Program-made: the position numbers and the translations under genes
Origin: Bacteroidales bacterium
GTDB taxonomy: Bacteria > Bacteroidota > Bacteroidia > Bacteroidales > Paludibacteraceae
Direction of reading: 5' to 3'
Length of the DNA stretch: 64,000 nucleotides
NCBI GenBank assembly: GCA_015061165.1
Contig: SUXC01000001.1
Location: 124,001 to 188,000, forward strand
Part shown: positions 1 through 64,000 of the stretch, piece by piece
How the letters are laid out: each line of letters begins with the position of its first letter
Numbering within the stretch: the first letter of the stretch is position 1
Notes under the pieces: model-generated
What the model saw: the letters and a program-made list of their open reading frames with translations, nothing else
What the model was told of the DNA's origin: nothing
Database searches by the model: none

Positions 1-334
1 TGCGATTACAGAATTTGCGAACTTCATTTGCAATATTAGGAGAAGTACCTTCAGGAATGAGGTATTCTAAGCCTGCAGCATAGCAGTTCTTGATATTGTG
101 CTGCTGGCAGGTGTTGATTGTTTCATCCGATTCGATTTTATCTAAAATCTCATACGGCATGTTGTTATCTGCACCCCATGGCATATATTTCAGTCCGTTT
201 TTAAGTTTATTCGGTTCGATTCGTTGGGATGCACTCTCTTCTTTCCAAATTTGCCCAGAAGCGGGAACAAACGCGGCAAGAATTTTGTCTTGCTCGGTGA
301 TGATGGAGTCTACGGAAAAAATTTCTGTTTTCAT
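1..334 (-). CDS. Phage portal-like protein, N-terminal part (runs off left edge; absent from the ORF track)
   Basis: Manual minus-strand translation from ATG at 334: MKTEIFSVDSIITEQDKILAAFVPASGQIWKEESASQRIEPNKLKNGLKYMPWGADNNMPYEILDKIESDETINTCQQHNIKNCYAAGLEYLIPEG..., open to the window edge. The WGADN-MPY and central region resemble Bacteroides phage portal proteins. Confidence 0.6.
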   Translation of the reverse strand, partial: MKTEIFSVDSIITEQDKILAAFVPASGQIWKEESASQRIEPNKLKNGLKYMPWGADNNMPYEILDKIESDETINTCQQHNIKNCYAAGLEYLIPEGTSPNIANEVRKFCNR

Positions 335-416
335 ACTATCAATGGTTGTAACTAATTACGCTGCAAAGGTACACATACACGCGCGAGATAAAAAAGGACA
401 TACTAAAAGCGGGGGC

Positions 417-665
417 TTATCGCCACCCGCTTGCCAGTACTCGGCTCTCCTCAAGGCGCTGCGCCTCTTGCCGCTTGAGCGCACTATCAAGCTGCTTGTA
501 TAGCCACCCTGCACGACCGCTGAAGAAATCTTGCTCTATCTCTTGGCTCTCTCTGAACTCTCGCATACTGCAAGCATACACCTTGCGCTCTACTGGCTGC
601 ACTACAGGCTGAGCCACTGGGCGGCTCTCTGCCTCTGCGAACATTGCAAACAAATCTAATTGCAT
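417..665 (-). CDS. Small hypothetical phage protein
   Basis: ORF trimmed to MQLDLFAMFAEAESRP..., collinear with neighbouring phage genes. Confidence 0.45.
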   Translation of the reverse strand: MQLDLFAMFAEAESRPVAQPVVQPVERKVYACSMREFRESQEIEQDFFSGRAGWLYKQLDSALKRQEAQRLEESRVLASGWR

Positions 666-669
666 AACC

Positions 670-861
670 TTATTTATTCCATTCAAAAGTGACACCATCA
701 TATTGCTGTATACTATTCCAAAGATTATCAAGATTGTAATGTGTCATTATACTACAGTAGATACCACCTTGTTCTATTTCATCGATTGCCTTGCCTATTG
801 TATTGAGCAACTCATAGAGATATTTTTCACTTGCAATCTGCTTTTCTTTATCTGTCATCAT
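670..861 (-). CDS. Small hypothetical phage protein
   Basis: 63 aa ORF overlapping the stop of the upstream gene (861/858). Confidence 0.45.
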   Translation of the reverse strand: MMTDKEKQIASEKYLYELLNTIGKAIDEIEQGGIYCSIMTHYNLDNLWNSIQQYDGVTFEWNK

Positions 862-1196
862 TGTGCGCCTCCTTTCTTTGTAAAATGTACTTGATTAGCA
901 GCGAACAGAAAAACAACAGGATAGAACGGACTGCCCTCACGCTCTACAGGCTTGCCCCAAAATAGGAGCGCATGCTCGCCACGCTTGACCGCTGCGCCTC
1001 GCTTTTTCCAACCCTCGAATGTATGCAACTTTGCGCCACTCTTCAAACCATAGGCTTCACGGAGTAATTGATTGATTGTGTAATCTTCGCGACAATTCAT
1101 AGAAGCACGGACATCTAACTCTACTGATAGATTTCTTAAACTTTTTCTAATTGCTACCATCTTTTCGGCTGACTTCATTTGTTGTAACTCTTTCAT
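858..1196 (-). CDS. Hypothetical protein with ArdC N-terminal-like segment
   Basis: LREAYGLKSGAKLHTFEGWKKRGAAVKRGEHALLFWGKP resembles the ssDNA-binding ArdC N-terminal fold found on mobile elements. Confidence 0.45.
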   Translation of the reverse strand: MKELQQMKSAEKMVAIRKSLRNLSVELDVRASMNCREDYTINQLLREAYGLKSGAKLHTFEGWKKRGAAVKRGEHALLFWGKPVEREGSPFYPVVFLFAANQVHFTKKGGAQ

Positions 1197-1717
1197 AACT
1201 GTAGGATTTTAATTGTTTAACTTGTGAATAATTAATTTTTGAATTTATACTGCTTTACCAAGGTAGCGAGTGCCGCTTGCAAGATTTTTACGAAAAATAC
1301 TACCTATCGGGTTGGAGATTTTTCTTTTGTAAAACGCTGCTTGACCTTGCAAGGCGACAGCGCGAGCGTCTTACCTTTGCAGTACTAAAGGCGAAAATTA
1401 TACACAAGGTAACGAAATCCGCAGAGAAAGAGACAAAATGAAGCGAGCGAAAGAGAGAAAGCAGAAAAAAGATGTAGCCCCCACATGCTTGTCATGTATT
1501 GAGCAGACTGGAGCAGACGGATCCGCCATCGGTTCCGCTCTGGGAAGGACAGCAGACACCTGCCTGCGAGACAAAGAAAATAGCATTTTGTTGGAGTCAA
1601 CAAAATGATTGGGGAGATGATAGGGAAGTTGAGTTCCTAATCAAAAACACCCCCGTTTTGCAAAGTCCAGTTTACAAAATAAGAAAATAATAAGGAAAAG
1701 TATATTTTTTCGCAAAA

Positions 1718-1755
1718 ATATTTGCATATAAGTAGAAATTTTACTACCTTTGCAG
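1718..1755 (+). promoter_or_regulatory. Bacteroidetes-type promoter for hicAB
   Basis: Upstream TTTGC and TACCTTTG immediately before hicA. Confidence 0.55.
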
Positions 1756-1776
1756 TGGATTTAAGAAATAATAATT

Positions 1777-1965
1777 ATGAACTACAACGAATTAAAGAAA
1801 AAACTAATGAAAGCTGGATGCTACTTAGAGAAGCAGAAAAGCAATCATGAATGGTGGTACAGCCCACACACTGAACAACATTTTCCAATTCAACGCCACG
1901 GAAAAATGGATATTGGAAAAAATCTTTTGAAACAAATTAGCAAGGAATCAGGGGTTAAACTTTAA
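1777..1965 (+). CDS. hicA: HicA-family mRNA interferase toxin
   Basis: 62 aa: MNYNELKKKLMKAGCYLEKQKSNHEWWYSPHTEQHFPIQRHGKMDIGKNLLKQISKESGV; typical HicA length, NHEW and HGK motifs. Confidence 0.85.
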   Translation: MNYNELKKKLMKAGCYLEKQKSNHEWWYSPHTEQHFPIQRHGKMDIGKNLLKQISKESGVKL

Positions 1966-2016
1966 CCCCTCACCTTGCAAAAAAATATAAACCAACTTAA
2001 CAAAAAAAATGGAACT

Positions 2017-2418
2017 ATGGCACAGATTAAAGTAATTATGAAACGCGAGGACAGTGGAATGTTCTTGGCAGATCCACAACACAACTACAAGGTTGGATTG
2101 CATGGATATGGTAAAACGGCAGATGAGGCATTAAATGATTTGCGTTGTGTCTGGGAAGAGGCACAAGAATTTTGCCCAGAACTGCCAGAGGTATCGGCAA
2201 TGGAATTTGTTGTAAAATATGAAGTCGCAAGTTTTCTTCAGGAGTATGCTGGATTATTTTCTTTAGCAGGACTTGAAAAGATTACTGGCATTCATCAAAA
2301 ACAACTGGGGCATTATCTCAATGGAAATAAGCGCCCTCGTCCAGAAACTACGCGCAAAATTGAGCACGCATTGATACAATTCCGCACACGATTTGATAAA
2401 GTGCAATTTGTAGATTAG
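2017..2418 (+). CDS. hicB: HicB-family antitoxin with C-terminal HTH
   Basis: Directly downstream of hicA; MAQIKVIMKREDSGMFLADPQHN..GLHGYGKTADEALNDL plus an HTH segment LAGLEKITGIHQKQLGHYLNGNKRPRPETTRKIEHAL. Confidence 0.8.
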   Translation: MAQIKVIMKREDSGMFLADPQHNYKVGLHGYGKTADEALNDLRCVWEEAQEFCPELPEVSAMEFVVKYEVASFLQEYAGLFSLAGLEKITGIHQKQLGHYLNGNKRPRPETTRKIEHALIQFRTRFDKVQFVD

Positions 2419-2460
2419 AAAGGCTCGTCAGTTGTAGTTTACAACTATTCTTAAATCTCT

Positions 2461-2494
2461 GAGCCGCAGGTTGAGCCTCCTGCGGCTTTTTTTA
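2461..2494 (+). terminator. Rho-independent terminator after hicB
   Basis: AGCCGCAGG-TTGAGCCT-CCTGCGGCT followed by T-run. Confidence 0.8.
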
Positions 2495-2554
2495 TGCACA
2501 TATACAAACAAGGCACGCTCCATCAGCGTGCCTTGTTGAATAGAATATGCGCTA

Positions 2555-2776
2555 TTATTGAACTGGTGAGAGGTCTATCGTAACATGCCATTTTCCATTA
2601 TCTTCAGTATCAAATGTACAATCAATTTTCGAATCTCCCAGAGGAGTAGAAACTACAGTACATGGCAGTTTATTATCATTAGAAGCGATATGCTTGAGTA
2701 ATTCTGATATATAATCTCTCAACCCGTTATTCGTCATGGGCGATGGTACCATAGGTGGAAATAATGGAGCTTTCAT
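2555..2776 (-). CDS. Small hypothetical phage protein
   Basis: 73 aa ORF overlapping the upstream ORF stop (ATGA). Confidence 0.5.
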   Translation of the reverse strand: MKAPLFPPMVPSPMTNNGLRDYISELLKHIASNDNKLPCTVVSTPLGDSKIDCTFDTEDNGKWHVTIDLSPVQ

Positions 2777-2967
2777 GCTTGACCTCCTTTCTGTACTGAA
2801 TAGGTGATGAGATTACTGCCAATACGGAAGGAATAGGTAATTCCTAACTCTGTAGTCTGAAGGAAAAAATCTCTGCCATTTGTACGGAGCGCGTTGGCGA
2901 TGGAGAAGAACATCTTCACGATGTCTGTGCGACGACAAGCGTGTCGCTGATTTTGAATGTTTGCCAT
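2773..2967 (-). CDS. Small hypothetical phage protein
   Basis: 64 aa ORF behind a ~190 nt leader with a promoter match. Confidence 0.5.
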   Translation of the reverse strand: MANIQNQRHACRRTDIVKMFFSIANALRTNGRDFFLQTTELGITYSFRIGSNLITYSVQKGGQA

Positions 2968-2989
2968 ACTTGATAATTTTGAACATTAA

Positions 2990-3196
2990 ACAAAAAACCG
3001 AATACTACCCGCTGTTCAAACCTTACCAAGAGGGTCGCTAAGCCATTACAGCTGTCGCACGGGGTATTCGGTATATACCTATTATTACTCACCAGCCAAT
3101 AAAAAAGCCGCCGATTTAGGCAGCAAATTATTGACTGCCTCTTAGTATTTGGGTTTGAACGATGCAAAGGTACTACATTTTTTTGGATTGACCAAA
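2990..3196 (-). ncRNA. Candidate structured leader/ncRNA upstream of the 2773-2967 gene
   Basis: Minus promoter TTTG-N20-TACCTTTG (3165-3196), terminator-like hairpin (3101-3124) and a 9-bp perfect stem ACCGAATAC/GTATTCGGT (2997-3005 / 3064-3072) followed by TTTTTTG. Confidence 0.5.
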
Positions 3197-3742
3197 TAAA
3201 AAGCAAACTTTTTGCAGAAAAAAAGTTAGTTTTTATTTCAAAAGTGCAACTTTTACCATAGTGAAGTGCAACCTTACTATAGTGAAGTGCAACTTTACTA
3301 TGGTAATAATAGAGCAACTTTCTGTGTTGCTAACTGATTGATACTACCGACTTTTAGGGCATAAAAATCGGCACAAAAAGTAGCAAAATACAGAAATTTC
3401 CATAGATTGAAATTTATTTTGCCTGAAAATAAGAGGGTTACAGGGAGAAAAAACGTTTTTTTCTCCTTGTTTAGGCACATTGACCCCCCGCCCTGCCTGC
3501 AATTGAGCGCGAACTTCGCCCTATATTTTGTGCGGAATATGCAGCGAATACACGGAGCGAAAGCAAGAGTCTCCTTTGGCATAGAGGGCAGACAAATGAG
3601 GCAAGGGTCTCCTATGAATTAGGCAACCATTAGACACCCCATTAGACCACCCGCAGGGCGGGCGGTAGTGAGCATAGATGGACTAAGGTAGGGAGTAAGC
3701 CTGCAAACAAACGCAAACAAATTACAAACAACTCTGCAAACA

Positions 3743-3774
3743 AAAAGCGAGGGCGTCATCACGACGACCTCGCT
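3743..3774 (-). terminator. Rho-independent terminator downstream of the 3839-4132 gene
   Basis: Minus strand GCGAGGTCGTCGTGATGACGCCCTCGC followed by TTTTTG. Confidence 0.7.
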
Positions 3775-3838
3775 CGGTACACAATGAAACTAAAGTTAGA
3801 AATGAAAGACAACAAGCACGGTAGTAAGCCACCGCAGG

Positions 3839-4132
3839 CTATGAGTGAGGCTCAGGCGGAGTGTCATTCTCTGTCTCGACAGTGAATTTGCCAATGCTGG
3901 TCTTCATGTGTTGGAGATTGCGGGCTTCTCTGAGGGTAGGAGGGATTTGTGACAATACCAAAGGGCAGCATAGTAGGCAGCCATATTGGAATACCGACTG
4001 ATGGATCTCTCCTACAGGAGGAACACAGAATCCAGCCACACCTAAGCCAATCATGGCCAGCGTGCTGATGACGAAGACAAGCAGGTGAACAGGGAAGTTC
4101 TTCCAGCTGATATGTTTGAGGCGTTGTAACAT
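3839..4132 (-). CDS. Small membrane protein (possible holin-like phage protein)
   Basis: Two hydrophobic segments: VHLLVFVISTLAMIGLGVAGF and a second Cys/Leu-rich segment. Confidence 0.45.
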   Translation of the reverse strand: MLQRLKHISWKNFPVHLLVFVISTLAMIGLGVAGFCVPPVGEIHQSVFQYGCLLCCPLVLSQIPPTLREARNLQHMKTSIGKFTVETENDTPPEPHS

Positions 4133-4133
4133 A

Positions 4134-4595
4134 TTACTTAGTGTTTGAGGGGGTGGATAATCCAGTTACTATAGCAATGAACTCATCACCGATAGCGCGT
4201 GCCATGAACTCTTTGAGGTTCATGCACGATGCATACCATTTGATGGAGAACCATTGGCGAGGCTTGCGTATTTTGCGGGTACGACCGCTCTGGGTGAACT
4301 CGCCAATATCTCCAGAGTTGCCGATGGCTTTCTCACGACCAACACCGAGATCCTGATAGATACCATACTCTGGGAAGGTGTAGTGCACAGTGAGCTCCAT
4401 ATACTTGTCATCGTGCTGAACAGGGAACAGGCGCAAGCTATCGAGCAAGTGCGGTGCACTGGCTCGAGACTTACGGCGCGGGGTTTCGAATACACCAAGA
4501 TTGATAATGCGCTCACGCCAAATCTTGACCATGGTATCATTCCATGCTTCGGTGTATTGCTTGCGGCTATCTATGTCGATGAGTTTATCAGCCAT
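4134..4595 (-). CDS. Phage head-tail connector/virion morphogenesis-like protein
   Basis: 153 aa; SLRLFPVQHDDKYMELTVHYTFPEYGIYQDLGVGRE..., gp10/minor-tail-like architecture in a structural module. Confidence 0.45.
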   Translation of the reverse strand: MADKLIDIDSRKQYTEAWNDTMVKIWRERIINLGVFETPRRKSRASAPHLLDSLRLFPVQHDDKYMELTVHYTFPEYGIYQDLGVGREKAIGNSGDIGEFTQSGRTRKIRKPRQWFSIKWYASCMNLKEFMARAIGDEFIAIVTGLSTPSNTK

Positions 4596-4597
4596 AA

Positions 4598-6007
4598 CTA
4601 ATAAATGGAAGCAACATTGGGCAGCGTGGTATCAGCATACTCAAATGTCATTTCACATACGATAGGGGTATTAGGGTTGGAGGATTGATCCAACTTATAA
4701 TCGGTGATGATGATTTCGTGAGATTTCTCCTTGATAGGCTTACCATAAAACTCTATCATAGCCACCAGGCGAGAGCGGCATACCCAATAGATTTGGTCAG
4801 CCAAAGCCTGAAGGATTGGAGCTGTCTTGAGCGAGAACTCTAACCTATGCTCGACATCGTAACGGATAGTCTTGTTATCCTGAACAGCTTTATCAAAGTC
4901 AGTAGATGGAGAGCGAGTTATGGAGGATGGCACGAACGCATAGCAAAGATTATTGAAGAAATCATAATACCTCATCACCACACCTTCCGTCTGGTCAATG
5001 CAATAGATATCGAACGAGCGACTACCTAGAGTAACATTTATCTTATAGCAATCAGGACGGTATGCCCAGCCTTGATAACCTAAGCGGTTAGCTGAGATGC
5101 TACTGGAAGATGTGCCAGTGCTGCCGTCCTTCAGATAGTAGGTAACTACCATACTTTCAGCTTCGGTGGTATAGAAGTACAGAAAGAAGAACGGCATGTC
5201 GGGAGTGACAACGCCATGCTTGAGCGGAGTAAGGAAATTCTTTTTGATGAAAGTGTCGCAAGTGGTGGACGATGATGCCAGGCGCATTGGGCCAGCATGG
5301 TAGAGGACTTGTTGCTCTTGCGAAGTGATTACTTTTTCACTTGAGCAAAATTCTGCACGAACGGTAGCAACCGATAATCGGTTGGATTCCATGAACGAAC
5401 GAACCATTTGCTCAATACCAAAGCAAGTGTGATAGCCGTCTATCACACGAGTAGTAAACTCATGCACCAACTCATTATCAATATACAATTTAAGGGTATA
5501 CATATCATTCTCTGGTAGAGGTAATGAAGGGACTGATTCCACTTCAATATATCCATCAGTTAACACAATCTCTACATCATCTCCAAGATTATAATCATAA
5601 GCATATACATTGAGAACATGGTCTACAGTGTAGAGATTGCCATCGGTACCTATAAACCAACCACAAAAGCGATAATCATTGGATGATATTTTACTTACCA
5701 ATAATTTGCCTTCCGTTGACCTAATGCCATCGTTAAGCGTTGGTCCTGATGAAGAGTATATCGCAAACTCAAGATTATCATATAGACCATTGATCGTGGT
5801 TCGACCTTTAGCATTGACTACAAATAAAAAAGTAGGGAAAATGTATGTTTCTTTGTCATTGTCCCAATCGAACATCTCAAAGTAAAAAAGATTGCGACCA
5901 TCATCATAACCTGCATCACAATACTTTAGTGATGGGTTGGTAATACCAGATGAGAGGTTGAATTGCTTCTGTCTGAACTTGCTTTCGATGTCTCTTAAAA
6001 AAATCAT
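4598..6007 (-). CDS. Hypothetical phage structural protein (possible tail protein)
   Basis: 469 aa, collinear with structural genes; beta-rich. Confidence 0.45.
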   Translation of the reverse strand: MIFLRDIESKFRQKQFNLSSGITNPSLKYCDAGYDDGRNLFYFEMFDWDNDKETYIFPTFLFVVNAKGRTTINGLYDNLEFAIYSSSGPTLNDGIRSTEGKLLVSKISSNDYRFCGWFIGTDGNLYTVDHVLNVYAYDYNLGDDVEIVLTDGYIEVESVPSLPLPENDMYTLKLYIDNELVHEFTTRVIDGYHTCFGIEQMVRSFMESNRLSVATVRAEFCSSEKVITSQEQQVLYHAGPMRLASSSTTCDTFIKKNFLTPLKHGVVTPDMPFFFLYFYTTEAESMVVTYYLKDGSTGTSSSSISANRLGYQGWAYRPDCYKINVTLGSRSFDIYCIDQTEGVVMRYYDFFNNLCYAFVPSSITRSPSTDFDKAVQDNKTIRYDVEHRLEFSLKTAPILQALADQIYWVCRSRLVAMIEFYGKPIKEKSHEIIITDYKLDQSSNPNTPIVCEMTFEYADTTLPNVASIY

Positions 6008-6085
6008 AATGCATTAATTTTGGTACAAAATTAGTGTAGGAACTTCGGGAGGAAAAAGGACATACTTACAAAAAATGTCAGCATG

Positions 6086-6319
6086 CTATATCATCACCTC
6101 GCAGCCATTGATGGACATGACGAGGATATCTCGAATGGTGCGACATTCGCCTGAAGATAGCATCTTAATTCGACGTGTACCTTTGTACTTATCGAATTTA
6201 AGCCCTATACAATTGTTCATTTCCATAATGCGGCCATGTTTGGTAAGGACGACCAAATCCACAGGGTCGGGCTTCATTAGCATGTCGCACATTGTGCTTA
6301 TGTGTATTCGCTTGGACAT
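6086..6319 (-). CDS. Small hypothetical phage protein
   Basis: 77 aa ORF overlapping the upstream gene end. Confidence 0.45.
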   Translation of the reverse strand: MSKRIHISTMCDMLMKPDPVDLVVLTKHGRIMEMNNCIGLKFDKYKGTRRIKMLSSGECRTIRDILVMSINGCEVMI

Positions 6320-6867
6320 AACTTAGATTGGAATAATTCTTTGAGTGGAACGGAATGGCTACTCATCAAATCACGAAACTGTACCAGGAGTGAATGGTAC
6401 ACTTCGTTGTCAGTAGTAATGATAGCCGACTCATATCGATTGCCACGAGTAAGATTCTGCGATGTGATGATGGCGACACGCATGGGGTCGGTGTCGCTCT
6501 CGATGAGGATGAGCTTGGAATGATTATCGACAAGAAAGACTTGGTCAATTGTCTGAACGATAAACGGCCACAAGCGCAGCGTCTTGTTTGTAGCTTTATA
6601 ATCAAGCAGCAACTGAATATCCTTCACCTTACCAGAACGATGAATATGGTAGAGGCGACGGATAAACTCCTCACTAATAGAGAAGGATGTCTGTCGAATG
6701 GTGAAAGAGCCAGTCATTTGCTCCATACACCACTCTACCACATCAGCCACCTGCAGCGTATTGGTTAGATACGCCTGCAGGGGCTTGTCGGATAATGGGT
6801 AGAGAACGCGGTCAACTGCTCTGTTTGTCATTATTCGACAGGTGGATATTCGTCGTACTTCTGCCAA
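6298..6867 (-). CDS. Phage protein with PLD-like C-terminal segment
   Basis: VDNHSKLILIESDTDPMRVAIITSQNLTRGNRYESAIITTDNEVYHSLLVQFRDL resembles the second half of phospholipase D-like nuclease domains. Confidence 0.5.
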   Translation of the reverse strand: MAEVRRISTCRIMTNRAVDRVLYPLSDKPLQAYLTNTLQVADVVEWCMEQMTGSFTIRQTSFSISEEFIRRLYHIHRSGKVKDIQLLLDYKATNKTLRLWPFIVQTIDQVFLVDNHSKLILIESDTDPMRVAIITSQNLTRGNRYESAIITTDNEVYHSLLVQFRDLMSSHSVPLKELFQSKLCPSEYT

Positions 6868-7412
6868 TTGGCGTGGTATCGAGCATCAAGATCAATGATT
6901 TCCTTGACGAAAGGATAGCGGTCGCCATCAGGGCAGGAACTATGCTTTTCATTTAGCGTGAGAAGAATGAGCTGTGCATGGCACGCTCGCATATTCTGCA
7001 TAATGGAAAGATTCTCTTTGTAGAGAGACTGGATTTCTTCAGGAAGGCTATCGTGGTCAGGACGCTTGCCGACTTGAAAGGCTTCTGTTTTCTCAATGCG
7101 CTTTTTTTCTGATGTGGATTTTGCACCAGGCAATGGTTTGTCTAATTGGTGCTCTGCATTGATGGATGCTACTTTCTTTGTCATGCGCTGCACATCCTCG
7201 TGGGTGATTTCTGCAAGGCGCAGCGGTAAGAACTTGCTGAGTTGGTATTCAGCCATCTTCATATATTTGTTTGGCATGCGCTTGAAATTGTCAGCGAAGA
7301 TGGGGTTACGAACTAATTGGCGAATAAGCTTTGCACCAATCTCTCTATCGCGCTCAGCAGCTGGAGTGTTCAACCATTGCTGTAGCTGCTCTGTTAGTTT
7401 ACGGTCAATCAT
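6831..7412 (-). CDS. Hypothetical phage protein conserved in Bacteroides-type prophages
   Basis: MIDRKLTEQLQQWLNTPAAERDREIGAKLIRQLVRNP..., family recognised by memory only. Confidence 0.45.
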   Translation of the reverse strand: MIDRKLTEQLQQWLNTPAAERDREIGAKLIRQLVRNPIFADNFKRMPNKYMKMAEYQLSKFLPLRLAEITHEDVQRMTKKVASINAEHQLDKPLPGAKSTSEKKRIEKTEAFQVGKRPDHDSLPEEIQSLYKENLSIMQNMRACHAQLILLTLNEKHSSCPDGDRYPFVKEIIDLDARYHANWQKYDEYPPVE

Positions 7413-7416
7413 AATT

Positions 7417-8079
7417 TTACTGGTTATTAACGCCTACAAAGTAAATACAATTTTTTCCAAAAGGCGCGAGTAGGCGATTCATCGCACCAAGAGTGGATCC
7501 TGTAGTAACAAAATCATCGAAAACGATGAGATTGTATTCCGGAGGGATATTGCCAGGAGCAAAGTCAACGCCGATGCGCTGCTTTGTTTTGGCAATGGCC
7601 ACATCTTCATGGTAGGGGATATTCAATCGGCGAGCGATATCTTGAGCAACCAGGCATGCAAAATTGCGCTGCTTGTGTCTTCGGCGAGGCGTAGTGACTA
7701 TGGCAAATCCTCCAGCATGGAGGTTTTGACCAAGCACGGAGCCGATAAGATGCGCAACACGCGATGCAAACAAAGGAATTTTCTCATCGTCCTCTTTGAT
7801 TTCTGCCAAGGTAGGACCTTTCACCGATCTACGCCATACTGCCATGACGCGTAAGCCGACCTTGGGAAACATGTGGCAATGTTCTTCAGATAAATCACAT
7901 CGAGCCAATTCTGCACTATTAGCATGCCATGCTTTTCGTGGACCTGCGTCCGCTAATAGATCCTTACGCAAAATTGGCTGATCGATTGAATGCAAAATGT
8001 CGGAGAGCGGAGATGTGTTTATATTCTCCAAACTCTCCGACATTGTTGATACATCCTGTATGGATGGCTCAAACAACAT
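7417..8079 (-). CDS. Phosphoribosyltransferase (ComF/PRTase-like)
   Basis: PRPP-binding loop NLIVFDDFVTTGSTLGAMNRLL; upstream FAIVTTPRRRHKQRNFACLVAQDIARRL. Confidence 0.8.
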   Translation of the reverse strand: MLFEPSIQDVSTMSESLENINTSPLSDILHSIDQPILRKDLLADAGPRKAWHANSAELARCDLSEEHCHMFPKVGLRVMAVWRRSVKGPTLAEIKEDDEKIPLFASRVAHLIGSVLGQNLHAGGFAIVTTPRRRHKQRNFACLVAQDIARRLNIPYHEDVAIAKTKQRIGVDFAPGNIPPEYNLIVFDDFVTTGSTLGAMNRLLAPFGKNCIYFVGVNNQ

Positions 8080-8660
8080 TACTCTCCTTCAGTTACAGGT
8101 TCGTTGATGTTACCATCTTCAGTTGGGATAATACCCTCATAGAATGGGGCAGCGATGAGATCTGTGTGCTCCACATTGATAGTGGTATTTGCATTACCAG
8201 TGGATCCTTGACCAAGGTCTTGATTCACGGTGGCTTTACCTTGCCATTTCTCATTACCAATCATGCGGTATTTACCGTTCATGTCTTGAATAAGAACAAC
8301 GACATCACTGTTGTTGAGGTATGCAGAAGCCATCGTTGCTTTATCATCAACACCAGGGTGAACTGCAACCAACTTGTTGAGTTGGGTTTGGCTTGGTGCT
8401 TCTCCTTGAGGCTCAGAAGTAAGGCCTGACTTTTCAGCCAGCACATCAATACAATGGAATACTTTGTCAGCAGCCATCTCAAATGAGCCTTTCAAAACAG
8501 AACTGGTAGGACGACCAAATTCATCTACAGGCAAAGTAGGCCATTGGGTAATGTTTGACTTTGCCGTATAGTACAAACGGCGGCGAATACCAGGATACAC
8601 AGGTTTTCCCTCGCACCAAATAAGGCTACCCATAAGGGGTAAACATGATATTTGTGACAT
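8079..8660 (-). CDS. Hypothetical phage structural protein
   Basis: 193 aa between PRTase and major capsid genes. Confidence 0.45.
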   Translation of the reverse strand: MSQISCLPLMGSLIWCEGKPVYPGIRRRLYYTAKSNITQWPTLPVDEFGRPTSSVLKGSFEMAADKVFHCIDVLAEKSGLTSEPQGEAPSQTQLNKLVAVHPGVDDKATMASAYLNNSDVVVLIQDMNGKYRMIGNEKWQGKATVNQDLGQGSTGNANTTINVEHTDLIAAPFYEGIIPTEDGNINEPVTEGE

Positions 8661-8690
8661 ATTCAGTTTAATTTAATAGGTTACTTAATA

Positions 8691-8722
8691 GCACCTCGCC
8701 ACCGCTATAGACAGCGAGGTGC
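8691..8722 (-). terminator. Strong hairpin between capsid and downstream gene (processing or attenuation)
   Basis: GCACCTCGC...GCGAGGTGC inverted repeat; U-tract poor. Confidence 0.45.
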
Positions 8723-8729
8723 GTTAATT

Positions 8730-9719
8730 TTACTCTTCGCCCTCTGCGGTTGCATCTGTGACTTTCAACTCTACCACGAGCAAGCGGCGAGGATCGATTG
8801 ACTCGAAATCAACACCAAAGAACATGGTAGCCACATAGTCCAAAACGAATGGGGAGTGTTTCTCAATGGTAACATCCTCGTTGTCGCCCAATTGGTCGCA
8901 ACCAATGAGCATATTCTCCTTGGTAGAGATATGGATGTACTTGGATTCAGCTTTGCTGGTCAGAGGAACGATTTGACATTTCTTGTTGGATCCTTCCAAG
9001 TAGATTTGTTCAAATCCTTGCACATACGGAGTAGCACTATGCAATACAGCATACGCATCATTGTATGCATCAAGAACATCTTGAGAAACATACATGAAAG
9101 TTTTTACACCACGCAACTCAGGACGAGCATTGCGGTATGCCTTTTTCAAGACATCCACTGCGTTCTCAGCGGTGATAGCCTCGGTGAGCTTCACATAGTT
9201 CTTCTTCTCAGCAGAGATTGCGCCTGCGGTGATCTCTTTTGCAGTGATGGTATCCCAGCCGTTGAACAATTCAGCAGATGTGGTACCATTGTCCACTCGA
9301 ACAGCAGACCAAAGAACACGGTTGAGGTTCTCGCTCAAGGATTTTGAAATAGAAGCAAGAACTTTTTTAGCGATGTCAGCATTCTTCATGCTCTCGCCTT
9401 TGGTCATGGCGTTTTGACCAATGATGAGAGTAGCAGCCGAGTTAGGCTCGAATGGCTGAACGACAGCACCGAAGAAAGTTTCCAATGTGCGGAAGTCAAG
9501 AACAGCATTCTTTTCGTGCTTCATGTCTGCCTTGTAAGGCGCGAATTGAGCATTGACAGACAATTGCCCAACAGCCTCTTTGTAGCGAATACCAAAGCGA
9601 ACGGTTGCAAAAGGAAGGATCTCTTCCAAGCCAATAATAGGCATCGCAAGAAACTCTTTGCGATATTTAACAGCAGCTGCTTGATAGTCAGCCAACTGTG
9701 GAGAAGTTAATTTTCCCAT
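8730..9719 (-). CDS. Phage major capsid protein
   Basis: 329 aa next to protease/scaffold; NRVLWSAVRVDNGTTSAELFNGWDTI..., ends in SIDPRRLLVVELKV, typical of Bacteroidetes phage capsid proteins. Confidence 0.65.
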   Translation of the reverse strand: MGKLTSPQLADYQAAAVKYRKEFLAMPIIGLEEILPFATVRFGIRYKEAVGQLSVNAQFAPYKADMKHEKNAVLDFRTLETFFGAVVQPFEPNSAATLIIGQNAMTKGESMKNADIAKKVLASISKSLSENLNRVLWSAVRVDNGTTSAELFNGWDTITAKEITAGAISAEKKNYVKLTEAITAENAVDVLKKAYRNARPELRGVKTFMYVSQDVLDAYNDAYAVLHSATPYVQGFEQIYLEGSNKKCQIVPLTSKAESKYIHISTKENMLIGCDQLGDNEDVTIEKHSPFVLDYVATMFFGVDFESIDPRRLLVVELKVTDATAEGEE

Positions 9720-9756
9720 TTTTAGTAATGATTAGATAGTTAATGAATAGTGTTGA

Positions 9757-10854
9757 TTACTTCATCATTTCGCGAGCATTAGCGAAAGCCGCGCAGAGAG
9801 CTTCTACAGGAGATTTCTCTTCATTGCCAGGAGCGTGATGATTGTCATCTACAACATGATCTTGCGTAGCAGCTGGTTTCTCCTTGAGATCTTTAATCTC
9901 TTGTTGAGCAGTAGCAAGCTGCGCTTTAATGGTGGCAATCTCTTGGTCTTTTGCCTCTTGTGCTGTTTGAGCGCTCTTGAGAGCATCTTCGATAGCACCG
10001 AGTTGTGCGTCGTCCAATGGATACTTGCCGTCCTCACTAGCCTCTGGCATAGCGGACTGGATAGCAGTCAGAATAGCTGCTACCATAAGGTAAGTTTTTT
10101 TCATAAGATTAGTTGGATTTTGATTATTGTCGGGTTGTTCCGATTCTTTTTGTTCTACAGGTTTTGCTTGGGCTGTAAGAGACTCAATACCCTTGGCATT
10201 GAACATCTTTTGGAACAGAGCTGCGAACTTCTCAAAGAAGCTGTCCGCCTCAATGTTCATATCAGGAACGGGCATGCCTTCGCTTGCCATAGCAGTAGCC
10301 ACCGAAGCGGTCAGGCGAACTTGCTCGCCACCTTCTACCACCTCGTCCACGAAGCCCCACTCCAATGCCTCTTGTGCACTGAGCCACTTGTTTTCAGCCA
10401 TCAATGCCTTCAGGTCATCGATAGGCTTCTTGCAACGCTTTGCATACATAGTGGCGATAGTGATGTCAATCTTCTCTGCGTCGGCAGCGAGCTTCTTGTA
10501 CTCCTCTGCCTTGGCAATCAATTCGTCAGCGTTGAGAGCGTCCCACTCGAACACGGTGAACGAACACTTGTGCACCAGGTACAAAGCTGAAGCGTCGATG
10601 CTGATATGCTTTGCGCCCATAGATGAGATGGTAGCCGCACTGGCGTTCATGCCTCGGTAGTGCACATGTACATTGCCATGCGCAGAAAATGCTGAAGAGA
10701 TAGAGAGCGCTTCCTTGACCATACCGCCAAGCGAGTCGATGAGCACATGCACCTCTTGGTCGTGCATGTCGTCCAGTACTTCGTCAACGGTGTGCTGGTT
10801 GAAATTCCAGTAGCCGACCGTACCTTTGAGTTTTAGATCGTATTTCTTTGCCAT
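9757..10854 (-). CDS. ClpP-type prohead protease with C-terminal scaffold-like region
   Basis: DQEVHVLIDSLGGMVKEALSISSAFSAHGNVHVHYRGMNASAATISSMGAKHISIDASALYLVHK (ClpP/S49 core), then a coiled-coil C-terminus. Start trimmed to MAKKYDLKL. Confidence 0.8.
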   Translation of the reverse strand: MAKKYDLKLKGTVGYWNFNQHTVDEVLDDMHDQEVHVLIDSLGGMVKEALSISSAFSAHGNVHVHYRGMNASAATISSMGAKHISIDASALYLVHKCSFTVFEWDALNADELIAKAEEYKKLAADAEKIDITIATMYAKRCKKPIDDLKALMAENKWLSAQEALEWGFVDEVVEGGEQVRLTASVATAMASEGMPVPDMNIEADSFFEKFAALFQKMFNAKGIESLTAQAKPVEQKESEQPDNNQNPTNLMKKTYLMVAAILTAIQSAMPEASEDGKYPLDDAQLGAIEDALKSAQTAQEAKDQEIATIKAQLATAQQEIKDLKEKPAATQDHVVDDNHHAPGNEEKSPVEALCAAFANAREMMK

Positions 10855-10877
10855 AGTCGTATGAGTTAAAAATTCCG

Positions 10878-10912
10878 ACTGCAAAGGTACAGAGAAGTAC
10901 AGGAGGCTAACA
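10878..10912 (-). promoter_or_regulatory. Bacteroidetes-type promoter for the head operon
   Basis: Minus strand TTTG-N21-TACCTTTGCAGTC just upstream of the protease gene. Confidence 0.6.
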
Positions 10913-11115
10913 AAGAGAAATAATGTATAGAGAGGATTGCGCTCGCGCGCGCGTAAGAGGATTGCTCGTGAAGAATTAGAACATGTGATACATTTTCATG
11001 ACATCACGAAAATGGTAGTGACAAAAAAAAGAGAAATGCTATTTTGGGCATTTCTCTAAGTTGAAAAAAAGGACAACCTATGGGTTGAACTTGATGTGAA
11101 TTACAAAAAAAATAC

Positions 11116-11150
11116 CGACCATCTTGCAGAAAGTAGCAAAATGGTCGGAT
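11116..11150 (-). terminator. Rho-independent terminator after amidase gene
   Basis: CCGACCAT...ATGGTCGG followed by T-run on the minus strand; a second terminator-like hairpin lies at ~11024-11057. Confidence 0.7.
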
Positions 11151-11153
11151 ATT

Positions 11154-11621
11154 CTATGATTGTATAAAACGAAGCAACTCTTGAACATCAAAGCATGGAC
11201 ATGCTTTAGATGCGAACTCATTGTGTCCATGAACGGTAGCATTGGGGAATTTCTCTTTCAATTGTTGCAACAAATGCACCAGGGCATCATGTTGCGCATG
11301 AGTGAGCGTGTCCTTGGGCAAAAGCACAGTCTTGCCGTCTTTGCCTTTGATAGGCTTTCCTTTGGGATCAACGCCATCACGCCAGTAGGCACCCCCAATG
11401 TAGCAAATACCAATGCTATTGCGATTGTGTCCTTGGCAATGCGCGCCTGCCTTGGAAAGAGGGCGACCCTCTTCAATGGTACCGTCTAAGTCAATCACAT
11501 AATGATAGCCTATGTCATTGAAACCCCGTTCTATGTGCCACCTACGAATATCTTCAGCGGTGTCGTTTCGGCCTTCAGGACTAGAAGAACAATGAATAAT
11601 AATTTTGGATATAGAGCGCAT
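11154..11621 (-). CDS. N-acetylmuramoyl-L-alanine amidase (phage endolysin)
   Basis: IIIHCSSSPEGRNDTAEDIRRWHIERGFNDIGYHYVIDLDGTIEEGRPLSKAGAHCQGHNRNSIGICYIGG; amidase_2 motifs. Confidence 0.9.
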   Translation of the reverse strand: MRSISKIIIHCSSSPEGRNDTAEDIRRWHIERGFNDIGYHYVIDLDGTIEEGRPLSKAGAHCQGHNRNSIGICYIGGAYWRDGVDPKGKPIKGKDGKTVLLPKDTLTHAQHDALVHLLQQLKEKFPNATVHGHNEFASKACPCFDVQELLRFIQS

Positions 11622-11623
11622 AA

Positions 11624-12244
11624 TTAAAAATGGCGGAATTTAGATCTGATATTGATTCCCCAGGCTGCGACTTTGGACCAGTTGCGCCAAATAAGCAGCG
11701 CAATGATTAGAATGTTGGCTATGAGCAGCACCCAAAACGCTCTGGTACAGTTACGGTAGAAATCTGGAATGTAGCGGACAGGTTCTTGCAACTCACGTTC
11801 TTTTTCTTCATAGATAGCAATACGCTCGTGCAAACCGCGTATGATAACTTGGAAACTATCTTCCTTGCAGTCCACACTAAGTATTAGTGGCTCATTAGCT
11901 ATAGGTGGAATGGGAAGATTGGTTTTAGATTTTGCAGCTGCTTTCGCACTATCCAATGCTGATTGTAAAGATTGTACTTGTAGCTCAAGATTAATGCGTT
12001 TGCCTTGCTCGGTTGTAAGGGCAACTAAACGAGCATTACCGACACTATCACATTCAATCAGCAGATTAGCGGTAGCCTTATCTCCTGCTACGGTATGAGC
12101 GGAATCAAAACGCTCCCGCTCAACAGAGATGTTAGTGGTGTTGGTTTCAGAGGCAGACTTCAGAGGGCTACACGCCTGCAATAATCCTAAAATTAAAGCT
12201 ACTGCGAGGGCAGCGATGATAACTAAAATGATGTTCTGTTTCAT
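11624..12244 (-). CDS. Phage lipoprotein/membrane protein, possible spanin
   Basis: N-terminal signal with ACS lipobox-like motif, coiled-coil, C-terminal TM; adjacent to endolysin. Confidence 0.5.
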   Translation of the reverse strand: MKQNIILVIIAALAVALILGLLQACSPLKSASETNTTNISVERERFDSAHTVAGDKATANLLIECDSVGNARLVALTTEQGKRINLELQVQSLQSALDSAKAAAKSKTNLPIPPIANEPLILSVDCKEDSFQVIIRGLHERIAIYEEKERELQEPVRYIPDFYRNCTRAFWVLLIANILIIALLIWRNWSKVAAWGINIRSKFRHF

Positions 12245-12248
12245 AATA

Positions 12249-12692
12249 TTATTTTTTACGTTTATTATCTATTTCTCTAGCCTCCTGATATAATTTGAAG
12301 GCAGCATCGCGTTGCTCATCAGTTAAATTAAATGCATTGTTTGATATATATGCATTGAAGATAACTTTATAATAAGCATGTTTGTCATCTAGCAATAGCA
12401 CTAATTTTTCAAGTTGGCGAATATCATCAATAGTAGCACCAATCGCATTAGCAAACTCAGGTACTAAAAATTTACCCACTAGCAAAGGATCTCCGTTTGA
12501 GATTGTGCGCCTTATCATATCTATTGCTGGCTCTAACTTATAGAAGAAAGTACAAATACCGCGCAATGATTGTTCACGGCGCCATTTGTAACCGATTGGA
12601 TTACTTTCCAATATTATAAAATCTTTATCTTTGGAGCGAAATCCCTCCATACCGCTAAAAAATGCGCGACTTCCAACGACTATAGGTTTCAT
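12249..12692 (-). CDS. Putative nucleotidyltransferase-like phage protein
   Basis: VVGSRAFFSGMEGFRSKDKDFIIL resembles the GS...DxD signature of pol-beta-type nucleotidyltransferases. Confidence 0.45.
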   Translation of the reverse strand: MKPIVVGSRAFFSGMEGFRSKDKDFIILESNPIGYKWRREQSLRGICTFFYKLEPAIDMIRRTISNGDPLLVGKFLVPEFANAIGATIDDIRQLEKLVLLLDDKHAYYKVIFNAYISNNAFNLTDEQRDAAFKLYQEAREIDNKRKK

Positions 12693-12696
12693 ATTT

Positions 12697-13833
12697 TTAT
12701 TTTTTTGTAAGTTTCTTCAAATCATTTGTTATTGCTCGACGGTCTACTTCACTATATATTTGCGTAGTGGTAACTTTTTGATGTCCAAGCAACTTTTGAA
12801 TAGTGGTAATTGGCACATGCTGTTGAACTAACAATGTGCCAAAGGTATGGCGGCTACTATGAAAGGTGATTTTATTATCAACGCCTATCCTATCAAGAAT
12901 AGAGCGTAGAGTGCGATTTACAGCACAATTACTGCCGAGTGATTTGGTTAGAGATGAAATAGTACCATACTTGTTAATAATTTGTAGCAACTTTCCTCCA
13001 AATAATTCATTTATCGGAATATCTACCATATAGCCAGTCTTGCCCATATTTCTTGTTAGCCAACCATTAACTAAATGCTCATCACGCAAAGTAGTAATGT
13101 CAGAAAATCGTAAACCAGTATAACAACCTATAAGAAAAGCATCTCGCACTTTATCTTCATTACCATAGAGAGTAAGGCGCTCCAGCTTGTGCAATTGTTC
13201 AAAAGTCAAATATCCTTTTTTTGATATCATTTGCTGAATTCGAAATCTGTCAAATGGATTTGTACTTATAATATCTCTCTTCTTTGCTTCATTGAGAAGA
13301 GCACGCAGTAAATGAAGGCGGCTTATCCTCGTATTATGGGCGATTCCACTATCGCGGAGCCATTTATCATAAGATACGATATATTGGTAATCAATATCGG
13401 TAATTAGACTACCTTTTCGAAACTTCTCCATATTATTAAGAAGAGTTTGGTAGTTTTGTTTAGTAAGGTGCTTCCTATCGGATTGCTCAACAACTTGTAC
13501 ACCAAACTCTGACATTTTGGCTGCTGGAGAGATGTGTGCACGCACAGCTTCTTTAAGCATCGGAAGATTTACTTCTACACCACGCTTAATGTATTCAAGT
13601 TCAACTTGTTCAATATCTTGAATCATTTTGTACAGGGCGTAGTTTAACCCTTTTGCATTAGGCGTGTTAATAACAGAACCACGATAGAACTGCCCTGGAA
13701 GAAGATAGGTGTGCGTGGTAAAATAAATACGACGCCCAAGTTGTGAGCATTCGATTTCTACTAGTCCCTCTCCTAATCGATTGAGACGGTGGCTTCGGTT
13801 GTAAACCAATTTGTAGCGTACTTTTGTTAGCAT
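12697..13833 (-). CDS. Tyrosine recombinase/integrase
   Basis: TGLRFSD, FHSSRHTFGTLLVQQ, LLGHQKVTTTQIYSEV catalytic motifs. Confidence 0.92.
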   Translation of the reverse strand: MLTKVRYKLVYNRSHRLNRLGEGLVEIECSQLGRRIYFTTHTYLLPGQFYRGSVINTPNAKGLNYALYKMIQDIEQVELEYIKRGVEVNLPMLKEAVRAHISPAAKMSEFGVQVVEQSDRKHLTKQNYQTLLNNMEKFRKGSLITDIDYQYIVSYDKWLRDSGIAHNTRISRLHLLRALLNEAKKRDIISTNPFDRFRIQQMISKKGYLTFEQLHKLERLTLYGNEDKVRDAFLIGCYTGLRFSDITTLRDEHLVNGWLTRNMGKTGYMVDIPINELFGGKLLQIINKYGTISSLTKSLGSNCAVNRTLRSILDRIGVDNKITFHSSRHTFGTLLVQQHVPITTIQKLLGHQKVTTTQIYSEVDRRAITNDLKKLTKK

Positions 13834-14010
13834 AGCATAAAATGTTTTTAAGTTGTTTTTATATGAGAAATAATTCTCACAAAATTAACACAAAAAACAC
13901 ACAAATGCAATGTTAACCACCTATAAATTACAAAATTAGTCCATCAGTATGTCAAGGATCAAGAAATATTGTTTGCCTATTGTTGCCATATATGTGCAAT
14001 AATATGAAAA

Positions 14011-15507
14011 TTATGCAACATCAGCAGGGTTGTAAATTCGTATATTGCCATCTGATTGCATTGCAACAAATTGCGTATAATCAGCACCTGTTGCAACTCC
14101 AAGTGGTTGATACCTATCACCATGAACACCTGCAAAAATATGAATATTAGAAGCATTTTCAGGCAAGCATATATCATGTACACCAGCATCTACATTGATT
14201 CTACTACAACCTTGTGAGAATGACATACGACGACAATTTTGTGAGAATGACATATAATGGCAATTTTGTGAGAATGACATACCCCAACAATCTTGTGAGA
14301 ATGACATATTATTGCAGTATTGTGAGAATGACATATCGTAACAACCTTGTGAGAATGACATACCCCAACAATCTTGTGAGAATGACATCTCGTAACAACC
14401 TTGTGAGAATGACATATTATTGCAGTATTGTGAGAATGACATATTGCCACAGTATTGTGAGAATGACATACTGCCACAATTTTGTGAGAATGTAAGTGCA
14501 TCACATCCTTGGTCTATAGAAATATTATAACAACGGTCTGCCATAATGATATTTCTATTATCAGAACCTATTGAGGAGTGAATGCAGGAAAGAGTCATAT
14601 TTATGCATTCTCCATCAATATGTGTAGAACCTAAAGCACGATATCTTGCATTATTAACAAATAACACTATATTGTTAAGACAAAAACAAGAATTGATATC
14701 ATTGTCAATGGTTTGTATGCAGGTAGCTGGCTTTAAAGACATATTGCCGAAATATCCTTTTTCACCATATCCTTCTCCAATGTTTGAACTATTAAAACCA
14801 ATTAGTGATGCATCAGTAGGAGATGTAGTTCTATCACCCAATGATATGGTGTAACAAAAAATACTATCAGATTCGTCAATAGATAAATTCATCATAGGAG
14901 CATTTATTCCTGCATATGTTCCTTCTATATCGTTGTGCAACCCACATTCATCATAAGTATAATACCTCTTAAATTGTATATTCTTGAAGTCATATGGGAA
15001 ATCATTCCCCCATTCGTCAATAAGGCGATAAATAACGCCAGTACCAGTTGAACTAGCCCACATAAAGCGTGTACTATCATTATTAAGACAGTACCATACT
15101 CGCCAGGCACTAAGATTACTATTTTTGAAATAACTACCTGAATTGCGCGATGTTTTAATAGCTTGAGCTTCTTCAGAAATGGAATTAATAGAAGTAGCCA
15201 TAACCAATAAATCAAATGGATGACCTGCGCTTTGAGCTTCAGGATCATTGGCTACTTTAGTTATATAATCAATAATTCTATACCACGCGCCAGGCACAAG
15301 TTTAGAATTATTGCGTAATTGGACTAGTTGAGAGTATGTTACAGAATGATATAATTGGATATTCGGTATTTCAGAACGAAGATTATCAATATCATTCTGA
15401 ACTTTCTCTAAATTCGCTTTGGCTTGCTTTGCCATTTTATAAGCAACCACTTCCATCCACTCGGATATCTTCTTGGACAGATATGTTTTTGTAACAAGAA
15501 ATATCAT
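14011..15507 (-). CDS. Phage fibre/receptor-type protein with nonapeptide repeats
   Basis: 498 aa; N-terminal YSQLVQLRNNSKLVPGAWYRIIDYIT module and about 11 tandem MSFSQxCxx repeats. Confidence 0.6.
   Translation of the reverse strand: MIFLVTKTYLSKKISEWMEVVAYKMAKQAKANLEKVQNDIDNLRSEIPNIQLYHSVTYSQLVQLRNNSKLVPGAWYRIIDYITKVANDPEAQSAGHPFDLLVMATSINSISEEAQAIKTSRNSGSYFKNSNLSAWRVWYCLNNDSTRFMWASSTGTGVIYRLIDEWGNDFPYDFKNIQFKRYYTYDECGLHNDIEGTYAGINAPMMNLSIDESDSIFCYTISLGDRTTSPTDASLIGFNSSNIGEGYGEKGYFGNMSLKPATCIQTIDNDINSCFCLNNIVLFVNNARYRALGSTHIDGECINMTLSCIHSSIGSDNRNIIMADRCYNISIDQGCDALTFSQNCGSMSFSQYCGNMSFSQYCNNMSFSQGCYEMSFSQDCWGMSFSQGCYDMSFSQYCNNMSFSQDCWGMSFSQNCHYMSFSQNCRRMSFSQGCSRINVDAGVHDICLPENASNIHIFAGVHGDRYQPLGVATGADYTQFVAMQSDGNIRIYNPADVA
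14204..14496. repeat. 27-bp tandem repeats encoding MSFSQxCxx
   Basis: Recurring TTGTGAGAATGACAT core every 27 bp, in frame within the fibre gene. Confidence 0.95.
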
Positions 15508-15519
15508 TTTAGTAAAAAA

Positions 15520-15636
15520 TTTGGTAATTTCAAAAAAAAGCAGTACCTTTGCACCGTTTCCTGATGCTATCGGAAGTATCCAATTCGATGCTATCGGAAT
15601 TGCGCCATTACGATGCTATCGTAGTGGCATTTTTTT
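15520..15636 (+). ncRNA. Candidate phage small RNA with three GATGCTATCG hairpin repeats
   Basis: Plus promoter TTTG (15520-15523)-N20-TACCTTTG (15544-15551), repeats at 15563, 15587 and 15612, then a terminator hairpin with T7. Confidence 0.6.
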
Positions 15637-16258
15637 ATTTACCCATATTCCAAACATCATTTGTATCGTCATACTGAGCTCGGAACATGGCGAAGTTGGA
15701 TATCTGCTTACCGTCTTTGATAAGACAGACACCACCATTTTTTCGTAGAATAGCGGAGATAGGAACAGGTGAACCTTCTTGATCACAATAACCAGTACCG
15801 AAAGAATCGTCTGTTACGAAGTCAATAAATTGTTCGTAGCCATCTACGGTGATTTCATAGTACGCATTTCCGCCTAAAATAAAATCAGGAGTTGTAGACT
15901 TCAATATAGGGCGGATAAGAGGTTCGCGATTGCTGATTGGCAAACGCAACACTTCATGCCAACCAGTGGTATGTGCTCGATGATTCTCATCGTTATCATA
16001 GTATGGACTATTATTGTTTCTGCGTACTTTTACGCGCTTTTTGCGTTGATATTGTAAGGATACATTAGACAAATCAAAATCCTTGTCAATAACTAGATAA
16101 ACATGAGAAATATCGTCATTGGTAGTTACATTCTTGGAAATGTAGCTATCAATGAAAACTAAATTGCTGTTTCCACCTGCAGCTTCTTGTGCAAGACGCT
16201 CACCAAGCTCTTTAGCAAATTTATTCAGATTGTCGGGGGTTGCTACTGTTTCTGCCAT
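15635..16258 (-). CDS. Hypothetical phage structural protein
   Basis: 207 aa ORF in the fibre module. Confidence 0.5.
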   Translation of the reverse strand: MAETVATPDNLNKFAKELGERLAQEAAGGNSNLVFIDSYISKNVTTNDDISHVYLVIDKDFDLSNVSLQYQRKKRVKVRRNNNSPYYDNDENHRAHTTGWHEVLRLPISNREPLIRPILKSTTPDFILGGNAYYEITVDGYEQFIDFVTDDSFGTGYCDQEGSPVPISAILRKNGGVCLIKDGKQISNFAMFRAQYDDTNDVWNMGK

Positions 16259-16277
16259 AAGGTTAATATTTTTTTGG

Positions 16278-17675
16278 TTAGTTATTCAAATTGATTGCTT
16301 GTCGATATGTTTCTATCGTTAGATCTACGAGACGAGTAACCTCCTGATCAGAAAGAGGAGGGTACTCAGAGTGCCCAGAGAACATAGCTGTGTCTTCAGG
16401 AGAGTATGTTTGATTAACAATGCTCGTAAGGATATCATCATCAATAGGTATGATAATCTGAGCATCGTTATCAGGGAGAATACTCACATCTGTAATATCA
16501 GCAAAGACATGGGTATGTTGTGCCTGGGCATAGTCGCCAAGAGGCTGCTTGGAGTTAACAGCCGATTGCAATTCTTTAATATCTCCGATTGCATGCTCAA
16601 TATCTTGACTTGCATTACCTTTCCAATAATTAATTTCAGCAATCGCACCTTTAATAGATTGAGCGTGTTCTGCTGACATGTCCTCATTACCTATGGTTTG
16701 CTCAATATTATTGGCTTTGGTATTGACTTCATTAATAGCTTCAACCACAGCTTTTGCTGTAGTCTGTAGCGAAGCATCTGATTTGTCCTGCTTGGAGTTA
16801 ACAGCCGATTGCAATTCTTTAATATCTCCGATTGCATGCTCAATATCTTGACTTGCATTACCTTTCCAATAATTAATTTCAGCAATCGCACCTTTAATAG
16901 ATTGAGCGTGTTCTGCTGACATGTCCTCATTACCTATGGTTTGCTCAATATTATTGGCTTTGGTATTGACTTCATTGATAGCACTAACCACAGTTTTTGC
17001 TGTAGTCTGTAGTGAAGAATCTGACTTATCTTGCTTAGAGGTGAGATTTTCTGGATATACATAGCAATGTTCCTCCCACTCACTCCAACTACCATCTCCT
17101 ACCTTTGTACGTCGTTTCCAACCATCGTTATTGATAAGCGTTTGAATATATGTGTTTGTGGATGGTCTTCCTAGCATATGACGACCACGATTGAAAGATA
17201 CAGTAAAGGTATACCACTCAGTATTTCTTAATGGAATACTTAAACATACACTATACATTCCTTTATCTGTATAACTCTCGAGGTCGGTAGTGGTATTAGT
17301 AATATAGAGGGTATTATCTACAGGCTGTCCAGTAACATCTTCCCATAATGGAGCATTATATATGTATATGCGGGATTTGTCTGGACTATTAACAATATAG
17401 ATGATACCTTTTTCAGGAGTAACTTCATCAAACACTCCATTTTGATAGAGGAACAGGAAACCATCTACTCCATCTGATGAAGTTGGTTCTATCATATAAA
17501 GTGCTCCCTCTTGTGGTGCTTCTACATCGTCAATAGAAGCGATAGAGATAGCATTAACTATTTCTTTTTCGCTTGGATGCACAATCTCTTGAACGCCTAA
17601 AATAGCATCTTTGACATTCTTCCACAGCTGCTGTAGAGCTCTATCGAGGCGTCGCATTGTAACAATAACTAACAT
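16278..17675 (-). CDS. Phage fibre-like protein with internal 81-aa duplication
   Basis: 465 aa; two copies of KQDKSDxSLQTTAKxVVxAINEVNTKANNIEQTIGNEDMSAEHAQSIKGAIAEINYWKGNASQDIEHAIGDIKELQSAVNS. Confidence 0.6.
   Translation of the reverse strand: MLVIVTMRRLDRALQQLWKNVKDAILGVQEIVHPSEKEIVNAISIASIDDVEAPQEGALYMIEPTSSDGVDGFLFLYQNGVFDEVTPEKGIIYIVNSPDKSRIYIYNAPLWEDVTGQPVDNTLYITNTTTDLESYTDKGMYSVCLSIPLRNTEWYTFTVSFNRGRHMLGRPSTNTYIQTLINNDGWKRRTKVGDGSWSEWEEHCYVYPENLTSKQDKSDSSLQTTAKTVVSAINEVNTKANNIEQTIGNEDMSAEHAQSIKGAIAEINYWKGNASQDIEHAIGDIKELQSAVNSKQDKSDASLQTTAKAVVEAINEVNTKANNIEQTIGNEDMSAEHAQSIKGAIAEINYWKGNASQDIEHAIGDIKELQSAVNSKQPLGDYAQAQHTHVFADITDVSILPDNDAQIIIPIDDDILTSIVNQTYSPEDTAMFSGHSEYPPLSDQEVTRLVDLTIETYRQAINLNN
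16545..17030. repeat. 243-bp tandem duplication inside the fibre gene
   Basis: CTGCTTGGAGTTAACAGCCGATTGC... recurs at a 243-bp offset, near identical for ~195 bp. Confidence 0.95.
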
Positions 17676-17678
17676 AAA

Positions 17679-18182
17679 CTAAGACGGTAAATTGTTAATG
17701 ATATCATCTATTTCCTCTTCGGTGATTTCACGGAAGACATCCCAACCTACAGGTGGGTATTCTTCTCCTAATGCTATTACTCCAGAAACTTCAATCCAAG
17801 CCATAGGAGAAGATAACTCAACAGTTACTTCTACATGGTTGGTAGTAGATGGCCCTGCAGTAATGTCTTTAGTCGAAATAGCAGGAACATTGTCGGCAGA
17901 GCCAATCAAATATATAGCACCAGATGATGCCGTAACTATAAATGCGCACTTGCGCTCCCGAAATGAAAACGGAACAATAAAGGATAGCAATACTTTACGG
18001 TTGCTTCCGTTGTTTTCATTGCTATCGCTTATCTCCAGCTTTGGATCACCGACAAATGAAAATGGGGTGAACTGCAGATGAGTAATGTCCGGTGATATAC
18101 CAGACATCGCCTGTAGTTCAATACTTGAGTCGATATCCAAAGCAGATATAAATGCTATCGATTTTATTCCAGGTACTCTCAT
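17679..18182 (-). CDS. Hypothetical phage protein
   Basis: 167 aa ORF, overlaps the neighbouring gene start. Confidence 0.5.
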   Translation of the reverse strand: MRVPGIKSIAFISALDIDSSIELQAMSGISPDITHLQFTPFSFVGDPKLEISDSNENNGSNRKVLLSFIVPFSFRERKCAFIVTASSGAIYLIGSADNVPAISTKDITAGPSTTNHVEVTVELSSPMAWIEVSGVIALGEEYPPVGWDVFREITEEEIDDIINNLPS

Positions 18183-18751
18183 TCGGTTTTATTTTTAGAT
18201 TTGGATTTATAGCAAAGGTCATACAAGCGGCTCCAGATTTTTTTAATGGCCTCAATATTAGTTTCTGTACATTCGATGCCATTGTTCTCCATGAACGCTT
18301 GAACGGTCAGTTCTCGCGAAGGCTTGTAAGATCCTTTTTGTTCAGAAGCGAAGTAAATCTTATTGATGTATTTCGTGAGCTCCATCTTAAAATGATTGCG
18401 AGCAGTTTGCTCCAATAAGGATTTGCTCTTTGGAGAAAGGTAGTTATATGTAGCTGCAGGCTTATGAACAAAATTGGGGATAACCAGGCAGATAGTAGCT
18501 TCCTTGCTTGGAAGGACGCATATATTATCTGGCTGCTTGGATAGGCACATCTCCAATATATTACGCTCTGCAGACCCTCGACGCGTATCCACAGGATCTA
18601 GTTCGGTGACAGGAGCGCTGCAGTCGTATATGTATGGAGAAATATGCTCATCTTCTGAGTGTTTAAGGCGGTACATTTCGTGAGCATACCACTGTGCCAA
18701 ATACACAGGCCAGTTCAGATATAAGTAATATGAATTGCGATGATTTTTCAC
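18179..18751 (-). CDS. Hypothetical phage protein
   Basis: 190 aa ORF with promoter TTTG-N20-TACCTTTG upstream (~18756-18787, minus). Confidence 0.5.
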   Translation of the reverse strand: MKNHRNSYYLYLNWPVYLAQWYAHEMYRLKHSEDEHISPYIYDCSAPVTELDPVDTRRGSAERNILEMCLSKQPDNICVLPSKEATICLVIPNFVHKPAATYNYLSPKSKSLLEQTARNHFKMELTKYINKIYFASEQKGSYKPSRELTVQAFMENNGIECTETNIEAIKKIWSRLYDLCYKSKSKNKTE

Positions 18752-18790
18752 GGTGCAAAGGTACGGTTTTTTGTAGGAATAGCCAAATAA

Positions 18791-19081
18791 TTACAGGCAC
18801 AAGATGAACCCATCTTTTTCATTCCAATCGAAAGCTATCTCTAATTGTTTTCCTTCTTGCACGGGAGCGGTAGCACGCTGCATTACGCCCTCAATTAAGG
18901 TGCGTTCGATTGGCGAAAGATTTGGACATTGCAATTTACGATAGACCGAAGTTTTAGTCCATCCACCCCAATACTTTAGGGTACTCATAATGCGTTTCCT
19001 CGTTTTAGAAGGAAGGGCATTGTATTCATTTAAGTAATCTTTGGAAATGCTACTCATAGCTGCCTCTCCTAAAATGTGCAA
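18791..19081 (-). CDS. Small hypothetical (possible DNA-binding) phage protein
   Basis: 96 aa; promoter TTTG-N20-TACCTTTG upstream on the minus strand. Confidence 0.45.
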   Translation of the reverse strand: MHILGEAAMSSISKDYLNEYNALPSKTRKRIMSTLKYWGGWTKTSVYRKLQCPNLSPIERTLIEGVMQRATAPVQEGKQLEIAFDWNEKDGFILCL

Positions 19082-19276
19082 TTATTAAGATAGGGCAGCG
19101 GTCATGGTTGCGACTGCAAAGGTACGATTTTTTTGCCACATGACCAAACTTAGCTCACAAATTGCCGAAAATTATATGCAAAATCTAAGAAGTGGAAAAA
19201 CATATTGATTTTGTTTCTTTTGTGTTATTTTCTTGATTTATAGTTATTTGTATAGAAACAAAGCGAGAAACATTTG

Positions 19277-19322
19277 GAAACAAAAAGAAACAAAAAGAAA
19301 CAAAAAGAAACAAAAAGAAACA
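19277..19322. repeat. 10-bp tandem repeats GAAACAAAAA (iteron-like)
   Basis: Four full copies at 19277-19316 and a partial fifth, plus scattered GAAACAAA motifs nearby. Confidence 0.9.
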
Positions 19323-19550
19323 ATTTTCCTGCCTATTGTTTCGCGATAATTCGCTGAATAGTAACAAAATAACCCCATTCGCAGCAAAAAGAAACAAAAT
19401 TTTTGCATCGCGACAATTTTTACTCCGCTTCTACTCCTTCCCCATATTTATCGGCGGACACAAAAAAAACGGCAAAAGTGCCGTTTTTTAAGATTTTGAT
19501 GTTTCCAAGTGGTCAGCAGAGCGGTCGCTGTGATGCCACTGGCCGATGGA

Positions 19551-22226
19551 TTAAAAGTAATCGGGAGAATCATCCACTTTCATGTCCGGTGACATGTCAG
19601 AAGCGGGGCTAATGGTAGAGCCTGGAGCGATGCTTGAGGTGCCTGGAGCGGTGGATGGTGATGTGAAGAGGGTTGGGGCTGGTGTATTGACCTTGGAGGC
19701 GGTAGATTTTTCGTTGCCGACGGTGTCTTTCTTCTTCTCCTTCAGCTTTTCATACTCTGCCGAAGTGAGGAACGCCATGGCATCAAACTCATATGGTCGG
19801 CACTGCTTGCCTCGTGTTGGCCATATAACTTCGCCCTCGTCCTGAGTGAGGTTTGGATCCATGCGTTTCATCTCTTTAGTGATACGGAATGGCATCTTGT
19901 GCTTGCCACTCTCTGCCACTTGAGTAACGCCCTTCATCTCCTTTAATATATTGTGTATATAGTTCTGGTCTTTGCGTTTGGCATCGGGCACATTCTCCCA
20001 GATATACGCCACATCGAAATGCAACTTGAGCTTGCCCGTGTCCATAAACATCTCATGGAGAAAGTCACACAACGAGCTCTCGAAGTTAGAACTGGTGCCC
20101 TCCATCATCTTGTAGAGGTCTTCGTTGGTTAGACGGCTACTGTTGAACCACATACGGTCCTCCTTTTCCTTAACAAACATCTTGCCACGCTCCCAGCGTT
20201 GCTTGAGATAGAATAGGAATGCCTGCACCTCGCTCTCGATATTGTCTTCAAAGCTTTGGTCGAACTCCGAGTCAGCTGCCCATGGAGTGAGGCGCATGAC
20301 CCAAAAGCGCACCTCGTCCTTGGCGATGAAGACTCCTTTCTTCACCTCGTTGGAGCAAAGCACGAACTTGCAGAACGCAGGCACCTCCTTCTTATCCTTA
20401 CCTTTCTTCTCAATGTGCATGGTGCGAGCAGTGGACTTGTGCTTGAGCAATTCGCCTACTTCTTTGTTATCACCAAGGCACGACTCATCCACTCCGACGA
20501 TAAGCTTGCCAGCGAGTAAAGAATTGAACTTAGACATGATGAGATCATTATCACCAATAACCGCGTTATTACCGTATATATATTTGAGCAAATTGAGGAA
20601 ACTAGTTTTTCCAGTTTTGCGCTCCTTGCTGACAAGCATGATGATAGGCAAGAATTGGAGTGGACGGAAGTAGGTGAGCGTAATCCAATCGAGCAGCATC
20701 TCATAGTAGTGGAACTGCTCCTCTGGATACTCCTTGGTGATTTGGCGGAGTAGTTTTTCAATGGTTGGCCACTTGCCCTCGATGGGCTTATAGTTGAGTG
20801 GGCTATACATATTGAAGAAGCGATATCCAGCGGGATTGATTATCTCCTGCGAGAAGTTCTCATGGTCGGGCTGGATGGTATAATCGATGTAATGCTTGTA
20901 TTGGTACAGGCGTTTGCTTGTACCATCGCCGTATCGAGCATTGATGACCTTATCGGCTTGCGGATAGAACTCAATGCGGCTACCCTTGGCGTTGGGGATA
21001 GGTTCCTCTGTCACCAGCACAATCTCTGAGCCAATCGCCACATAATCCTTCAGGGTATTATCGAGGGCTTGCACGAGCTTCTTTTCGGCAGCATTGTAGA
21101 AGTACACGCCACCGTTGTACTTGAAACGGCTTGAGCCAATCACATGCTGCCAAGCGGTATAGAACTGCTCGGGGTTGGAGCAATTGAATACGCCACGGAT
21201 CTTCGTGTCGTTGCAAGTGCGGAGATTGGTTTTCTTGAAATATATACCAGGGCGACCAGGGTTGTTGAGATCTTCGGCAATCTTGGCGGTATGGTCGCGG
21301 AACTCTGGATCCACGAGCAGGTCGTCCAAGCCCTTAGGGCTATCATTGACGGTGCGAGCTTTGCCCGTCTTCTCGTCGATGATATCTCTGTCCTCACGCA
21401 TTTTATTAACATAGGCGAAGAACAACTCACATGGCTCGCCCTTTTGGTTCTTAAACTCCAGCAGCATATCCTTGAGCTTGAGCAGCGAGTTCATGAACGA
21501 ATATGGCCGCTTGCTCAAATTCGGCTCACGCCCTTCTTGCAAATCAATGACGGCATCTTTACCAAGGTCGGTGCAATCGCCATCGTAGAGGATGACGATA
21601 TTATTGGGCTTGACGGTATTGAGCAGTCGCACAATATCTGGATAGAGCTGCTTGGATTTGCTGTCGGCGAACAGGGTGATAGAGCCGAGCCCTACCACTG
21701 CCATGCTGTGCACACTGGCAACCATGGCTTTCATATAGCCCTCGGTGAGGACGACCGTCTCAATATGTTCACCCTTGCGGAAAGACTCGTAAAGGGTAGG
21801 AGGGAAGAATGGGTATGTACCTTTCTTTGTCTCACCTCCAGGGAACTTGTATTTGGGCTGCCCAGGATTTTCAGCGAGCCACTGGGGGTTGCGCCTGGTG
21901 ATGAAGTATGTCTCCTCTGCAACATAATCGGAGTATTTAGGCTGCTTGTCGCTTTCGTAGCGAATCAAGCGGCCATCCAGGGTGTAGGGGAACATTCGTA
22001 TATTGTCATTCTCATCGGATTGAAACAGTGGGAATGGATCTGCAATGAGATTACCATTCTCGTCCTTGAGCCATTGTTCGCGCTTCTCGCCATTCACCTC
22101 ATAAGAGTGTTTGCGCTTCTTGGCTGGCGTGAGGCGGTCAATCCACAATGGCACGCTGCATTGTTCTTCAGTTAGTCCCAGCAGGTCATAAACGCGCTGC
22201 TGTAGATACGATTTCTTCTCCTCCAT
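19551..22226 (-). CDS. Phage DNA primase/SF3 helicase (Toprim-like plus D5/P4-type ATPase)
   Basis: VVLTEGYMKAMVASVHSMAVVGLGS...NNIVILYDGD (Toprim-like); SKERKTGKTSFLNLL Walker A; VGVDESCLGDN Walker B; FVLCSNE sensor motif. Confidence 0.8.
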   Translation of the reverse strand: MEEKKSYLQQRVYDLLGLTEEQCSVPLWIDRLTPAKKRKHSYEVNGEKREQWLKDENGNLIADPFPLFQSDENDNIRMFPYTLDGRLIRYESDKQPKYSDYVAEETYFITRRNPQWLAENPGQPKYKFPGGETKKGTYPFFPPTLYESFRKGEHIETVVLTEGYMKAMVASVHSMAVVGLGSITLFADSKSKQLYPDIVRLLNTVKPNNIVILYDGDCTDLGKDAVIDLQEGREPNLSKRPYSFMNSLLKLKDMLLEFKNQKGEPCELFFAYVNKMREDRDIIDEKTGKARTVNDSPKGLDDLLVDPEFRDHTAKIAEDLNNPGRPGIYFKKTNLRTCNDTKIRGVFNCSNPEQFYTAWQHVIGSSRFKYNGGVYFYNAAEKKLVQALDNTLKDYVAIGSEIVLVTEEPIPNAKGSRIEFYPQADKVINARYGDGTSKRLYQYKHYIDYTIQPDHENFSQEIINPAGYRFFNMYSPLNYKPIEGKWPTIEKLLRQITKEYPEEQFHYYEMLLDWITLTYFRPLQFLPIIMLVSKERKTGKTSFLNLLKYIYGNNAVIGDNDLIMSKFNSLLAGKLIVGVDESCLGDNKEVGELLKHKSTARTMHIEKKGKDKKEVPAFCKFVLCSNEVKKGVFIAKDEVRFWVMRLTPWAADSEFDQSFEDNIESEVQAFLFYLKQRWERGKMFVKEKEDRMWFNSSRLTNEDLYKMMEGTSSNFESSLCDFLHEMFMDTGKLKLHFDVAYIWENVPDAKRKDQNYIHNILKEMKGVTQVAESGKHKMPFRITKEMKRMDPNLTQDEGEVIWPTRGKQCRPYEFDAMAFLTSAEYEKLKEKKKDTVGNEKSTASKVNTPAPTLFTSPSTAPGTSSIAPGSTISPASDMSPDMKVDDSPDYF

Positions 22227-22236
22227 AATATTATGA

Positions 22237-22554
22237 TTAACTGATTATCTGTAAGAAATAGCAAGCGATACTTGTCATATCCATATCTGCAGGCACCTCA
22301 ACCTTAATAATGACTACAGGCGTGATGACAAAATCGCGTGAGGCATCTTTATCGGGACGGTGGAGTAGGATATTATGCTTGCTCCATGCACGGAACTGGA
22401 CTAGAGAAGTCTTCTCCTGGTCTTCAATTTGTGCTACAATCGATCTTCGGTCGCGCTCATCAGGACAGCGTAAAGTAACATCGTATCTTTTCTGCCCGTG
22501 TTCAGAGCACGAACGAATATCTATCAAATCTACATTAGAAACCATAATTCTCAA
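22237..22554 (-). CDS. Hypothetical phage early protein
   Basis: 105 aa ORF in the early operon. Confidence 0.45.
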   Translation of the reverse strand: MRIMVSNVDLIDIRSCSEHGQKRYDVTLRCPDERDRRSIVAQIEDQEKTSLVQFRAWSKHNILLHRPDKDASRDFVITPVVIIKVEVPADMDMTSIACYFLQIIS

Positions 22555-22615
22555 TATTTTACAAAAAAAACGGGGGAGGAGGGCACTCCCCCTGCAACCA
22601 TAACCGCTCCCTGTC

Positions 22616-22972
22616 TTATTGATTCGACTGACCCTCAGGTTGTTTTTCTAATAGTTCAATCAGGCTCGCGATGTGTTTGGGGTGATGGGAGCCTGCGATG
22701 TACCAATAAAAGGCAATCTGACGAATGTTCTCGCGAATGTTCTCATAGGATTGCACTTGTGCCTGGTAGTCCTCATCATTCATATCCCCACGCGATGGCG
22801 CTGGCAGGTATTGCGCAAAGTACTCATCAAACAACATCGTGCAGCATGCGTGCGCTGCAACTACGCTGTCAGGCGACTCTTTGATTTGTTGCAATAGCTC
22901 TTCAGGCGTAACCTGCGATACTTTGAGCAATAGTTCTTTTAGTTGTTGCTCATCAGTTTTTTTCTTTTTCAT
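22616..22972 (-). CDS. Hypothetical phage early protein
   Basis: 118 aa ORF in the early operon. Confidence 0.45.
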   Translation of the reverse strand: MKKKKTDEQQLKELLLKVSQVTPEELLQQIKESPDSVVAAHACCTMLFDEYFAQYLPAPSRGDMNDEDYQAQVQSYENIRENIRQIAFYWYIAGSHHPKHIASLIELLEKQPEGQSNQ

Positions 22973-22984
22973 ATATATTCAAAT

Positions 22985-23238
22985 TTAATAATTGTCAAAC
23001 TTACCATCGGGCGTGTGCGAAATTCCCTAAAGCGACAAGGCGGCTCCAAATGTTATAGGGCATCTTAATAGCCCACTACCTTGCAAAGCGAGGATCAGCA
23101 GCCACATTCACTGTCTTATCCGATGGTGTTTTAAGATGCGGTTACGCTGGATGATCATGTCCCCCGACCCAGTAAAAACGAAGAACATGACTCACTTGCC
23201 CCATCTTAATAGGGCACTACCTGCTATTGTATGTCAAA
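22985..23238 (-). ncRNA. Possible structured non-coding RNA in the phage early region
   Basis: ~250 bp gap with repeated GCATCTTAATAGCCCACTACCT / CCATCTTAATAGGGCACTACCT blocks and a TCATGT...ACATGA stem. Confidence 0.35.
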
Positions 23239-23240
23239 GA

Positions 23241-23735
23241 TCAATTGCTTTTGAGAATGCGCTGCATCTCATCGGCTATCATTTGAGGGAACTCGTATGA
23301 ATCCCAACCTTCCATCTTGCAGATCATCATGTCCGTTGCAATATCTGAAAGCATATGGGCAATGAACTGATGACGGGCGAGGGCTTGAAGATTACGCCTA
23401 TTCTCTTGAGTGGCCATGTAAGAGGATAGTGGAACACCTTCCTTCTTACTGGGCTTTGGCTTGGGTATCAATACGGCGCTACTCGCTTTACATTCCAAGC
23501 CATCTATCTTTGCAGGAGTAACACATTGCAGAACGATTGGCTTTCGCTCGTCAGGTGGAGTACTGAAGCGTGATATTCCTCTTTGTGCCATCACATGAGC
23601 AGCCATTTGCCAGTAATACTGTGCATTTACTCGCTTGCGACTATTCCTGGTGTATTTACCACCGATAGAGTTAGCGAGGTTTACAATGCGCTGCACCTGC
23701 TTTCGTATGTCATTTAATGATTTGTCCATTGTCAC
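23241..23735 (-). CDS. Hypothetical phage early protein
   Basis: 164 aa ORF. Confidence 0.45.
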   Translation of the reverse strand: MTMDKSLNDIRKQVQRIVNLANSIGGKYTRNSRKRVNAQYYWQMAAHVMAQRGISRFSTPPDERKPIVLQCVTPAKIDGLECKASSAVLIPKPKPSKKEGVPLSSYMATQENRRNLQALARHQFIAHMLSDIATDMMICKMEGWDSYEFPQMIADEMQRILKSN

Positions 23736-24163
23736 TCCTCCTCAACTTTTGGCAGTACTGGAACATGCATCCAATAGTCGGGTTTGTTGGTACTATAACT
23801 ATTGAACACGCCGTTCTCAAATGTAGCTACATTAACACCAAAGCCAGTCTTATCACGGAATGCGATATATACGACTTCACCTTCTTTAGGAAGATCTTTG
23901 TCCACACTTATCCATGGAAGTAGTCTAGAGTGAAATTCAAAAGTCTTATAGGTTATTATCGCCTCTTTACTGAGTCTTTCAAACTCTTTTATTTGCTTCT
24001 TGCTTAGGATACAAAAAAATAATACAAATAACAATAGAGCCACAATGTGCAATAAATCCATATAAAACCACCAAAATTCATCTAACCATATAGGAGCAAG
24101 AATACTGCCTATCATAACGGCATTAGACATGTGTAAAAATATATACCACTTTTTCATAATCAA
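23732..24163 (-). CDS. Hypothetical membrane protein with DUF551-like C-terminus
   Basis: Two TM segments then WISVDKDLPKEGEVVYIAFRDKTG...DYWMHVPVLP, a DUF551-like pattern. Confidence 0.5.
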   Translation of the reverse strand: MIMKKWYIFLHMSNAVMIGSILAPIWLDEFWWFYMDLLHIVALLLFVLFFCILSKKQIKEFERLSKEAIITYKTFEFHSRLLPWISVDKDLPKEGEVVYIAFRDKTGFGVNVATFENGVFNSYSTNKPDYWMHVPVLPKVEEE

Positions 24164-24529
24164 TTAACTTTTGTGAATATCTCCCATAGTAGTACTTGCG
24201 TCGCCTTCTATTGACTGGCAATGAATATTACCGCAATTAACATTAGCGTCTCCCTTTATATTTCCATCTACATCAACGCTGCCGCAGTTTACTTTAACAC
24301 GATTAGCGTTGCCGTGTATATGGATCTTCTCGCATTGCTCCACCTCCAAGCGTTCTACATCTCCTTGGATGTTAATAGTTATCTCTGGATAGTCAGACGG
24401 GATAACTTGCTCTGAACCGTTGATGAGAATTTTTCCGCCCTTGATAACCATAGATTTAACAGAGCCAAATGTAGAACCATAGATTTTACCTACTGGACCG
24501 TTGAATACAATTTTGTCAGACATAATCAC
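24164..24529 (-). CDS. Hypothetical beta-repeat phage protein
   Basis: IKGDANVNCGNIHCQSIEGDASTTMGDIHKS-type short beta repeats. Confidence 0.45.
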   Translation of the reverse strand: MIMSDKIVFNGPVGKIYGSTFGSVKSMVIKGGKILINGSEQVIPSDYPEITINIQGDVERLEVEQCEKIHIHGNANRVKVNCGSVDVDGNIKGDANVNCGNIHCQSIEGDASTTMGDIHKS

Positions 24530-24534
24530 TTAAA

Positions 24535-24906
24535 TTAGATGTTCGTTTTACGGTTATCTTCAGCATGCACATTTATCCATGCTTTCACTTTCACAAGCCA
24601 CTCGTCTTTGTCTGCTACATACAGCCAGCAAAATCCTTCTACCAGCGGTATCTCTCGTTTGCCAAGCTTGTAGTCATGGATAGCAGATTGAATACGACCT
24701 GCGTTGATGAGCGTGGTGCGCTCTACTTCTGCGCAACTTTGGAAGTTATACTCCTCGCCGTCTGCGTCGATAGCAATGACAGGCTTTCCTCTGTAAACAG
24801 GCAGCATGCCTCTACGGTCAATAATCTTGCGAGCTTTAGAAAGGATTGTCCCCTCAAATACGGGTTGAACCTTTACTCGTTTTGCTACATCTTTTTTCAT
24901 ACTCAC
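24535..24906 (-). CDS. Hypothetical phage early protein
   Basis: 123 aa ORF. Confidence 0.45.
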   Translation of the reverse strand: MSMKKDVAKRVKVQPVFEGTILSKARKIIDRRGMLPVYRGKPVIAIDADGEEYNFQSCAEVERTTLINAGRIQSAIHDYKLGKREIPLVEGFCWLYVADKDEWLVKVKAWINVHAEDNRKTNI

Positions 24907-25109
24907 TCCTTATATATATAATTCATATCAGCAGCATCTTCATCTATCTCTTGAGCGGAGATTTCTGCGCCTTCAGTAAGTTGTTCTATCAAGTCAGAAT
25001 CTGACATAGCTATGGCATTGAAGATTTTAGCCTCTGCATCTGACTGATTATCTGCCTCAACGGAAATGGTAGCCGTTGCTGTTATTTCTACTTCAAACCA
25101 CATACTCAT
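24903..25109 (-). CDS. Small hypothetical phage protein
   Basis: 68 aa acidic ORF, overlapping ATGA arrangement. Confidence 0.45.
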   Translation of the reverse strand: MSMWFEVEITATATISVEADNQSDAEAKIFNAIAMSDSDLIEQLTEGAEISAQEIDEDAADMNYIYKE

Positions 25110-25381
25110 TCCTCCTTCTTTTCGAGTAAGTGAACACCAATGTTAAATGATCTCTTTAACAGAGTAATCTTGGCAAGTTCTTGCATTGTCGCATCTTTTA
25201 ATAATGAATCCATTATTATTGCTGCTTCATTAAATTTTGCTGCAATACGACCAGAACAAGAACATCCTTGTTCATCTTCATCAGGCTCTACACATATAAT
25301 TAAATATGCACGACCTTTTTTTTGCGCCCTCCATTCGGCGGCTTCAATTCCATCAATAGTGATGTTTACATCTTTGTCCAT
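25106..25381 (-). CDS. Small hypothetical phage protein
   Basis: 91 aa ORF, overlapping arrangement. Confidence 0.45.
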   Translation of the reverse strand: MDKDVNITIDGIEAAEWRAQKKGRAYLIICVEPDEDEQGCSCSGRIAAKFNEAAIIMDSLLKDATMQELAKITLLKRSFNIGVHLLEKKEE

Positions 25382-25406
25382 GATTTGCCCTCCATGATTT
25401 TAATAA

Positions 25407-25604
25407 TTAAACTTTGTATGGTTTTTCATAACCAAACTTTTCTGCGATGTGATTAATCTCTCCCCAGAACTGCGCTGCTGGTTCGAATGTGCCCCTGCGC
25501 CAATTCAAGAAAGTGACTTGAGAAACCAACTTCTCAACCTCGGTACGAATCGGCTGTGCATCGCCAACTCGCACATTCTCGTAAAAATTTTGAAATGTTG
25601 TCAT
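25407..25604 (-). CDS. Small hypothetical phage protein, first gene of the early operon
   Basis: ORF trimmed to MTTFQNFYENVRVGDAQ... Confidence 0.45.
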   Translation of the reverse strand: MTTFQNFYENVRVGDAQPIRTEVEKLVSQVTFLNWRRGTFEPAAQFWGEINHIAEKFGYEKPYKV

Positions 25605-25827
25605 TTTAATTTGTTGTTTTGTGTATTTATAACTACCTTTGCGCCTGCAAAGTTTATTTTGCGCTGCAAAAGTACAACAAATATTTGATACTACCAAATT
25701 TTTTACACAAAAAAGTTAAATAAACTGCATTTTATTTCACAAATTCGTGAAAATAAAGTGTGATTTGCTAAAATTTATCTAATCTAAATAAACATAATAT
25801 TAACAAAAAAACAACTAACTTTGCATT

Positions 25828-26148
25828 ATGATTGACTTACAAGCAAATCTTAAGGCAATCCTCAAAGAAAGAGGGATTTTGCAGAAAAATGTCGCACTGG
25901 CGATGGGAGTTACTGACTCGGCAGTCAGCAATTGGTTCAAGCGTAATGACGAAATGAAGTTTAGTACAATTACACAGATTTGTGAAAAACTAAACATTTC
26001 TATCGTGGATGTAGTAACTTACCCGAAAAAGTACATTCCTGAAGAAGAAATCAACCCTACTTGTGAAGAGTGTAAACACAAGGATGAGATGATAGAGAAT
26101 CTCTCGGAACTTCTTCGTATCTACAAGAAAGAATCAAAGAAAAAGTAG
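25828..26148 (+). CDS. XRE-family phage repressor-like regulator
   Basis: LKAILKERGILQKNVALAMGVTDSAVSNWFKRNDEMKFSTITQICEKLNISIVDV; HTH_3, divergent from the early operon. Confidence 0.75.
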   Translation: MIDLQANLKAILKERGILQKNVALAMGVTDSAVSNWFKRNDEMKFSTITQICEKLNISIVDVVTYPKKYIPEEEINPTCEECKHKDEMIENLSELLRIYKKESKKK

Positions 26149-26149
26149 T

Positions 26150-26374
26150 ATGGAACAATTTGAATTACTAAAAATTTTGCAAATCTCTACTTTGGCGAGA
26201 TTAGCAGCGAAAGGTGATGTAGAAAAAGAGAAAGTTATAATTTTCGAAATTACCGAATGTGTTCTCAATAAAATTGCACTTAAAAGTGAAATAGCAATTG
26301 GTATATACCACTCAATTGAATGTAAATGCAGTGAGGATGTTGCTAATGAATTAATTAATATGTACGGATTATAA
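26150..26374 (+). CDS. Small hypothetical protein cotranscribed with the repressor
   Basis: 74 aa ORF 2 bp downstream of the repressor. Confidence 0.45.
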   Translation: MEQFELLKILQISTLARLAAKGDVEKEKVIIFEITECVLNKIALKSEIAIGIYHSIECKCSEDVANELINMYGL

Positions 26375-26476
26375 AAAAGCAACCAAGAATATCCTACAGT
26401 ATTTCCCTTAATATACGCGCATTAGTCCCCTGCGCATTATGCGCGCGGGACGGTGCGAGTACAATATATAATATAA

Positions 26477-26518
26477 GACATATTTGGGACATATTTGGGA
26501 CATATTTGGGACATATCT
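26477..26518. repeat. 12-bp direct repeats GACATATTTGGG
   Basis: Three perfect tandem copies (26477-26512) plus a degenerate fourth. Confidence 0.9.
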
Positions 26519-26854
26519 GCCCTTTTATAAGACATAACTTTATTTTTTTTGAGTGGTCGAAAAAAGAAAGGATTTATTTTGCAAAAGAAAAAGAATGTTG
26601 TAATCAGCAGAAAATCAACAGTTTTTATTTTGCAATAAATAAACAAAGCACAAAGAAATAAAATAAAAAAAAACAGTAAATGCGCCTAATAAAAGTACTT
26701 TATAAGCCCTTTTATTCGCCCTTTAGACAGATGTATCAATTAAAAATGTGAGCGCAGCACTCACCGCTCACATACTCACAGGATACAGAGAAATAACTTG
26801 CTGGTAACTTGCCGAGTAGTCTTTCCACCAAGACTCTCGCCATCCCGACTAACC

Positions 26855-26890
26855 AAAGAAAGACTTACGGATTCGTAAGTCTTTCTTTTT
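26855..26890 (+). terminator. Rho-independent terminator
   Basis: AAAGAAAGACTTAC-GGATTC-GTAAGTCTTTCTTTTTT. Confidence 0.75.
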
Positions 26891-27176
26891 TGTGTCGATT
26901 ACGGGGAGGAAACCTTGATAGTCCTATTGGTAATCGAGTGGTATGCGAAGATCTGGCTGGGGAAAATGGTGCGTTTTGTAAAATACTATTTAGCAAAATA
27001 CAATTTTTTTCTAAAAAAATACACCTGACTTTTTGGTAATTCAAAAAAATATACTATCTTTGCAGCGTAATTTGCGGGAAAGTTTCCAATATGCAACTTT
27101 TGGACGCAAGCAAATTAGTTATAACTAACTAAAAACTAATACATTAAATTAAAAAACAATCTAATAAAAACAAACG

Positions 27177-29552
27177 ATGAAAAAGAGTTTCTCTATTATC
27201 TGTACATTGACAATTTTGTTATTTGCCAGTGCATCATGCGACAACGGTAAAAACCCTGCTGTATCGACCACTGAAAATGTAACGATTATCGATGATCCCT
27301 CACAATTATCATCGCGATTAGTTTTTGGCAGCAGTCACAAACTACTACCAGCACGCAAACGCGTGGCAACTACACCCGCACCCGCTATTCCTGCGGATGC
27401 ACTCCCACTCAAAGATGCACCTACCAACTGGAACAATGGTGTGACCCTTACTAAAGGTAAGGCCTACTACATTACCGAGCCATGGACTGGTACCGTCAGC
27501 CAAGATTGGTCAGGCGAAGGCAGCATTGACATTTACATCGCAGCTAACGCTACTTTCTCTGGCGCATGGTGGAACGACGACACTCCTGTAAACATCTACA
27601 TCCTTGAGGGTGCAGTACTCACCTACTGCGAAGCAGGTTGGGATGACAAAGTGAAAATCAAAAAAGCTACCAAAGTATATTGCTGGGGTAACATCACCAC
27701 ACCAGACAATATGGGATTGCGCTTGTACGAAGCTGGTTTGCTGCATATCTACGACACTGAAGGCGAGCCATTCTATGTGAAAGCCAACAACAATACCGTT
27801 AATAACAACAATGCCTACTCTTCCTTCCAAGTAGATCCTGCCTCAGACTTCTATTGCGAGCGCGAGATGTATGTGGAAGGTACAGCTTTGCTCAATGGCG
27901 GTAAGACACATACCACTAACAAGGTGACCATCGGCAAGGATCTATATGTAGAGGGCGCGGCAGATGTGACCTTTGACGATTGCGTATATGTACTACGCGA
28001 GTTGGACTTCAAGTCCAGTCGTTCGGCTGTGGTGAACGTGAACAAATACCTGCAAACCAACACCCTGCTCACCAACCAAGGCGTAGGTACGATGAACCTC
28101 AAGGATGCGTTGTTTGAAATCATGAGCGACGGTATGTTCGTGGACAAAGGCAGCCAACGCATTGTGGTGAATGGCGTAGAAGCTACCTACAAATCCGTAG
28201 TAAAGGTAGGCGGTAAACTCTATTTCGATCACGGTAACGAATACACCAATGTACCTGGCGATGTAGCAGCGGCTGCGTTCCCATGTGGCAACTTGACGGG
28301 CAACTTGGACGTGCAAGGTGACCTGCGCATCAAGTTCTACTACGATGTGGCAGACGAGAAAGCAGTGCTCAACGAAGAGAATATGGTCGTTCCTTCGACC
28401 GTCACTATCGGCACCAACTCATGGCTTCCTGCTTCGGAAGACGGTTGCCGTCCAGAGGTGGGTAATGTGCCTGTCATTGAGGTGTTGCCTCCAGAGAGCA
28501 GTTCTCCTACACACAAGTACTCTGCTACCAGCATTGCTTTCAACGGTGATGTGGTATATTTGAGTTGGCATGCTAATCCAGAGACTAACCTCAAATACGG
28601 AGAGCACAACTACAGCCCATCTGTGGACAGTGCAGACGATTTTGGTGGTATTATTGATGTAATTCATATTGATAGTTATGACATTACCAGTAGCCTCTTT
28701 GAGCAGTCAATGGAGAACAGTGAGTTCAAATACAACCATATCTTCTTCTCCGACAATGTGGTTTACACTGCTGCTACAAGCAGCAAAGTGGGTGCAGCAA
28801 TGACGAAAGTAGCACTCAATAGCAATGGTCGCTTCCCAGCCGTTGAAGAATACAAAGAAGAGCGCGTAAACTTAACGGGTTACTCGGCTAACTGCGTGGA
28901 TCGTATCGGCGATGAATTGGTGACCATCTCTGGCTACTCCAATGGTGGTATCAATAAGTTTGGCTTGAACGACAATACCAACCAAGAGAAGAAGAGTCTC
29001 AACGAGTACACCGAGAACTTCCAAGGTAAATACATCTATTATAATAGGGAGAATGGCAAGGTTGTTACACTCAATAATACCGATCGTGGTATCGTGACTA
29101 TCTACAACACTCAAATGGTGGAAGAAGCATCCTTTGAGGTAGGCTCTATTTATCCTGTTGACGGTAAGAATGTATGTATCTGCGACAACGAGCATATCTA
29201 TGTCTGCAAGGGCCAAAACGGCTTTGGCGTTTACGATTACGCTGGCAATCGTGTAGGTGGTAGCAATCGCAGTGCCAATGGCGTAGATGTGGATGAGCAT
29301 CATATCTACCTCGCTGCAGGCGATGGATTGGTCATATTGGATAAGAATAGCACATACACCGACATAAATGGCAATATCTGCAACCGCTTGATTAAGCGCC
29401 TCTGCTACACTGGTTGTGCCGCTACCAAGGTGAACAACAATACCGATGTAAAACAATCGGCTAACTTCGTGAAGAAAGGTCCTGATGGTCGTATCTATGT
29501 GGCATACGGCATGTACGGCCTCCAAATTTACGAATTGGGCATGACCGAATAA
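27177..29552 (+). CDS. Secreted lipoprotein, parallel beta-rich N-terminus and beta-propeller-like C-terminus
   Basis: Lipobox LLFASASC; repeated blade-like segments (YVCKGQNGFGVYDYAGN, HHIYLAAGDGLVILDKN); promoter TTTG-N19-TATCTTTG upstream. Confidence 0.65.
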   Translation: MKKSFSIICTLTILLFASASCDNGKNPAVSTTENVTIIDDPSQLSSRLVFGSSHKLLPARKRVATTPAPAIPADALPLKDAPTNWNNGVTLTKGKAYYITEPWTGTVSQDWSGEGSIDIYIAANATFSGAWWNDDTPVNIYILEGAVLTYCEAGWDDKVKIKKATKVYCWGNITTPDNMGLRLYEAGLLHIYDTEGEPFYVKANNNTVNNNNAYSSFQVDPASDFYCEREMYVEGTALLNGGKTHTTNKVTIGKDLYVEGAADVTFDDCVYVLRELDFKSSRSAVVNVNKYLQTNTLLTNQGVGTMNLKDALFEIMSDGMFVDKGSQRIVVNGVEATYKSVVKVGGKLYFDHGNEYTNVPGDVAAAAFPCGNLTGNLDVQGDLRIKFYYDVADEKAVLNEENMVVPSTVTIGTNSWLPASEDGCRPEVGNVPVIEVLPPESSSPTHKYSATSIAFNGDVVYLSWHANPETNLKYGEHNYSPSVDSADDFGGIIDVIHIDSYDITSSLFEQSMENSEFKYNHIFFSDNVVYTAATSSKVGAAMTKVALNSNGRFPAVEEYKEERVNLTGYSANCVDRIGDELVTISGYSNGGINKFGLNDNTNQEKKSLNEYTENFQGKYIYYNRENGKVVTLNNTDRGIVTIYNTQMVEEASFEVGSIYPVDGKNVCICDNEHIYVCKGQNGFGVYDYAGNRVGGSNRSANGVDVDEHHIYLAAGDGLVILDKNSTYTDINGNICNRLIKRLCYTGCAATKVNNNTDVKQSANFVKKGPDGRIYVAYGMYGLQIYELGMTE

Positions 29553-29576
29553 TATCTCCAACATATTTCACTCCAA

Positions 29577-29611
29577 GGAAAAAGCGGAAACTCTCCGCTT
29601 TTTCCGTTTTA
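29577..29611 (+). terminator. Rho-independent terminator after the lipoprotein gene
   Basis: GGAAAAAGCGGA-AACTC-TCCGCTTTTTCC-GTTTT. Confidence 0.8.
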
Positions 29612-29722
29612 TATTGCTTAAATACGCATGTTTTGTCCTATTTTTTGAGAATTACTGCGTAATATTTGGAAAATTCAAAAATAAAGTGTAACTTTGCAGG
29701 TTGAATTGCTTTATGTAAACAG

Positions 29723-31066
29723 ATGAAGAAGTTATTGGTTATATTTTTTGTATTCTGTGCCACTACCTTGACTTACGCCCAGCAAGACGGGAGCCTGAGG
29801 CTGTTTGACACCTTTGAGCAACGGTTTGTAGCATTGGATTCACTGATTTTTGCGCCTACAGAAGTAGATAGTGCAGTGGTGGATAGTCCAGCCGTTTATT
29901 TTCAACACTATTGGATAGCGCAAGATACTACCAGCAAAGCAGACTCCTTGATTACAGATCATGTAAAAGCCGAAGTGCGTGCCATGAAGCACGAGACAGG
30001 ACTGGCTCTGACAGGACAGACCTACTATCGTCTGGACGAAGGATTGGCGCTCGACGAAGACGATGCTGTATCGCGCTACAAAGCCAAAGTGCAAGTGGAA
30101 CTGCGTTGGAACTTCCTTAACTCCTCTCTCATTCATCGTCAAGGTCGCAAGCAAGCTATTGAGTTGCAAGGCGACATGGAGCGCATAGAGATGGACAAAG
30201 CCAACCTTGCGCGCCTATTGGCTGAGAATCAAGAGTTTTACCAGCAGAAATACGATAGCCTCTTGTCGGGCATTCTGCAACATCGCTTGGTAAACCTCAC
30301 ACTTATGAATGATGCGCAAATGTACTTGTTGGAGCATGGTAATATATCCAGCGATGAGATGTTGGATATCATCAACGACAAAGCTGAAGCCGAGCGAGCC
30401 CTGATGGCAATGTCTAAAACTTATCCGTTAGCAGAGAATTTGTCTCACCCTTCGGGATTGGTGGTAGAGATAGATTCCGCAGGACTGATGGATTATATTC
30501 GCGAACACCATGCGGACCTACATCTGCTGCAATTACAATCCGACCTATTGAAACAACAAATGGAAAATCATTCCTACTGGACCAAACTAAATATCTCACC
30601 ATTTATCCGTTATTCCTATTATTTCCGTACCGAGTTGGCCAACTCTACCAACGTGGACTTTGGTGTAAATTTCAATATTCCACTCACAGGCGAAGCCAGT
30701 AAAAAACGCGCGGCGATGGATGCAAAGCGGATGATTATTGATAAGGAGAAAGAACACACAACTCAAAAAATAATAGAGAATATTGGAGCCATCTTGCTGG
30801 ATATAGAACGACTGAACCGCATCTCTGCTGCCGAATTGAATCGTATGCAGGATTTGAAACACTATTTGCAGGTGCGCAGCAATGCTTACAACAATCGCAA
30901 AGGTGGGTACAATATCATCTTGCGTACAAAAGAATACAATACCTATTTGATATGTTGGGAGAAATTCCTATCGTATCAATATCAACGCGATTGTTTGCTC
31001 ATGACATTGCAGACATATTTGTCGGATATTTCTATATTTGAATTTTGTGTAGGCACAGTTATATAA
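29723..31066 (+). CDS. TolC-like outer-membrane efflux protein
   Basis: Signal peptide ending TYAQ; long helical repeats; GVNFNIPLTGEASKKRAAMDAKRMIIDKEKEHTTQKI matches the OEP second-repeat pattern. Confidence 0.65.
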   Translation: MKKLLVIFFVFCATTLTYAQQDGSLRLFDTFEQRFVALDSLIFAPTEVDSAVVDSPAVYFQHYWIAQDTTSKADSLITDHVKAEVRAMKHETGLALTGQTYYRLDEGLALDEDDAVSRYKAKVQVELRWNFLNSSLIHRQGRKQAIELQGDMERIEMDKANLARLLAENQEFYQQKYDSLLSGILQHRLVNLTLMNDAQMYLLEHGNISSDEMLDIINDKAEAERALMAMSKTYPLAENLSHPSGLVVEIDSAGLMDYIREHHADLHLLQLQSDLLKQQMENHSYWTKLNISPFIRYSYYFRTELANSTNVDFGVNFNIPLTGEASKKRAAMDAKRMIIDKEKEHTTQKIIENIGAILLDIERLNRISAAELNRMQDLKHYLQVRSNAYNNRKGGYNIILRTKEYNTYLICWEKFLSYQYQRDCLLMTLQTYLSDISIFEFCVGTVI

Positions 31067-31089
31067 CATATTAAAATAGCAATTGAGAT

Positions 31090-32316
31090 ATGAGAGACTT
31101 TTCATTTTCTACAGAAGATAGGCAAAACGACATTGAGAACATCCTCAAAGAACGAAAAAAGAAAATAGCGACACAGCAGATTGTGTTCACAATCCTTCTA
31201 TTGTTTATCCTTATTATTATAGGACTGTGGATAGGTAAAAATATCCTATACACAGAGTTTGATGGGTATATTAATTCGGATTTGAATACGCTGCGCCATG
31301 CGGATGATATATATGTTTTGGAAGTAAATAAGAAGGTCGGTGATTTCGTGGTTCCTGGTGATACACTATTTTCGTATGTATATAGCCATATCTTCTATAG
31401 TCATGAGTCCACGGATAGCGAACCTACTGTAGTCGTACAAAACCGAAATATGCGCGTGGATTATGGTCTGGCTCGACAAGATTTGGAAGTTCTGAAAGTG
31501 CGCGTGAAGGAGCTGAAAAAACAATTGGAAACGGAAGATCACAATATCCGCTTTGGTTTGAGCGATAACCTCAAAAAGATGAAGTTGGAGCAGGAACTGG
31601 CTGAAGCCGAAGAACAATATAACGCGCAACGTCGCAAATTGGGTGTCCTATGGAATGCACTCAGTCAAACCAAACAAGCGGTGAAGAAAGCGTATAATCA
31701 CGAATCTGGATTTTTGCAGGTACAAGATATGCGTAATGTGGAAATGATGAAAGAGTTGAACTTGGTGCGCTATTCTATCGCTGTGGATTCTGGTATTGTT
31801 ACTAAAATTTATGTTCCAGAGTTAATCCTTGTACTACGGGGCGAACCTATTATCTCTATGCAGAGTTTTGATTTACATAGGAATAACCTATCTGTGGTTA
31901 CATACGTTATGCCTCGCGAAATGAAACATATCAATCGTAACACGCAAGCAGAAGTGATTGTGAATGATGAAGTGTCGTTCACGGCAAGCGTATTGATGTT
32001 AGGAACCCGTACGGAGGAGATTCCTGGTGAATTGCGTAGTACGCTGTCGCGCGATCATACGGCGGTGATTGTGGTAATGGGAGTAGATACAGGGCAAGTG
32101 ATTCCATTCTGGACACTGGTGAAGAATATCCCTGTGCGCATACGAATCAACAACTTCAAATCGCAAGTGGAAAATGATGATGTGGACTATATGATGTTCC
32201 ACACAACACACGGACTTATCCGCCCACAAAAAAACAAGCAGACAATAGAGCAAGATAGCATTATAGAACCAATAGATACAGTAGTAAACGATACGCTACT
32301 GATACTGAAAGAATAA
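31090..32316 (+). CDS. HlyD/EmrA-like membrane fusion protein
   Basis: Single N-terminal TM, VLEVNKKVGDFVVPGDTLFSY lipoyl-like half, coiled-coil, SIAVDSGIVTKIYVPELILVLRGEPI second half. Confidence 0.75.
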   Translation: MRDFSFSTEDRQNDIENILKERKKKIATQQIVFTILLLFILIIIGLWIGKNILYTEFDGYINSDLNTLRHADDIYVLEVNKKVGDFVVPGDTLFSYVYSHIFYSHESTDSEPTVVVQNRNMRVDYGLARQDLEVLKVRVKELKKQLETEDHNIRFGLSDNLKKMKLEQELAEAEEQYNAQRRKLGVLWNALSQTKQAVKKAYNHESGFLQVQDMRNVEMMKELNLVRYSIAVDSGIVTKIYVPELILVLRGEPIISMQSFDLHRNNLSVVTYVMPREMKHINRNTQAEVIVNDEVSFTASVLMLGTRTEEIPGELRSTLSRDHTAVIVVMGVDTGQVIPFWTLVKNIPVRIRINNFKSQVENDDVDYMMFHTTHGLIRPQKNKQTIEQDSIIEPIDTVVNDTLLILKE

Positions 32317-32334
32317 TCGTAATGACGGAAGAAT

Positions 32335-33744
32335 ATGGAACAATCGATTTATAAGATAGTAGCTAATTCCATGGGGCGCAATATATTGGTCATCAACCAA
32401 TATGTTGATGTAGAGAATAACCCAGAGATTCAAGAAGATATGTTTGATATTGTGTATCTCAATATCGGCAATATGTCGAATAATGAGATAGGATTGTTGT
32501 TGGAAAAGACCTCTCCAATCTTTTCCACGAAATGCTGGATGAAGCCACGATTTATTCAAGCCAATGACCTTGCCCGCATGGGTATGATGGCTGCGCTGAT
32601 AGATGGCAGAGCTAATAGTCCGTTTGATGATTTTGTGACAGAGCATTCCGAAAGCATATTTCAACAGATGGAACAGTTGAATATCAAGCATATTGCCAAT
32701 GTATCTACCTATGTGGCATTTTTTGTGCGCTTGTGCAAATATGCTATCAGCCGTGGAAAATATACTTACACCTCTACTGTTGTTCCTGGTCTATCCGAAG
32801 GACATTCTGCCCTTTTTGCCGCATTGCTATCTAATCATGAAGTGGTAACGCGCAAAGAGTTTTTGGAATTTAACCAAAAACTATTGGATATGGGATATGC
32901 AGAACCACAAGAGTTTGTGGAGCGCGTACACATATGTCCGCATTGCAAAAGTAGTCATCTCATTTACGCAGAATGTTGCCCAAAATGCAATAGCTCCAAT
33001 GTAAATGAGGAACCGATGTTGCACCACTTTAGATGTGCAAATATTTCCCCCGAGAGTACATACGTGTATGATGAAAAACTGCGCTGCCCTAAATGTCGCC
33101 AATACTTGCGCCATATCGGTGTAGATTATGACCGCCCTACGGATATTCATACTTGTGTAGAATGTGGACACACTTTCCTGCATACCAATATGAAAGTGCG
33201 TTGTGCCAACTGTGGGTCTATGCAGCGACCTGCTAACTTGCAATCAATAGATGTGGTTCGATATAAATATACACCCGAAGGCATACAGTCTATTATTAAC
33301 AACGATGCGATGATTAAGATCGGTAAAGACTTGTGGTTTGGCTATTCCAACTTTGATTCCTATCTGCAGCAGTTGCGTCTGTTCTCGCATACCAGCGCGC
33401 TCAACGAAACGCTGTACACCGTGCGACTGCACATGATTATACCTGAACATATAGGCGAGTCAGATCGAATACAACTTCTACGCCGAATGCACGAGGTGTT
33501 CTATAATTATAATTTCTCGTTCAAAGGTAATTATTATTTCCTCTCTTCTAAAAATACAACGGAAGAATCCAAAGAAACTCAACAAGCCATAGAATGGAGT
33601 TTGGAAAATAAATTGGCGAACGTAAAATCAGAATGTCCATTTATACAAGTGAATGAACAGGCTATTTTGGTAAGAGAGTCATCCGAAAATATCGAAAAAT
33701 ATATCCACCGTCTATGTGAACCGATATTTCTAAATAATGAATGA
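32335..33744 (+). CDS. TackOD1-like Cys-rich (zinc-ribbon) protein
   Basis: Five CxxC motifs (CPHC, CPKC, CPKC, CVEC, CANC) in ICPHCKSSHLIYAECCPKCNSSNVNEEPMLHHFRCANI...; resembles TackOD1 domains. Confidence 0.6.
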   Translation: MEQSIYKIVANSMGRNILVINQYVDVENNPEIQEDMFDIVYLNIGNMSNNEIGLLLEKTSPIFSTKCWMKPRFIQANDLARMGMMAALIDGRANSPFDDFVTEHSESIFQQMEQLNIKHIANVSTYVAFFVRLCKYAISRGKYTYTSTVVPGLSEGHSALFAALLSNHEVVTRKEFLEFNQKLLDMGYAEPQEFVERVHICPHCKSSHLIYAECCPKCNSSNVNEEPMLHHFRCANISPESTYVYDEKLRCPKCRQYLRHIGVDYDRPTDIHTCVECGHTFLHTNMKVRCANCGSMQRPANLQSIDVVRYKYTPEGIQSIINNDAMIKIGKDLWFGYSNFDSYLQQLRLFSHTSALNETLYTVRLHMIIPEHIGESDRIQLLRRMHEVFYNYNFSFKGNYYFLSSKNTTEESKETQQAIEWSLENKLANVKSECPFIQVNEQAILVRESSENIEKYIHRLCEPIFLNNE

Positions 33745-33756
33745 TAGACAGTAGCC

Positions 33757-35079
33757 ATGTTGGACTTTTTCTTCCACATAATAGATGAAATTATAGGCGG
33801 TTTTACACGTAATGTTTCATGGCATGTATTGCTGAATACCTATTGGTTTCTGTTTTTTGTGGAATTTCCGCGTTACTATCTATTGGAGATACTTGTTACC
33901 TGTTGGCATAAACTACACTATCGTGAGCGCAAAGAAGAGAAAACTATTGCACGCATGAAATTGTACATTGAGAACCCATTAGTTACAATTTTGGCACCAG
34001 GTAAAAATGAAGGAAAAAATATCTACAAGTTGGTACAATCCCTTCGTGAGCAAACCTATAAGAATTACGAGATTATTATCGTGGATGATGGTTCGGATGA
34101 TGCAACACCATTGATTTGCAAAGATTTGGAAAAAGCAGGATATATAGACCTATTTATTCGCGCTAATTCCAGAGGCGGTAAAGCGAGTGCTGCTAATTTA
34201 GGAACTTTCTATGCCAAAGGTAAATATGTTGTCCACCTGGATGCAGACTCATCGTTGGATAGAGATGCGTTGGAAAATATCCTAATCCCCTTTTATATGG
34301 ATAGCCAAATCAAAGCTGTAGGTGGGGTAGTCAAAGTGAGAAATGCACACGATTCTATTTGCACTGCTATGCAGGCGTTGGAATACCTCAAAACGATACA
34401 AGTTGGTCGTATGGTAACCAGTGAGTTAGGAATTTATCATATCATTTCAGGTGCTTTTGGTGCTTTTGATGCCAAAGTGCTCAAGCAGGTTGGATATTGG
34501 GATATTGGTCCAGGATTGGATGGCGATATTACACAAAAAATCCGCAAGGCGGGCTACAAAGTATATTTTGCAGAAGAGGCTATTTGCATGACTAATGTAC
34601 CTGTGAAATGGAGTGTGTTATTCAAACAACGCAGAAGATGGAGCAAGTCGTTGGTGCGATTCCGATTGCGTAAACACAAGGATATTTTTATGCCCAACAA
34701 GAATTTCTCTTTCTCGAATATGTTGTCTAACTTAGAGAATATTGTCTATGATTTTGGATTCAACTATGTATGGTTCGCTTATGTTCTCTCGCTCATTTTT
34801 ATGCACCCCGACCGATTGGTAGAGATATTTGCTGTGGGATATATTATTCGTATGATTTTTGGTTATATAGGATTCTTGATTATCCAATGGGTCAGCGAAC
34901 GTCCAAGAGAAGAACGCTGGTTGGCAGGATACGTACCGCTATCGACTTTCTATACGGGCTATTTCCTGCGCTTTGCGCGATTGGTGGCACACACGCAAGA
35001 GTTGTTTAATTTCTCTTCCTACAAAGACCCATGGAACCCACGTAAAACATCCGAGGTCGCACAATCGGAGGGAATATAA
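33757..35079 (+). CDS. Membrane-embedded processive family 2 glycosyltransferase
   Basis: APGKNEGKNIYKLVQSL, IIVDDGSDDATP, LDADSSLD (DxD), GLDGDIT, KQRRRWSKSLVRF (QxxRW) and C-terminal TM segments. Confidence 0.88.
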   Translation: MLDFFFHIIDEIIGGFTRNVSWHVLLNTYWFLFFVEFPRYYLLEILVTCWHKLHYRERKEEKTIARMKLYIENPLVTILAPGKNEGKNIYKLVQSLREQTYKNYEIIIVDDGSDDATPLICKDLEKAGYIDLFIRANSRGGKASAANLGTFYAKGKYVVHLDADSSLDRDALENILIPFYMDSQIKAVGGVVKVRNAHDSICTAMQALEYLKTIQVGRMVTSELGIYHIISGAFGAFDAKVLKQVGYWDIGPGLDGDITQKIRKAGYKVYFAEEAICMTNVPVKWSVLFKQRRRWSKSLVRFRLRKHKDIFMPNKNFSFSNMLSNLENIVYDFGFNYVWFAYVLSLIFMHPDRLVEIFAVGYIIRMIFGYIGFLIIQWVSERPREERWLAGYVPLSTFYTGYFLRFARLVAHTQELFNFSSYKDPWNPRKTSEVAQSEGI

Positions 35080-35082
35080 GGT

Positions 35083-35610
35083 ATGCAGAATATGAAACAG
35101 TGGATACTAACATATATGTGCCTAATAATGGCTGTGCTGTGTGCAAAGGCAGAGCCTATGCCACATAACTTGGTGGTGCAATTCTGTGATGCAGAAACAC
35201 TGGTGTTTGCACTGACAGAAAAACCTATTGCCACCCTGCGGGCGGATAGTCTGCTGATAGCAACTGGTAAATTTCAGGCTACATACTTGCGAGATGAGAT
35301 ATGTGATTTCTATTTTCTACAGGCACCGAGGGATACTTCTAACCTCTCCAATCAAACCATTTATATTTCCTATATGAATGACCATATCATTCGGATTCAT
35401 GGCGTGCAGAAAGGTGATCAGATAGTGATGTATAGCGTGGGGGGCAATTTACTACGTACGCATGCTATGAAAAACGATAATGCGTATGTGTTGCATTTGA
35501 GTTCGTATCCCAGGGGGATGTATCTGATTCAAGTGCAGTATTATGCGACCGATAAAAAACATAAAGATTATAAAAGACAACATACTATATCTTTCAAGAT
35601 TATTCGATGA
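35083..35610 (+). CDS. Secreted protein with T9SS-type-A-like C-terminal tail
   Basis: Signal peptide; MYSVGGNLLRTHAMKNDNAYVLHLSSYPRGMYLIQV...HTISFKIIR. Confidence 0.55.
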   Translation: MQNMKQWILTYMCLIMAVLCAKAEPMPHNLVVQFCDAETLVFALTEKPIATLRADSLLIATGKFQATYLRDEICDFYFLQAPRDTSNLSNQTIYISYMNDHIIRIHGVQKGDQIVMYSVGGNLLRTHAMKNDNAYVLHLSSYPRGMYLIQVQYYATDKKHKDYKRQHTISFKIIR

Positions 35611-37589
35611 TGCGAAAAATAAGTGTTATATTGTGCTTTTTGATAGTTTGTGTTTATTGGCTTTCTGCTCAGCAATGGACCGAGATTATGCGCATTGAAA
35701 TGGTGGATTCTACTATCATTCTGCCTGTGGCAAATATTCAGCGTTTTGCATTTGACTATGTGAATGAGGATGAAAGGGATATGACTGAATATATTTCCAT
35801 GGATGATGTAGTAGCGCAAAAAAGGTGTGTGTTATTAGACTTAACGCAGCAAAATGCGCATAATGAGGAATCGGGTGAGCATAGTCGCAATGTATATTCT
35901 GCCCAATACTTACTCAATTTGGCGGGCATACCTTATACGATTGCCACCAATGTGCAGGATGCTATTGCTCAGGCGGATATGATTGTTTGTGCTTCGCCAT
36001 TCAAACAGAGTACACTGACACCCTCCGAGATACTGCTTCTCCAACAATGGATTGAGTCTGGCGGAGTATTCGTGGCTCCTGCTATAACGAATACCAACCA
36101 TCATTTGTGTTCGCTCTTTGGTGTAGAGTCTGTGGTGTATTCTAAGGATAGAAGAACCTTCACATGGCGCGATGAATATTTGGCAGAGAAGGAGTTGGAG
36201 TATTTTAATGAAGTGGAAGAGCGTACTGTGTCGTTGGGCAAAGCACGCAATATAACTGCTGAATCCATCAAAACCTATGGTTATCAGCCCACTACTGCTG
36301 AAGCGATGGCGTATTTTGATGATACAAATATGGCTGCAGTGCTGCGGAATCGTATAGGAAAAGGTATGATATACACCTTTGGTATTTTATGGCGCGATGT
36401 GGTGCAACGTTCGCAGTTAGGAAAAAATACGGCTGCTGCTCGTATTACCAGCAATGGTTTTGAACCTTCAGCGGATGTCTATGCCTTCTTTTTTAGGTCG
36501 TTATATGCCAAGATTAATCCTGTGTCTGTGTGGAAATATACCATTCCTCAGGGCTATGAGTCTGTATTGATTCCTACACACGATTGTGATTCGCGAACGG
36601 CATACGATGAAATGTATTGGGTGTCTGAATATGAAAAAAGTTTGGGACTAAGTGCACACTATTTTCTAACGGTTCATTATTTCCGCGATGCTGGCTATTT
36701 ATCGGATTTCTACAACGCAGAAACTAAGCCCAAAGCGCAGCGTTTGCTCGTGGATGGACATACTGTGGGCAGCCACTCCATTTGCCATTTCCCCGATTTC
36801 AGCAAGACCGAATTGTTTCCCGCTACAGTAGTGACCAAAGAGGCATACGCAGCCTCTGCTCATCACGATAAATCTACGGGTGTGACACAAGGAGGCTCTA
36901 CATGGGCAGAAGTTGGGTTGTCAAAACTAATTATTGAGGAGGATTTAGGTAATCGTGTTCGATCATTCCGCAGTGGACATTTATGTATGAACAAGAATAT
37001 ACCACTCGTGCAACAAGCGGTGGGATATAACTTTTCTTCCTGCTATGCTTCGTGCAATGTGTTGAGCCAATTCCCCTTCCACGAACGAATGGAGAATGAT
37101 TGGGCGGGTGCGCAAGGTGTATTGCAGATTCCACTGCATATATCCGATGTGATTAATGCTAATCCTATGACAGATTCTGCGTGGAATCATGCGCCTGATA
37201 TATGGTTGAAGGTGTTGGAAAAATTGCAGCGTAACTATGCTCCAACCGTATTGCTGATTCACCCAAACCGTGATTGGAAAATGTTTGCCTTGCAACAATT
37301 GGTGGAAGCTATGGATAGAGAAAAGGTTGGGCTATACAATTTTGAAGCATACGGTGATTTCTGGTTGGCGCGCGAAAAGATGGTCTTTGACTATACCTAT
37401 CTTCCCGATAGTAAGTCCATTGTTGTATGGGTGAATGAGCAGATAGAGGAAGAAACCGCGTGTGTATTTGCTGTGGATGTGCAGTCGGGCGTGGTGGTAG
37501 AAAATGCTGTTTTCGTTGATGAAAAGGGGCTGCAATCGAAGTTGCAAATCAAGAAAATGCAAGAGGGAAGGTATTTGCTATCTAAATAA
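35607..37589 (+). CDS. Secreted polysaccharide deacetylase-like protein (NodB fold)
   Basis: Signal peptide; VLIPTHDCDSRTAYDEM, DGHTVGSHSICHFPDF, RSFRSGHLCMNK, PTVLLIHPNRDW fit NodB motifs. Confidence 0.7.
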   Translation: MMRKISVILCFLIVCVYWLSAQQWTEIMRIEMVDSTIILPVANIQRFAFDYVNEDERDMTEYISMDDVVAQKRCVLLDLTQQNAHNEESGEHSRNVYSAQYLLNLAGIPYTIATNVQDAIAQADMIVCASPFKQSTLTPSEILLLQQWIESGGVFVAPAITNTNHHLCSLFGVESVVYSKDRRTFTWRDEYLAEKELEYFNEVEERTVSLGKARNITAESIKTYGYQPTTAEAMAYFDDTNMAAVLRNRIGKGMIYTFGILWRDVVQRSQLGKNTAAARITSNGFEPSADVYAFFFRSLYAKINPVSVWKYTIPQGYESVLIPTHDCDSRTAYDEMYWVSEYEKSLGLSAHYFLTVHYFRDAGYLSDFYNAETKPKAQRLLVDGHTVGSHSICHFPDFSKTELFPATVVTKEAYAASAHHDKSTGVTQGGSTWAEVGLSKLIIEEDLGNRVRSFRSGHLCMNKNIPLVQQAVGYNFSSCYASCNVLSQFPFHERMENDWAGAQGVLQIPLHISDVINANPMTDSAWNHAPDIWLKVLEKLQRNYAPTVLLIHPNRDWKMFALQQLVEAMDREKVGLYNFEAYGDFWLAREKMVFDYTYLPDSKSIVVWVNEQIEEETACVFAVDVQSGVVVENAVFVDEKGLQSKLQIKKMQEGRYLLSK

Positions 37590-37590
37590 A

Positions 37591-37617
37591 AAAAACGGGG
37601 TTACCCGTTTTTTTTAT
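37591..37617. terminator. Bidirectional terminator
   Basis: AAAAAAAACGGG-GTTA-CCCGTTTTTTTT between convergent genes. Confidence 0.75.
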
Positions 37618-38774
37618 TGTATAATACCGCCACCTACTACGAGGTTGTCTTTGTACATCACCAATGACTGACCCGGCGTTACGCCCCAGACGGGGGAAAC
37701 AAAGTGGACAGAAGCCCCCTCTGGGAGAGTAGGGGTGTTGGCTATTGGCAATTGGCGATTGGCTATTGGTAATAGGCGGGCAGGAACGGCGGGGGATTTG
37801 TAGCGGATACGGGCTTGCACTTGGGGCGACTCCTTGAGCCAATCCCAATCACGGATACGCACATCGGCAATAGTGGCTTGGGTAGTAAGCAAGTCCTCGC
37901 GGTCGCCCAAGGTCACACGGTTATGCGCTGCATCAATCTTCGTGACGAACTTAGGTGCTCCTAAAGCAATACCCAACCCCTTGCGCTGACCAATCGTATA
38001 ATGGCAATAACCTTGGTGCATGCCCAAAATCTTGCCTTGTGCATCTACGTACTCGCCCTGCGGAACGGATACACCATGCTGCGCGAGGAACGAACGATAG
38101 TCATTGTTGGGGATAAAACAAATATCTTGGCTCTCTGCTTTCTTGCTCAATGCCTCAAAACCGTGGTTAAGAGCAATCTGCCTAACCTCCGTCTTGGTCA
38201 GTCCTCCCAACGGAAATATCGTGTGGCGGAGGTTCTCCTCGGTGAGCATCCAGAGGAAATAGGTTTGGTCCTTATGGGTATCTACTGCGTTCTTGAGATA
38301 CATGTGTCCGCGGTGTTCGGCAATCTGCGCATAGTGCCCGGTGGCAATATAATCGCAGCCATACTGCTCGGCAGCCTGCATGAGTTTGCCCCACTTGATA
38401 TGCGAATTGCATAATACACAAGGATTAGGCGTGCGCCCGCGTGCGTACTCGCTCACGAAATTACCAATCACATGCTCGCGGAAGGTATCACGGAAATCCA
38501 ATATATGCTGCTCGAAGCCCAACGTAGCAGCCATGCGCTGCGCATCCATGATACTTTGCTCGGAAGCGCAGTGGGGGGAGGGAAGCCTACCCCCAGCCCC
38601 TCCCTCGAGGGAGGGGTGGGTATTGGATATGGGCGATTGGGTATTGGCAATTGGGGTAGGGTCGAAGGTGCGGAAAGTAGCACCGACCAACTCATAGCCC
38701 TGCTCCAACAGCAGAATGGCCGCTACGGTGGAGTCTATTCCACCTGACATACCTATGAGAACACGTTTGGACAT
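37614..38774 (-). CDS. mnmA: tRNA 2-thiouridine(34) synthase MnmA
   Basis: VLIGMSGGIDSTVAAILL, GRTPNPCVLCNSHIKWG, DYIATGHYA, KDQTYFLWML, GQRKGLGIALG. Confidence 0.93.
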   Translation of the reverse strand: MSKRVLIGMSGGIDSTVAAILLLEQGYELVGATFRTFDPTPIANTQSPISNTHPSLEGGAGGRLPSPHCASEQSIMDAQRMAATLGFEQHILDFRDTFREHVIGNFVSEYARGRTPNPCVLCNSHIKWGKLMQAAEQYGCDYIATGHYAQIAEHRGHMYLKNAVDTHKDQTYFLWMLTEENLRHTIFPLGGLTKTEVRQIALNHGFEALSKKAESQDICFIPNNDYRSFLAQHGVSVPQGEYVDAQGKILGMHQGYCHYTIGQRKGLGIALGAPKFVTKIDAAHNRVTLGDREDLLTTQATIADVRIRDWDWLKESPQVQARIRYKSPAVPARLLPIANRQLPIANTPTLPEGASVHFVSPVWGVTPGQSLVMYKDNLVVGGGIIQ

Positions 38775-38863
38775 ATATTTCGTTTTGAGGTTAAAGGCTA
38801 AAGGTTAGAGGTTAAAGGCTGGTGTTATGCGGCTTCGCCGCTATTTCTCGCCTCTCGCCTCAG

Positions 38864-38898
38864 CGGGGTCCCCGACGACACTTGTGTCGTGGGGTGCT
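38864..38898. repeat. REP-like palindromic element
   Basis: CGGGGTCCCCGACGACACTTGTGTCGTGGGGTGCT; related element at 62675-62714. Confidence 0.65.
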
Positions 38899-38928
38899 CT
38901 CTCGCCTTTAGCCTCATCGCCTTAAATA

Positions 38929-39912
38929 CTATATACTCAGTATCTGCATCGCTGCCCATTTGTCGGCATTGATATCTTTTTTCTGTTTGATGGCTTTGCT
39001 CAGCGGTACATATACGATCTCATCATCTTGTAGGCCCACCATAATATTGCGTTGGTCTTCGAGCAATGCTTGCACTGCTGCGATACCCATACGCGAAGCC
39101 AATATGCGGTCGTTGGCAGTAGGAGAACCACCACGTTGCAAGTGTCCAAGGATAGTTACACGCGAACTGAACTCGGGGTGTGCCTCTTCCATCATCTTGG
39201 CTACAGCCTGCGCTCCGCCTTCTATGGCATGCTCTTGCACGAGGACGATACTGGAGTTCTTGCTCTTGCGCTTGCCTTGACCAATGGCCTCCTCGATCTG
39301 CTCAATGATAGTTGCACGCTCAGGGATAATAGCAGCCTCAGCACCTGCTGCGATAGCGGCATTAAGTGTGAGGAAACCTGCATCGCGCCCCATGACCTCC
39401 ACAAGGAAAACACGCTCGTGGCTGGTAGCCGTATCGCGGAGGATATCCACACAGTTCATAATCGTATTGAGAGCCGTATCGTAGCCGATAGTGGCATCAG
39501 TACCCCATAGGTCGTTGTCAATAGTACCAGGAATACCTATCACAGGGATATTGTATTCTTGTGCGAACAATCGACCACCCGTAAATGAACCATCGCCACC
39601 AATCACAATTAGGGCTTCAATGCCTTCGCGCAGGATAGTCTCGTATGCCAGTTGGCGACCTTCCTTGGAGGTAAACTCAGGACAGCGAGCCGACTTGATG
39701 ATTGTACCACCACGAGGAATGATACCACTCACATCCTGTGTGGTAAACTCCTTCACTTCTCCATCTATCAGTCCTTTGTAGCCACGGTAGATGGCTTTGA
39801 CTTGAATGTCATTAGAGATAGCAGCGCGTGTTACAGCACGCAATGCTGCGTTCATACCTGGTGCATCGCCTCCTGAGGTGAGGACACCGATTGTTTTAGG
39901 TTTGTATTCCAT
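38929..39912 (-). CDS. pfkA: 6-phosphofructokinase
   Basis: [52 protein letters not shown]. Confidence 0.95.
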
Positions 39913-39949
39913 ATATTCTTTTTGTTGTTGTGCAGTGTTGGGTGGTGCC

Positions 39950-40828
39950 TCATCGCCTTATCGCCTCGCTTATGCTTTCCATGAGCCATTTGGGGGTGGA
40001 GGTGGCACCGCAGATGCCTACACGTTCGGCGTTGTGGCACTGCTGCAATATCTCGGGGGTGAGGTCTGAAACACTACTTACAAAAATCGTGCAAGGATTG
40101 ACCTCAAGACAATTATTGTATAGCACTTTGGCGTTGGAGGACTTTTGTCCACCTACGAAAATCACCACATCGTTGCTGCGTGCAAAGTCTTGCAGACGCT
40201 TCACGCGGTTGGCGACATTGCGGCAAATGGTGTTGTGGTATTCAAAGACTGTATCCGGATACCCGATTCCCGATACCTTATTTTTAATCTCCGCCACAAT
40301 CTGCTCAAACTCCTCGACAGATTTGGTTGTTTGCGAGAAGAGGTAAATGGGGCGGGTGAAGTCCAATAGATGGAGATCGCTGATGGATTCAATCACGATA
40401 GCCGTGTTGTTGGTCTGTCCCTCCAAACCAATGACTTCGGCATGTCCTTTTTTGCCGAAAATCACTATTTGTGCCCCCGTGTTCTTGCCATGATTGGCTT
40501 GGTAGGTCTCTCGGATACGCTTTTGCAGGTGCAGTACCACTGGGCAAGAAGCATCTATGATCTCAATATTATTGCGTTGTGCGATATGATAGGTGGAAGG
40601 TGGCTCGCCGTGTGCACGAAGAAGCACACGCACATTGTGCAGGGTGCGGAGGTCATCGTAATCTATGGTCTCCAATCCTAAAGAGGCCAGGCGTTCTACT
40701 TCTTGACCATTATGCACTATGTCTCCGAGGCAGAATAGTGGTCCTTTCTGCAACTCGTTTTCGGCTGTTTGAATGGCAGTAGTTACACCAAAACAAAAGC
40801 CCGAATTATCATCTATCGTTACAATCAT
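39950..40828 (-). CDS. ispH: 4-hydroxy-3-methylbut-2-enyl diphosphate reductase
   Basis: [61 protein letters not shown]. Confidence 0.93.
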
Positions 40829-41493
40829 AGCGCGCGTTGAAATATCTCAATGATATGCTCCATTTGCTCCTCACGAGTCATCAGACTATTATCCACCACC
40901 AGTGCATCTTCGGCTTGTCGGAGAGGACTTTCCGCACGGTGGGTATCGCGGTAGTCGCGATCGTTGGTATCGCGTAGCACTTCCTCGAAGACAGGGTTCT
41001 CGCCTTTGGCTTGCAACTCTTTGAAGCGGCGTTCGGCTCTCACTTCGGGCGAAGCCGTGAGGAAGAGTTTGAGTTCGGCATTAGGAAAAACCACCGTGCC
41101 TATATCACGTCCGTCCATGACAATGCCTTTGTGATCGCCCATGGCTTGCTGCTGCGCTACGAGGAAAGCACGCACCTCCTTAATAGTAGAGATTTGTGAG
41201 GCAAGATTGCCAATCTCAAGGGTGCGGATTTGCGATTCTACATCCTCGCCATTGAGGGTAACATGCTGACCGTCGGGCGTTTGGATAAAGGATATGTGTA
41301 TATCGCTGAGCAAATCTACCACTTGTTCTAAGTGGTTGGCTAATCCTGCTCGTTGGGCATATAGCGCCGTGGCACGATACATGGCACCTGTGTCCACGTA
41401 AATATAACCTGCATACTTGGCAAGGGCTTTCGCAATTGTGGATTTACCACAGGAAGAATAGCCATCAACGGCGACAATGATGTTATTTACCAT
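40825..41493 (-). CDS. cmk: Cytidylate kinase
   Basis: IIVAVDGYSSCGKSTIAKALA, YVDTGAMYRA, MDGRDIGTVVFP. Confidence 0.93.
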   Translation of the reverse strand: MVNNIIVAVDGYSSCGKSTIAKALAKYAGYIYVDTGAMYRATALYAQRAGLANHLEQVVDLLSDIHISFIQTPDGQHVTLNGEDVESQIRTLEIGNLASQISTIKEVRAFLVAQQQAMGDHKGIVMDGRDIGTVVFPNAELKLFLTASPEVRAERRFKELQAKGENPVFEEVLRDTNDRDYRDTHRAESPLRQAEDALVVDNSLMTREEQMEHIIEIFQRAL

Positions 41494-41516
41494 TTGACAA
41501 TTTACTATTTGACAAT

Positions 41517-42533
41517 TTATTTGAGAAAACTATTGATGTCGGTGGAGAGAGAGACTTGATAGGTGAAGTTGCTCTTGGTGTATTGGCTCATGGCAAAACC
41601 AAGGCGGAACTTGTATATCTTGACACCCGCACCAAAGCCAAGACCCGCCAAACTGCGCACGTTGGTTAGGTTCATCTCTGCTTGACGGCGGTGGTTGTAA
41701 CTCACAGTTAGGTAGAACTTTTCGCTCTTTGGCACAATATCCACCGCCCAAATGGTGTGGCGCAACAGCATATCATACCATTTGACATCTGCTTCCATAG
41801 GGGCTATATCCCAACGCTGCATGTTGTGCAGTGTGAGGGAGAGGCGCAGCGGAGCATGTGCAAGGCGATAACTGAGACCAACTTCGAGATTGAGGGGCAG
41901 CATTTCGGTGTGCTGACCTAAGTCTTCCTCGTAGAAACTCTTGAGTTGCCAACCTATATTGCGCAGCGCAATACCCATGTGGAACGTACTGTCTGCCGTT
42001 TGGAAGTGTCCTCCCACATCGGCTCCGAGGGCAAAACTATTGTATTGCTCATATACGCTGAAGATAGGTTTGAGCGTAACACCTACGCGGAATAAAGGCC
42101 CTAATTGTCTGGCGTACATGAGGTTGAGGCAAATGTCTTTGGCTGTAAAATCGGTGCCGAGCAGGTTGCCGTTCTCATCAGCGTAAGCCATCTGACCATA
42201 GTCGAGGTAGTGTACGCCTGCGGCGAAATAGTTGTTGTTGTAGTTGTGACCGTACATCACGCTACCGAACATGGTGCCAGCGAGGTAATAGGCGTAGTTG
42301 AGTTGCAACACTTTGTCGGTATGGGCAGTGAGTAGGGCAGGGTTGATGAATGCCATGCTAATGTCATCATCTGCTATGGCTACGTTCTCGCCACCCAAGG
42401 CATTGAGTCGTGAGGAAACGGGTAGGTCCAAGAAGTGGAAAACACTGCTGCCAGCACCTTTGATTTGCGCATGCATGGGCATAGAGACACTCCAAAGAAT
42501 GAGTAATAGGTATATAATTTTTCGTAGTTTCAT
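41517..42533 (-). CDS. porQ: Type IX secretion system protein PorQ-like
   Basis: SSVFHFLDLPVSSRLNALGGENVAIADDDISMAFINPALL; FadL/PorQ-like outer membrane family. Confidence 0.75.
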   Translation of the reverse strand: MKLRKIIYLLLILWSVSMPMHAQIKGAGSSVFHFLDLPVSSRLNALGGENVAIADDDISMAFINPALLTAHTDKVLQLNYAYYLAGTMFGSVMYGHNYNNNYFAAGVHYLDYGQMAYADENGNLLGTDFTAKDICLNLMYARQLGPLFRVGVTLKPIFSVYEQYNSFALGADVGGHFQTADSTFHMGIALRNIGWQLKSFYEEDLGQHTEMLPLNLEVGLSYRLAHAPLRLSLTLHNMQRWDIAPMEADVKWYDMLLRHTIWAVDIVPKSEKFYLTVSYNHRRQAEMNLTNVRSLAGLGFGAGVKIYKFRLGFAMSQYTKSNFTYQVSLSTDINSFLK

Positions 42534-42713
42534 TTTCGTGCAAACTTATCCAAAATATTCAGCGTGCAAAGTTACTACATTTTTTTGAATTGTGCAAGAA
42601 TAACACAACTAAAAATGCCATTTTCAAAAATATTGGCTGCTTTATTTGTGTATGTCGAAATTTTTTAGTAATTTTGCAGCGTAAAATGGATTAACTTTGT
42701 AAAACATAATATT

Positions 42714-44354
42714 ATGGAATTTAAGTATGCACCTATGTTTCAACTCGGAAAGGATGAAACAGAGTATTATCTGCTGACCAAAGACCATGTGTCGGTTGGC
42801 GAGTTTGAAGGTAAACCTATCCTCAAAATCGAGGCTGAAGGATTGACAAAAATGGCGAACGCAGCCTTCTCTGACGTGAGTTTTATGCTACGCCGTAGTC
42901 ACAACGAGCAAGTAGCAAAAATATTGCGTGACCCAGAGGCAAGCGACAACGATAAGTATGTAGCATTGACCTTCCTGCGCAATGCAGAAGTATCATGCAA
43001 AGGACAATTGCCTCTATGCCAAGATACGGGTACAGCCATTATCCACGGCGAGAAAGGACAACAAGTATGGACTGGCTACTGCGATGAAGAAGCCCTCTCA
43101 AAAGGTGTGTATCTCACCTACACCGAACGCAACCTTCGCTACTCGCAAAACGCTCCACTCAATATGTACGATGAGGTAAATACCAAATGCAACCTCCCTG
43201 CACAAATCGACCTTGAGGCTACCGAGGGTATGGAATATCACTTCCTCTGCGTAACCAAAGGTGGTGGCTCTGCCAACAAGACCTATCTCTATCAAGAGAC
43301 CAAAGCGCGTATCCAAAACCCAGGCACATTAATCCCATTCCTCGTGGAGAAAATGAAGAGCCTTGGCACAGCAGCATGTCCACCATACCATATCGCCTTT
43401 GTAATCGGCGGTACGAGTGCGGAGAAAAACCTGCTGACCGTGAAATTGGCCTCTACTCACTACTACGACACCTTGCCAACTACAGGTGATGAGACGGGTC
43501 GTGCGTTCCGCGACATTGAACTGGAGGAGCAACTGCTGAAAGAAGCATACAAGATTGGACTGGGTGCGCAGTTCGGTGGCAAATACATGGCACACGATAT
43601 TCGCGTGATTCGTTTGCCTCGTCATGGTGCAAGTTGCCCAATCGGCTTGGGCGTAAGTTGCTCGGCTGACCGCAATATCAAGTGTAAGATTAATAAAGAC
43701 GGTATTTGGATTGAGAAGATGGATAACAATCCTGCAAGCCTCATCCCCGAAGAACTGCGCAATGCAGGCGAAGGCGATGCTGTACGCATTGACCTCAACC
43801 AACCTATGGCGGAGGTATGCAAGATATTGACTCAATATCCTATCGGTACACGTCTTTCGCTCAATGGTACGATAATTGTAGGTCGTGATATAGCACATGC
43901 TAAGATTAAAGCCCGTCTGGATGCAGGCGAGGGTATGCCAGAGTACCTGAAGAACCACCCAATCTACTACGCAGGTCCTGCTAAAACACCAGCAGGTATG
44001 CCTTGTGGTTCGATGGGCCCAACCACAGCAGGTCGTATGGACCCATACGTGGATGAGTTCCAAGACAATGGCGGAAGTCTGATCATGTTGGCAAAAGGCA
44101 ATCGCTCTATCGATGTGACCAACGCTTGCCAAAAGCATGGTGGCTTCTACCTTGGCTCAATAGGTGGTCCTGCGGCTATCTTGGCACAAGAGAATATCAA
44201 GTCGATTGAGTGCGTGGAATATCCAGAATTGGGTATGGAAGCCATTTGGAAAATCGAAGTGGAGAACTTCCCAGCATTCATCCTCGTGGATGATAAGGGC
44301 AATGACTTCTTCAAGCAATTGAAGCCTTGCGAGGGATGTACGATACTTAAATAA
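42714..44354 (+). CDS. Class I fumarate hydratase
   Basis: [64 protein letters not shown]. Confidence 0.92.
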
Positions 44355-44375
44355 GAATTTAGAAGTAGGGATATT

Positions 44376-45212
44376 TTGACTGAAGAAAAGAAAAATAAAT
44401 CGTTTTGGCGTAAACTGCGCGATAAATACCGCATCAGCGTACTGGATGAGCGTACACTGACCGAGCATCTGCACATACACCTGAATGGATGGATTGCCAT
44501 TGTGGTAGCAGCTGTGCTCTTCCTGCTCACGATGGGATTGTTCTCGCTGGTGATTCTCTATACACCCGTCAAGAATTACCTGCCTGGTTATTCCGAAGAT
44601 ATACGACAACAGTTGTTGTTGGAGTCGGCTCGTGTGGATTCGTTGGGGACATCCATGGAACTACAACGACAATATTTGGATATCATCAAGCAAATTATGG
44701 TGGGCGAGGTGCATACAGATACAGTGCAGAGTTTGGACTCGCTATATATTGTTACGAAGGAACAACTGTTGGAAGCCAAAAGCGAAGCGACACAGGAGTT
44801 CATTGCGCAGTACGAAGCCAAAGAGAAAGATAATCTGCAACTCTTCTATGTGGCAAATACGACACCTGTGTTGTCTTTCTTCCGTCCAGCGCACGGCGTG
44901 ATTATTCAACCCTTCTCGGAGAAGGAGAAACGCTACAATGTACTGATTCAAACACCTGAGAATGAGAATGTAACGTCGGTTTTGACAGGTACAGTGGTGT
45001 ATGTCAATTATGAGATAGGTAACACCTATACCGTGATGGTGCAGCACACGAACTACCTATCCGTATATCGCAATATGGCTCAAGTACTCAAGCAGGTGGG
45101 CGATATTGTGCAAGCAGGAGAGAGTATGGCTATCATGGGAACGAAGCCACTGCTGTTTGAGTTGTGGCAGGCAGGTGTTGCCATTAATCCCGAAGAAGTG
45201 ATTGCATTTTAA
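44376..45212 (+). CDS. Degenerate M23/LytM-domain membrane protein
   Basis: N-terminal TM, coiled-coil, RPAHGVIIQPFSEKEKRYNVLIQTPENENVTSVLTGTVVYVNY...PLLFELWQAGVAINPEEVIAF; TTG start. Confidence 0.7.
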   Translation: MTEEKKNKSFWRKLRDKYRISVLDERTLTEHLHIHLNGWIAIVVAAVLFLLTMGLFSLVILYTPVKNYLPGYSEDIRQQLLLESARVDSLGTSMELQRQYLDIIKQIMVGEVHTDTVQSLDSLYIVTKEQLLEAKSEATQEFIAQYEAKEKDNLQLFYVANTTPVLSFFRPAHGVIIQPFSEKEKRYNVLIQTPENENVTSVLTGTVVYVNYEIGNTYTVMVQHTNYLSVYRNMAQVLKQVGDIVQAGESMAIMGTKPLLFELWQAGVAINPEEVIAF

Positions 45213-45254
45213 CCCCAGCCTTTACACTTTACACCCTACACTTTACACCATACA

Positions 45255-46418
45255 ATGAAACAAATAGCAATATTAGGCAGTACAGGTAGTATAGGTACGC
45301 AGACCTTAGACGTGGTGCGACAGCACCCCACCGAGTTTTCGGTGTATGCGTTGTCTGCCCATCGCAGTGTAGATTTGCTGATTCAGCAGGCGTTGGAGTT
45401 CAATCCTGCTGTGGTGTGTATTGCAGACGAGCGTTGCTATCCTCGTTTGCGCGATGCGCTTAGCGATTTGCCTATTCGCGTGATGGCGGGTATGGAGGCT
45501 ATAGCGGAGATGGTTACTATGCCTGCGATAGATGTGGTGGTGGCTGCCATGGTGGGGTATGCAGGTTTGCGACCTACAATGGAGGCTATTCGAGCAAAGA
45601 AAATGATTGCTCTTGCCAACAAAGAGACACTGGTTGTGGCAGGCGAAATCATCTGCCGTTTGGCACAGCGATACAATGTGTCTATTCTGCCTGTGGATAG
45701 CGAACACTCGGCTATATTTCAAAGTTTAGTGGGCGAAAATCCCCAGAGCATAGAGAAACTGCTACTCACAGCCAGTGGTGGACCTTTCCGCACGTTCTCA
45801 TACGAACAGATGCAGCATGTAACAGCCGAACAGGCACTTCAGCACCCCAATTGGGAGATGGGCGCGAAGATTACGATTGACTCGGCGAGTATGATGAACA
45901 AAGGCTTTGAGGTGATTGAGGCGCGTTGGTTGTTTGATATACCTGTGGATAAGATTCAGGTGCTGGTGCACCCAAAGTCGGTGGTACATTCGGCGGTGCA
46001 GTTTGTGGACGGCAGTGTGAAAGCGCAATTGGGTACACCCGATATGCGTATTCCTATACAATATGCACTCACGTATCCTGAACGCTGGCAGAGCGATGTG
46101 CCACGATTGGACTTGTTCGCTACGAATACTTTGACCTTTGAGGAACCTGATTTGCAGCGATTCCCTAACCTGAGATTGGCATACGATGCTATGAACAAAG
46201 GAGGAAACATGCCGTGCATACTGAATGCTGCGAATGAGGTGGTGAATTTGGCATTCCGCGAAGGTAGGTGTGGCTTTTTGCAGATGTCGGATGTGATAGC
46301 CGAGACAATGGCAAAGACTACTTTTATCACCGAACCAACCTACGAGGACTATGTGCAAACCGACACCGAAGCCCGCAAAATAGCAACTACAATTCTAAAC
46401 AACACTAAACAAGTCTAA
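45255..46418 (+). CDS. dxr: 1-deoxy-D-xylulose-5-phosphate reductoisomerase
   Basis: IAILGSTGSIGTQTLDVV, ANKETLVVAGEI, LPVDSEHSAIFQ, TASGGPFR. Confidence 0.95.
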   Translation: MKQIAILGSTGSIGTQTLDVVRQHPTEFSVYALSAHRSVDLLIQQALEFNPAVVCIADERCYPRLRDALSDLPIRVMAGMEAIAEMVTMPAIDVVVAAMVGYAGLRPTMEAIRAKKMIALANKETLVVAGEIICRLAQRYNVSILPVDSEHSAIFQSLVGENPQSIEKLLLTASGGPFRTFSYEQMQHVTAEQALQHPNWEMGAKITIDSASMMNKGFEVIEARWLFDIPVDKIQVLVHPKSVVHSAVQFVDGSVKAQLGTPDMRIPIQYALTYPERWQSDVPRLDLFATNTLTFEEPDLQRFPNLRLAYDAMNKGGNMPCILNAANEVVNLAFREGRCGFLQMSDVIAETMAKTTFITEPTYEDYVQTDTEARKIATTILNNTKQV

Positions 46419-46426
46419 ACAGAATT

Positions 46427-47965
46427 ATGCAGTGGTTACAACTCATACTCGCCCTTAGTATCCTCGTGGTGATTCACGAGTTGGGGCATTTTTGTTTCGC
46501 GCGTATATTTAAGGTACGCGTGGAGAAATTTTATATGTTCTTCAATCCTCAGTTCTCGCTGATACGTGCCAAGAAGATTAATGGCAAGTGGCAAGTGCGT
46601 TTCTTTGCGCCTAATGTGGAACCTGCTATGGTAGCAGAGCAGGATGCTATGGGCAACGATAAGAAGGATGAGAAAGGCAATACGATTTATCGCCCCATGA
46701 CTGATGAGGAATTGCAGGCTCTGCCTGAAGACGATTGGCGCCGTTATCCCGACTCCACAGAGTGGGGTATAGGTTGGGTGCCTTTTGGTGGCTATTGTGC
46801 CATTGCAGGTATGGTGGATGAAACAAAGTCCGCCACTGACCTCGCTTCTGAACCACAACCTTGGGAGTTCCGTGCGAAGAACGTTTGGCAACGCCTTTGC
46901 ATCATTATTGGCGGTATATTGGTGAACTTTGTGGCTGCTCTGTTAATTTTTGGTATGGTGCTTTTCCATTGGGGAAAAGACACGTTGCCTATCAGTCAGA
47001 TTACAACGGGTTTGTACTACTCCGATATTATGCTTGGCGAGGGCTTTGAGCAGCAAGATAAGATCCTCACTATCAATGGCGCAGAGCCTGAAGACTTGGG
47101 TGATATAACCCAATGGATTATCCTGGAGGGTAAACAAGACGTGGTTGTCTTGCGCGGAACTGATACGGTGCGATTGACAATGTCCGATGATTTAGGTACA
47201 CGTTTCTTGGCTTTGCAAAACGACTTCGACCGTGTGGAGCGCGAGAAAGCACGTGCCGACAAGACGTACATGAAGCGCAACTACCTGTTGGTGTCTTATT
47301 TCATGCCATTCGTGGTGGATTCGGTGATACCGGGTGGTGCAGCGTCGTTTGCTGATATGCAGCACGGCGACAGTGTCGTAGGTGTGAATGGTATGATGGG
47401 CTTGTGCCGTGCGCAGATTGACAACGAACTAATCAAGTATCCATGCGATAGTGTAACATTGGATTTCTACCGTGCAGGCGAACTTATGCACGCACGTCTT
47501 TTTATTGGTGATCATGCGCATGTGGGTGTGTATATCAAGGGATTAGGTGCATTCTATACTCCTCAGCATACCGATTATACCTTCTTTGAGGCAATCCCTG
47601 CGGGTATAAAGTATGGTTGGGATATGTTGGTGATGTATGTCAAGCAGTTCCGATTAGTGTTTACCAAAGAAGGAGCACAATCAGTAGGCGGTTTTGGTGC
47701 TATCAGCAACATGTTTGAATCTGTATGGGATTGGCATTCGTTCTGGCACATGACTGCTTTCCTCAGTTTGATATTGGCATTTATGAACTTCTTGCCTATT
47801 CCTGCCTTGGACGGAGGATATATATTGTTCCTGTTGTGGGAGATTATCACAGGCAAGAAACCCAGCGACAAGTTCCTGGAAGTAGCCAATACGATTGGTT
47901 TCTGGCTCTTGTTGGCACTACTCATATTTGCTAACGGTAACGATATATTCAAAGCATTTTTCTAA
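46427..47965 (+). CDS. rseP: Site-2 protease RseP
   Basis: ILVVIHELGHFCFARIF (HExxH), PDZ region, NFLPIPALDGGYILFLLWEIITGKKPS. Confidence 0.92.
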   Translation: MQWLQLILALSILVVIHELGHFCFARIFKVRVEKFYMFFNPQFSLIRAKKINGKWQVRFFAPNVEPAMVAEQDAMGNDKKDEKGNTIYRPMTDEELQALPEDDWRRYPDSTEWGIGWVPFGGYCAIAGMVDETKSATDLASEPQPWEFRAKNVWQRLCIIIGGILVNFVAALLIFGMVLFHWGKDTLPISQITTGLYYSDIMLGEGFEQQDKILTINGAEPEDLGDITQWIILEGKQDVVVLRGTDTVRLTMSDDLGTRFLALQNDFDRVEREKARADKTYMKRNYLLVSYFMPFVVDSVIPGGAASFADMQHGDSVVGVNGMMGLCRAQIDNELIKYPCDSVTLDFYRAGELMHARLFIGDHAHVGVYIKGLGAFYTPQHTDYTFFEAIPAGIKYGWDMLVMYVKQFRLVFTKEGAQSVGGFGAISNMFESVWDWHSFWHMTAFLSLILAFMNFLPIPALDGGYILFLLWEIITGKKPSDKFLEVANTIGFWLLLALLIFANGNDIFKAFF

Positions 47966-47991
47966 CCCCTCAACTCCTGAACTTCTAAACA

Positions 47992-48585
47992 ATGCAAAAC
48001 GATTATTTTGTACACGAATCCTCTTATGTTGATGAGGGTTGTATCATAGGTAAGGGCACTAAGATTTGGCATTTCTCGCACATCATGTCGGGCTGTCAGA
48101 TTGGTCAAGATTGTAATATTGGTCAGAATGTAGTAGTTTCGCCAGGTGTGGTACTGGGGCGCAACTGCAAGGTGCAGAACAACGTGTCTATCTACACGGG
48201 TGTTCGCTGCGGTGATGATGTCTTTTTGGGTCCCAGTATGGTGTTTACCAATGTCATTAACCCTCGTTCGGCAGTCTCGCGTAAGGATGAGTATAAGGAC
48301 ACTTTTATCCGTCGCGGTGCTTCTGTGGGCGCGAATGCTACGATTGTGTGTGGCAACTCGTTGGGCGAATACTGCTTGATTGGTGCAGGTTCGGTAGTCA
48401 CGAAAGATGTCCCTGCTTTTGCGCTGATGGTGGGCAATCCAGCACGCCGAGTAGGGTGGGTCAGTCGCCACGGCGAGAAACTCCACTTCGACAAGGAGGG
48501 CTTTGCTACCTGTCCCGCTACGGGCGAGAAGTATCAATTGGTCAATGATTTGTGCCAATTGGTGGACGATTCTACACAACTCTAA
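47992..48585 (+). CDS. Left-handed beta-helix N-acetyltransferase (WlbB/WbpD-like)
   Basis: Hexapeptide repeats; GKGTKIWHFSHIMSGCQIGQDCNIGQNVVV...TFIRRGASVGANATIVCGNSLGEYCLIGAGSVVTKDVP. Confidence 0.85.
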   Translation: MQNDYFVHESSYVDEGCIIGKGTKIWHFSHIMSGCQIGQDCNIGQNVVVSPGVVLGRNCKVQNNVSIYTGVRCGDDVFLGPSMVFTNVINPRSAVSRKDEYKDTFIRRGASVGANATIVCGNSLGEYCLIGAGSVVTKDVPAFALMVGNPARRVGWVSRHGEKLHFDKEGFATCPATGEKYQLVNDLCQLVDDSTQL

Positions 48586-48617
48586 ACAATTCTACACTAC
48601 TCTAAACAATACGCAAA

Positions 48618-49070
48618 ATGATTCAACGTATCCAAACCCTCTACCTTTTATTGGTAGTCATATTAGGCACCTTATTGTGCTTCTTTTCGCCTGTTCAGTT
48701 TCTCTTGCCTGATGGCATAGACTATATCCGTTTGCAGGCTTTCGACAAATGGCCATTGGCGGTGATGACATTGGCTATTCCGCTGCTGGCATTGGTGAAT
48801 ATCTTTTTGTTCAAACGTCGTTTGTTGCAAGCACGTTTGAATATTATGAATGTGATTTTCTGTATCGGTTATTATGCTTTGGTGGCGCTGTATGTGGCGT
48901 TTGTGGTGAAGGGTTACGAAGCTATTCATGGCATGACGCTTGCCGATGCGGACTGGTATATCACGCTTTGGGCTGCTATTCCTGCCATTAATATTGTGCT
49001 AACGATGATGGCTACTCGCCGCATACTGAAGGACGAAGCCCTTGTCCGTGCTGCCGACCGCCTACGCTAA
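48618..49070 (+). CDS. DUF4293-like membrane protein
   Basis: MIQRIQTLYLLLVVILGTLLCFF...LKDEALVRAADRLR. Confidence 0.75.
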   Translation: MIQRIQTLYLLLVVILGTLLCFFSPVQFLLPDGIDYIRLQAFDKWPLAVMTLAIPLLALVNIFLFKRRLLQARLNIMNVIFCIGYYALVALYVAFVVKGYEAIHGMTLADADWYITLWAAIPAINIVLTMMATRRILKDEALVRAADRLR

Positions 49071-49149
49071 CTTCTTCCTAACTTCTTCCAACTCCTTCCT
49101 AACTCCTTCCTTTACACTTTACACTTAACACTTAACACTCTACCCCCAT

Positions 49150-50130
49150 ATGTTTCTCCTTAATATAGAACCCCCTGCTCCTCATATTCCGCCTGCGGAC
49201 TCTATCAAGCAAATCACACAGGCGTTTATCCATCAGGTGCAAACAGAGCCCGAAGTAGTACTTCGTGGTTGGTTGGATGGTGCCATTGATTTTGCTATTA
49301 AGGTGGTGCTTGCGCTTGTTTTGTATTTCATTGGCGCTTGGCTTATTCGCCGTGTGAAGCGTATGTTAGAGCGTATTTTCGAGCGTCGCCAGACGGAGCG
49401 CACATTGGCCTCGTTTGTGTCTTCGTTCACCAGTATTTCGCTAACTGTCATACTCATCTTGGTGTTGATTGGCACCTTAGGTTTAGATACTACATCTGTG
49501 GCAGCATTGCTCACTGCGGGTGGTATGGCTATTGGTATGGCGCTTTCGGGTACGGTGCAGAATTTTGCAGGTGGTATCATGTTGCTGATTTTCCGTCCGT
49601 TCAAGGCGGGTGATTTTATCAACGCGCAGGGTGTGAGTGGTACGGTCATGGAGGTTACGATTGTTACTACTCGTATTCTGACGGTGGACAATCGTGTGAT
49701 TATCTTGCCCAATGGTGCGCTGTTCAACGGTACGATTGAGAACGTATCGGCACAAGTATTGCGCCGTGTAGATTGGACTGTGAGTGTGGATTATGGGGTA
49801 GATGCAGACGGCTGTATTGAGTTGTTGCGCGAAATGGTTTATGCAGACGAACGTATCCTCACTTCGCAGCACGAACGCCCTAAAAATGCTTCGCCAGTGG
49901 CGGTAGATACGAAGAATATCACTATTCCTGATCCATTTGTGGCATTATCTTCGCTGAATGACAATAATATCTCTTTCGTGGTGCGTGCATGGGTGAAGAC
50001 GGAGGACTATTGGAGTGTATATTTTGATTTCAATAAGCGTTTTTATACCGAACTGCCCAAACATGGCTACACGTTTGCCTATCCGCACATGGATGTAACG
50101 GTTACTTCGATGAATGAAAGCGTTTCTTAA
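49150..50130 (+). CDS. Small-conductance mechanosensitive channel (MscS family)
   Basis: LLTAGGMAIGMALSGTVQNFAGGIMLLIFRPFKAGDFI...NRVIILPNGALFNGTIENVS. Confidence 0.92.
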   Translation: MFLLNIEPPAPHIPPADSIKQITQAFIHQVQTEPEVVLRGWLDGAIDFAIKVVLALVLYFIGAWLIRRVKRMLERIFERRQTERTLASFVSSFTSISLTVILILVLIGTLGLDTTSVAALLTAGGMAIGMALSGTVQNFAGGIMLLIFRPFKAGDFINAQGVSGTVMEVTIVTTRILTVDNRVIILPNGALFNGTIENVSAQVLRRVDWTVSVDYGVDADGCIELLREMVYADERILTSQHERPKNASPVAVDTKNITIPDPFVALSSLNDNNISFVVRAWVKTEDYWSVYFDFNKRFYTELPKHGYTFAYPHMDVTVTSMNESVS

Positions 50131-50136
50131 TTGTAT

Positions 50137-51219
50137 TTACTGATTATTGCTTAGTGCGTTTACCAACATTCCGCAGGCAGCCAATATGTCTTCGCCTCGG
50201 CTACGGCGAATGGTGGTGGTAATACCATGTGCGGTGAGATAGTCGCGCAGCCATTCCATCTGTTGCTCGTTGCTGCTGGTGAAGATTTGGTCCACTCCTG
50301 CATGGAAGCGGATGAGGTTGATTCGGCAATCCAGTCCTTTCAATAGGCGCAATAGTTCGTTGGCATGCTTGGGTGTATCATTCACACCGCCCCAACAGAT
50401 ATATTCGAAACTCACACGGCGTTGGTGTGTCCAGTCGTATTGCTTCAAGAGGGCAATCACATCATTGAGGTGATTGACTTTCTCTATGGGCATAATCTCC
50501 TGACGTTCAACGCTAAAGGGATTGTGCAATGAGATGGCCAAATGGCAATCGCTCTCTTCGATAAATCGTTTCAGCCCTTTGGTAATACCCACCGAAGACA
50601 CAGTGATGCGTTTGGGCGACCATGCGCAGCCCCATGCATTGGTCATCACATTCAACGAACGGAGCACATTGTCCAGATTATCCATGGGTTCGCCTTCGCC
50701 CATATATACGATATTTGTCAGTTTGTCGGCATCGGGGATAGAGAATATCTGATTCAGTATATCGGCTGCGGTGAGATGTCCATGAAAGCCCAAGGTGCCT
50801 GTCATGCAGAACTTACAGCCCATCTTGCAGCCTGCCTGCGTGCTCACGCATAGCGTAGCGCGGTCATCATCAGGGATATAGACCGACTCAATATACCTTG
50901 CCTCTCGCCTCATAGCCTCATCGCCTCTCGCCTCATCGCCATATAGGGCGAATAGGTATTTCTTCGTGCCGTCTTTGGAGATTGCTTCGGCTACATGAGC
51001 ATGGCGACCAATAGTGTAGCGGGCTTTCAGTGCCTCGCGCCCTTTCAGCGAGATATTGGTCATCTCATCGAACGATGTAGCACGGCGCACATATAGCCAT
51101 TCTGCCAACTGTTTACCTGCAAAACGCGGTAGCCCAACTTCTTGGGCTACCGCTTGCAGTTCTTCTAATGTCTTACCAAGTAAAACCTCCATACCTCTAA
51201 CCAGTAGCGAAGCGTCCAC
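50137..51219 (-). CDS. rlmN: 23S rRNA (adenine(2503)-C2)-methyltransferase RlmN
   Basis: CVSTQAGCKMGCKFCMTGTLGF radical-SAM motif, NIVYMGEGEPMDN. Confidence 0.93.
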   Translation of the reverse strand: MDASLLVRGMEVLLGKTLEELQAVAQEVGLPRFAGKQLAEWLYVRRATSFDEMTNISLKGREALKARYTIGRHAHVAEAISKDGTKKYLFALYGDEARGDEAMRREARYIESVYIPDDDRATLCVSTQAGCKMGCKFCMTGTLGFHGHLTAADILNQIFSIPDADKLTNIVYMGEGEPMDNLDNVLRSLNVMTNAWGCAWSPKRITVSSVGITKGLKRFIEESDCHLAISLHNPFSVERQEIMPIEKVNHLNDVIALLKQYDWTHQRRVSFEYICWGGVNDTPKHANELLRLLKGLDCRINLIRFHAGVDQIFTSSNEQQMEWLRDYLTAHGITTTIRRSRGEDILAACGMLVNALSNNQ

Positions 51220-51235
51220 TAAACACTAAACGCTA

Positions 51236-52516
51236 TTACCAAGCGAAGAGTGGGTATTTCACCATTTCGGCGTTCACTTCTGCGCGAACGGCTGCGATGT
51301 TCTCCTCTGACTCTGGGTTTTGGAGCACGCGGTCAATGAGTTCTACTATCCACGCCATCTTGTCCTCTTTCAGTCCGCGTGTGGTGATAGCAGGTGTACC
51401 GAAGCGTAGTCCGCTGGTTTGGAACGCACTGCGCGAGTCGAATGGCACCATGTTCTTGTTGGTGGTGATGTCGGCTGCCACGAGGGCTTTCTCTGCCACT
51501 TTACCTGTCAAATCTGGGTATTTGGTACGCAAATCTACCAACATAGAGTGGTTGTCCGTACCGTTGGAGATAATCTTATATCCCTTGTCCATCAATGCCT
51601 GAGCCATAGCAGCAGCGTTCTTCTTCACTTGCAATTGATACTCCTTGAACTCAGGGCGCAATGCTTCGCCAAAAGCTACTGCTTTGGCAGCAATCACGTG
51701 CTCCAATGGTCCTCCTTGTGTGCCTGGGAACACGGCAGAGTCGAGCAATGCGGACATCATCTTCACTTCGCCTTTGGGTGTAGTCTTGCCCCATGGGTTA
51801 GGGAAGTCCTTGCCCATCAGTATCACGCCACCGCGAGGACCGCGCAGGGTCTTGTGGGTGGTGGAGGTAACGATATGTGCATGCTTCACAGGGTTCTCCA
51901 ATAGTCCTGCTGCAATCAGACCTGCTGGGTGCGCCATATCTACCATAAAGATTGCGCCTATCTCATCTGCTACCTTACGGATACGTGCGTAATCCCAATC
52001 ACGGCTATAGGCACTCGCGCCTGCGATGATGAGTTTAGGTTTGTGCTCACGTGCCACTTGCTCCAGTTGGTCATAGTCCACGGTGCCTGTATCTTCTTTC
52101 ACATTGTATTCCAATGCGTTGAACATGATGCCTGAGAAGTTCACAGGCGAACCGTGGCTGAGGTGTCCACCATGACTGAGGTTCAGTCCGAGGAAGGTAT
52201 CGCCTGCCTTCAGGCATGCCATGAATACTGCCATATTGGCTTGTGCGCCCGAGTGGGGTTGTACGTTAGCGTACTCTGCGCCAAAGAGTTGGCATAGGCG
52301 TTGGCGTGCGATATTCTCGCTCTCGTCCACCACTTCGCAACCGCCGTAGTAGCGTTTGCCTGGGTAGCCTTCGGCGTACTTGTTGGTCAGTACGCTGCCC
52401 ATTGCTTCCATGACTTGGTCGCTGACAAAATTCTCACTGGCAATCAATTCGATGCCTTTGGTCTGACGTTCACGCTCACGGCGGATGATGTCAAAAATCT
52501 CTAAATCTCGAGTCAT
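51236..52516 (-). CDS. glyA: Serine hydroxymethyltransferase
   Basis: [52 protein letters not shown]; start trimmed to MTRDLEIFD. Confidence 0.95.
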
Positions 52517-52609
52517 AATTGTATTGTGTAGTTTTGTATAGTCTTGTATTATTAGTATGCGCTGCAAAGGTACAAAAAAAATCGCATATACGCAAGGTTA
52601 TGCCGATTT

Positions 52610-53554
52610 TTATTGTTTATCTTTCTTTTCGCTGACAAATAATCCGATGATAATCACCGCGATGCCTACTAATTTCCATACGGGCAGTACTTCGCCGAAT
52701 ATCACCCACATCAGTATGGCGGTAAAGACGGGGCGTATGTTGTTGAATATATTGGCGCGTGTTACGCCTATCTGTCGTACTGTGTAGCAGAATAGCACAA
52801 ACGCTGCTACGGACGAGAATACGGCTAAATATATTACTGCCCAAGGTGCCTTACCCATTGCCCACTGCCCATCGCCTATTGCGGATAATGTGCTTGCTTC
52901 GCCCGATATACCCCAAACGATATAGAAGAGAATCAGCGAGATAGATTGCACATAGAACACGATGCTCAGGGGCGAGTAGCGTGCAGGTATGCGGCGCAGT
53001 ATGACCGAGTAACTGACGGACATACTGACTGTTAGTAGTGCCAATGCTACGCCCTTCCCATTGCCAATAGCCAATACCCCATTGCCCATATCTCCATTGC
53101 CCATCATTAGTAGCATCAGCATGCCTGCTGTGGAGAGCAGGATACCGATGATATTGTTGCGTGTTACTTTCTCGCGCAGCAGTACAAAGGCAAATATTGG
53201 TGCTATGACGGGTTGTGTGCTGAGTAGTGCTTCAGCGATGGTGGGTGAATCGAATGTTTGGTAGGTATAGGTCTCGAAGATGAAGTATAGGAACGGTTGA
53301 AACAGACCGCCTAATAGGAATAGTGGAATATCTTTTCGTTGGATGGGTTGTAGTCCTACTATCTCATTTTGTCGGAAGATGAGTCCGATTGACAGCATGA
53401 GTATGACGGCTATGGTGAATCGTAATACGATGAGTGTCAGTGGGGTGAATACTACTAATGCTTCTTTGACCGCGATGCCTGACCCTGCCCAGATGAGCAT
53501 GGCAGTGATGACTGAGATATAGGGTATAATCTTTTTCACTCTGCAAAGGTACAA
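52610..53554 (-). CDS. EamA/DMT-family transporter
   Basis: About ten TM segments, two EamA repeats; promoter-like AGGTACAAC...CTGCAAAGGTA upstream on minus. Confidence 0.85.
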   Translation of the reverse strand: MYLCRVKKIIPYISVITAMLIWAGSGIAVKEALVVFTPLTLIVLRFTIAVILMLSIGLIFRQNEIVGLQPIQRKDIPLFLLGGLFQPFLYFIFETYTYQTFDSPTIAEALLSTQPVIAPIFAFVLLREKVTRNNIIGILLSTAGMLMLLMMGNGDMGNGVLAIGNGKGVALALLTVSMSVSYSVILRRIPARYSPLSIVFYVQSISLILFYIVWGISGEASTLSAIGDGQWAMGKAPWAVIYLAVFSSVAAFVLFCYTVRQIGVTRANIFNNIRPVFTAILMWVIFGEVLPVWKLVGIAVIIIGLFVSEKKDKQ

Positions 53555-53699
53555 CTTTTTTTTTGTCTGTGCAAATTTCTGTGCTTTTTATGCAGTGAGT
53601 GCAGAACAAAGAAGAAAAAATACGGAAATCCAGTCTAATACTTGCGTATGTGAGAAAAAATTACTAACTTTGCGCGCTATTTTGTAAATTAGAAGAATT

Positions 53700-54209
53700 A
53701 TGCAAGATTTTCAAAGTTTATGCCAACAAAGGCGCTCGTATAGAAAATACACCAACCAGCCAGTAGAGCAGGAGAAGTTGGATTACATTATCCGTTGTGC
53801 GCTCATGTCGCCTGCAGGCAAGAGAATGAACCCATGGCACTTCGTGGTGATAAAAAATGAGGAGATTCTGCGCCAATTAGCAGGTTGCCGCACATACGGC
53901 AGTGGTATGTTTGACACCGCTATGGCGGGTATCGTGGTGGCTGCGGATACGAGCGTGATTGACACTTGGCAATGCGATGCAGCTATTGCGGCGCAGAATA
54001 TCTGGTTGGCAGCTGCAGACCAAGGCTTGGGTGCATGTTGGTGTCATGTGTATCAACGTGAAGGCGCAGAGAATCTCGTGCGCAAGTTGACCAACCTGCC
54101 AGAGAACTATACCGTGCTCTGCGTGATGTCGCTCGGCTACAAGAACGAAGACCGCAAGTCCTTCGACTTCGAGAAATTACAATATGACAAAGTAACACAG
54201 ATAGATTAA
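53700..54209 (+). CDS. Nitroreductase-family protein
   Basis: QQRRSYRKYTNQPVEQEKLDYIIRCALMSPAGKRMNPWHFVVI. Confidence 0.88.
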   Translation: MQDFQSLCQQRRSYRKYTNQPVEQEKLDYIIRCALMSPAGKRMNPWHFVVIKNEEILRQLAGCRTYGSGMFDTAMAGIVVAADTSVIDTWQCDAAIAAQNIWLAAADQGLGACWCHVYQREGAENLVRKLTNLPENYTVLCVMSLGYKNEDRKSFDFEKLQYDKVTQID

Positions 54210-54230
54210 CCAAATAAATTAAGTGAAGGT

Positions 54231-54758
54231 ATGAAGAATTATTTGATGAGTATGTTGCTCTTGGTAGCATGCGTATGTGCAAGTTGTGAGCCGATCAAAA
54301 TTAAAGGCGAGATAGATAAAGTAAATTTATCGAAAGAGGATACAGAAAAATTGGATGCCATTTTCCAATATGTAAAAGAAACTCAAGTATATGATATATT
54401 AAGTCAAGACTACGAAAAACATTACGATGATGAAGATTATTCTTATTATGGAGGTCTTGCATTTATGGTAAAATCCGAGCAAGAATTGCGCGAACTGGCA
54501 CCGGCAGATATGGAACTCCCAAAGATTGATTTTATGAATCATTCATTAGTGTGGTGCGTCTTTCGATCTTCAACATCTCAAACCAATGTAGAATCTTTCC
54601 GTTTGATTGTAGATGAAAACGGAGAAGCAACAGCGATTGTTAGGCATAAAACAACTTCTTTTGATTGCATGATCGGCGAGCATTGTACTTATGCTGTTTT
54701 TGATATACCAAGCAATACAATAAAGAAAATATCATCTGATGTAGAGCATTTAAGATAA
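54231..54758 (+). CDS. Hypothetical lipoprotein
   Basis: Signal peptide with VCASC lipobox. Confidence 0.6.
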   Translation: MKNYLMSMLLLVACVCASCEPIKIKGEIDKVNLSKEDTEKLDAIFQYVKETQVYDILSQDYEKHYDDEDYSYYGGLAFMVKSEQELRELAPADMELPKIDFMNHSLVWCVFRSSTSQTNVESFRLIVDENGEATAIVRHKTTSFDCMIGEHCTYAVFDIPSNTIKKISSDVEHLR

Positions 54759-54792
54759 TGTTTAAATACTAGAAGAACTAAACAAAGAATAT

Positions 54793-55878
54793 ATGAAACC
54801 AACAATAGCAATTACAGCAGGCGATATCAATGGAGTAGGGTATGAGATTATCCTCAAATCGTTGGTGAATCCACACATCTGTGAGATTTGTCGCCCTATC
54901 GTGTATGGCAATGCCAAAGTGGCACGCCAACATATGCAAACCCTCGATGAGGAGTATCGTAATATCCAATGGAATATCATCCAAGACCCCAAACAGGCGA
55001 AAGATGGGCGACTGAATCTCATCACTTGTTACCCCGATGACACGCCTGTGCAGTTAGGTGTATCTACACTCGAAGCAGGAAAAGCTTCGCTCAAGAGCTT
55101 GCAACGCGCATGTCAAGACCTCAAGAACGGACTGGTACACGCTATCGTGACCGCGCCTATCAACAAGGATAACATCCAATCGGATGAGTTCCGCTATTCA
55201 GGACACACCGAGTACCTGACACAGCTATTCGGCGAAGGAAAAGATAGTCTGATGATGATGATTAGCGACCGCATGCGCGTAGCGTTGGTGTGCAACCATA
55301 CACCTATCGCCAAAGTGGCAGAAACCATCAACGAGGAGCGTATCCTCAGCAAACTGGCTGTGCTCAACGACACCCTGAAGATGGACTTCACTTGTCGCAA
55401 GCCACGCATCGCTGTGTTGGCACTCAACCCACACGCAGGCGATAACGGACTCATTGGCGAGGAAGAGACCAATATCATCCGCCCTGCTATCGCCAAGGCG
55501 CAGGAGCAAGGTATCTGGGCTTTTGGCCCTTATTCGGCTGACGGATTCTTTGGTGCAGGACAATACAATCACTTCGATGCCGTGTTGGCTATGTACCACG
55601 ATCAGGGGTTGGCGCCATTCAAAGCATTGGATATGAGTGGTGTGAACTTCACCGCGGGACTGCCAGTGGTACGCACTTCGCCTGACCACGGTACGGCATA
55701 CAACTTGGCGGGTAAAAACGAGGCTGATGCGACCAGCATTTTGCACGCTATCTATGCCGCCATAGACATTCTGCGCCAACGTGCGGAGAACGAGAAACTG
55801 CTCGCCAACCAACTCGTAGTGGAAGTCAAAGAAGTGAAGAAAGAGTACAAAGTAGAGAAATTTATACCACAAGATTAA
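54793..55878 (+). CDS. pdxA: 4-hydroxythreonine-4-phosphate dehydrogenase
   Basis: [64 protein letters not shown]. Confidence 0.93.
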
Positions 55879-55879
55879 T

Positions 55880-58474
55880 ATGACAAGCAAAGAAATTCGA
55901 CAATCCTTTTTGGATTATTTTGAGAAGAAGGGACACAAGATTGTACCTTCAGCACCCATGGTCATCAAAGATGACCCAACACTGATGTTTACCAATGCAG
56001 GTATGAACCCATGGAAGGGTATCATCCTCGGTAATGACCCTATACAATATCCTCGCGTAGCGGACTCGCAGAAGTGCCTGCGCGTGAGCGGTAAGCACAA
56101 CGACCTGGAGGAAGTAGGTCATGACACCTACCACCACACCATGTTCGAGATGCTCGGCAACTGGTCGTTTGGCGATTACTTCAAAGCGGGCGCCATTGAC
56201 TTCGCATGGGAGTACCTCGTTGATGTGCTGAAACTTGACCCAAAGAACCTCTACGTAACAGTATTCGAAGGTTCACCAGAAGAGGGCATCGAGCGCGACA
56301 ACGAGGCAGCAGAGATTTGGGCTAAGCACTTGCCTGCCGACCATATTCTCAATGGCAACAAGCACGACAACTTCTGGGAGATGGGCGATACAGGTCCTTG
56401 TGGTCCTTGCTCCGAGATCCATGTGGATAGCCGTAGTGAGGAGGAGAAAGCGGCTCTCTCTGGTCGTGAACTGGTGAACAAAGACCACCCACAAGTGATT
56501 GAGATTTGGAACCTCGTGTTCATGCAATACAACCGCAAAGCCGATGGCTCGCTTGACACCTTGCCAAATAAAGTGATTGACACAGGTATGGGCTTCGAGC
56601 GTTTGGTGCGCACCATGCAAGGCAAACAGTCGAACTACGACACCGATGTCTTCCAACCGATGCTGAAGAAGATTGGCGAGATTTGTGGTTCGGAATACGG
56701 CAAAGAGGAGAAAGTGGATGTGGCGATGCGCGTGATTGCCGACCATATCCGTACTATCGCCTTCGCTATTGCTGATGGACAATTGCCAAGCAACGAGAAG
56801 GCAGGTTATGTGATTCGCCGAATCTTGCGCCGTGCAGTACGCTATGGCTACACCTTCCTCGGACAACGCGAGGCGTTTATGTACAAACTGGTGCCACAAC
56901 TCATTGCCGACATGGGCGAGGCATATCCCGAATTGGTGAAGCAAGAGGCACAAATTACCCCTGTAATCAAGAGCGAGGAGGACGGTTTCCTCCGCACATT
57001 GGACAAGGGTATCACGCTACTCGACAAACTGATGAAAGAGGCGAAAGGCAAAGAGATTTCGGGTGTGGATGTGTTCACATTGAAAGATACATACGGTTTC
57101 CCTCTTGACCTTACTCAATTGATTTTGAGCGAGAACGGCTTTACCACCAATGAGGAAGAGTACAACAAGGCATTGGAGCACCAAAAAGAGATGGGTCGCC
57201 AAGCCAACAAACAAGAACTGGGTGACTGGGTAGTGATTAGCGAAGGTGAGACAGAGTTTGATGGATACGACGTGCTGCAATGCGAGACACAAGTGTTGCG
57301 CTATCGCAAAGTGAACCAAAAAGGCAAAGAACTCTATCAAGTAGTGCTCAGCCAAACACCATTCTACGCTGAGATGGGTGGTGAGGTAGGCGATTCGGGT
57401 ACATTGGGCAATGTGCGCGTGTTGGATACCAAACGTGAGAACAATCTGGCAGTACACCTCTGTGCGGAATTGCCTGAGAATATCAAGAGCAAGATGATGG
57501 CTGAGGTAGATGTCGCTCGTCGTCAAGCTATTGCTTGCAACCACACTGCTACGCATATCATACACTACGCATTGCGTCAAGTATTGGGCGAGCATGTGGA
57601 GCAAAAAGGTAGCTACGTATCGGCAGACAGCTTGCGTTTCGACTTCTCACACTTCCAGAAAGTGAGTGCGGAGGAACTTCGCCAAGTGGAGATGCTTGCC
57701 AACGAGATGATTCGCCAAGACTTGCCTCTTGAGGAATGTCGTAATACCCCAATAGAGAAAGCGAAAGAAATGGGTGCTATGGCACTCTTCGGCGAGAAAT
57801 ATGGTGATGAGGTACGTGTCATCAAGTACGGCCCATCCGCAGAGTTGTGCGGTGGTTGCCACGTGGCAAGTACGGGTAAGATTGGTGCGGTGCGCATTGT
57901 GATGGAGACCAGTGTGGCTGCGGGTATTCGCCGTATTGAGGCAGTGACAGCAGCCAAAGCCGATGAACTCTACTACAAGCAAGTGGATATGATTGGTGGT
58001 CTGCGTGCGTTGTTCAACAACGCTCCAGACTTGGCAGGCGCTATTCGCAAAGCTATTGATGAGAATGCGGGCTTGAAGAAACAGATTGAGGCCTTCATGG
58101 CTGAGAAAGTAGAGCGTTTCCGCGATGAACTGATTGCAAAGGCAGAGGACTACAATGGCATCAAACTGGTTCGTGTAGAAGGCATTGTAGATGCTAACTT
58201 GCTGCGTAACGTGCCCATGTTGCTGAAAGGCAAGTTTACGGATGTGAAGTTCGCAGTAGTAGGTGCTACCGAATGGGAAGGCAAGCCCATGATTACTGTG
58301 GTACTGTCGCAACCATTGGTAGATGCAGGCAAAAACGCAGGTCAGATTATCAAGTCGGCTGCTAAGCATATCCAAGGCGGTGGCGGCGGTCAAGCATGGA
58401 TGGCTACCGCAGGTGGCCGCAATGTAGCAGGATTAGGTGCTGCTATGGAGGAAATGTTAGGGGCGTTGGTGTAA
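55880..58474 (+). CDS. alaS: Alanyl-tRNA synthetase
   Basis: [58 protein letters not shown]. Confidence 0.97.
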
Positions 58475-58533
58475 TCTTCAGAAACCAATGTCCCACCTGA
58501 TTCCCGACACGCGAATCTCGAATTGAATAAAAG

Positions 58534-58965
58534 ATGAAAACCCTCACGGGGCGATTGCCCTTGAAATATCGTTCTGCTGCCCGTTTCGTGCTTGTAGGAG
58601 CATTGGGAACGGGATTGCAGTATGGTATATACTATCTGCTGTTGATGGTATTCCAACGTCGTTGGCCCGATGTTGGCATTTTGACATCGGTAGCATTCAC
58701 GGCGGGGTTTATCATAGAGATGGTGTGTAACTATTTCTTGACCAGTTTCTACACGTTCCGTGTACGTCCTACATGGAAGAACGCAGGCGGATTCCTATTC
58801 GGGCGCGCTATTAACTATGTGATACAACTGCTGTTCCTCAATCTCCTGATATGGTTGCACCTATCCGAAGAATTATCGGGAATAGCTGCGATAGCGTTGG
58901 CAGGAGTGATTAATTATTTTATCCTATTGCCTTTTTATAAAGATAAAAAGCGCGATATGCAATGA
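58534..58965 (+). CDS. GtrA-family membrane protein
   Basis: RFVLVGALGTGLQYGIYYLLL, four TM segments. Confidence 0.8.
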   Translation: MKTLTGRLPLKYRSAARFVLVGALGTGLQYGIYYLLLMVFQRRWPDVGILTSVAFTAGFIIEMVCNYFLTSFYTFRVRPTWKNAGGFLFGRAINYVIQLLFLNLLIWLHLSEELSGIAAIALAGVINYFILLPFYKDKKRDMQ

Positions 58966-58998
58966 TAAATTTCTGTCGCTCAAAAGACAAGAATCAAT

Positions 58999-59709
58999 AT
59001 GCTATATATCATCGCTCCTACTCATCGCCGTCTGGTATGGTACCTCGCTATGGAAGAGTATCTTGCTAAACATGTAGAGGAGGATACTTTTGTGACATGG
59101 GTGGTGTCGCCAACAGTGATATTTGGTCGCCATCAGGTGATGGAAGCGGAGGTGAATGTGGATTATTGTCGAGCAAATGGTATAGCCATGTATCGTCGCA
59201 AGAGTGGGGGAGGATGTGTGTATGCTGATGGGGGCAATCTGATGATGAGCATGATTTCGCCTAATAGGCATAGTGAAGTGGTCTTTCAGTCGTTCTTGGA
59301 TAGGGTGTCGGGCGTATTGCGCAAATGTGGTTTTGCTGCCGTCAAATCGGAACACAACGACATCATGGTGGACGGCATGAAAGTGTCGGGTAATGCCTGC
59401 TATGCGCTGCCTACGGGTACGATTGTGCATGGTACATTGCTGGTGAATGTGGATTTTGATGTGTTGCAGCAGGCAATTACGCCATCGGTGGAGAAACTCT
59501 CGAAGCATGGCGTACAGTCGGTGCGCCAGCGTGTGGCAAACTTGAGTCAGTATGCTGCGTTTGATACTATCAAATCGCTGGAGGCATTCAGGGCACACCT
59601 TATTGGCGCGTTATGCGTGCATGCGCGCGAGTTGAGCAAAGAAGAGATAGGAGTCGTTGATGAGATGGAACAATCCTATCTGGAACCGCAGTTTATTGCG
59701 GGCAAGTAA
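58999..59709 (+). CDS. lplA: Lipoate-protein ligase A-like protein
   Basis: WVVSPTVIFGRHQVMEAEVNVDYCRANGIAMYRRKSGGGCVYADGGNLMMSM. Confidence 0.88.
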   Translation: MLYIIAPTHRRLVWYLAMEEYLAKHVEEDTFVTWVVSPTVIFGRHQVMEAEVNVDYCRANGIAMYRRKSGGGCVYADGGNLMMSMISPNRHSEVVFQSFLDRVSGVLRKCGFAAVKSEHNDIMVDGMKVSGNACYALPTGTIVHGTLLVNVDFDVLQQAITPSVEKLSKHGVQSVRQRVANLSQYAAFDTIKSLEAFRAHLIGALCVHARELSKEEIGVVDEMEQSYLEPQFIAGK

Positions 59710-59764
59710 CTACGAATTGGGCTAATAGGTCTTATAGGGCTATAGGCTCATAATAAATAAGATA

Positions 59765-61426
59765 ATGAATTGGTTAAATAGTCTGTTTTTTGGTACGGGA
59801 GTACCTCACTCCATTTTTATTCTTACCATAGCGATTGCTGTGGGTATCTATCTTAGTCATAGGTTGAAGTTCAAGGGAATAACATTGGGTATCACATGGA
59901 TTCTGTTTTGTGCGATAGCCATGTCGCATTTCGGTATGCATTTGGATCCAGTAGTGGAAACGTTTGCCAAGGACTTTGGATTGATACTATTTGTGTATTC
60001 TATCGGTTTGCAGGTAGGTCCGAGTTTCTTCTCATCATTTGGAAAGGGTGGCATCAAACTCAATATGTTGGCCATCAGTATTGTGCTGCTGAGTTGTGTT
60101 ACGGCATATCTGATTCACCTGTTCTCGGGCGAGGATATAGCCACAATGACGGGTGTGCTGTTTGGTGCGGTGACCAATACGCCTGGTCTGGGTGCTGCGC
60201 AACAGGCATTTACTGACATTACGGGTGAAGTGAATCCGAATATCGCCAGTGGTTATGCTATGGCGTATCCGTTGGGTGTGGTGGGTATTATCCTGTCGCT
60301 CTTGGCTATGCGATGGTTCTTCAAGATTCGTTTGGATAAGGAGGAGGAGCGTTTGGCAGCCGAGAACGAGGTACAGAAGGAGATTGAGTATATCGACCTT
60401 TTGCTGACCAATCCGCAAGTAGAGGGTGCTAATATCCGCGATTTGAGTCAGTTGTGCCATTTCCACCTGATTGTTTCGCGTTTGGTGCGTCCTAATGGCG
60501 ATGATGAGTTGCCCGATGTGGATACGGTCTTGCATGTGGGAGATCGTATTCGTGTGGTAGTAGATAAGGAGAATGAGAAGAGTGTTCTCTTGTTGGGTAT
60601 GGAGACTTCATTGCCTACCGATCATAAGGCGCAAGCGCACCTGGTGTCGCGTCATGTGATAGTAACTAAGCCAGAGCTCAATGGCAAGCGCATTGGCGAT
60701 CTGAATGTGCGTGCCACCTATCATGTGTCTATCACACGTATCCGCCGTGCAGGTATTGAGCTGTTGGCTACGCGCGACTTGTACTTGCAATTAGGAGACC
60801 GTATGACCGTAGTAGGCGAGGAACGTGCGGTGGACAAGGTAGAAAAGTTGTTCGGAAACTCAACTAAGAAGTTGGATATTCCTAATTTGGCATCCATATT
60901 CTTGGGTCTGGCATTGGGTGTAGCAGCAGGTATGTTGCCTATTGCGTTGCCCGGTTTGGCACAGCCCTTTAAGTTGGGTATAGCAGGTGGCTCGCTGATA
61001 GTAGCCATATTGTTGAGTTGTTTCGGTCCGAAGATGCATATTGTGACCTATACAACCAGTAGCGCCAATCTGATGATTCGTGAGATAGGTATCGCCATGT
61101 TCTTGGCAGCGGTGGGCTTTGGCGCAGGTAAGACGTTTATACCCACATTGTTGGATGGAGGATATGCGTGGATTGGCTATGGCGTAATCATTACTCTTGT
61201 TCCGCTATTGCTGATGGGTGTGGTAGGACGTTTGTGGTTGAAACTGGACTATTTCACGCTGATGGGTGTGTTGGCAGGCAGTACGACCAATCCTCCTGCT
61301 CTGGCATACGCTACCACGGTGTCGAGTACCAACGACCGTGCTGCGGTGGCATACTCCACGGTCTATCCGCTAACCATGTTCCTGCGCGTGCTGACAGGAC
61401 AATTGATGATATTGCTGTTTGTGTAA
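59765..61426 (+). CDS. AspT/YidE/YbjL-family putative transporter with RCK_C domains
   Basis: FGLILFVYSIGLQVGPSFF, duplicated membrane halves, GANIRDL / GKRIGDLNVRATYHVSITRIRRAG central domains. Confidence 0.85.
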   Translation: MNWLNSLFFGTGVPHSIFILTIAIAVGIYLSHRLKFKGITLGITWILFCAIAMSHFGMHLDPVVETFAKDFGLILFVYSIGLQVGPSFFSSFGKGGIKLNMLAISIVLLSCVTAYLIHLFSGEDIATMTGVLFGAVTNTPGLGAAQQAFTDITGEVNPNIASGYAMAYPLGVVGIILSLLAMRWFFKIRLDKEEERLAAENEVQKEIEYIDLLLTNPQVEGANIRDLSQLCHFHLIVSRLVRPNGDDELPDVDTVLHVGDRIRVVVDKENEKSVLLLGMETSLPTDHKAQAHLVSRHVIVTKPELNGKRIGDLNVRATYHVSITRIRRAGIELLATRDLYLQLGDRMTVVGEERAVDKVEKLFGNSTKKLDIPNLASIFLGLALGVAAGMLPIALPGLAQPFKLGIAGGSLIVAILLSCFGPKMHIVTYTTSSANLMIREIGIAMFLAAVGFGAGKTFIPTLLDGGYAWIGYGVIITLVPLLLMGVVGRLWLKLDYFTLMGVLAGSTTNPPALAYATTVSSTNDRAAVAYSTVYPLTMFLRVLTGQLMILLFV

Positions 61427-61642
61427 CCTGAGTAAACAAATTTGATTACAGAATTGCTTATAAGAAGACAACAAAAACAACAATACCGCTTCGCCAACAT
61501 TGCTCAGCGGCACGGGAAAATACATTTATCAACAATTAAAACAATTAAAAATCAACAATGAAGACAATTACTCTCAGGCAAGCGCCAATGTTGGGCGCGC
61601 GCAGGAGTTGTCTATGTTGTCTTTAATAAGCATAACCCATTT

Positions 61643-62554
61643 ATGAGACGGTTTGTATTTTTACTGATTATTGGCTTGCCGCTGATGGTTTTGGCGGAGG
61701 TGATAACGATGGATTTGGCTACGGCTACGGATATAGCAGGTAATCCTATTACCTATTGTGCGGATTATGGTTTGGGCTATTATGATGGCACGGACGTATG
61801 GGATAGCACCTACAACGATAGTGGAGTGTGCCAATTCATATACACCAACGAGGCACGTTTTATGCTCTCGCACTTGCCCAGTCAGAACTCGTATGGAGGA
61901 CAGAGTTGGGAGGGCTTTACGCTGTCCCGCGTGTCGCAGGACACGGCTAACGTCTTTGGTTGTGTGGCGAATGGCGGTATTGCAGGCGAAGGTACGCCAT
62001 ACGTGATAGGCTATTTCTCGGATTGGGTGACAATGACCCAAGGATATTCGTCGAATATTATTCTCTTTGACCAAGAATACTATCCTGATTATGTATATAT
62101 TTGCCAAAACAGCAATACAATGAAGGCCATTACTGAGGGTGGGGTGTTCAATGCACGTGCGTTTACTGAGGAGGATACGTTGGCATTGATTATCAGTGCG
62201 ATAGATGGCTCTTTTCAAGAGATAGCTACCACCGTTTATTACTTAGCTGTGGATGGAGAGAAGAACAATGGTTGGGTGAAAGTGCCTTTGAACGCTTTGG
62301 GTAAAACGGCGGGGTTGAGTTTCCGCATGACTACTACCGATATGGGGCAGTTTGGTATGAATACGCCGATGTATTTTGCGTTGGATGCGCTGACGGTGAA
62401 TACAGAGTCTATCGCCAATAGCCTATATCCAATACCCAATAGCCCATTGCCAGAATCCAATTGCCAAAAGGTTATCCGCAATGGACAATTATTGCTCCTG
62501 CGCGATGGAGTGTGCTATACAATGATGGGAGGTATTGTTAATTTTGAATTATGA
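61643..62554 (+). CDS. Secreted DUF4465-like protein with C-terminal tail
   Basis: Signal peptide; SWEGFTLSRVSQDTANVF...PMYFALDALTVNTESI; tail KVIRNGQLLLLRDGVCYTMMGGIV. Confidence 0.65.
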   Translation: MRRFVFLLIIGLPLMVLAEVITMDLATATDIAGNPITYCADYGLGYYDGTDVWDSTYNDSGVCQFIYTNEARFMLSHLPSQNSYGGQSWEGFTLSRVSQDTANVFGCVANGGIAGEGTPYVIGYFSDWVTMTQGYSSNIILFDQEYYPDYVYICQNSNTMKAITEGGVFNARAFTEEDTLALIISAIDGSFQEIATTVYYLAVDGEKNNGWVKVPLNALGKTAGLSFRMTTTDMGQFGMNTPMYFALDALTVNTESIANSLYPIPNSPLPESNCQKVIRNGQLLLLRDGVCYTMMGGIVNFEL

Positions 62555-62674
62555 ATTATGAATTTTGAATTCGGAATTTTGAATTCGGAATTTGATTAGC
62601 TATGTAATGCCATTTGTGTTTTGGACATAAGTGGCGATTTTCTTTTCTCTAAACATTAAACAGTAGTGCACTTA

Positions 62675-62714
62675 CGGGGTTCCCGAAAACGCTCTCGTAG
62701 CGTTTTGGGGTGTT
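62675..62714. repeat. REP-like palindromic element, second copy
   Basis: CGGGGTTCCCGAAAACGCTCTCGTAGCGTTTTGGGGTGTT. Confidence 0.6.
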
Positions 62715-62912
62715 AGTAGCGCGTTCACTAAACAAAATTCCATTCAGAAGAGCAGTGGGGATTTTTTGTAAAAAGTAGCAATTATTAAGATTCGTTTCCT
62801 TTTCGTTTCTTGATCCGTTGCCCAATTTCACCGAGAGACAACCCTGAGAACTCCGAGAGAACTCCCCGAGACCGCCCAAACGAAAAAAGTGCGTTTTGTT
62901 AAGATTGCGACA

Positions 62913-62955
62913 AAATCGCCAGTTGTGTTTTCGGACACAAATGGCGATTTTTTTG
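62913..62955 (+). terminator. Terminator-like hairpin
   Basis: AAATCGCCAGTTGTG-TTTTCGGA-CACAAATGGCGATTTTTTT. Confidence 0.7.
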
Positions 62956-63020
62956 TGCAATATCTTGCGTATATCATAAAAATATAGTACCTTTGCAAAT
63001 TAAAATTCATAAATAGGAAT

Positions 63021-64000
63021 ATGAGAAAGATAAGATTATTACTAACACTCTTGTGCCTTTGGGTGGGACTGCTGCCCGCATTAGCGCAGTCGGTAACGAT
63101 AGTTAAGGAGATGCAAAAAAATCCTTATGCCAACGTCTTGGTCATGTACAAGAATGACTTTGGTAGTTTCGAGAAGCCTGATATGAGTATTACGTTTCCA
63201 TACGCGCTTATTCGTATGCAGTTGGAGGGTAATGCTCACGAGGTAAAGGCTGCCAAAGAGCGATTGACTTTGGACATGGGGCAGCTGACGGGTGTAGAGG
63301 CACGGGTTACTACCTACTCGAACCAGATACTATTCTTGCTGCGTGCTCCCCGCCATCCGATGATTTACATAGACGGTGGCGATGGCTGCGATCAGGTGCT
63401 ACTGAGCAATATGCAGCAGTTACAGCCTAATTGCTTGTATGATTGTACGGTAAGGTTTAGAGCAGAGAGGTCTATTGATGCAACAATTGATACTGTATTT
63501 GTAAATGCAGAATCACAAATCCATGAACTCCGTTTGCAAGTTGAGCCTGCGGATGCAAAGGTGGAAATAGTTATGCTCAATGGCATAAAACAAGAATGTA
63601 GTGTGGTAGATGGTGTAGCAGAACTGAAATTAGAAGAGGGAGAGTATCGCTATACAATCTCTGCGGAACACTACTATCCACAAGAGGGTGTGCTGTCTGT
63701 TCCTACTACTTCTACTGATATTGTCCTTTCACTTACTCCTAAAGTAGGTTGGTTGAGCATAACAAGTGATAGCACCGATTTAACAGATTTATCGGTTGAA
63801 GTGTTGCGTATGGTAGAGCCTGCGAATGGCAAGAAAATGACCAAAAAGGAAGTTAAACAAAACACTTCTATCCATTCTTTGCCTTTGCAACCTCTTTTAT
63901 GCGATACGGGTATCTATCAGTTACATATTGAAAAAAAGAAATACTTTGATTATAACCGCACAATCTCAATTAATGAGGGAGATAACATAGTCCTTTCTCC
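63021..64000 (+). CDS. Secreted PEGA-like domain protein (partial, runs off right edge; absent from the ORF track)
   Basis: Manual translation MRKIRLLLTLLCLWVGLLPALAQSVTIVKEMQKNPYANVLVMYKND...LRLQVEPADAKVEIVMLNG...LEEGEYRYTISAEHYYPQEG; TAGTACCTTTGCAAA promoter upstream. Confidence 0.7.
   Translation, partial: MRKIRLLLTLLCLWVGLLPALAQSVTIVKEMQKNPYANVLVMYKNDFGSFEKPDMSITFPYALIRMQLEGNAHEVKAAKERLTLDMGQLTGVEARVTTYSNQILFLLRAPRHPMIYIDGGDGCDQVLLSNMQQLQPNCLYDCTVRFRAERSIDATIDTVFVNAESQIHELRLQVEPADAKVEIVMLNGIKQECSVVDGVAELKLEEGEYRYTISAEHYYPQEGVLSVPTTSTDIVLSLTPKVGWLSITSDSTDLTDLSVEVLRMVEPANGKKMTKKEVKQNTSIHSLPLQPLLCDTGIYQLHIEKKKYFDYNRTISINEGDNIVLS

Follow-up and report, generated by a model that had tools for sequence, protein, structure and literature searches.

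How might a bacterium secrete a synthase-made polysaccharide when the operon for it offers neither the customary exporter nor the customary regulator? Synthase-dependent pathways are commonly under c-di-GMP control. Their outer-membrane export is described as a TPR protein plus a beta-barrel (PMC9601211). The question is raised by positions 29723–37589 of a 64,000-nt stretch of DNA (the window, to which all positions refer) from a Bacteroidales bacterium of the Paludibacteraceae (assembly GCA_015061165.1, contig SUXC01000001.1, positions 124,001–188,000 of the forward strand). We put at roughly 0.7 the probability that the operon found there encodes a synthase-dependent polysaccharide secretion system, in which a GT2 synthase would feed a duct of HlyD and outer membrane efflux protein (OEP) and a TackOD1 protein would act as the switch.

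A conserved four-gene core within a six-gene operon

The operon comprises six open reading frames, all on the + strand and all where the preliminary description had placed them, of 447, 408, 469, 440, 175 and 660 aa, closely packed with intergenic spacings of 23, 18, 12 and 3 bp and a 4-bp overlap between the last pair. A Bacteroidota-type −7 promoter box, TAACTTTGC, lies on the + strand at 29689–29697, about 26 bases 5′ of the first ATG, which bears out the promoter-like site proposed near 29690; the motif is over-represented across the window (50 observed versus 27 ± 4 expected; 0 of 100 shuffles). A terminator-like hairpin of 12 pairs with a T-rich tail (29577–29605, + strand) parts the operon from an upstream gene for a secreted lipoprotein-like protein of 791 aa (27177–29552, + strand), which has no Pfam family and forms a separate transcription unit here. 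At the other end, the proposed terminator is visible as the hairpin AAAAAACGGG-GTTA-CCCGTTTTTT (~37590–37612, unstranded) between the operon and mnmA, read directly from the sequence although the terminator scanner did not list it.

Four of these genes, all on the + strand, form the core of the operon: those for the TolC-like OEP (29723–31066), the HlyD/EmrA-like periplasmic adaptor (31090–32316), the TackOD1 protein (32335–33744) and the GT2 (33757–35079). Named genomes were scanned with the GT2 alignment, giving 349 relatives, and the best 80 of these were kept for locus scoring. The exact order OEP–HlyD–TackOD1–GT2 was found in 62 of the 68 loci scorable upstream, these being loci picked by GT2 similarity, many from metagenome-assembled genomes (MAGs), with a mechanical choice of ORFs; TackOD1 was present in 67, HlyD in 65 and OEP in 62, and the median core gaps were 4.5 bp (OEP–HlyD), −1 bp (HlyD–TackOD1) and 15 bp (TackOD1–GT2). 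Because the same order recurs in this way, the arrangement is not due to chance, and the linkage of GT2, HlyD, TolC and TackOD1 predicted from the single locus held in the neighbourhood survey. Scored independently, the TackOD1 family (PF18551) was above cut-off in 12 of 396 genomes of the phylum, the window's own among them, and a GT2 directly followed TackOD1 in 12/12 further TackOD1 loci (genome G303 has two), with the adaptor mostly upstream. The sub-cut-off PF18551 matches that were fetched (L034, L035, L036 and L038) had no GT2 relative nearby and were treated as unrelated zinc-ribbon matches. The four core proteins also diverge together (Mantel r 0.76–0.90 over 61 loci; 0 of 2000 permutations as high), with a mean identity of 0.33–0.36 for OEP, HlyD and TackOD1 versus 0.63 for GT2.

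Carriers include Paludibacteraceae, Muribaculaceae, Barnesiella, Bacteroides, Paraprevotella clara, Segatella copri, Roseivirga and Salibacter, and the distribution is patchy, with the system in 1 of 101 genomes of the family and 8 of 295 of the order. The core unit occurs in both gut and marine Bacteroidota. It was absent from the four congeners drawn into the family-genome search. Apart from mnmA itself their flanks of this gene have no synteny in common with the window, and a clean empty site could therefore not be demonstrated.

The last two genes are accessory, and here the six-gene system of the preliminary description shrinks to the core with rare additions. The 175-aa protein (35083–35610, + strand) has a signal-like N-terminus and a weak T9SS-type C-terminal domain (Por_Secre_tail 9.8e-4, below cut-off). 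The 660-aa secreted NodB/CE4-like protein (35607–37589, + strand) carries THDCD and HSICH motifs and matches Polysacc_deac_1 weakly (0.0021, below cut-off); its Asp-His-His metal triad (D326/D328, H390, H394) is invariant in four members. Such a deacetylase was found in four operons only, the window's and three of the 80 related loci (L045, L108 and L113). The closest syntenic loci, L039 and L040, whose GT2 is 93% identical, have mnmA directly after GT2, and the window differs from them by a 2.5-kb pair of extra genes, the small secreted protein and the deacetylase. We rejected the deacetylase as a core part on account of this rarity and of its absence from L039 and L040; for the same reasons the trimming of the polymer, earlier given as a feature of the system, would be a local modification at best.

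The GT2 synthase and its putative duct

The GT2 matches PF00535 (E 2e-25) and carries D110/D111, D162xD164, D255xD257 and Q291RRRW295, the D,D,D,QxxRW set being invariant in 13 aligned members. TM-like segments lie near both ends, one N-terminal and about three C-terminal, fewer than the TM segments of BcsA. The best NCBIfam model is PgaC/IcaA (155.6 bits, below the cut-off of 422.3), and profile searches of the PDB returned chondroitin, hyaluronan and cellulose synthases among the matches. From these sequence features we infer a processive, polymer-making synthase.

As to the product, the commonest additional enzyme is not the deacetylase but a UDP-sugar dehydrogenase, found in 47 of 75 loci and directly after GT2 in 41 of them; among the NCBIfam models, TviB fits it best (482 bits versus a cut-off of 592). 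The frequency of this TviB-like enzyme suggests an aminouronate polymer. This amends the enzyme set inferred earlier. The dehydrogenase is missing from the window operon; a copy 53–54% identical is encoded elsewhere on the same contig. The neighbours of that copy look like a polysaccharide cluster.

An unlikely alternative is that the GT2 is non-processive and decorates a lipid, a lipoprotein or a secreted protein, the product then leaving through HlyD/TolC. A candidate acceptor would be at hand in the 791-aa upstream protein, which belongs to a 55-member cluster of secreted relatives (~500–880 aa) recurring beside the core, and non-processive enzymes are among the profile matches of the GT2. 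Against this stand the invariant QxxRW, a mark of processivity, together with the TM-like segments, the frequent presence of a dedicated sugar-nucleotide dehydrogenase, and a best equivalog that is a polymer synthase. Hybrid histidine kinases also recur among the genes beside the core.

The adaptor of the window has no Pfam match on its own, and its assignment draws on a predicted structure, Foldseek and its homologues, 14 of 40 of which match HlyD_3 (of the 40, 7 carry SPOR and 2 LysM). The predicted structure (pLDDT 82) has all the elements of a tripartite-assembly adaptor, namely a TM helix (31–49) as anchor, a barrel-sandwich, an alpha-hairpin (113–203) and a beta-barrel; the best Foldseek match is EmrA of EmrAB-TolC (E 2.7e-14), and most matches are adaptors of tripartite pumps, which dock to channels of the TolC family. 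The similarity of the 447-aa OEP to its family is weak, PF02321 being just above cut-off (8.9e-05), with 19 of 39 homologues matching it (best 9.3e-11); its profile returned nothing useful from the PDB. We propose from these matches that it is a TolC-like outer-membrane channel. The six-protein Pfam scan and the sampled accessory genes contained no TPR protein and no 16–18-strand outer-membrane beta-barrel, and the OEP/HlyD pair is found instead of the usual exporter, as had been noted.

HlyD/TolC pairs normally serve pumps, and the structural kinship of this adaptor is with EmrA, a drug-pump adaptor, which would fit a conventional efflux or type I secretion machine with its pump gene at another locus, GT2 and TackOD1 being mere neighbours sharing no function. 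We consider this improbable, given the fixed order and co-divergence of the four proteins across distant Bacteroidota and given that the recurring gene clusters examined in the operons included no recognisable ABC, RND or MFS pump. Proteins and small molecules are the established cargo of TolC ducts, and the passage of a polymer has only been proposed in other systems.

The TackOD1 protein and the c-di-GMP machinery

The Cys-rich protein between adaptor and synthase matches TackOD1 well above cut-off (PF18551, E 1.5e-44, 152 bits versus 32), as the preliminary description had suspected, but it is more than Cys-rich: a receiver-like N-domain precedes the TackOD1 zinc-ribbon core (171–311), and a degenerate GGDEF-like domain follows (~340–461). 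The CxxC cysteines are invariant or nearly so among the members compared. Receiver domains were recognised in 6 of 13 relatives (best E 3.7e-25), five of which keep the phospho-acceptor Asp (FLD; L031 has FLN). Marine relatives have receivers that keep it, and the N-domain of the window protein is no more than receiver-like. Since the acceptor is kept in these marine receivers, the input is probably phosphorylation.

The degenerate-GGDEF assignment is statistically modest and was made by profile. PF00990 was matched by 4 of 13 relatives (best 0.0049), and hhalign aligned the C-terminal domain with E. coli GGDEF domains over 161 columns (P 2.1e-6; control regions 0.46–0.94), with no signal when gut sequences only were used (P 0.42). 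In the model of the window protein (pLDDT 86) the C-terminus forms an alpha/beta domain that matches this; the top Foldseek match is DosP at an E of only 0.017, the whole model having no match below 0.001. The GGDEF motif is missing throughout the 17 C-domains compared, and the RxxD c-di-GMP site occurs in only two of the 17 proteins, L030 and L115. No TM segment was found, so the protein is probably cytoplasmic. Taken together, these features lead us to infer a receiver/zinc-ribbon/degenerate-GGDEF regulator.

The lack of a visible PilZ/c-di-GMP module, first remarked for the locus, extends to the genome: the window's own genome has no GGDEF and no PilZ, and no genuine GGDEF and no PilZ was found in 17 other carrier genomes, where the sole GGDEF match (E 9.6e-4) sits in the TackOD1 protein of G303. 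Because of these absences the system appears to be independent of c-di-GMP. On the same grounds we ruled out hidden c-di-GMP control.

Proposed mechanism and known systems

In the mechanism that we propose, the inner-membrane GT2 would polymerise a sugar nucleotide and hand the chain into the periplasm, where the HlyD/EmrA-like adaptor, with its N-terminal helix as anchor, would connect the synthase with the TolC-like protein and a sealed adaptor/OEP duct would let the chain out. The TackOD1 protein, from its probable place in the cytoplasm, would control the synthase instead of a PilZ/c-di-GMP module, the phosphorylation of the receiver probably being relayed via the zinc ribbons and the catalytically dead GGDEF domain. 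Where present, the TviB-like dehydrogenase would supply a UDP-aminouronate precursor, which in the window genome may come from the related enzyme encoded elsewhere; once outside the cell, the product may be deacetylated by the rare CE4-like protein.

The operon seems to encode a way of secreting a surface polysaccharide that has yet to be characterised. In its fullest form the proposal is tentative, at somewhat under even odds: a further Gram-negative polysaccharide route in which a GT2 feeds an EmrA-like/TolC-like duct directly, under a receiver–zinc-ribbon–dead-GGDEF switch, in hosts without c-di-GMP enzymes, to make an aminouronate polymer for the cell surface of gut Bacteroidota, Segatella copri and Paraprevotella clara among them. 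If true, the operon would have kept the synthase but taken on a duct of TolC type and a regulator that does not depend on c-di-GMP. It would add an export mechanism, show how bacteria without c-di-GMP control such synthases, give TackOD1 its first functional context and point to a surface polymer so far overlooked in gut Bacteroidota, of which some are in culture.

Several known systems share parts of this plan. The alginate system comprises Alg8, the PilZ-HlyD protein Alg44, the dehydrogenase AlgD and AlgK/AlgE, and it resembles the present one in its GT2 synthase, its HlyD-type co-polymerase partner and the nucleotide-sugar dehydrogenase in the cluster; in the window system, by contrast, no PilZ, TPR protein or AlgE barrel was recognised, and a TolC-like protein and a TackOD1 regulator are found instead. 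The PgaABCD/Ica systems for PNAG are likened by the PgaC model nearest to the GT2 and by the CE4-like deacetylase of some loci, but the score falls well short of the PgaC cut-off, and HlyD/TolC is found instead of a PgaA-type barrel and PgaD, neither of which was recognised. A review consulted on BgsA/BgsB makes no mention of HlyD or TolC there.

For the regulator, there is a likeness to BcsE, a REC*-GGDEF* tandem that regulates cellulose secretion and senses c-di-GMP via RxxD (PMC7439463). BcsE joins a receiver to a degenerate GGDEF domain, as the TackOD1 regulators probably do, and both are encoded alongside a polysaccharide synthase, but BcsE is without TackOD1 zinc ribbons, whereas in the TackOD1 regulators RxxD is mostly absent, the hosts are without recognised GGDEF enzymes and the phosphorylation sites of the marine receivers are intact. 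Archaeal REC-TackOD1 regulators share the Cys-rich domain, the receiver fusion and the existence of standalone forms; they have been reported at type IV pilus loci, with function unassigned and no synthase link reported (PMC5847659).

A search of mainly open-access papers turned up no description of the gene combination itself and a single paper that mentions TackOD1, and in this sense the system is undescribed as claimed; the idea of its export route is older, since a GT2 polymer leaving through HlyD/TolC had already been suggested in the case of cyanobacterial cellulose, as XcsAB-TolC (Maeda et al. 2018, as described in PMC12430437). Among the observations that the preliminary description had named as counting against it, an unconserved linkage, a pump always travelling along or an earlier account of the gene set, none turned up in what could be tested. 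That the operon is simply the cyanobacterial-type cellulose exporter in Bacteroidota is very improbable, for although the same three types of part (GT2, HlyD and TolC) are present (PMC12430437), the GT2 is nearer PgaC/HAS than BcsA, PilZ is lacking, no endoglucanase was seen among the operon clusters and the dehydrogenase implies an acidic sugar.

XcsAB-TolC is nevertheless the closest precedent for the polysaccharide secretion system proposed here, with a GT2 synthase, an HlyD-like adaptor and a TolC-like channel and no BcsB/BcsC. Its model is without validation, and the absence of a shared operon has been named as its weakness (PMC12430437). The cyanobacterial synthase has PilZ/PCR, an endoglucanase takes part and the components are not confined to a single operon, whereas Pfam, NCBIfam and the genome PilZ search gave no BcsA-type synthase with PilZ for the window GT2, and the window system has a single operon, a TackOD1 regulator and often, among its relatives, a UDP-sugar dehydrogenase. 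The system would give the XcsAB-TolC model a counterpart encoded by one operon.

Genes and domains accompanying the core

Relatives of the 791-aa lipoprotein-like protein encoded at 27177–29552 of the window, which is without a Pfam family, recur adjoining the four-gene core, on either its upstream or its downstream side. At two loci (L095 and L097), an additional gene of 338–339 aa lies 3′ of the GT2 synthase gene and weakly matches the TackOD1 profile (3e-4). Among 40 homologues of the HlyD/EmrA-like adaptor (window 31090–32316), a SPOR domain was found in seven and a LysM domain in two, which suggests that the adaptor contacts peptidoglycan.

Multiple copies and taxon labels

A single genome holds two TackOD1–GT2 copies on opposite strands, at most ~15 kb apart (locus L023, G303:C116:52000–71900), and the receiver domain is present in one TackOD1 protein and absent from the other. 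Near-identical locus copies were also seen on two contigs of the same MAG (L066 and L067), a pair that may reflect duplication during assembly. At L091, a copy of the system typical of Bacteroidota lies on a contig whose title names Ruminococcus flavefaciens, which belongs to the Firmicutes; this contig is probably a mislabelled MAG.

UDP-sugar dehydrogenases away from the operon

Two distinct UDP-sugar dehydrogenases adjoin each other at L145 (G000:C23:276000–290000), with glycosyltransferase-like and flippase-like genes nearby, and may supply precursor to the operon in trans.
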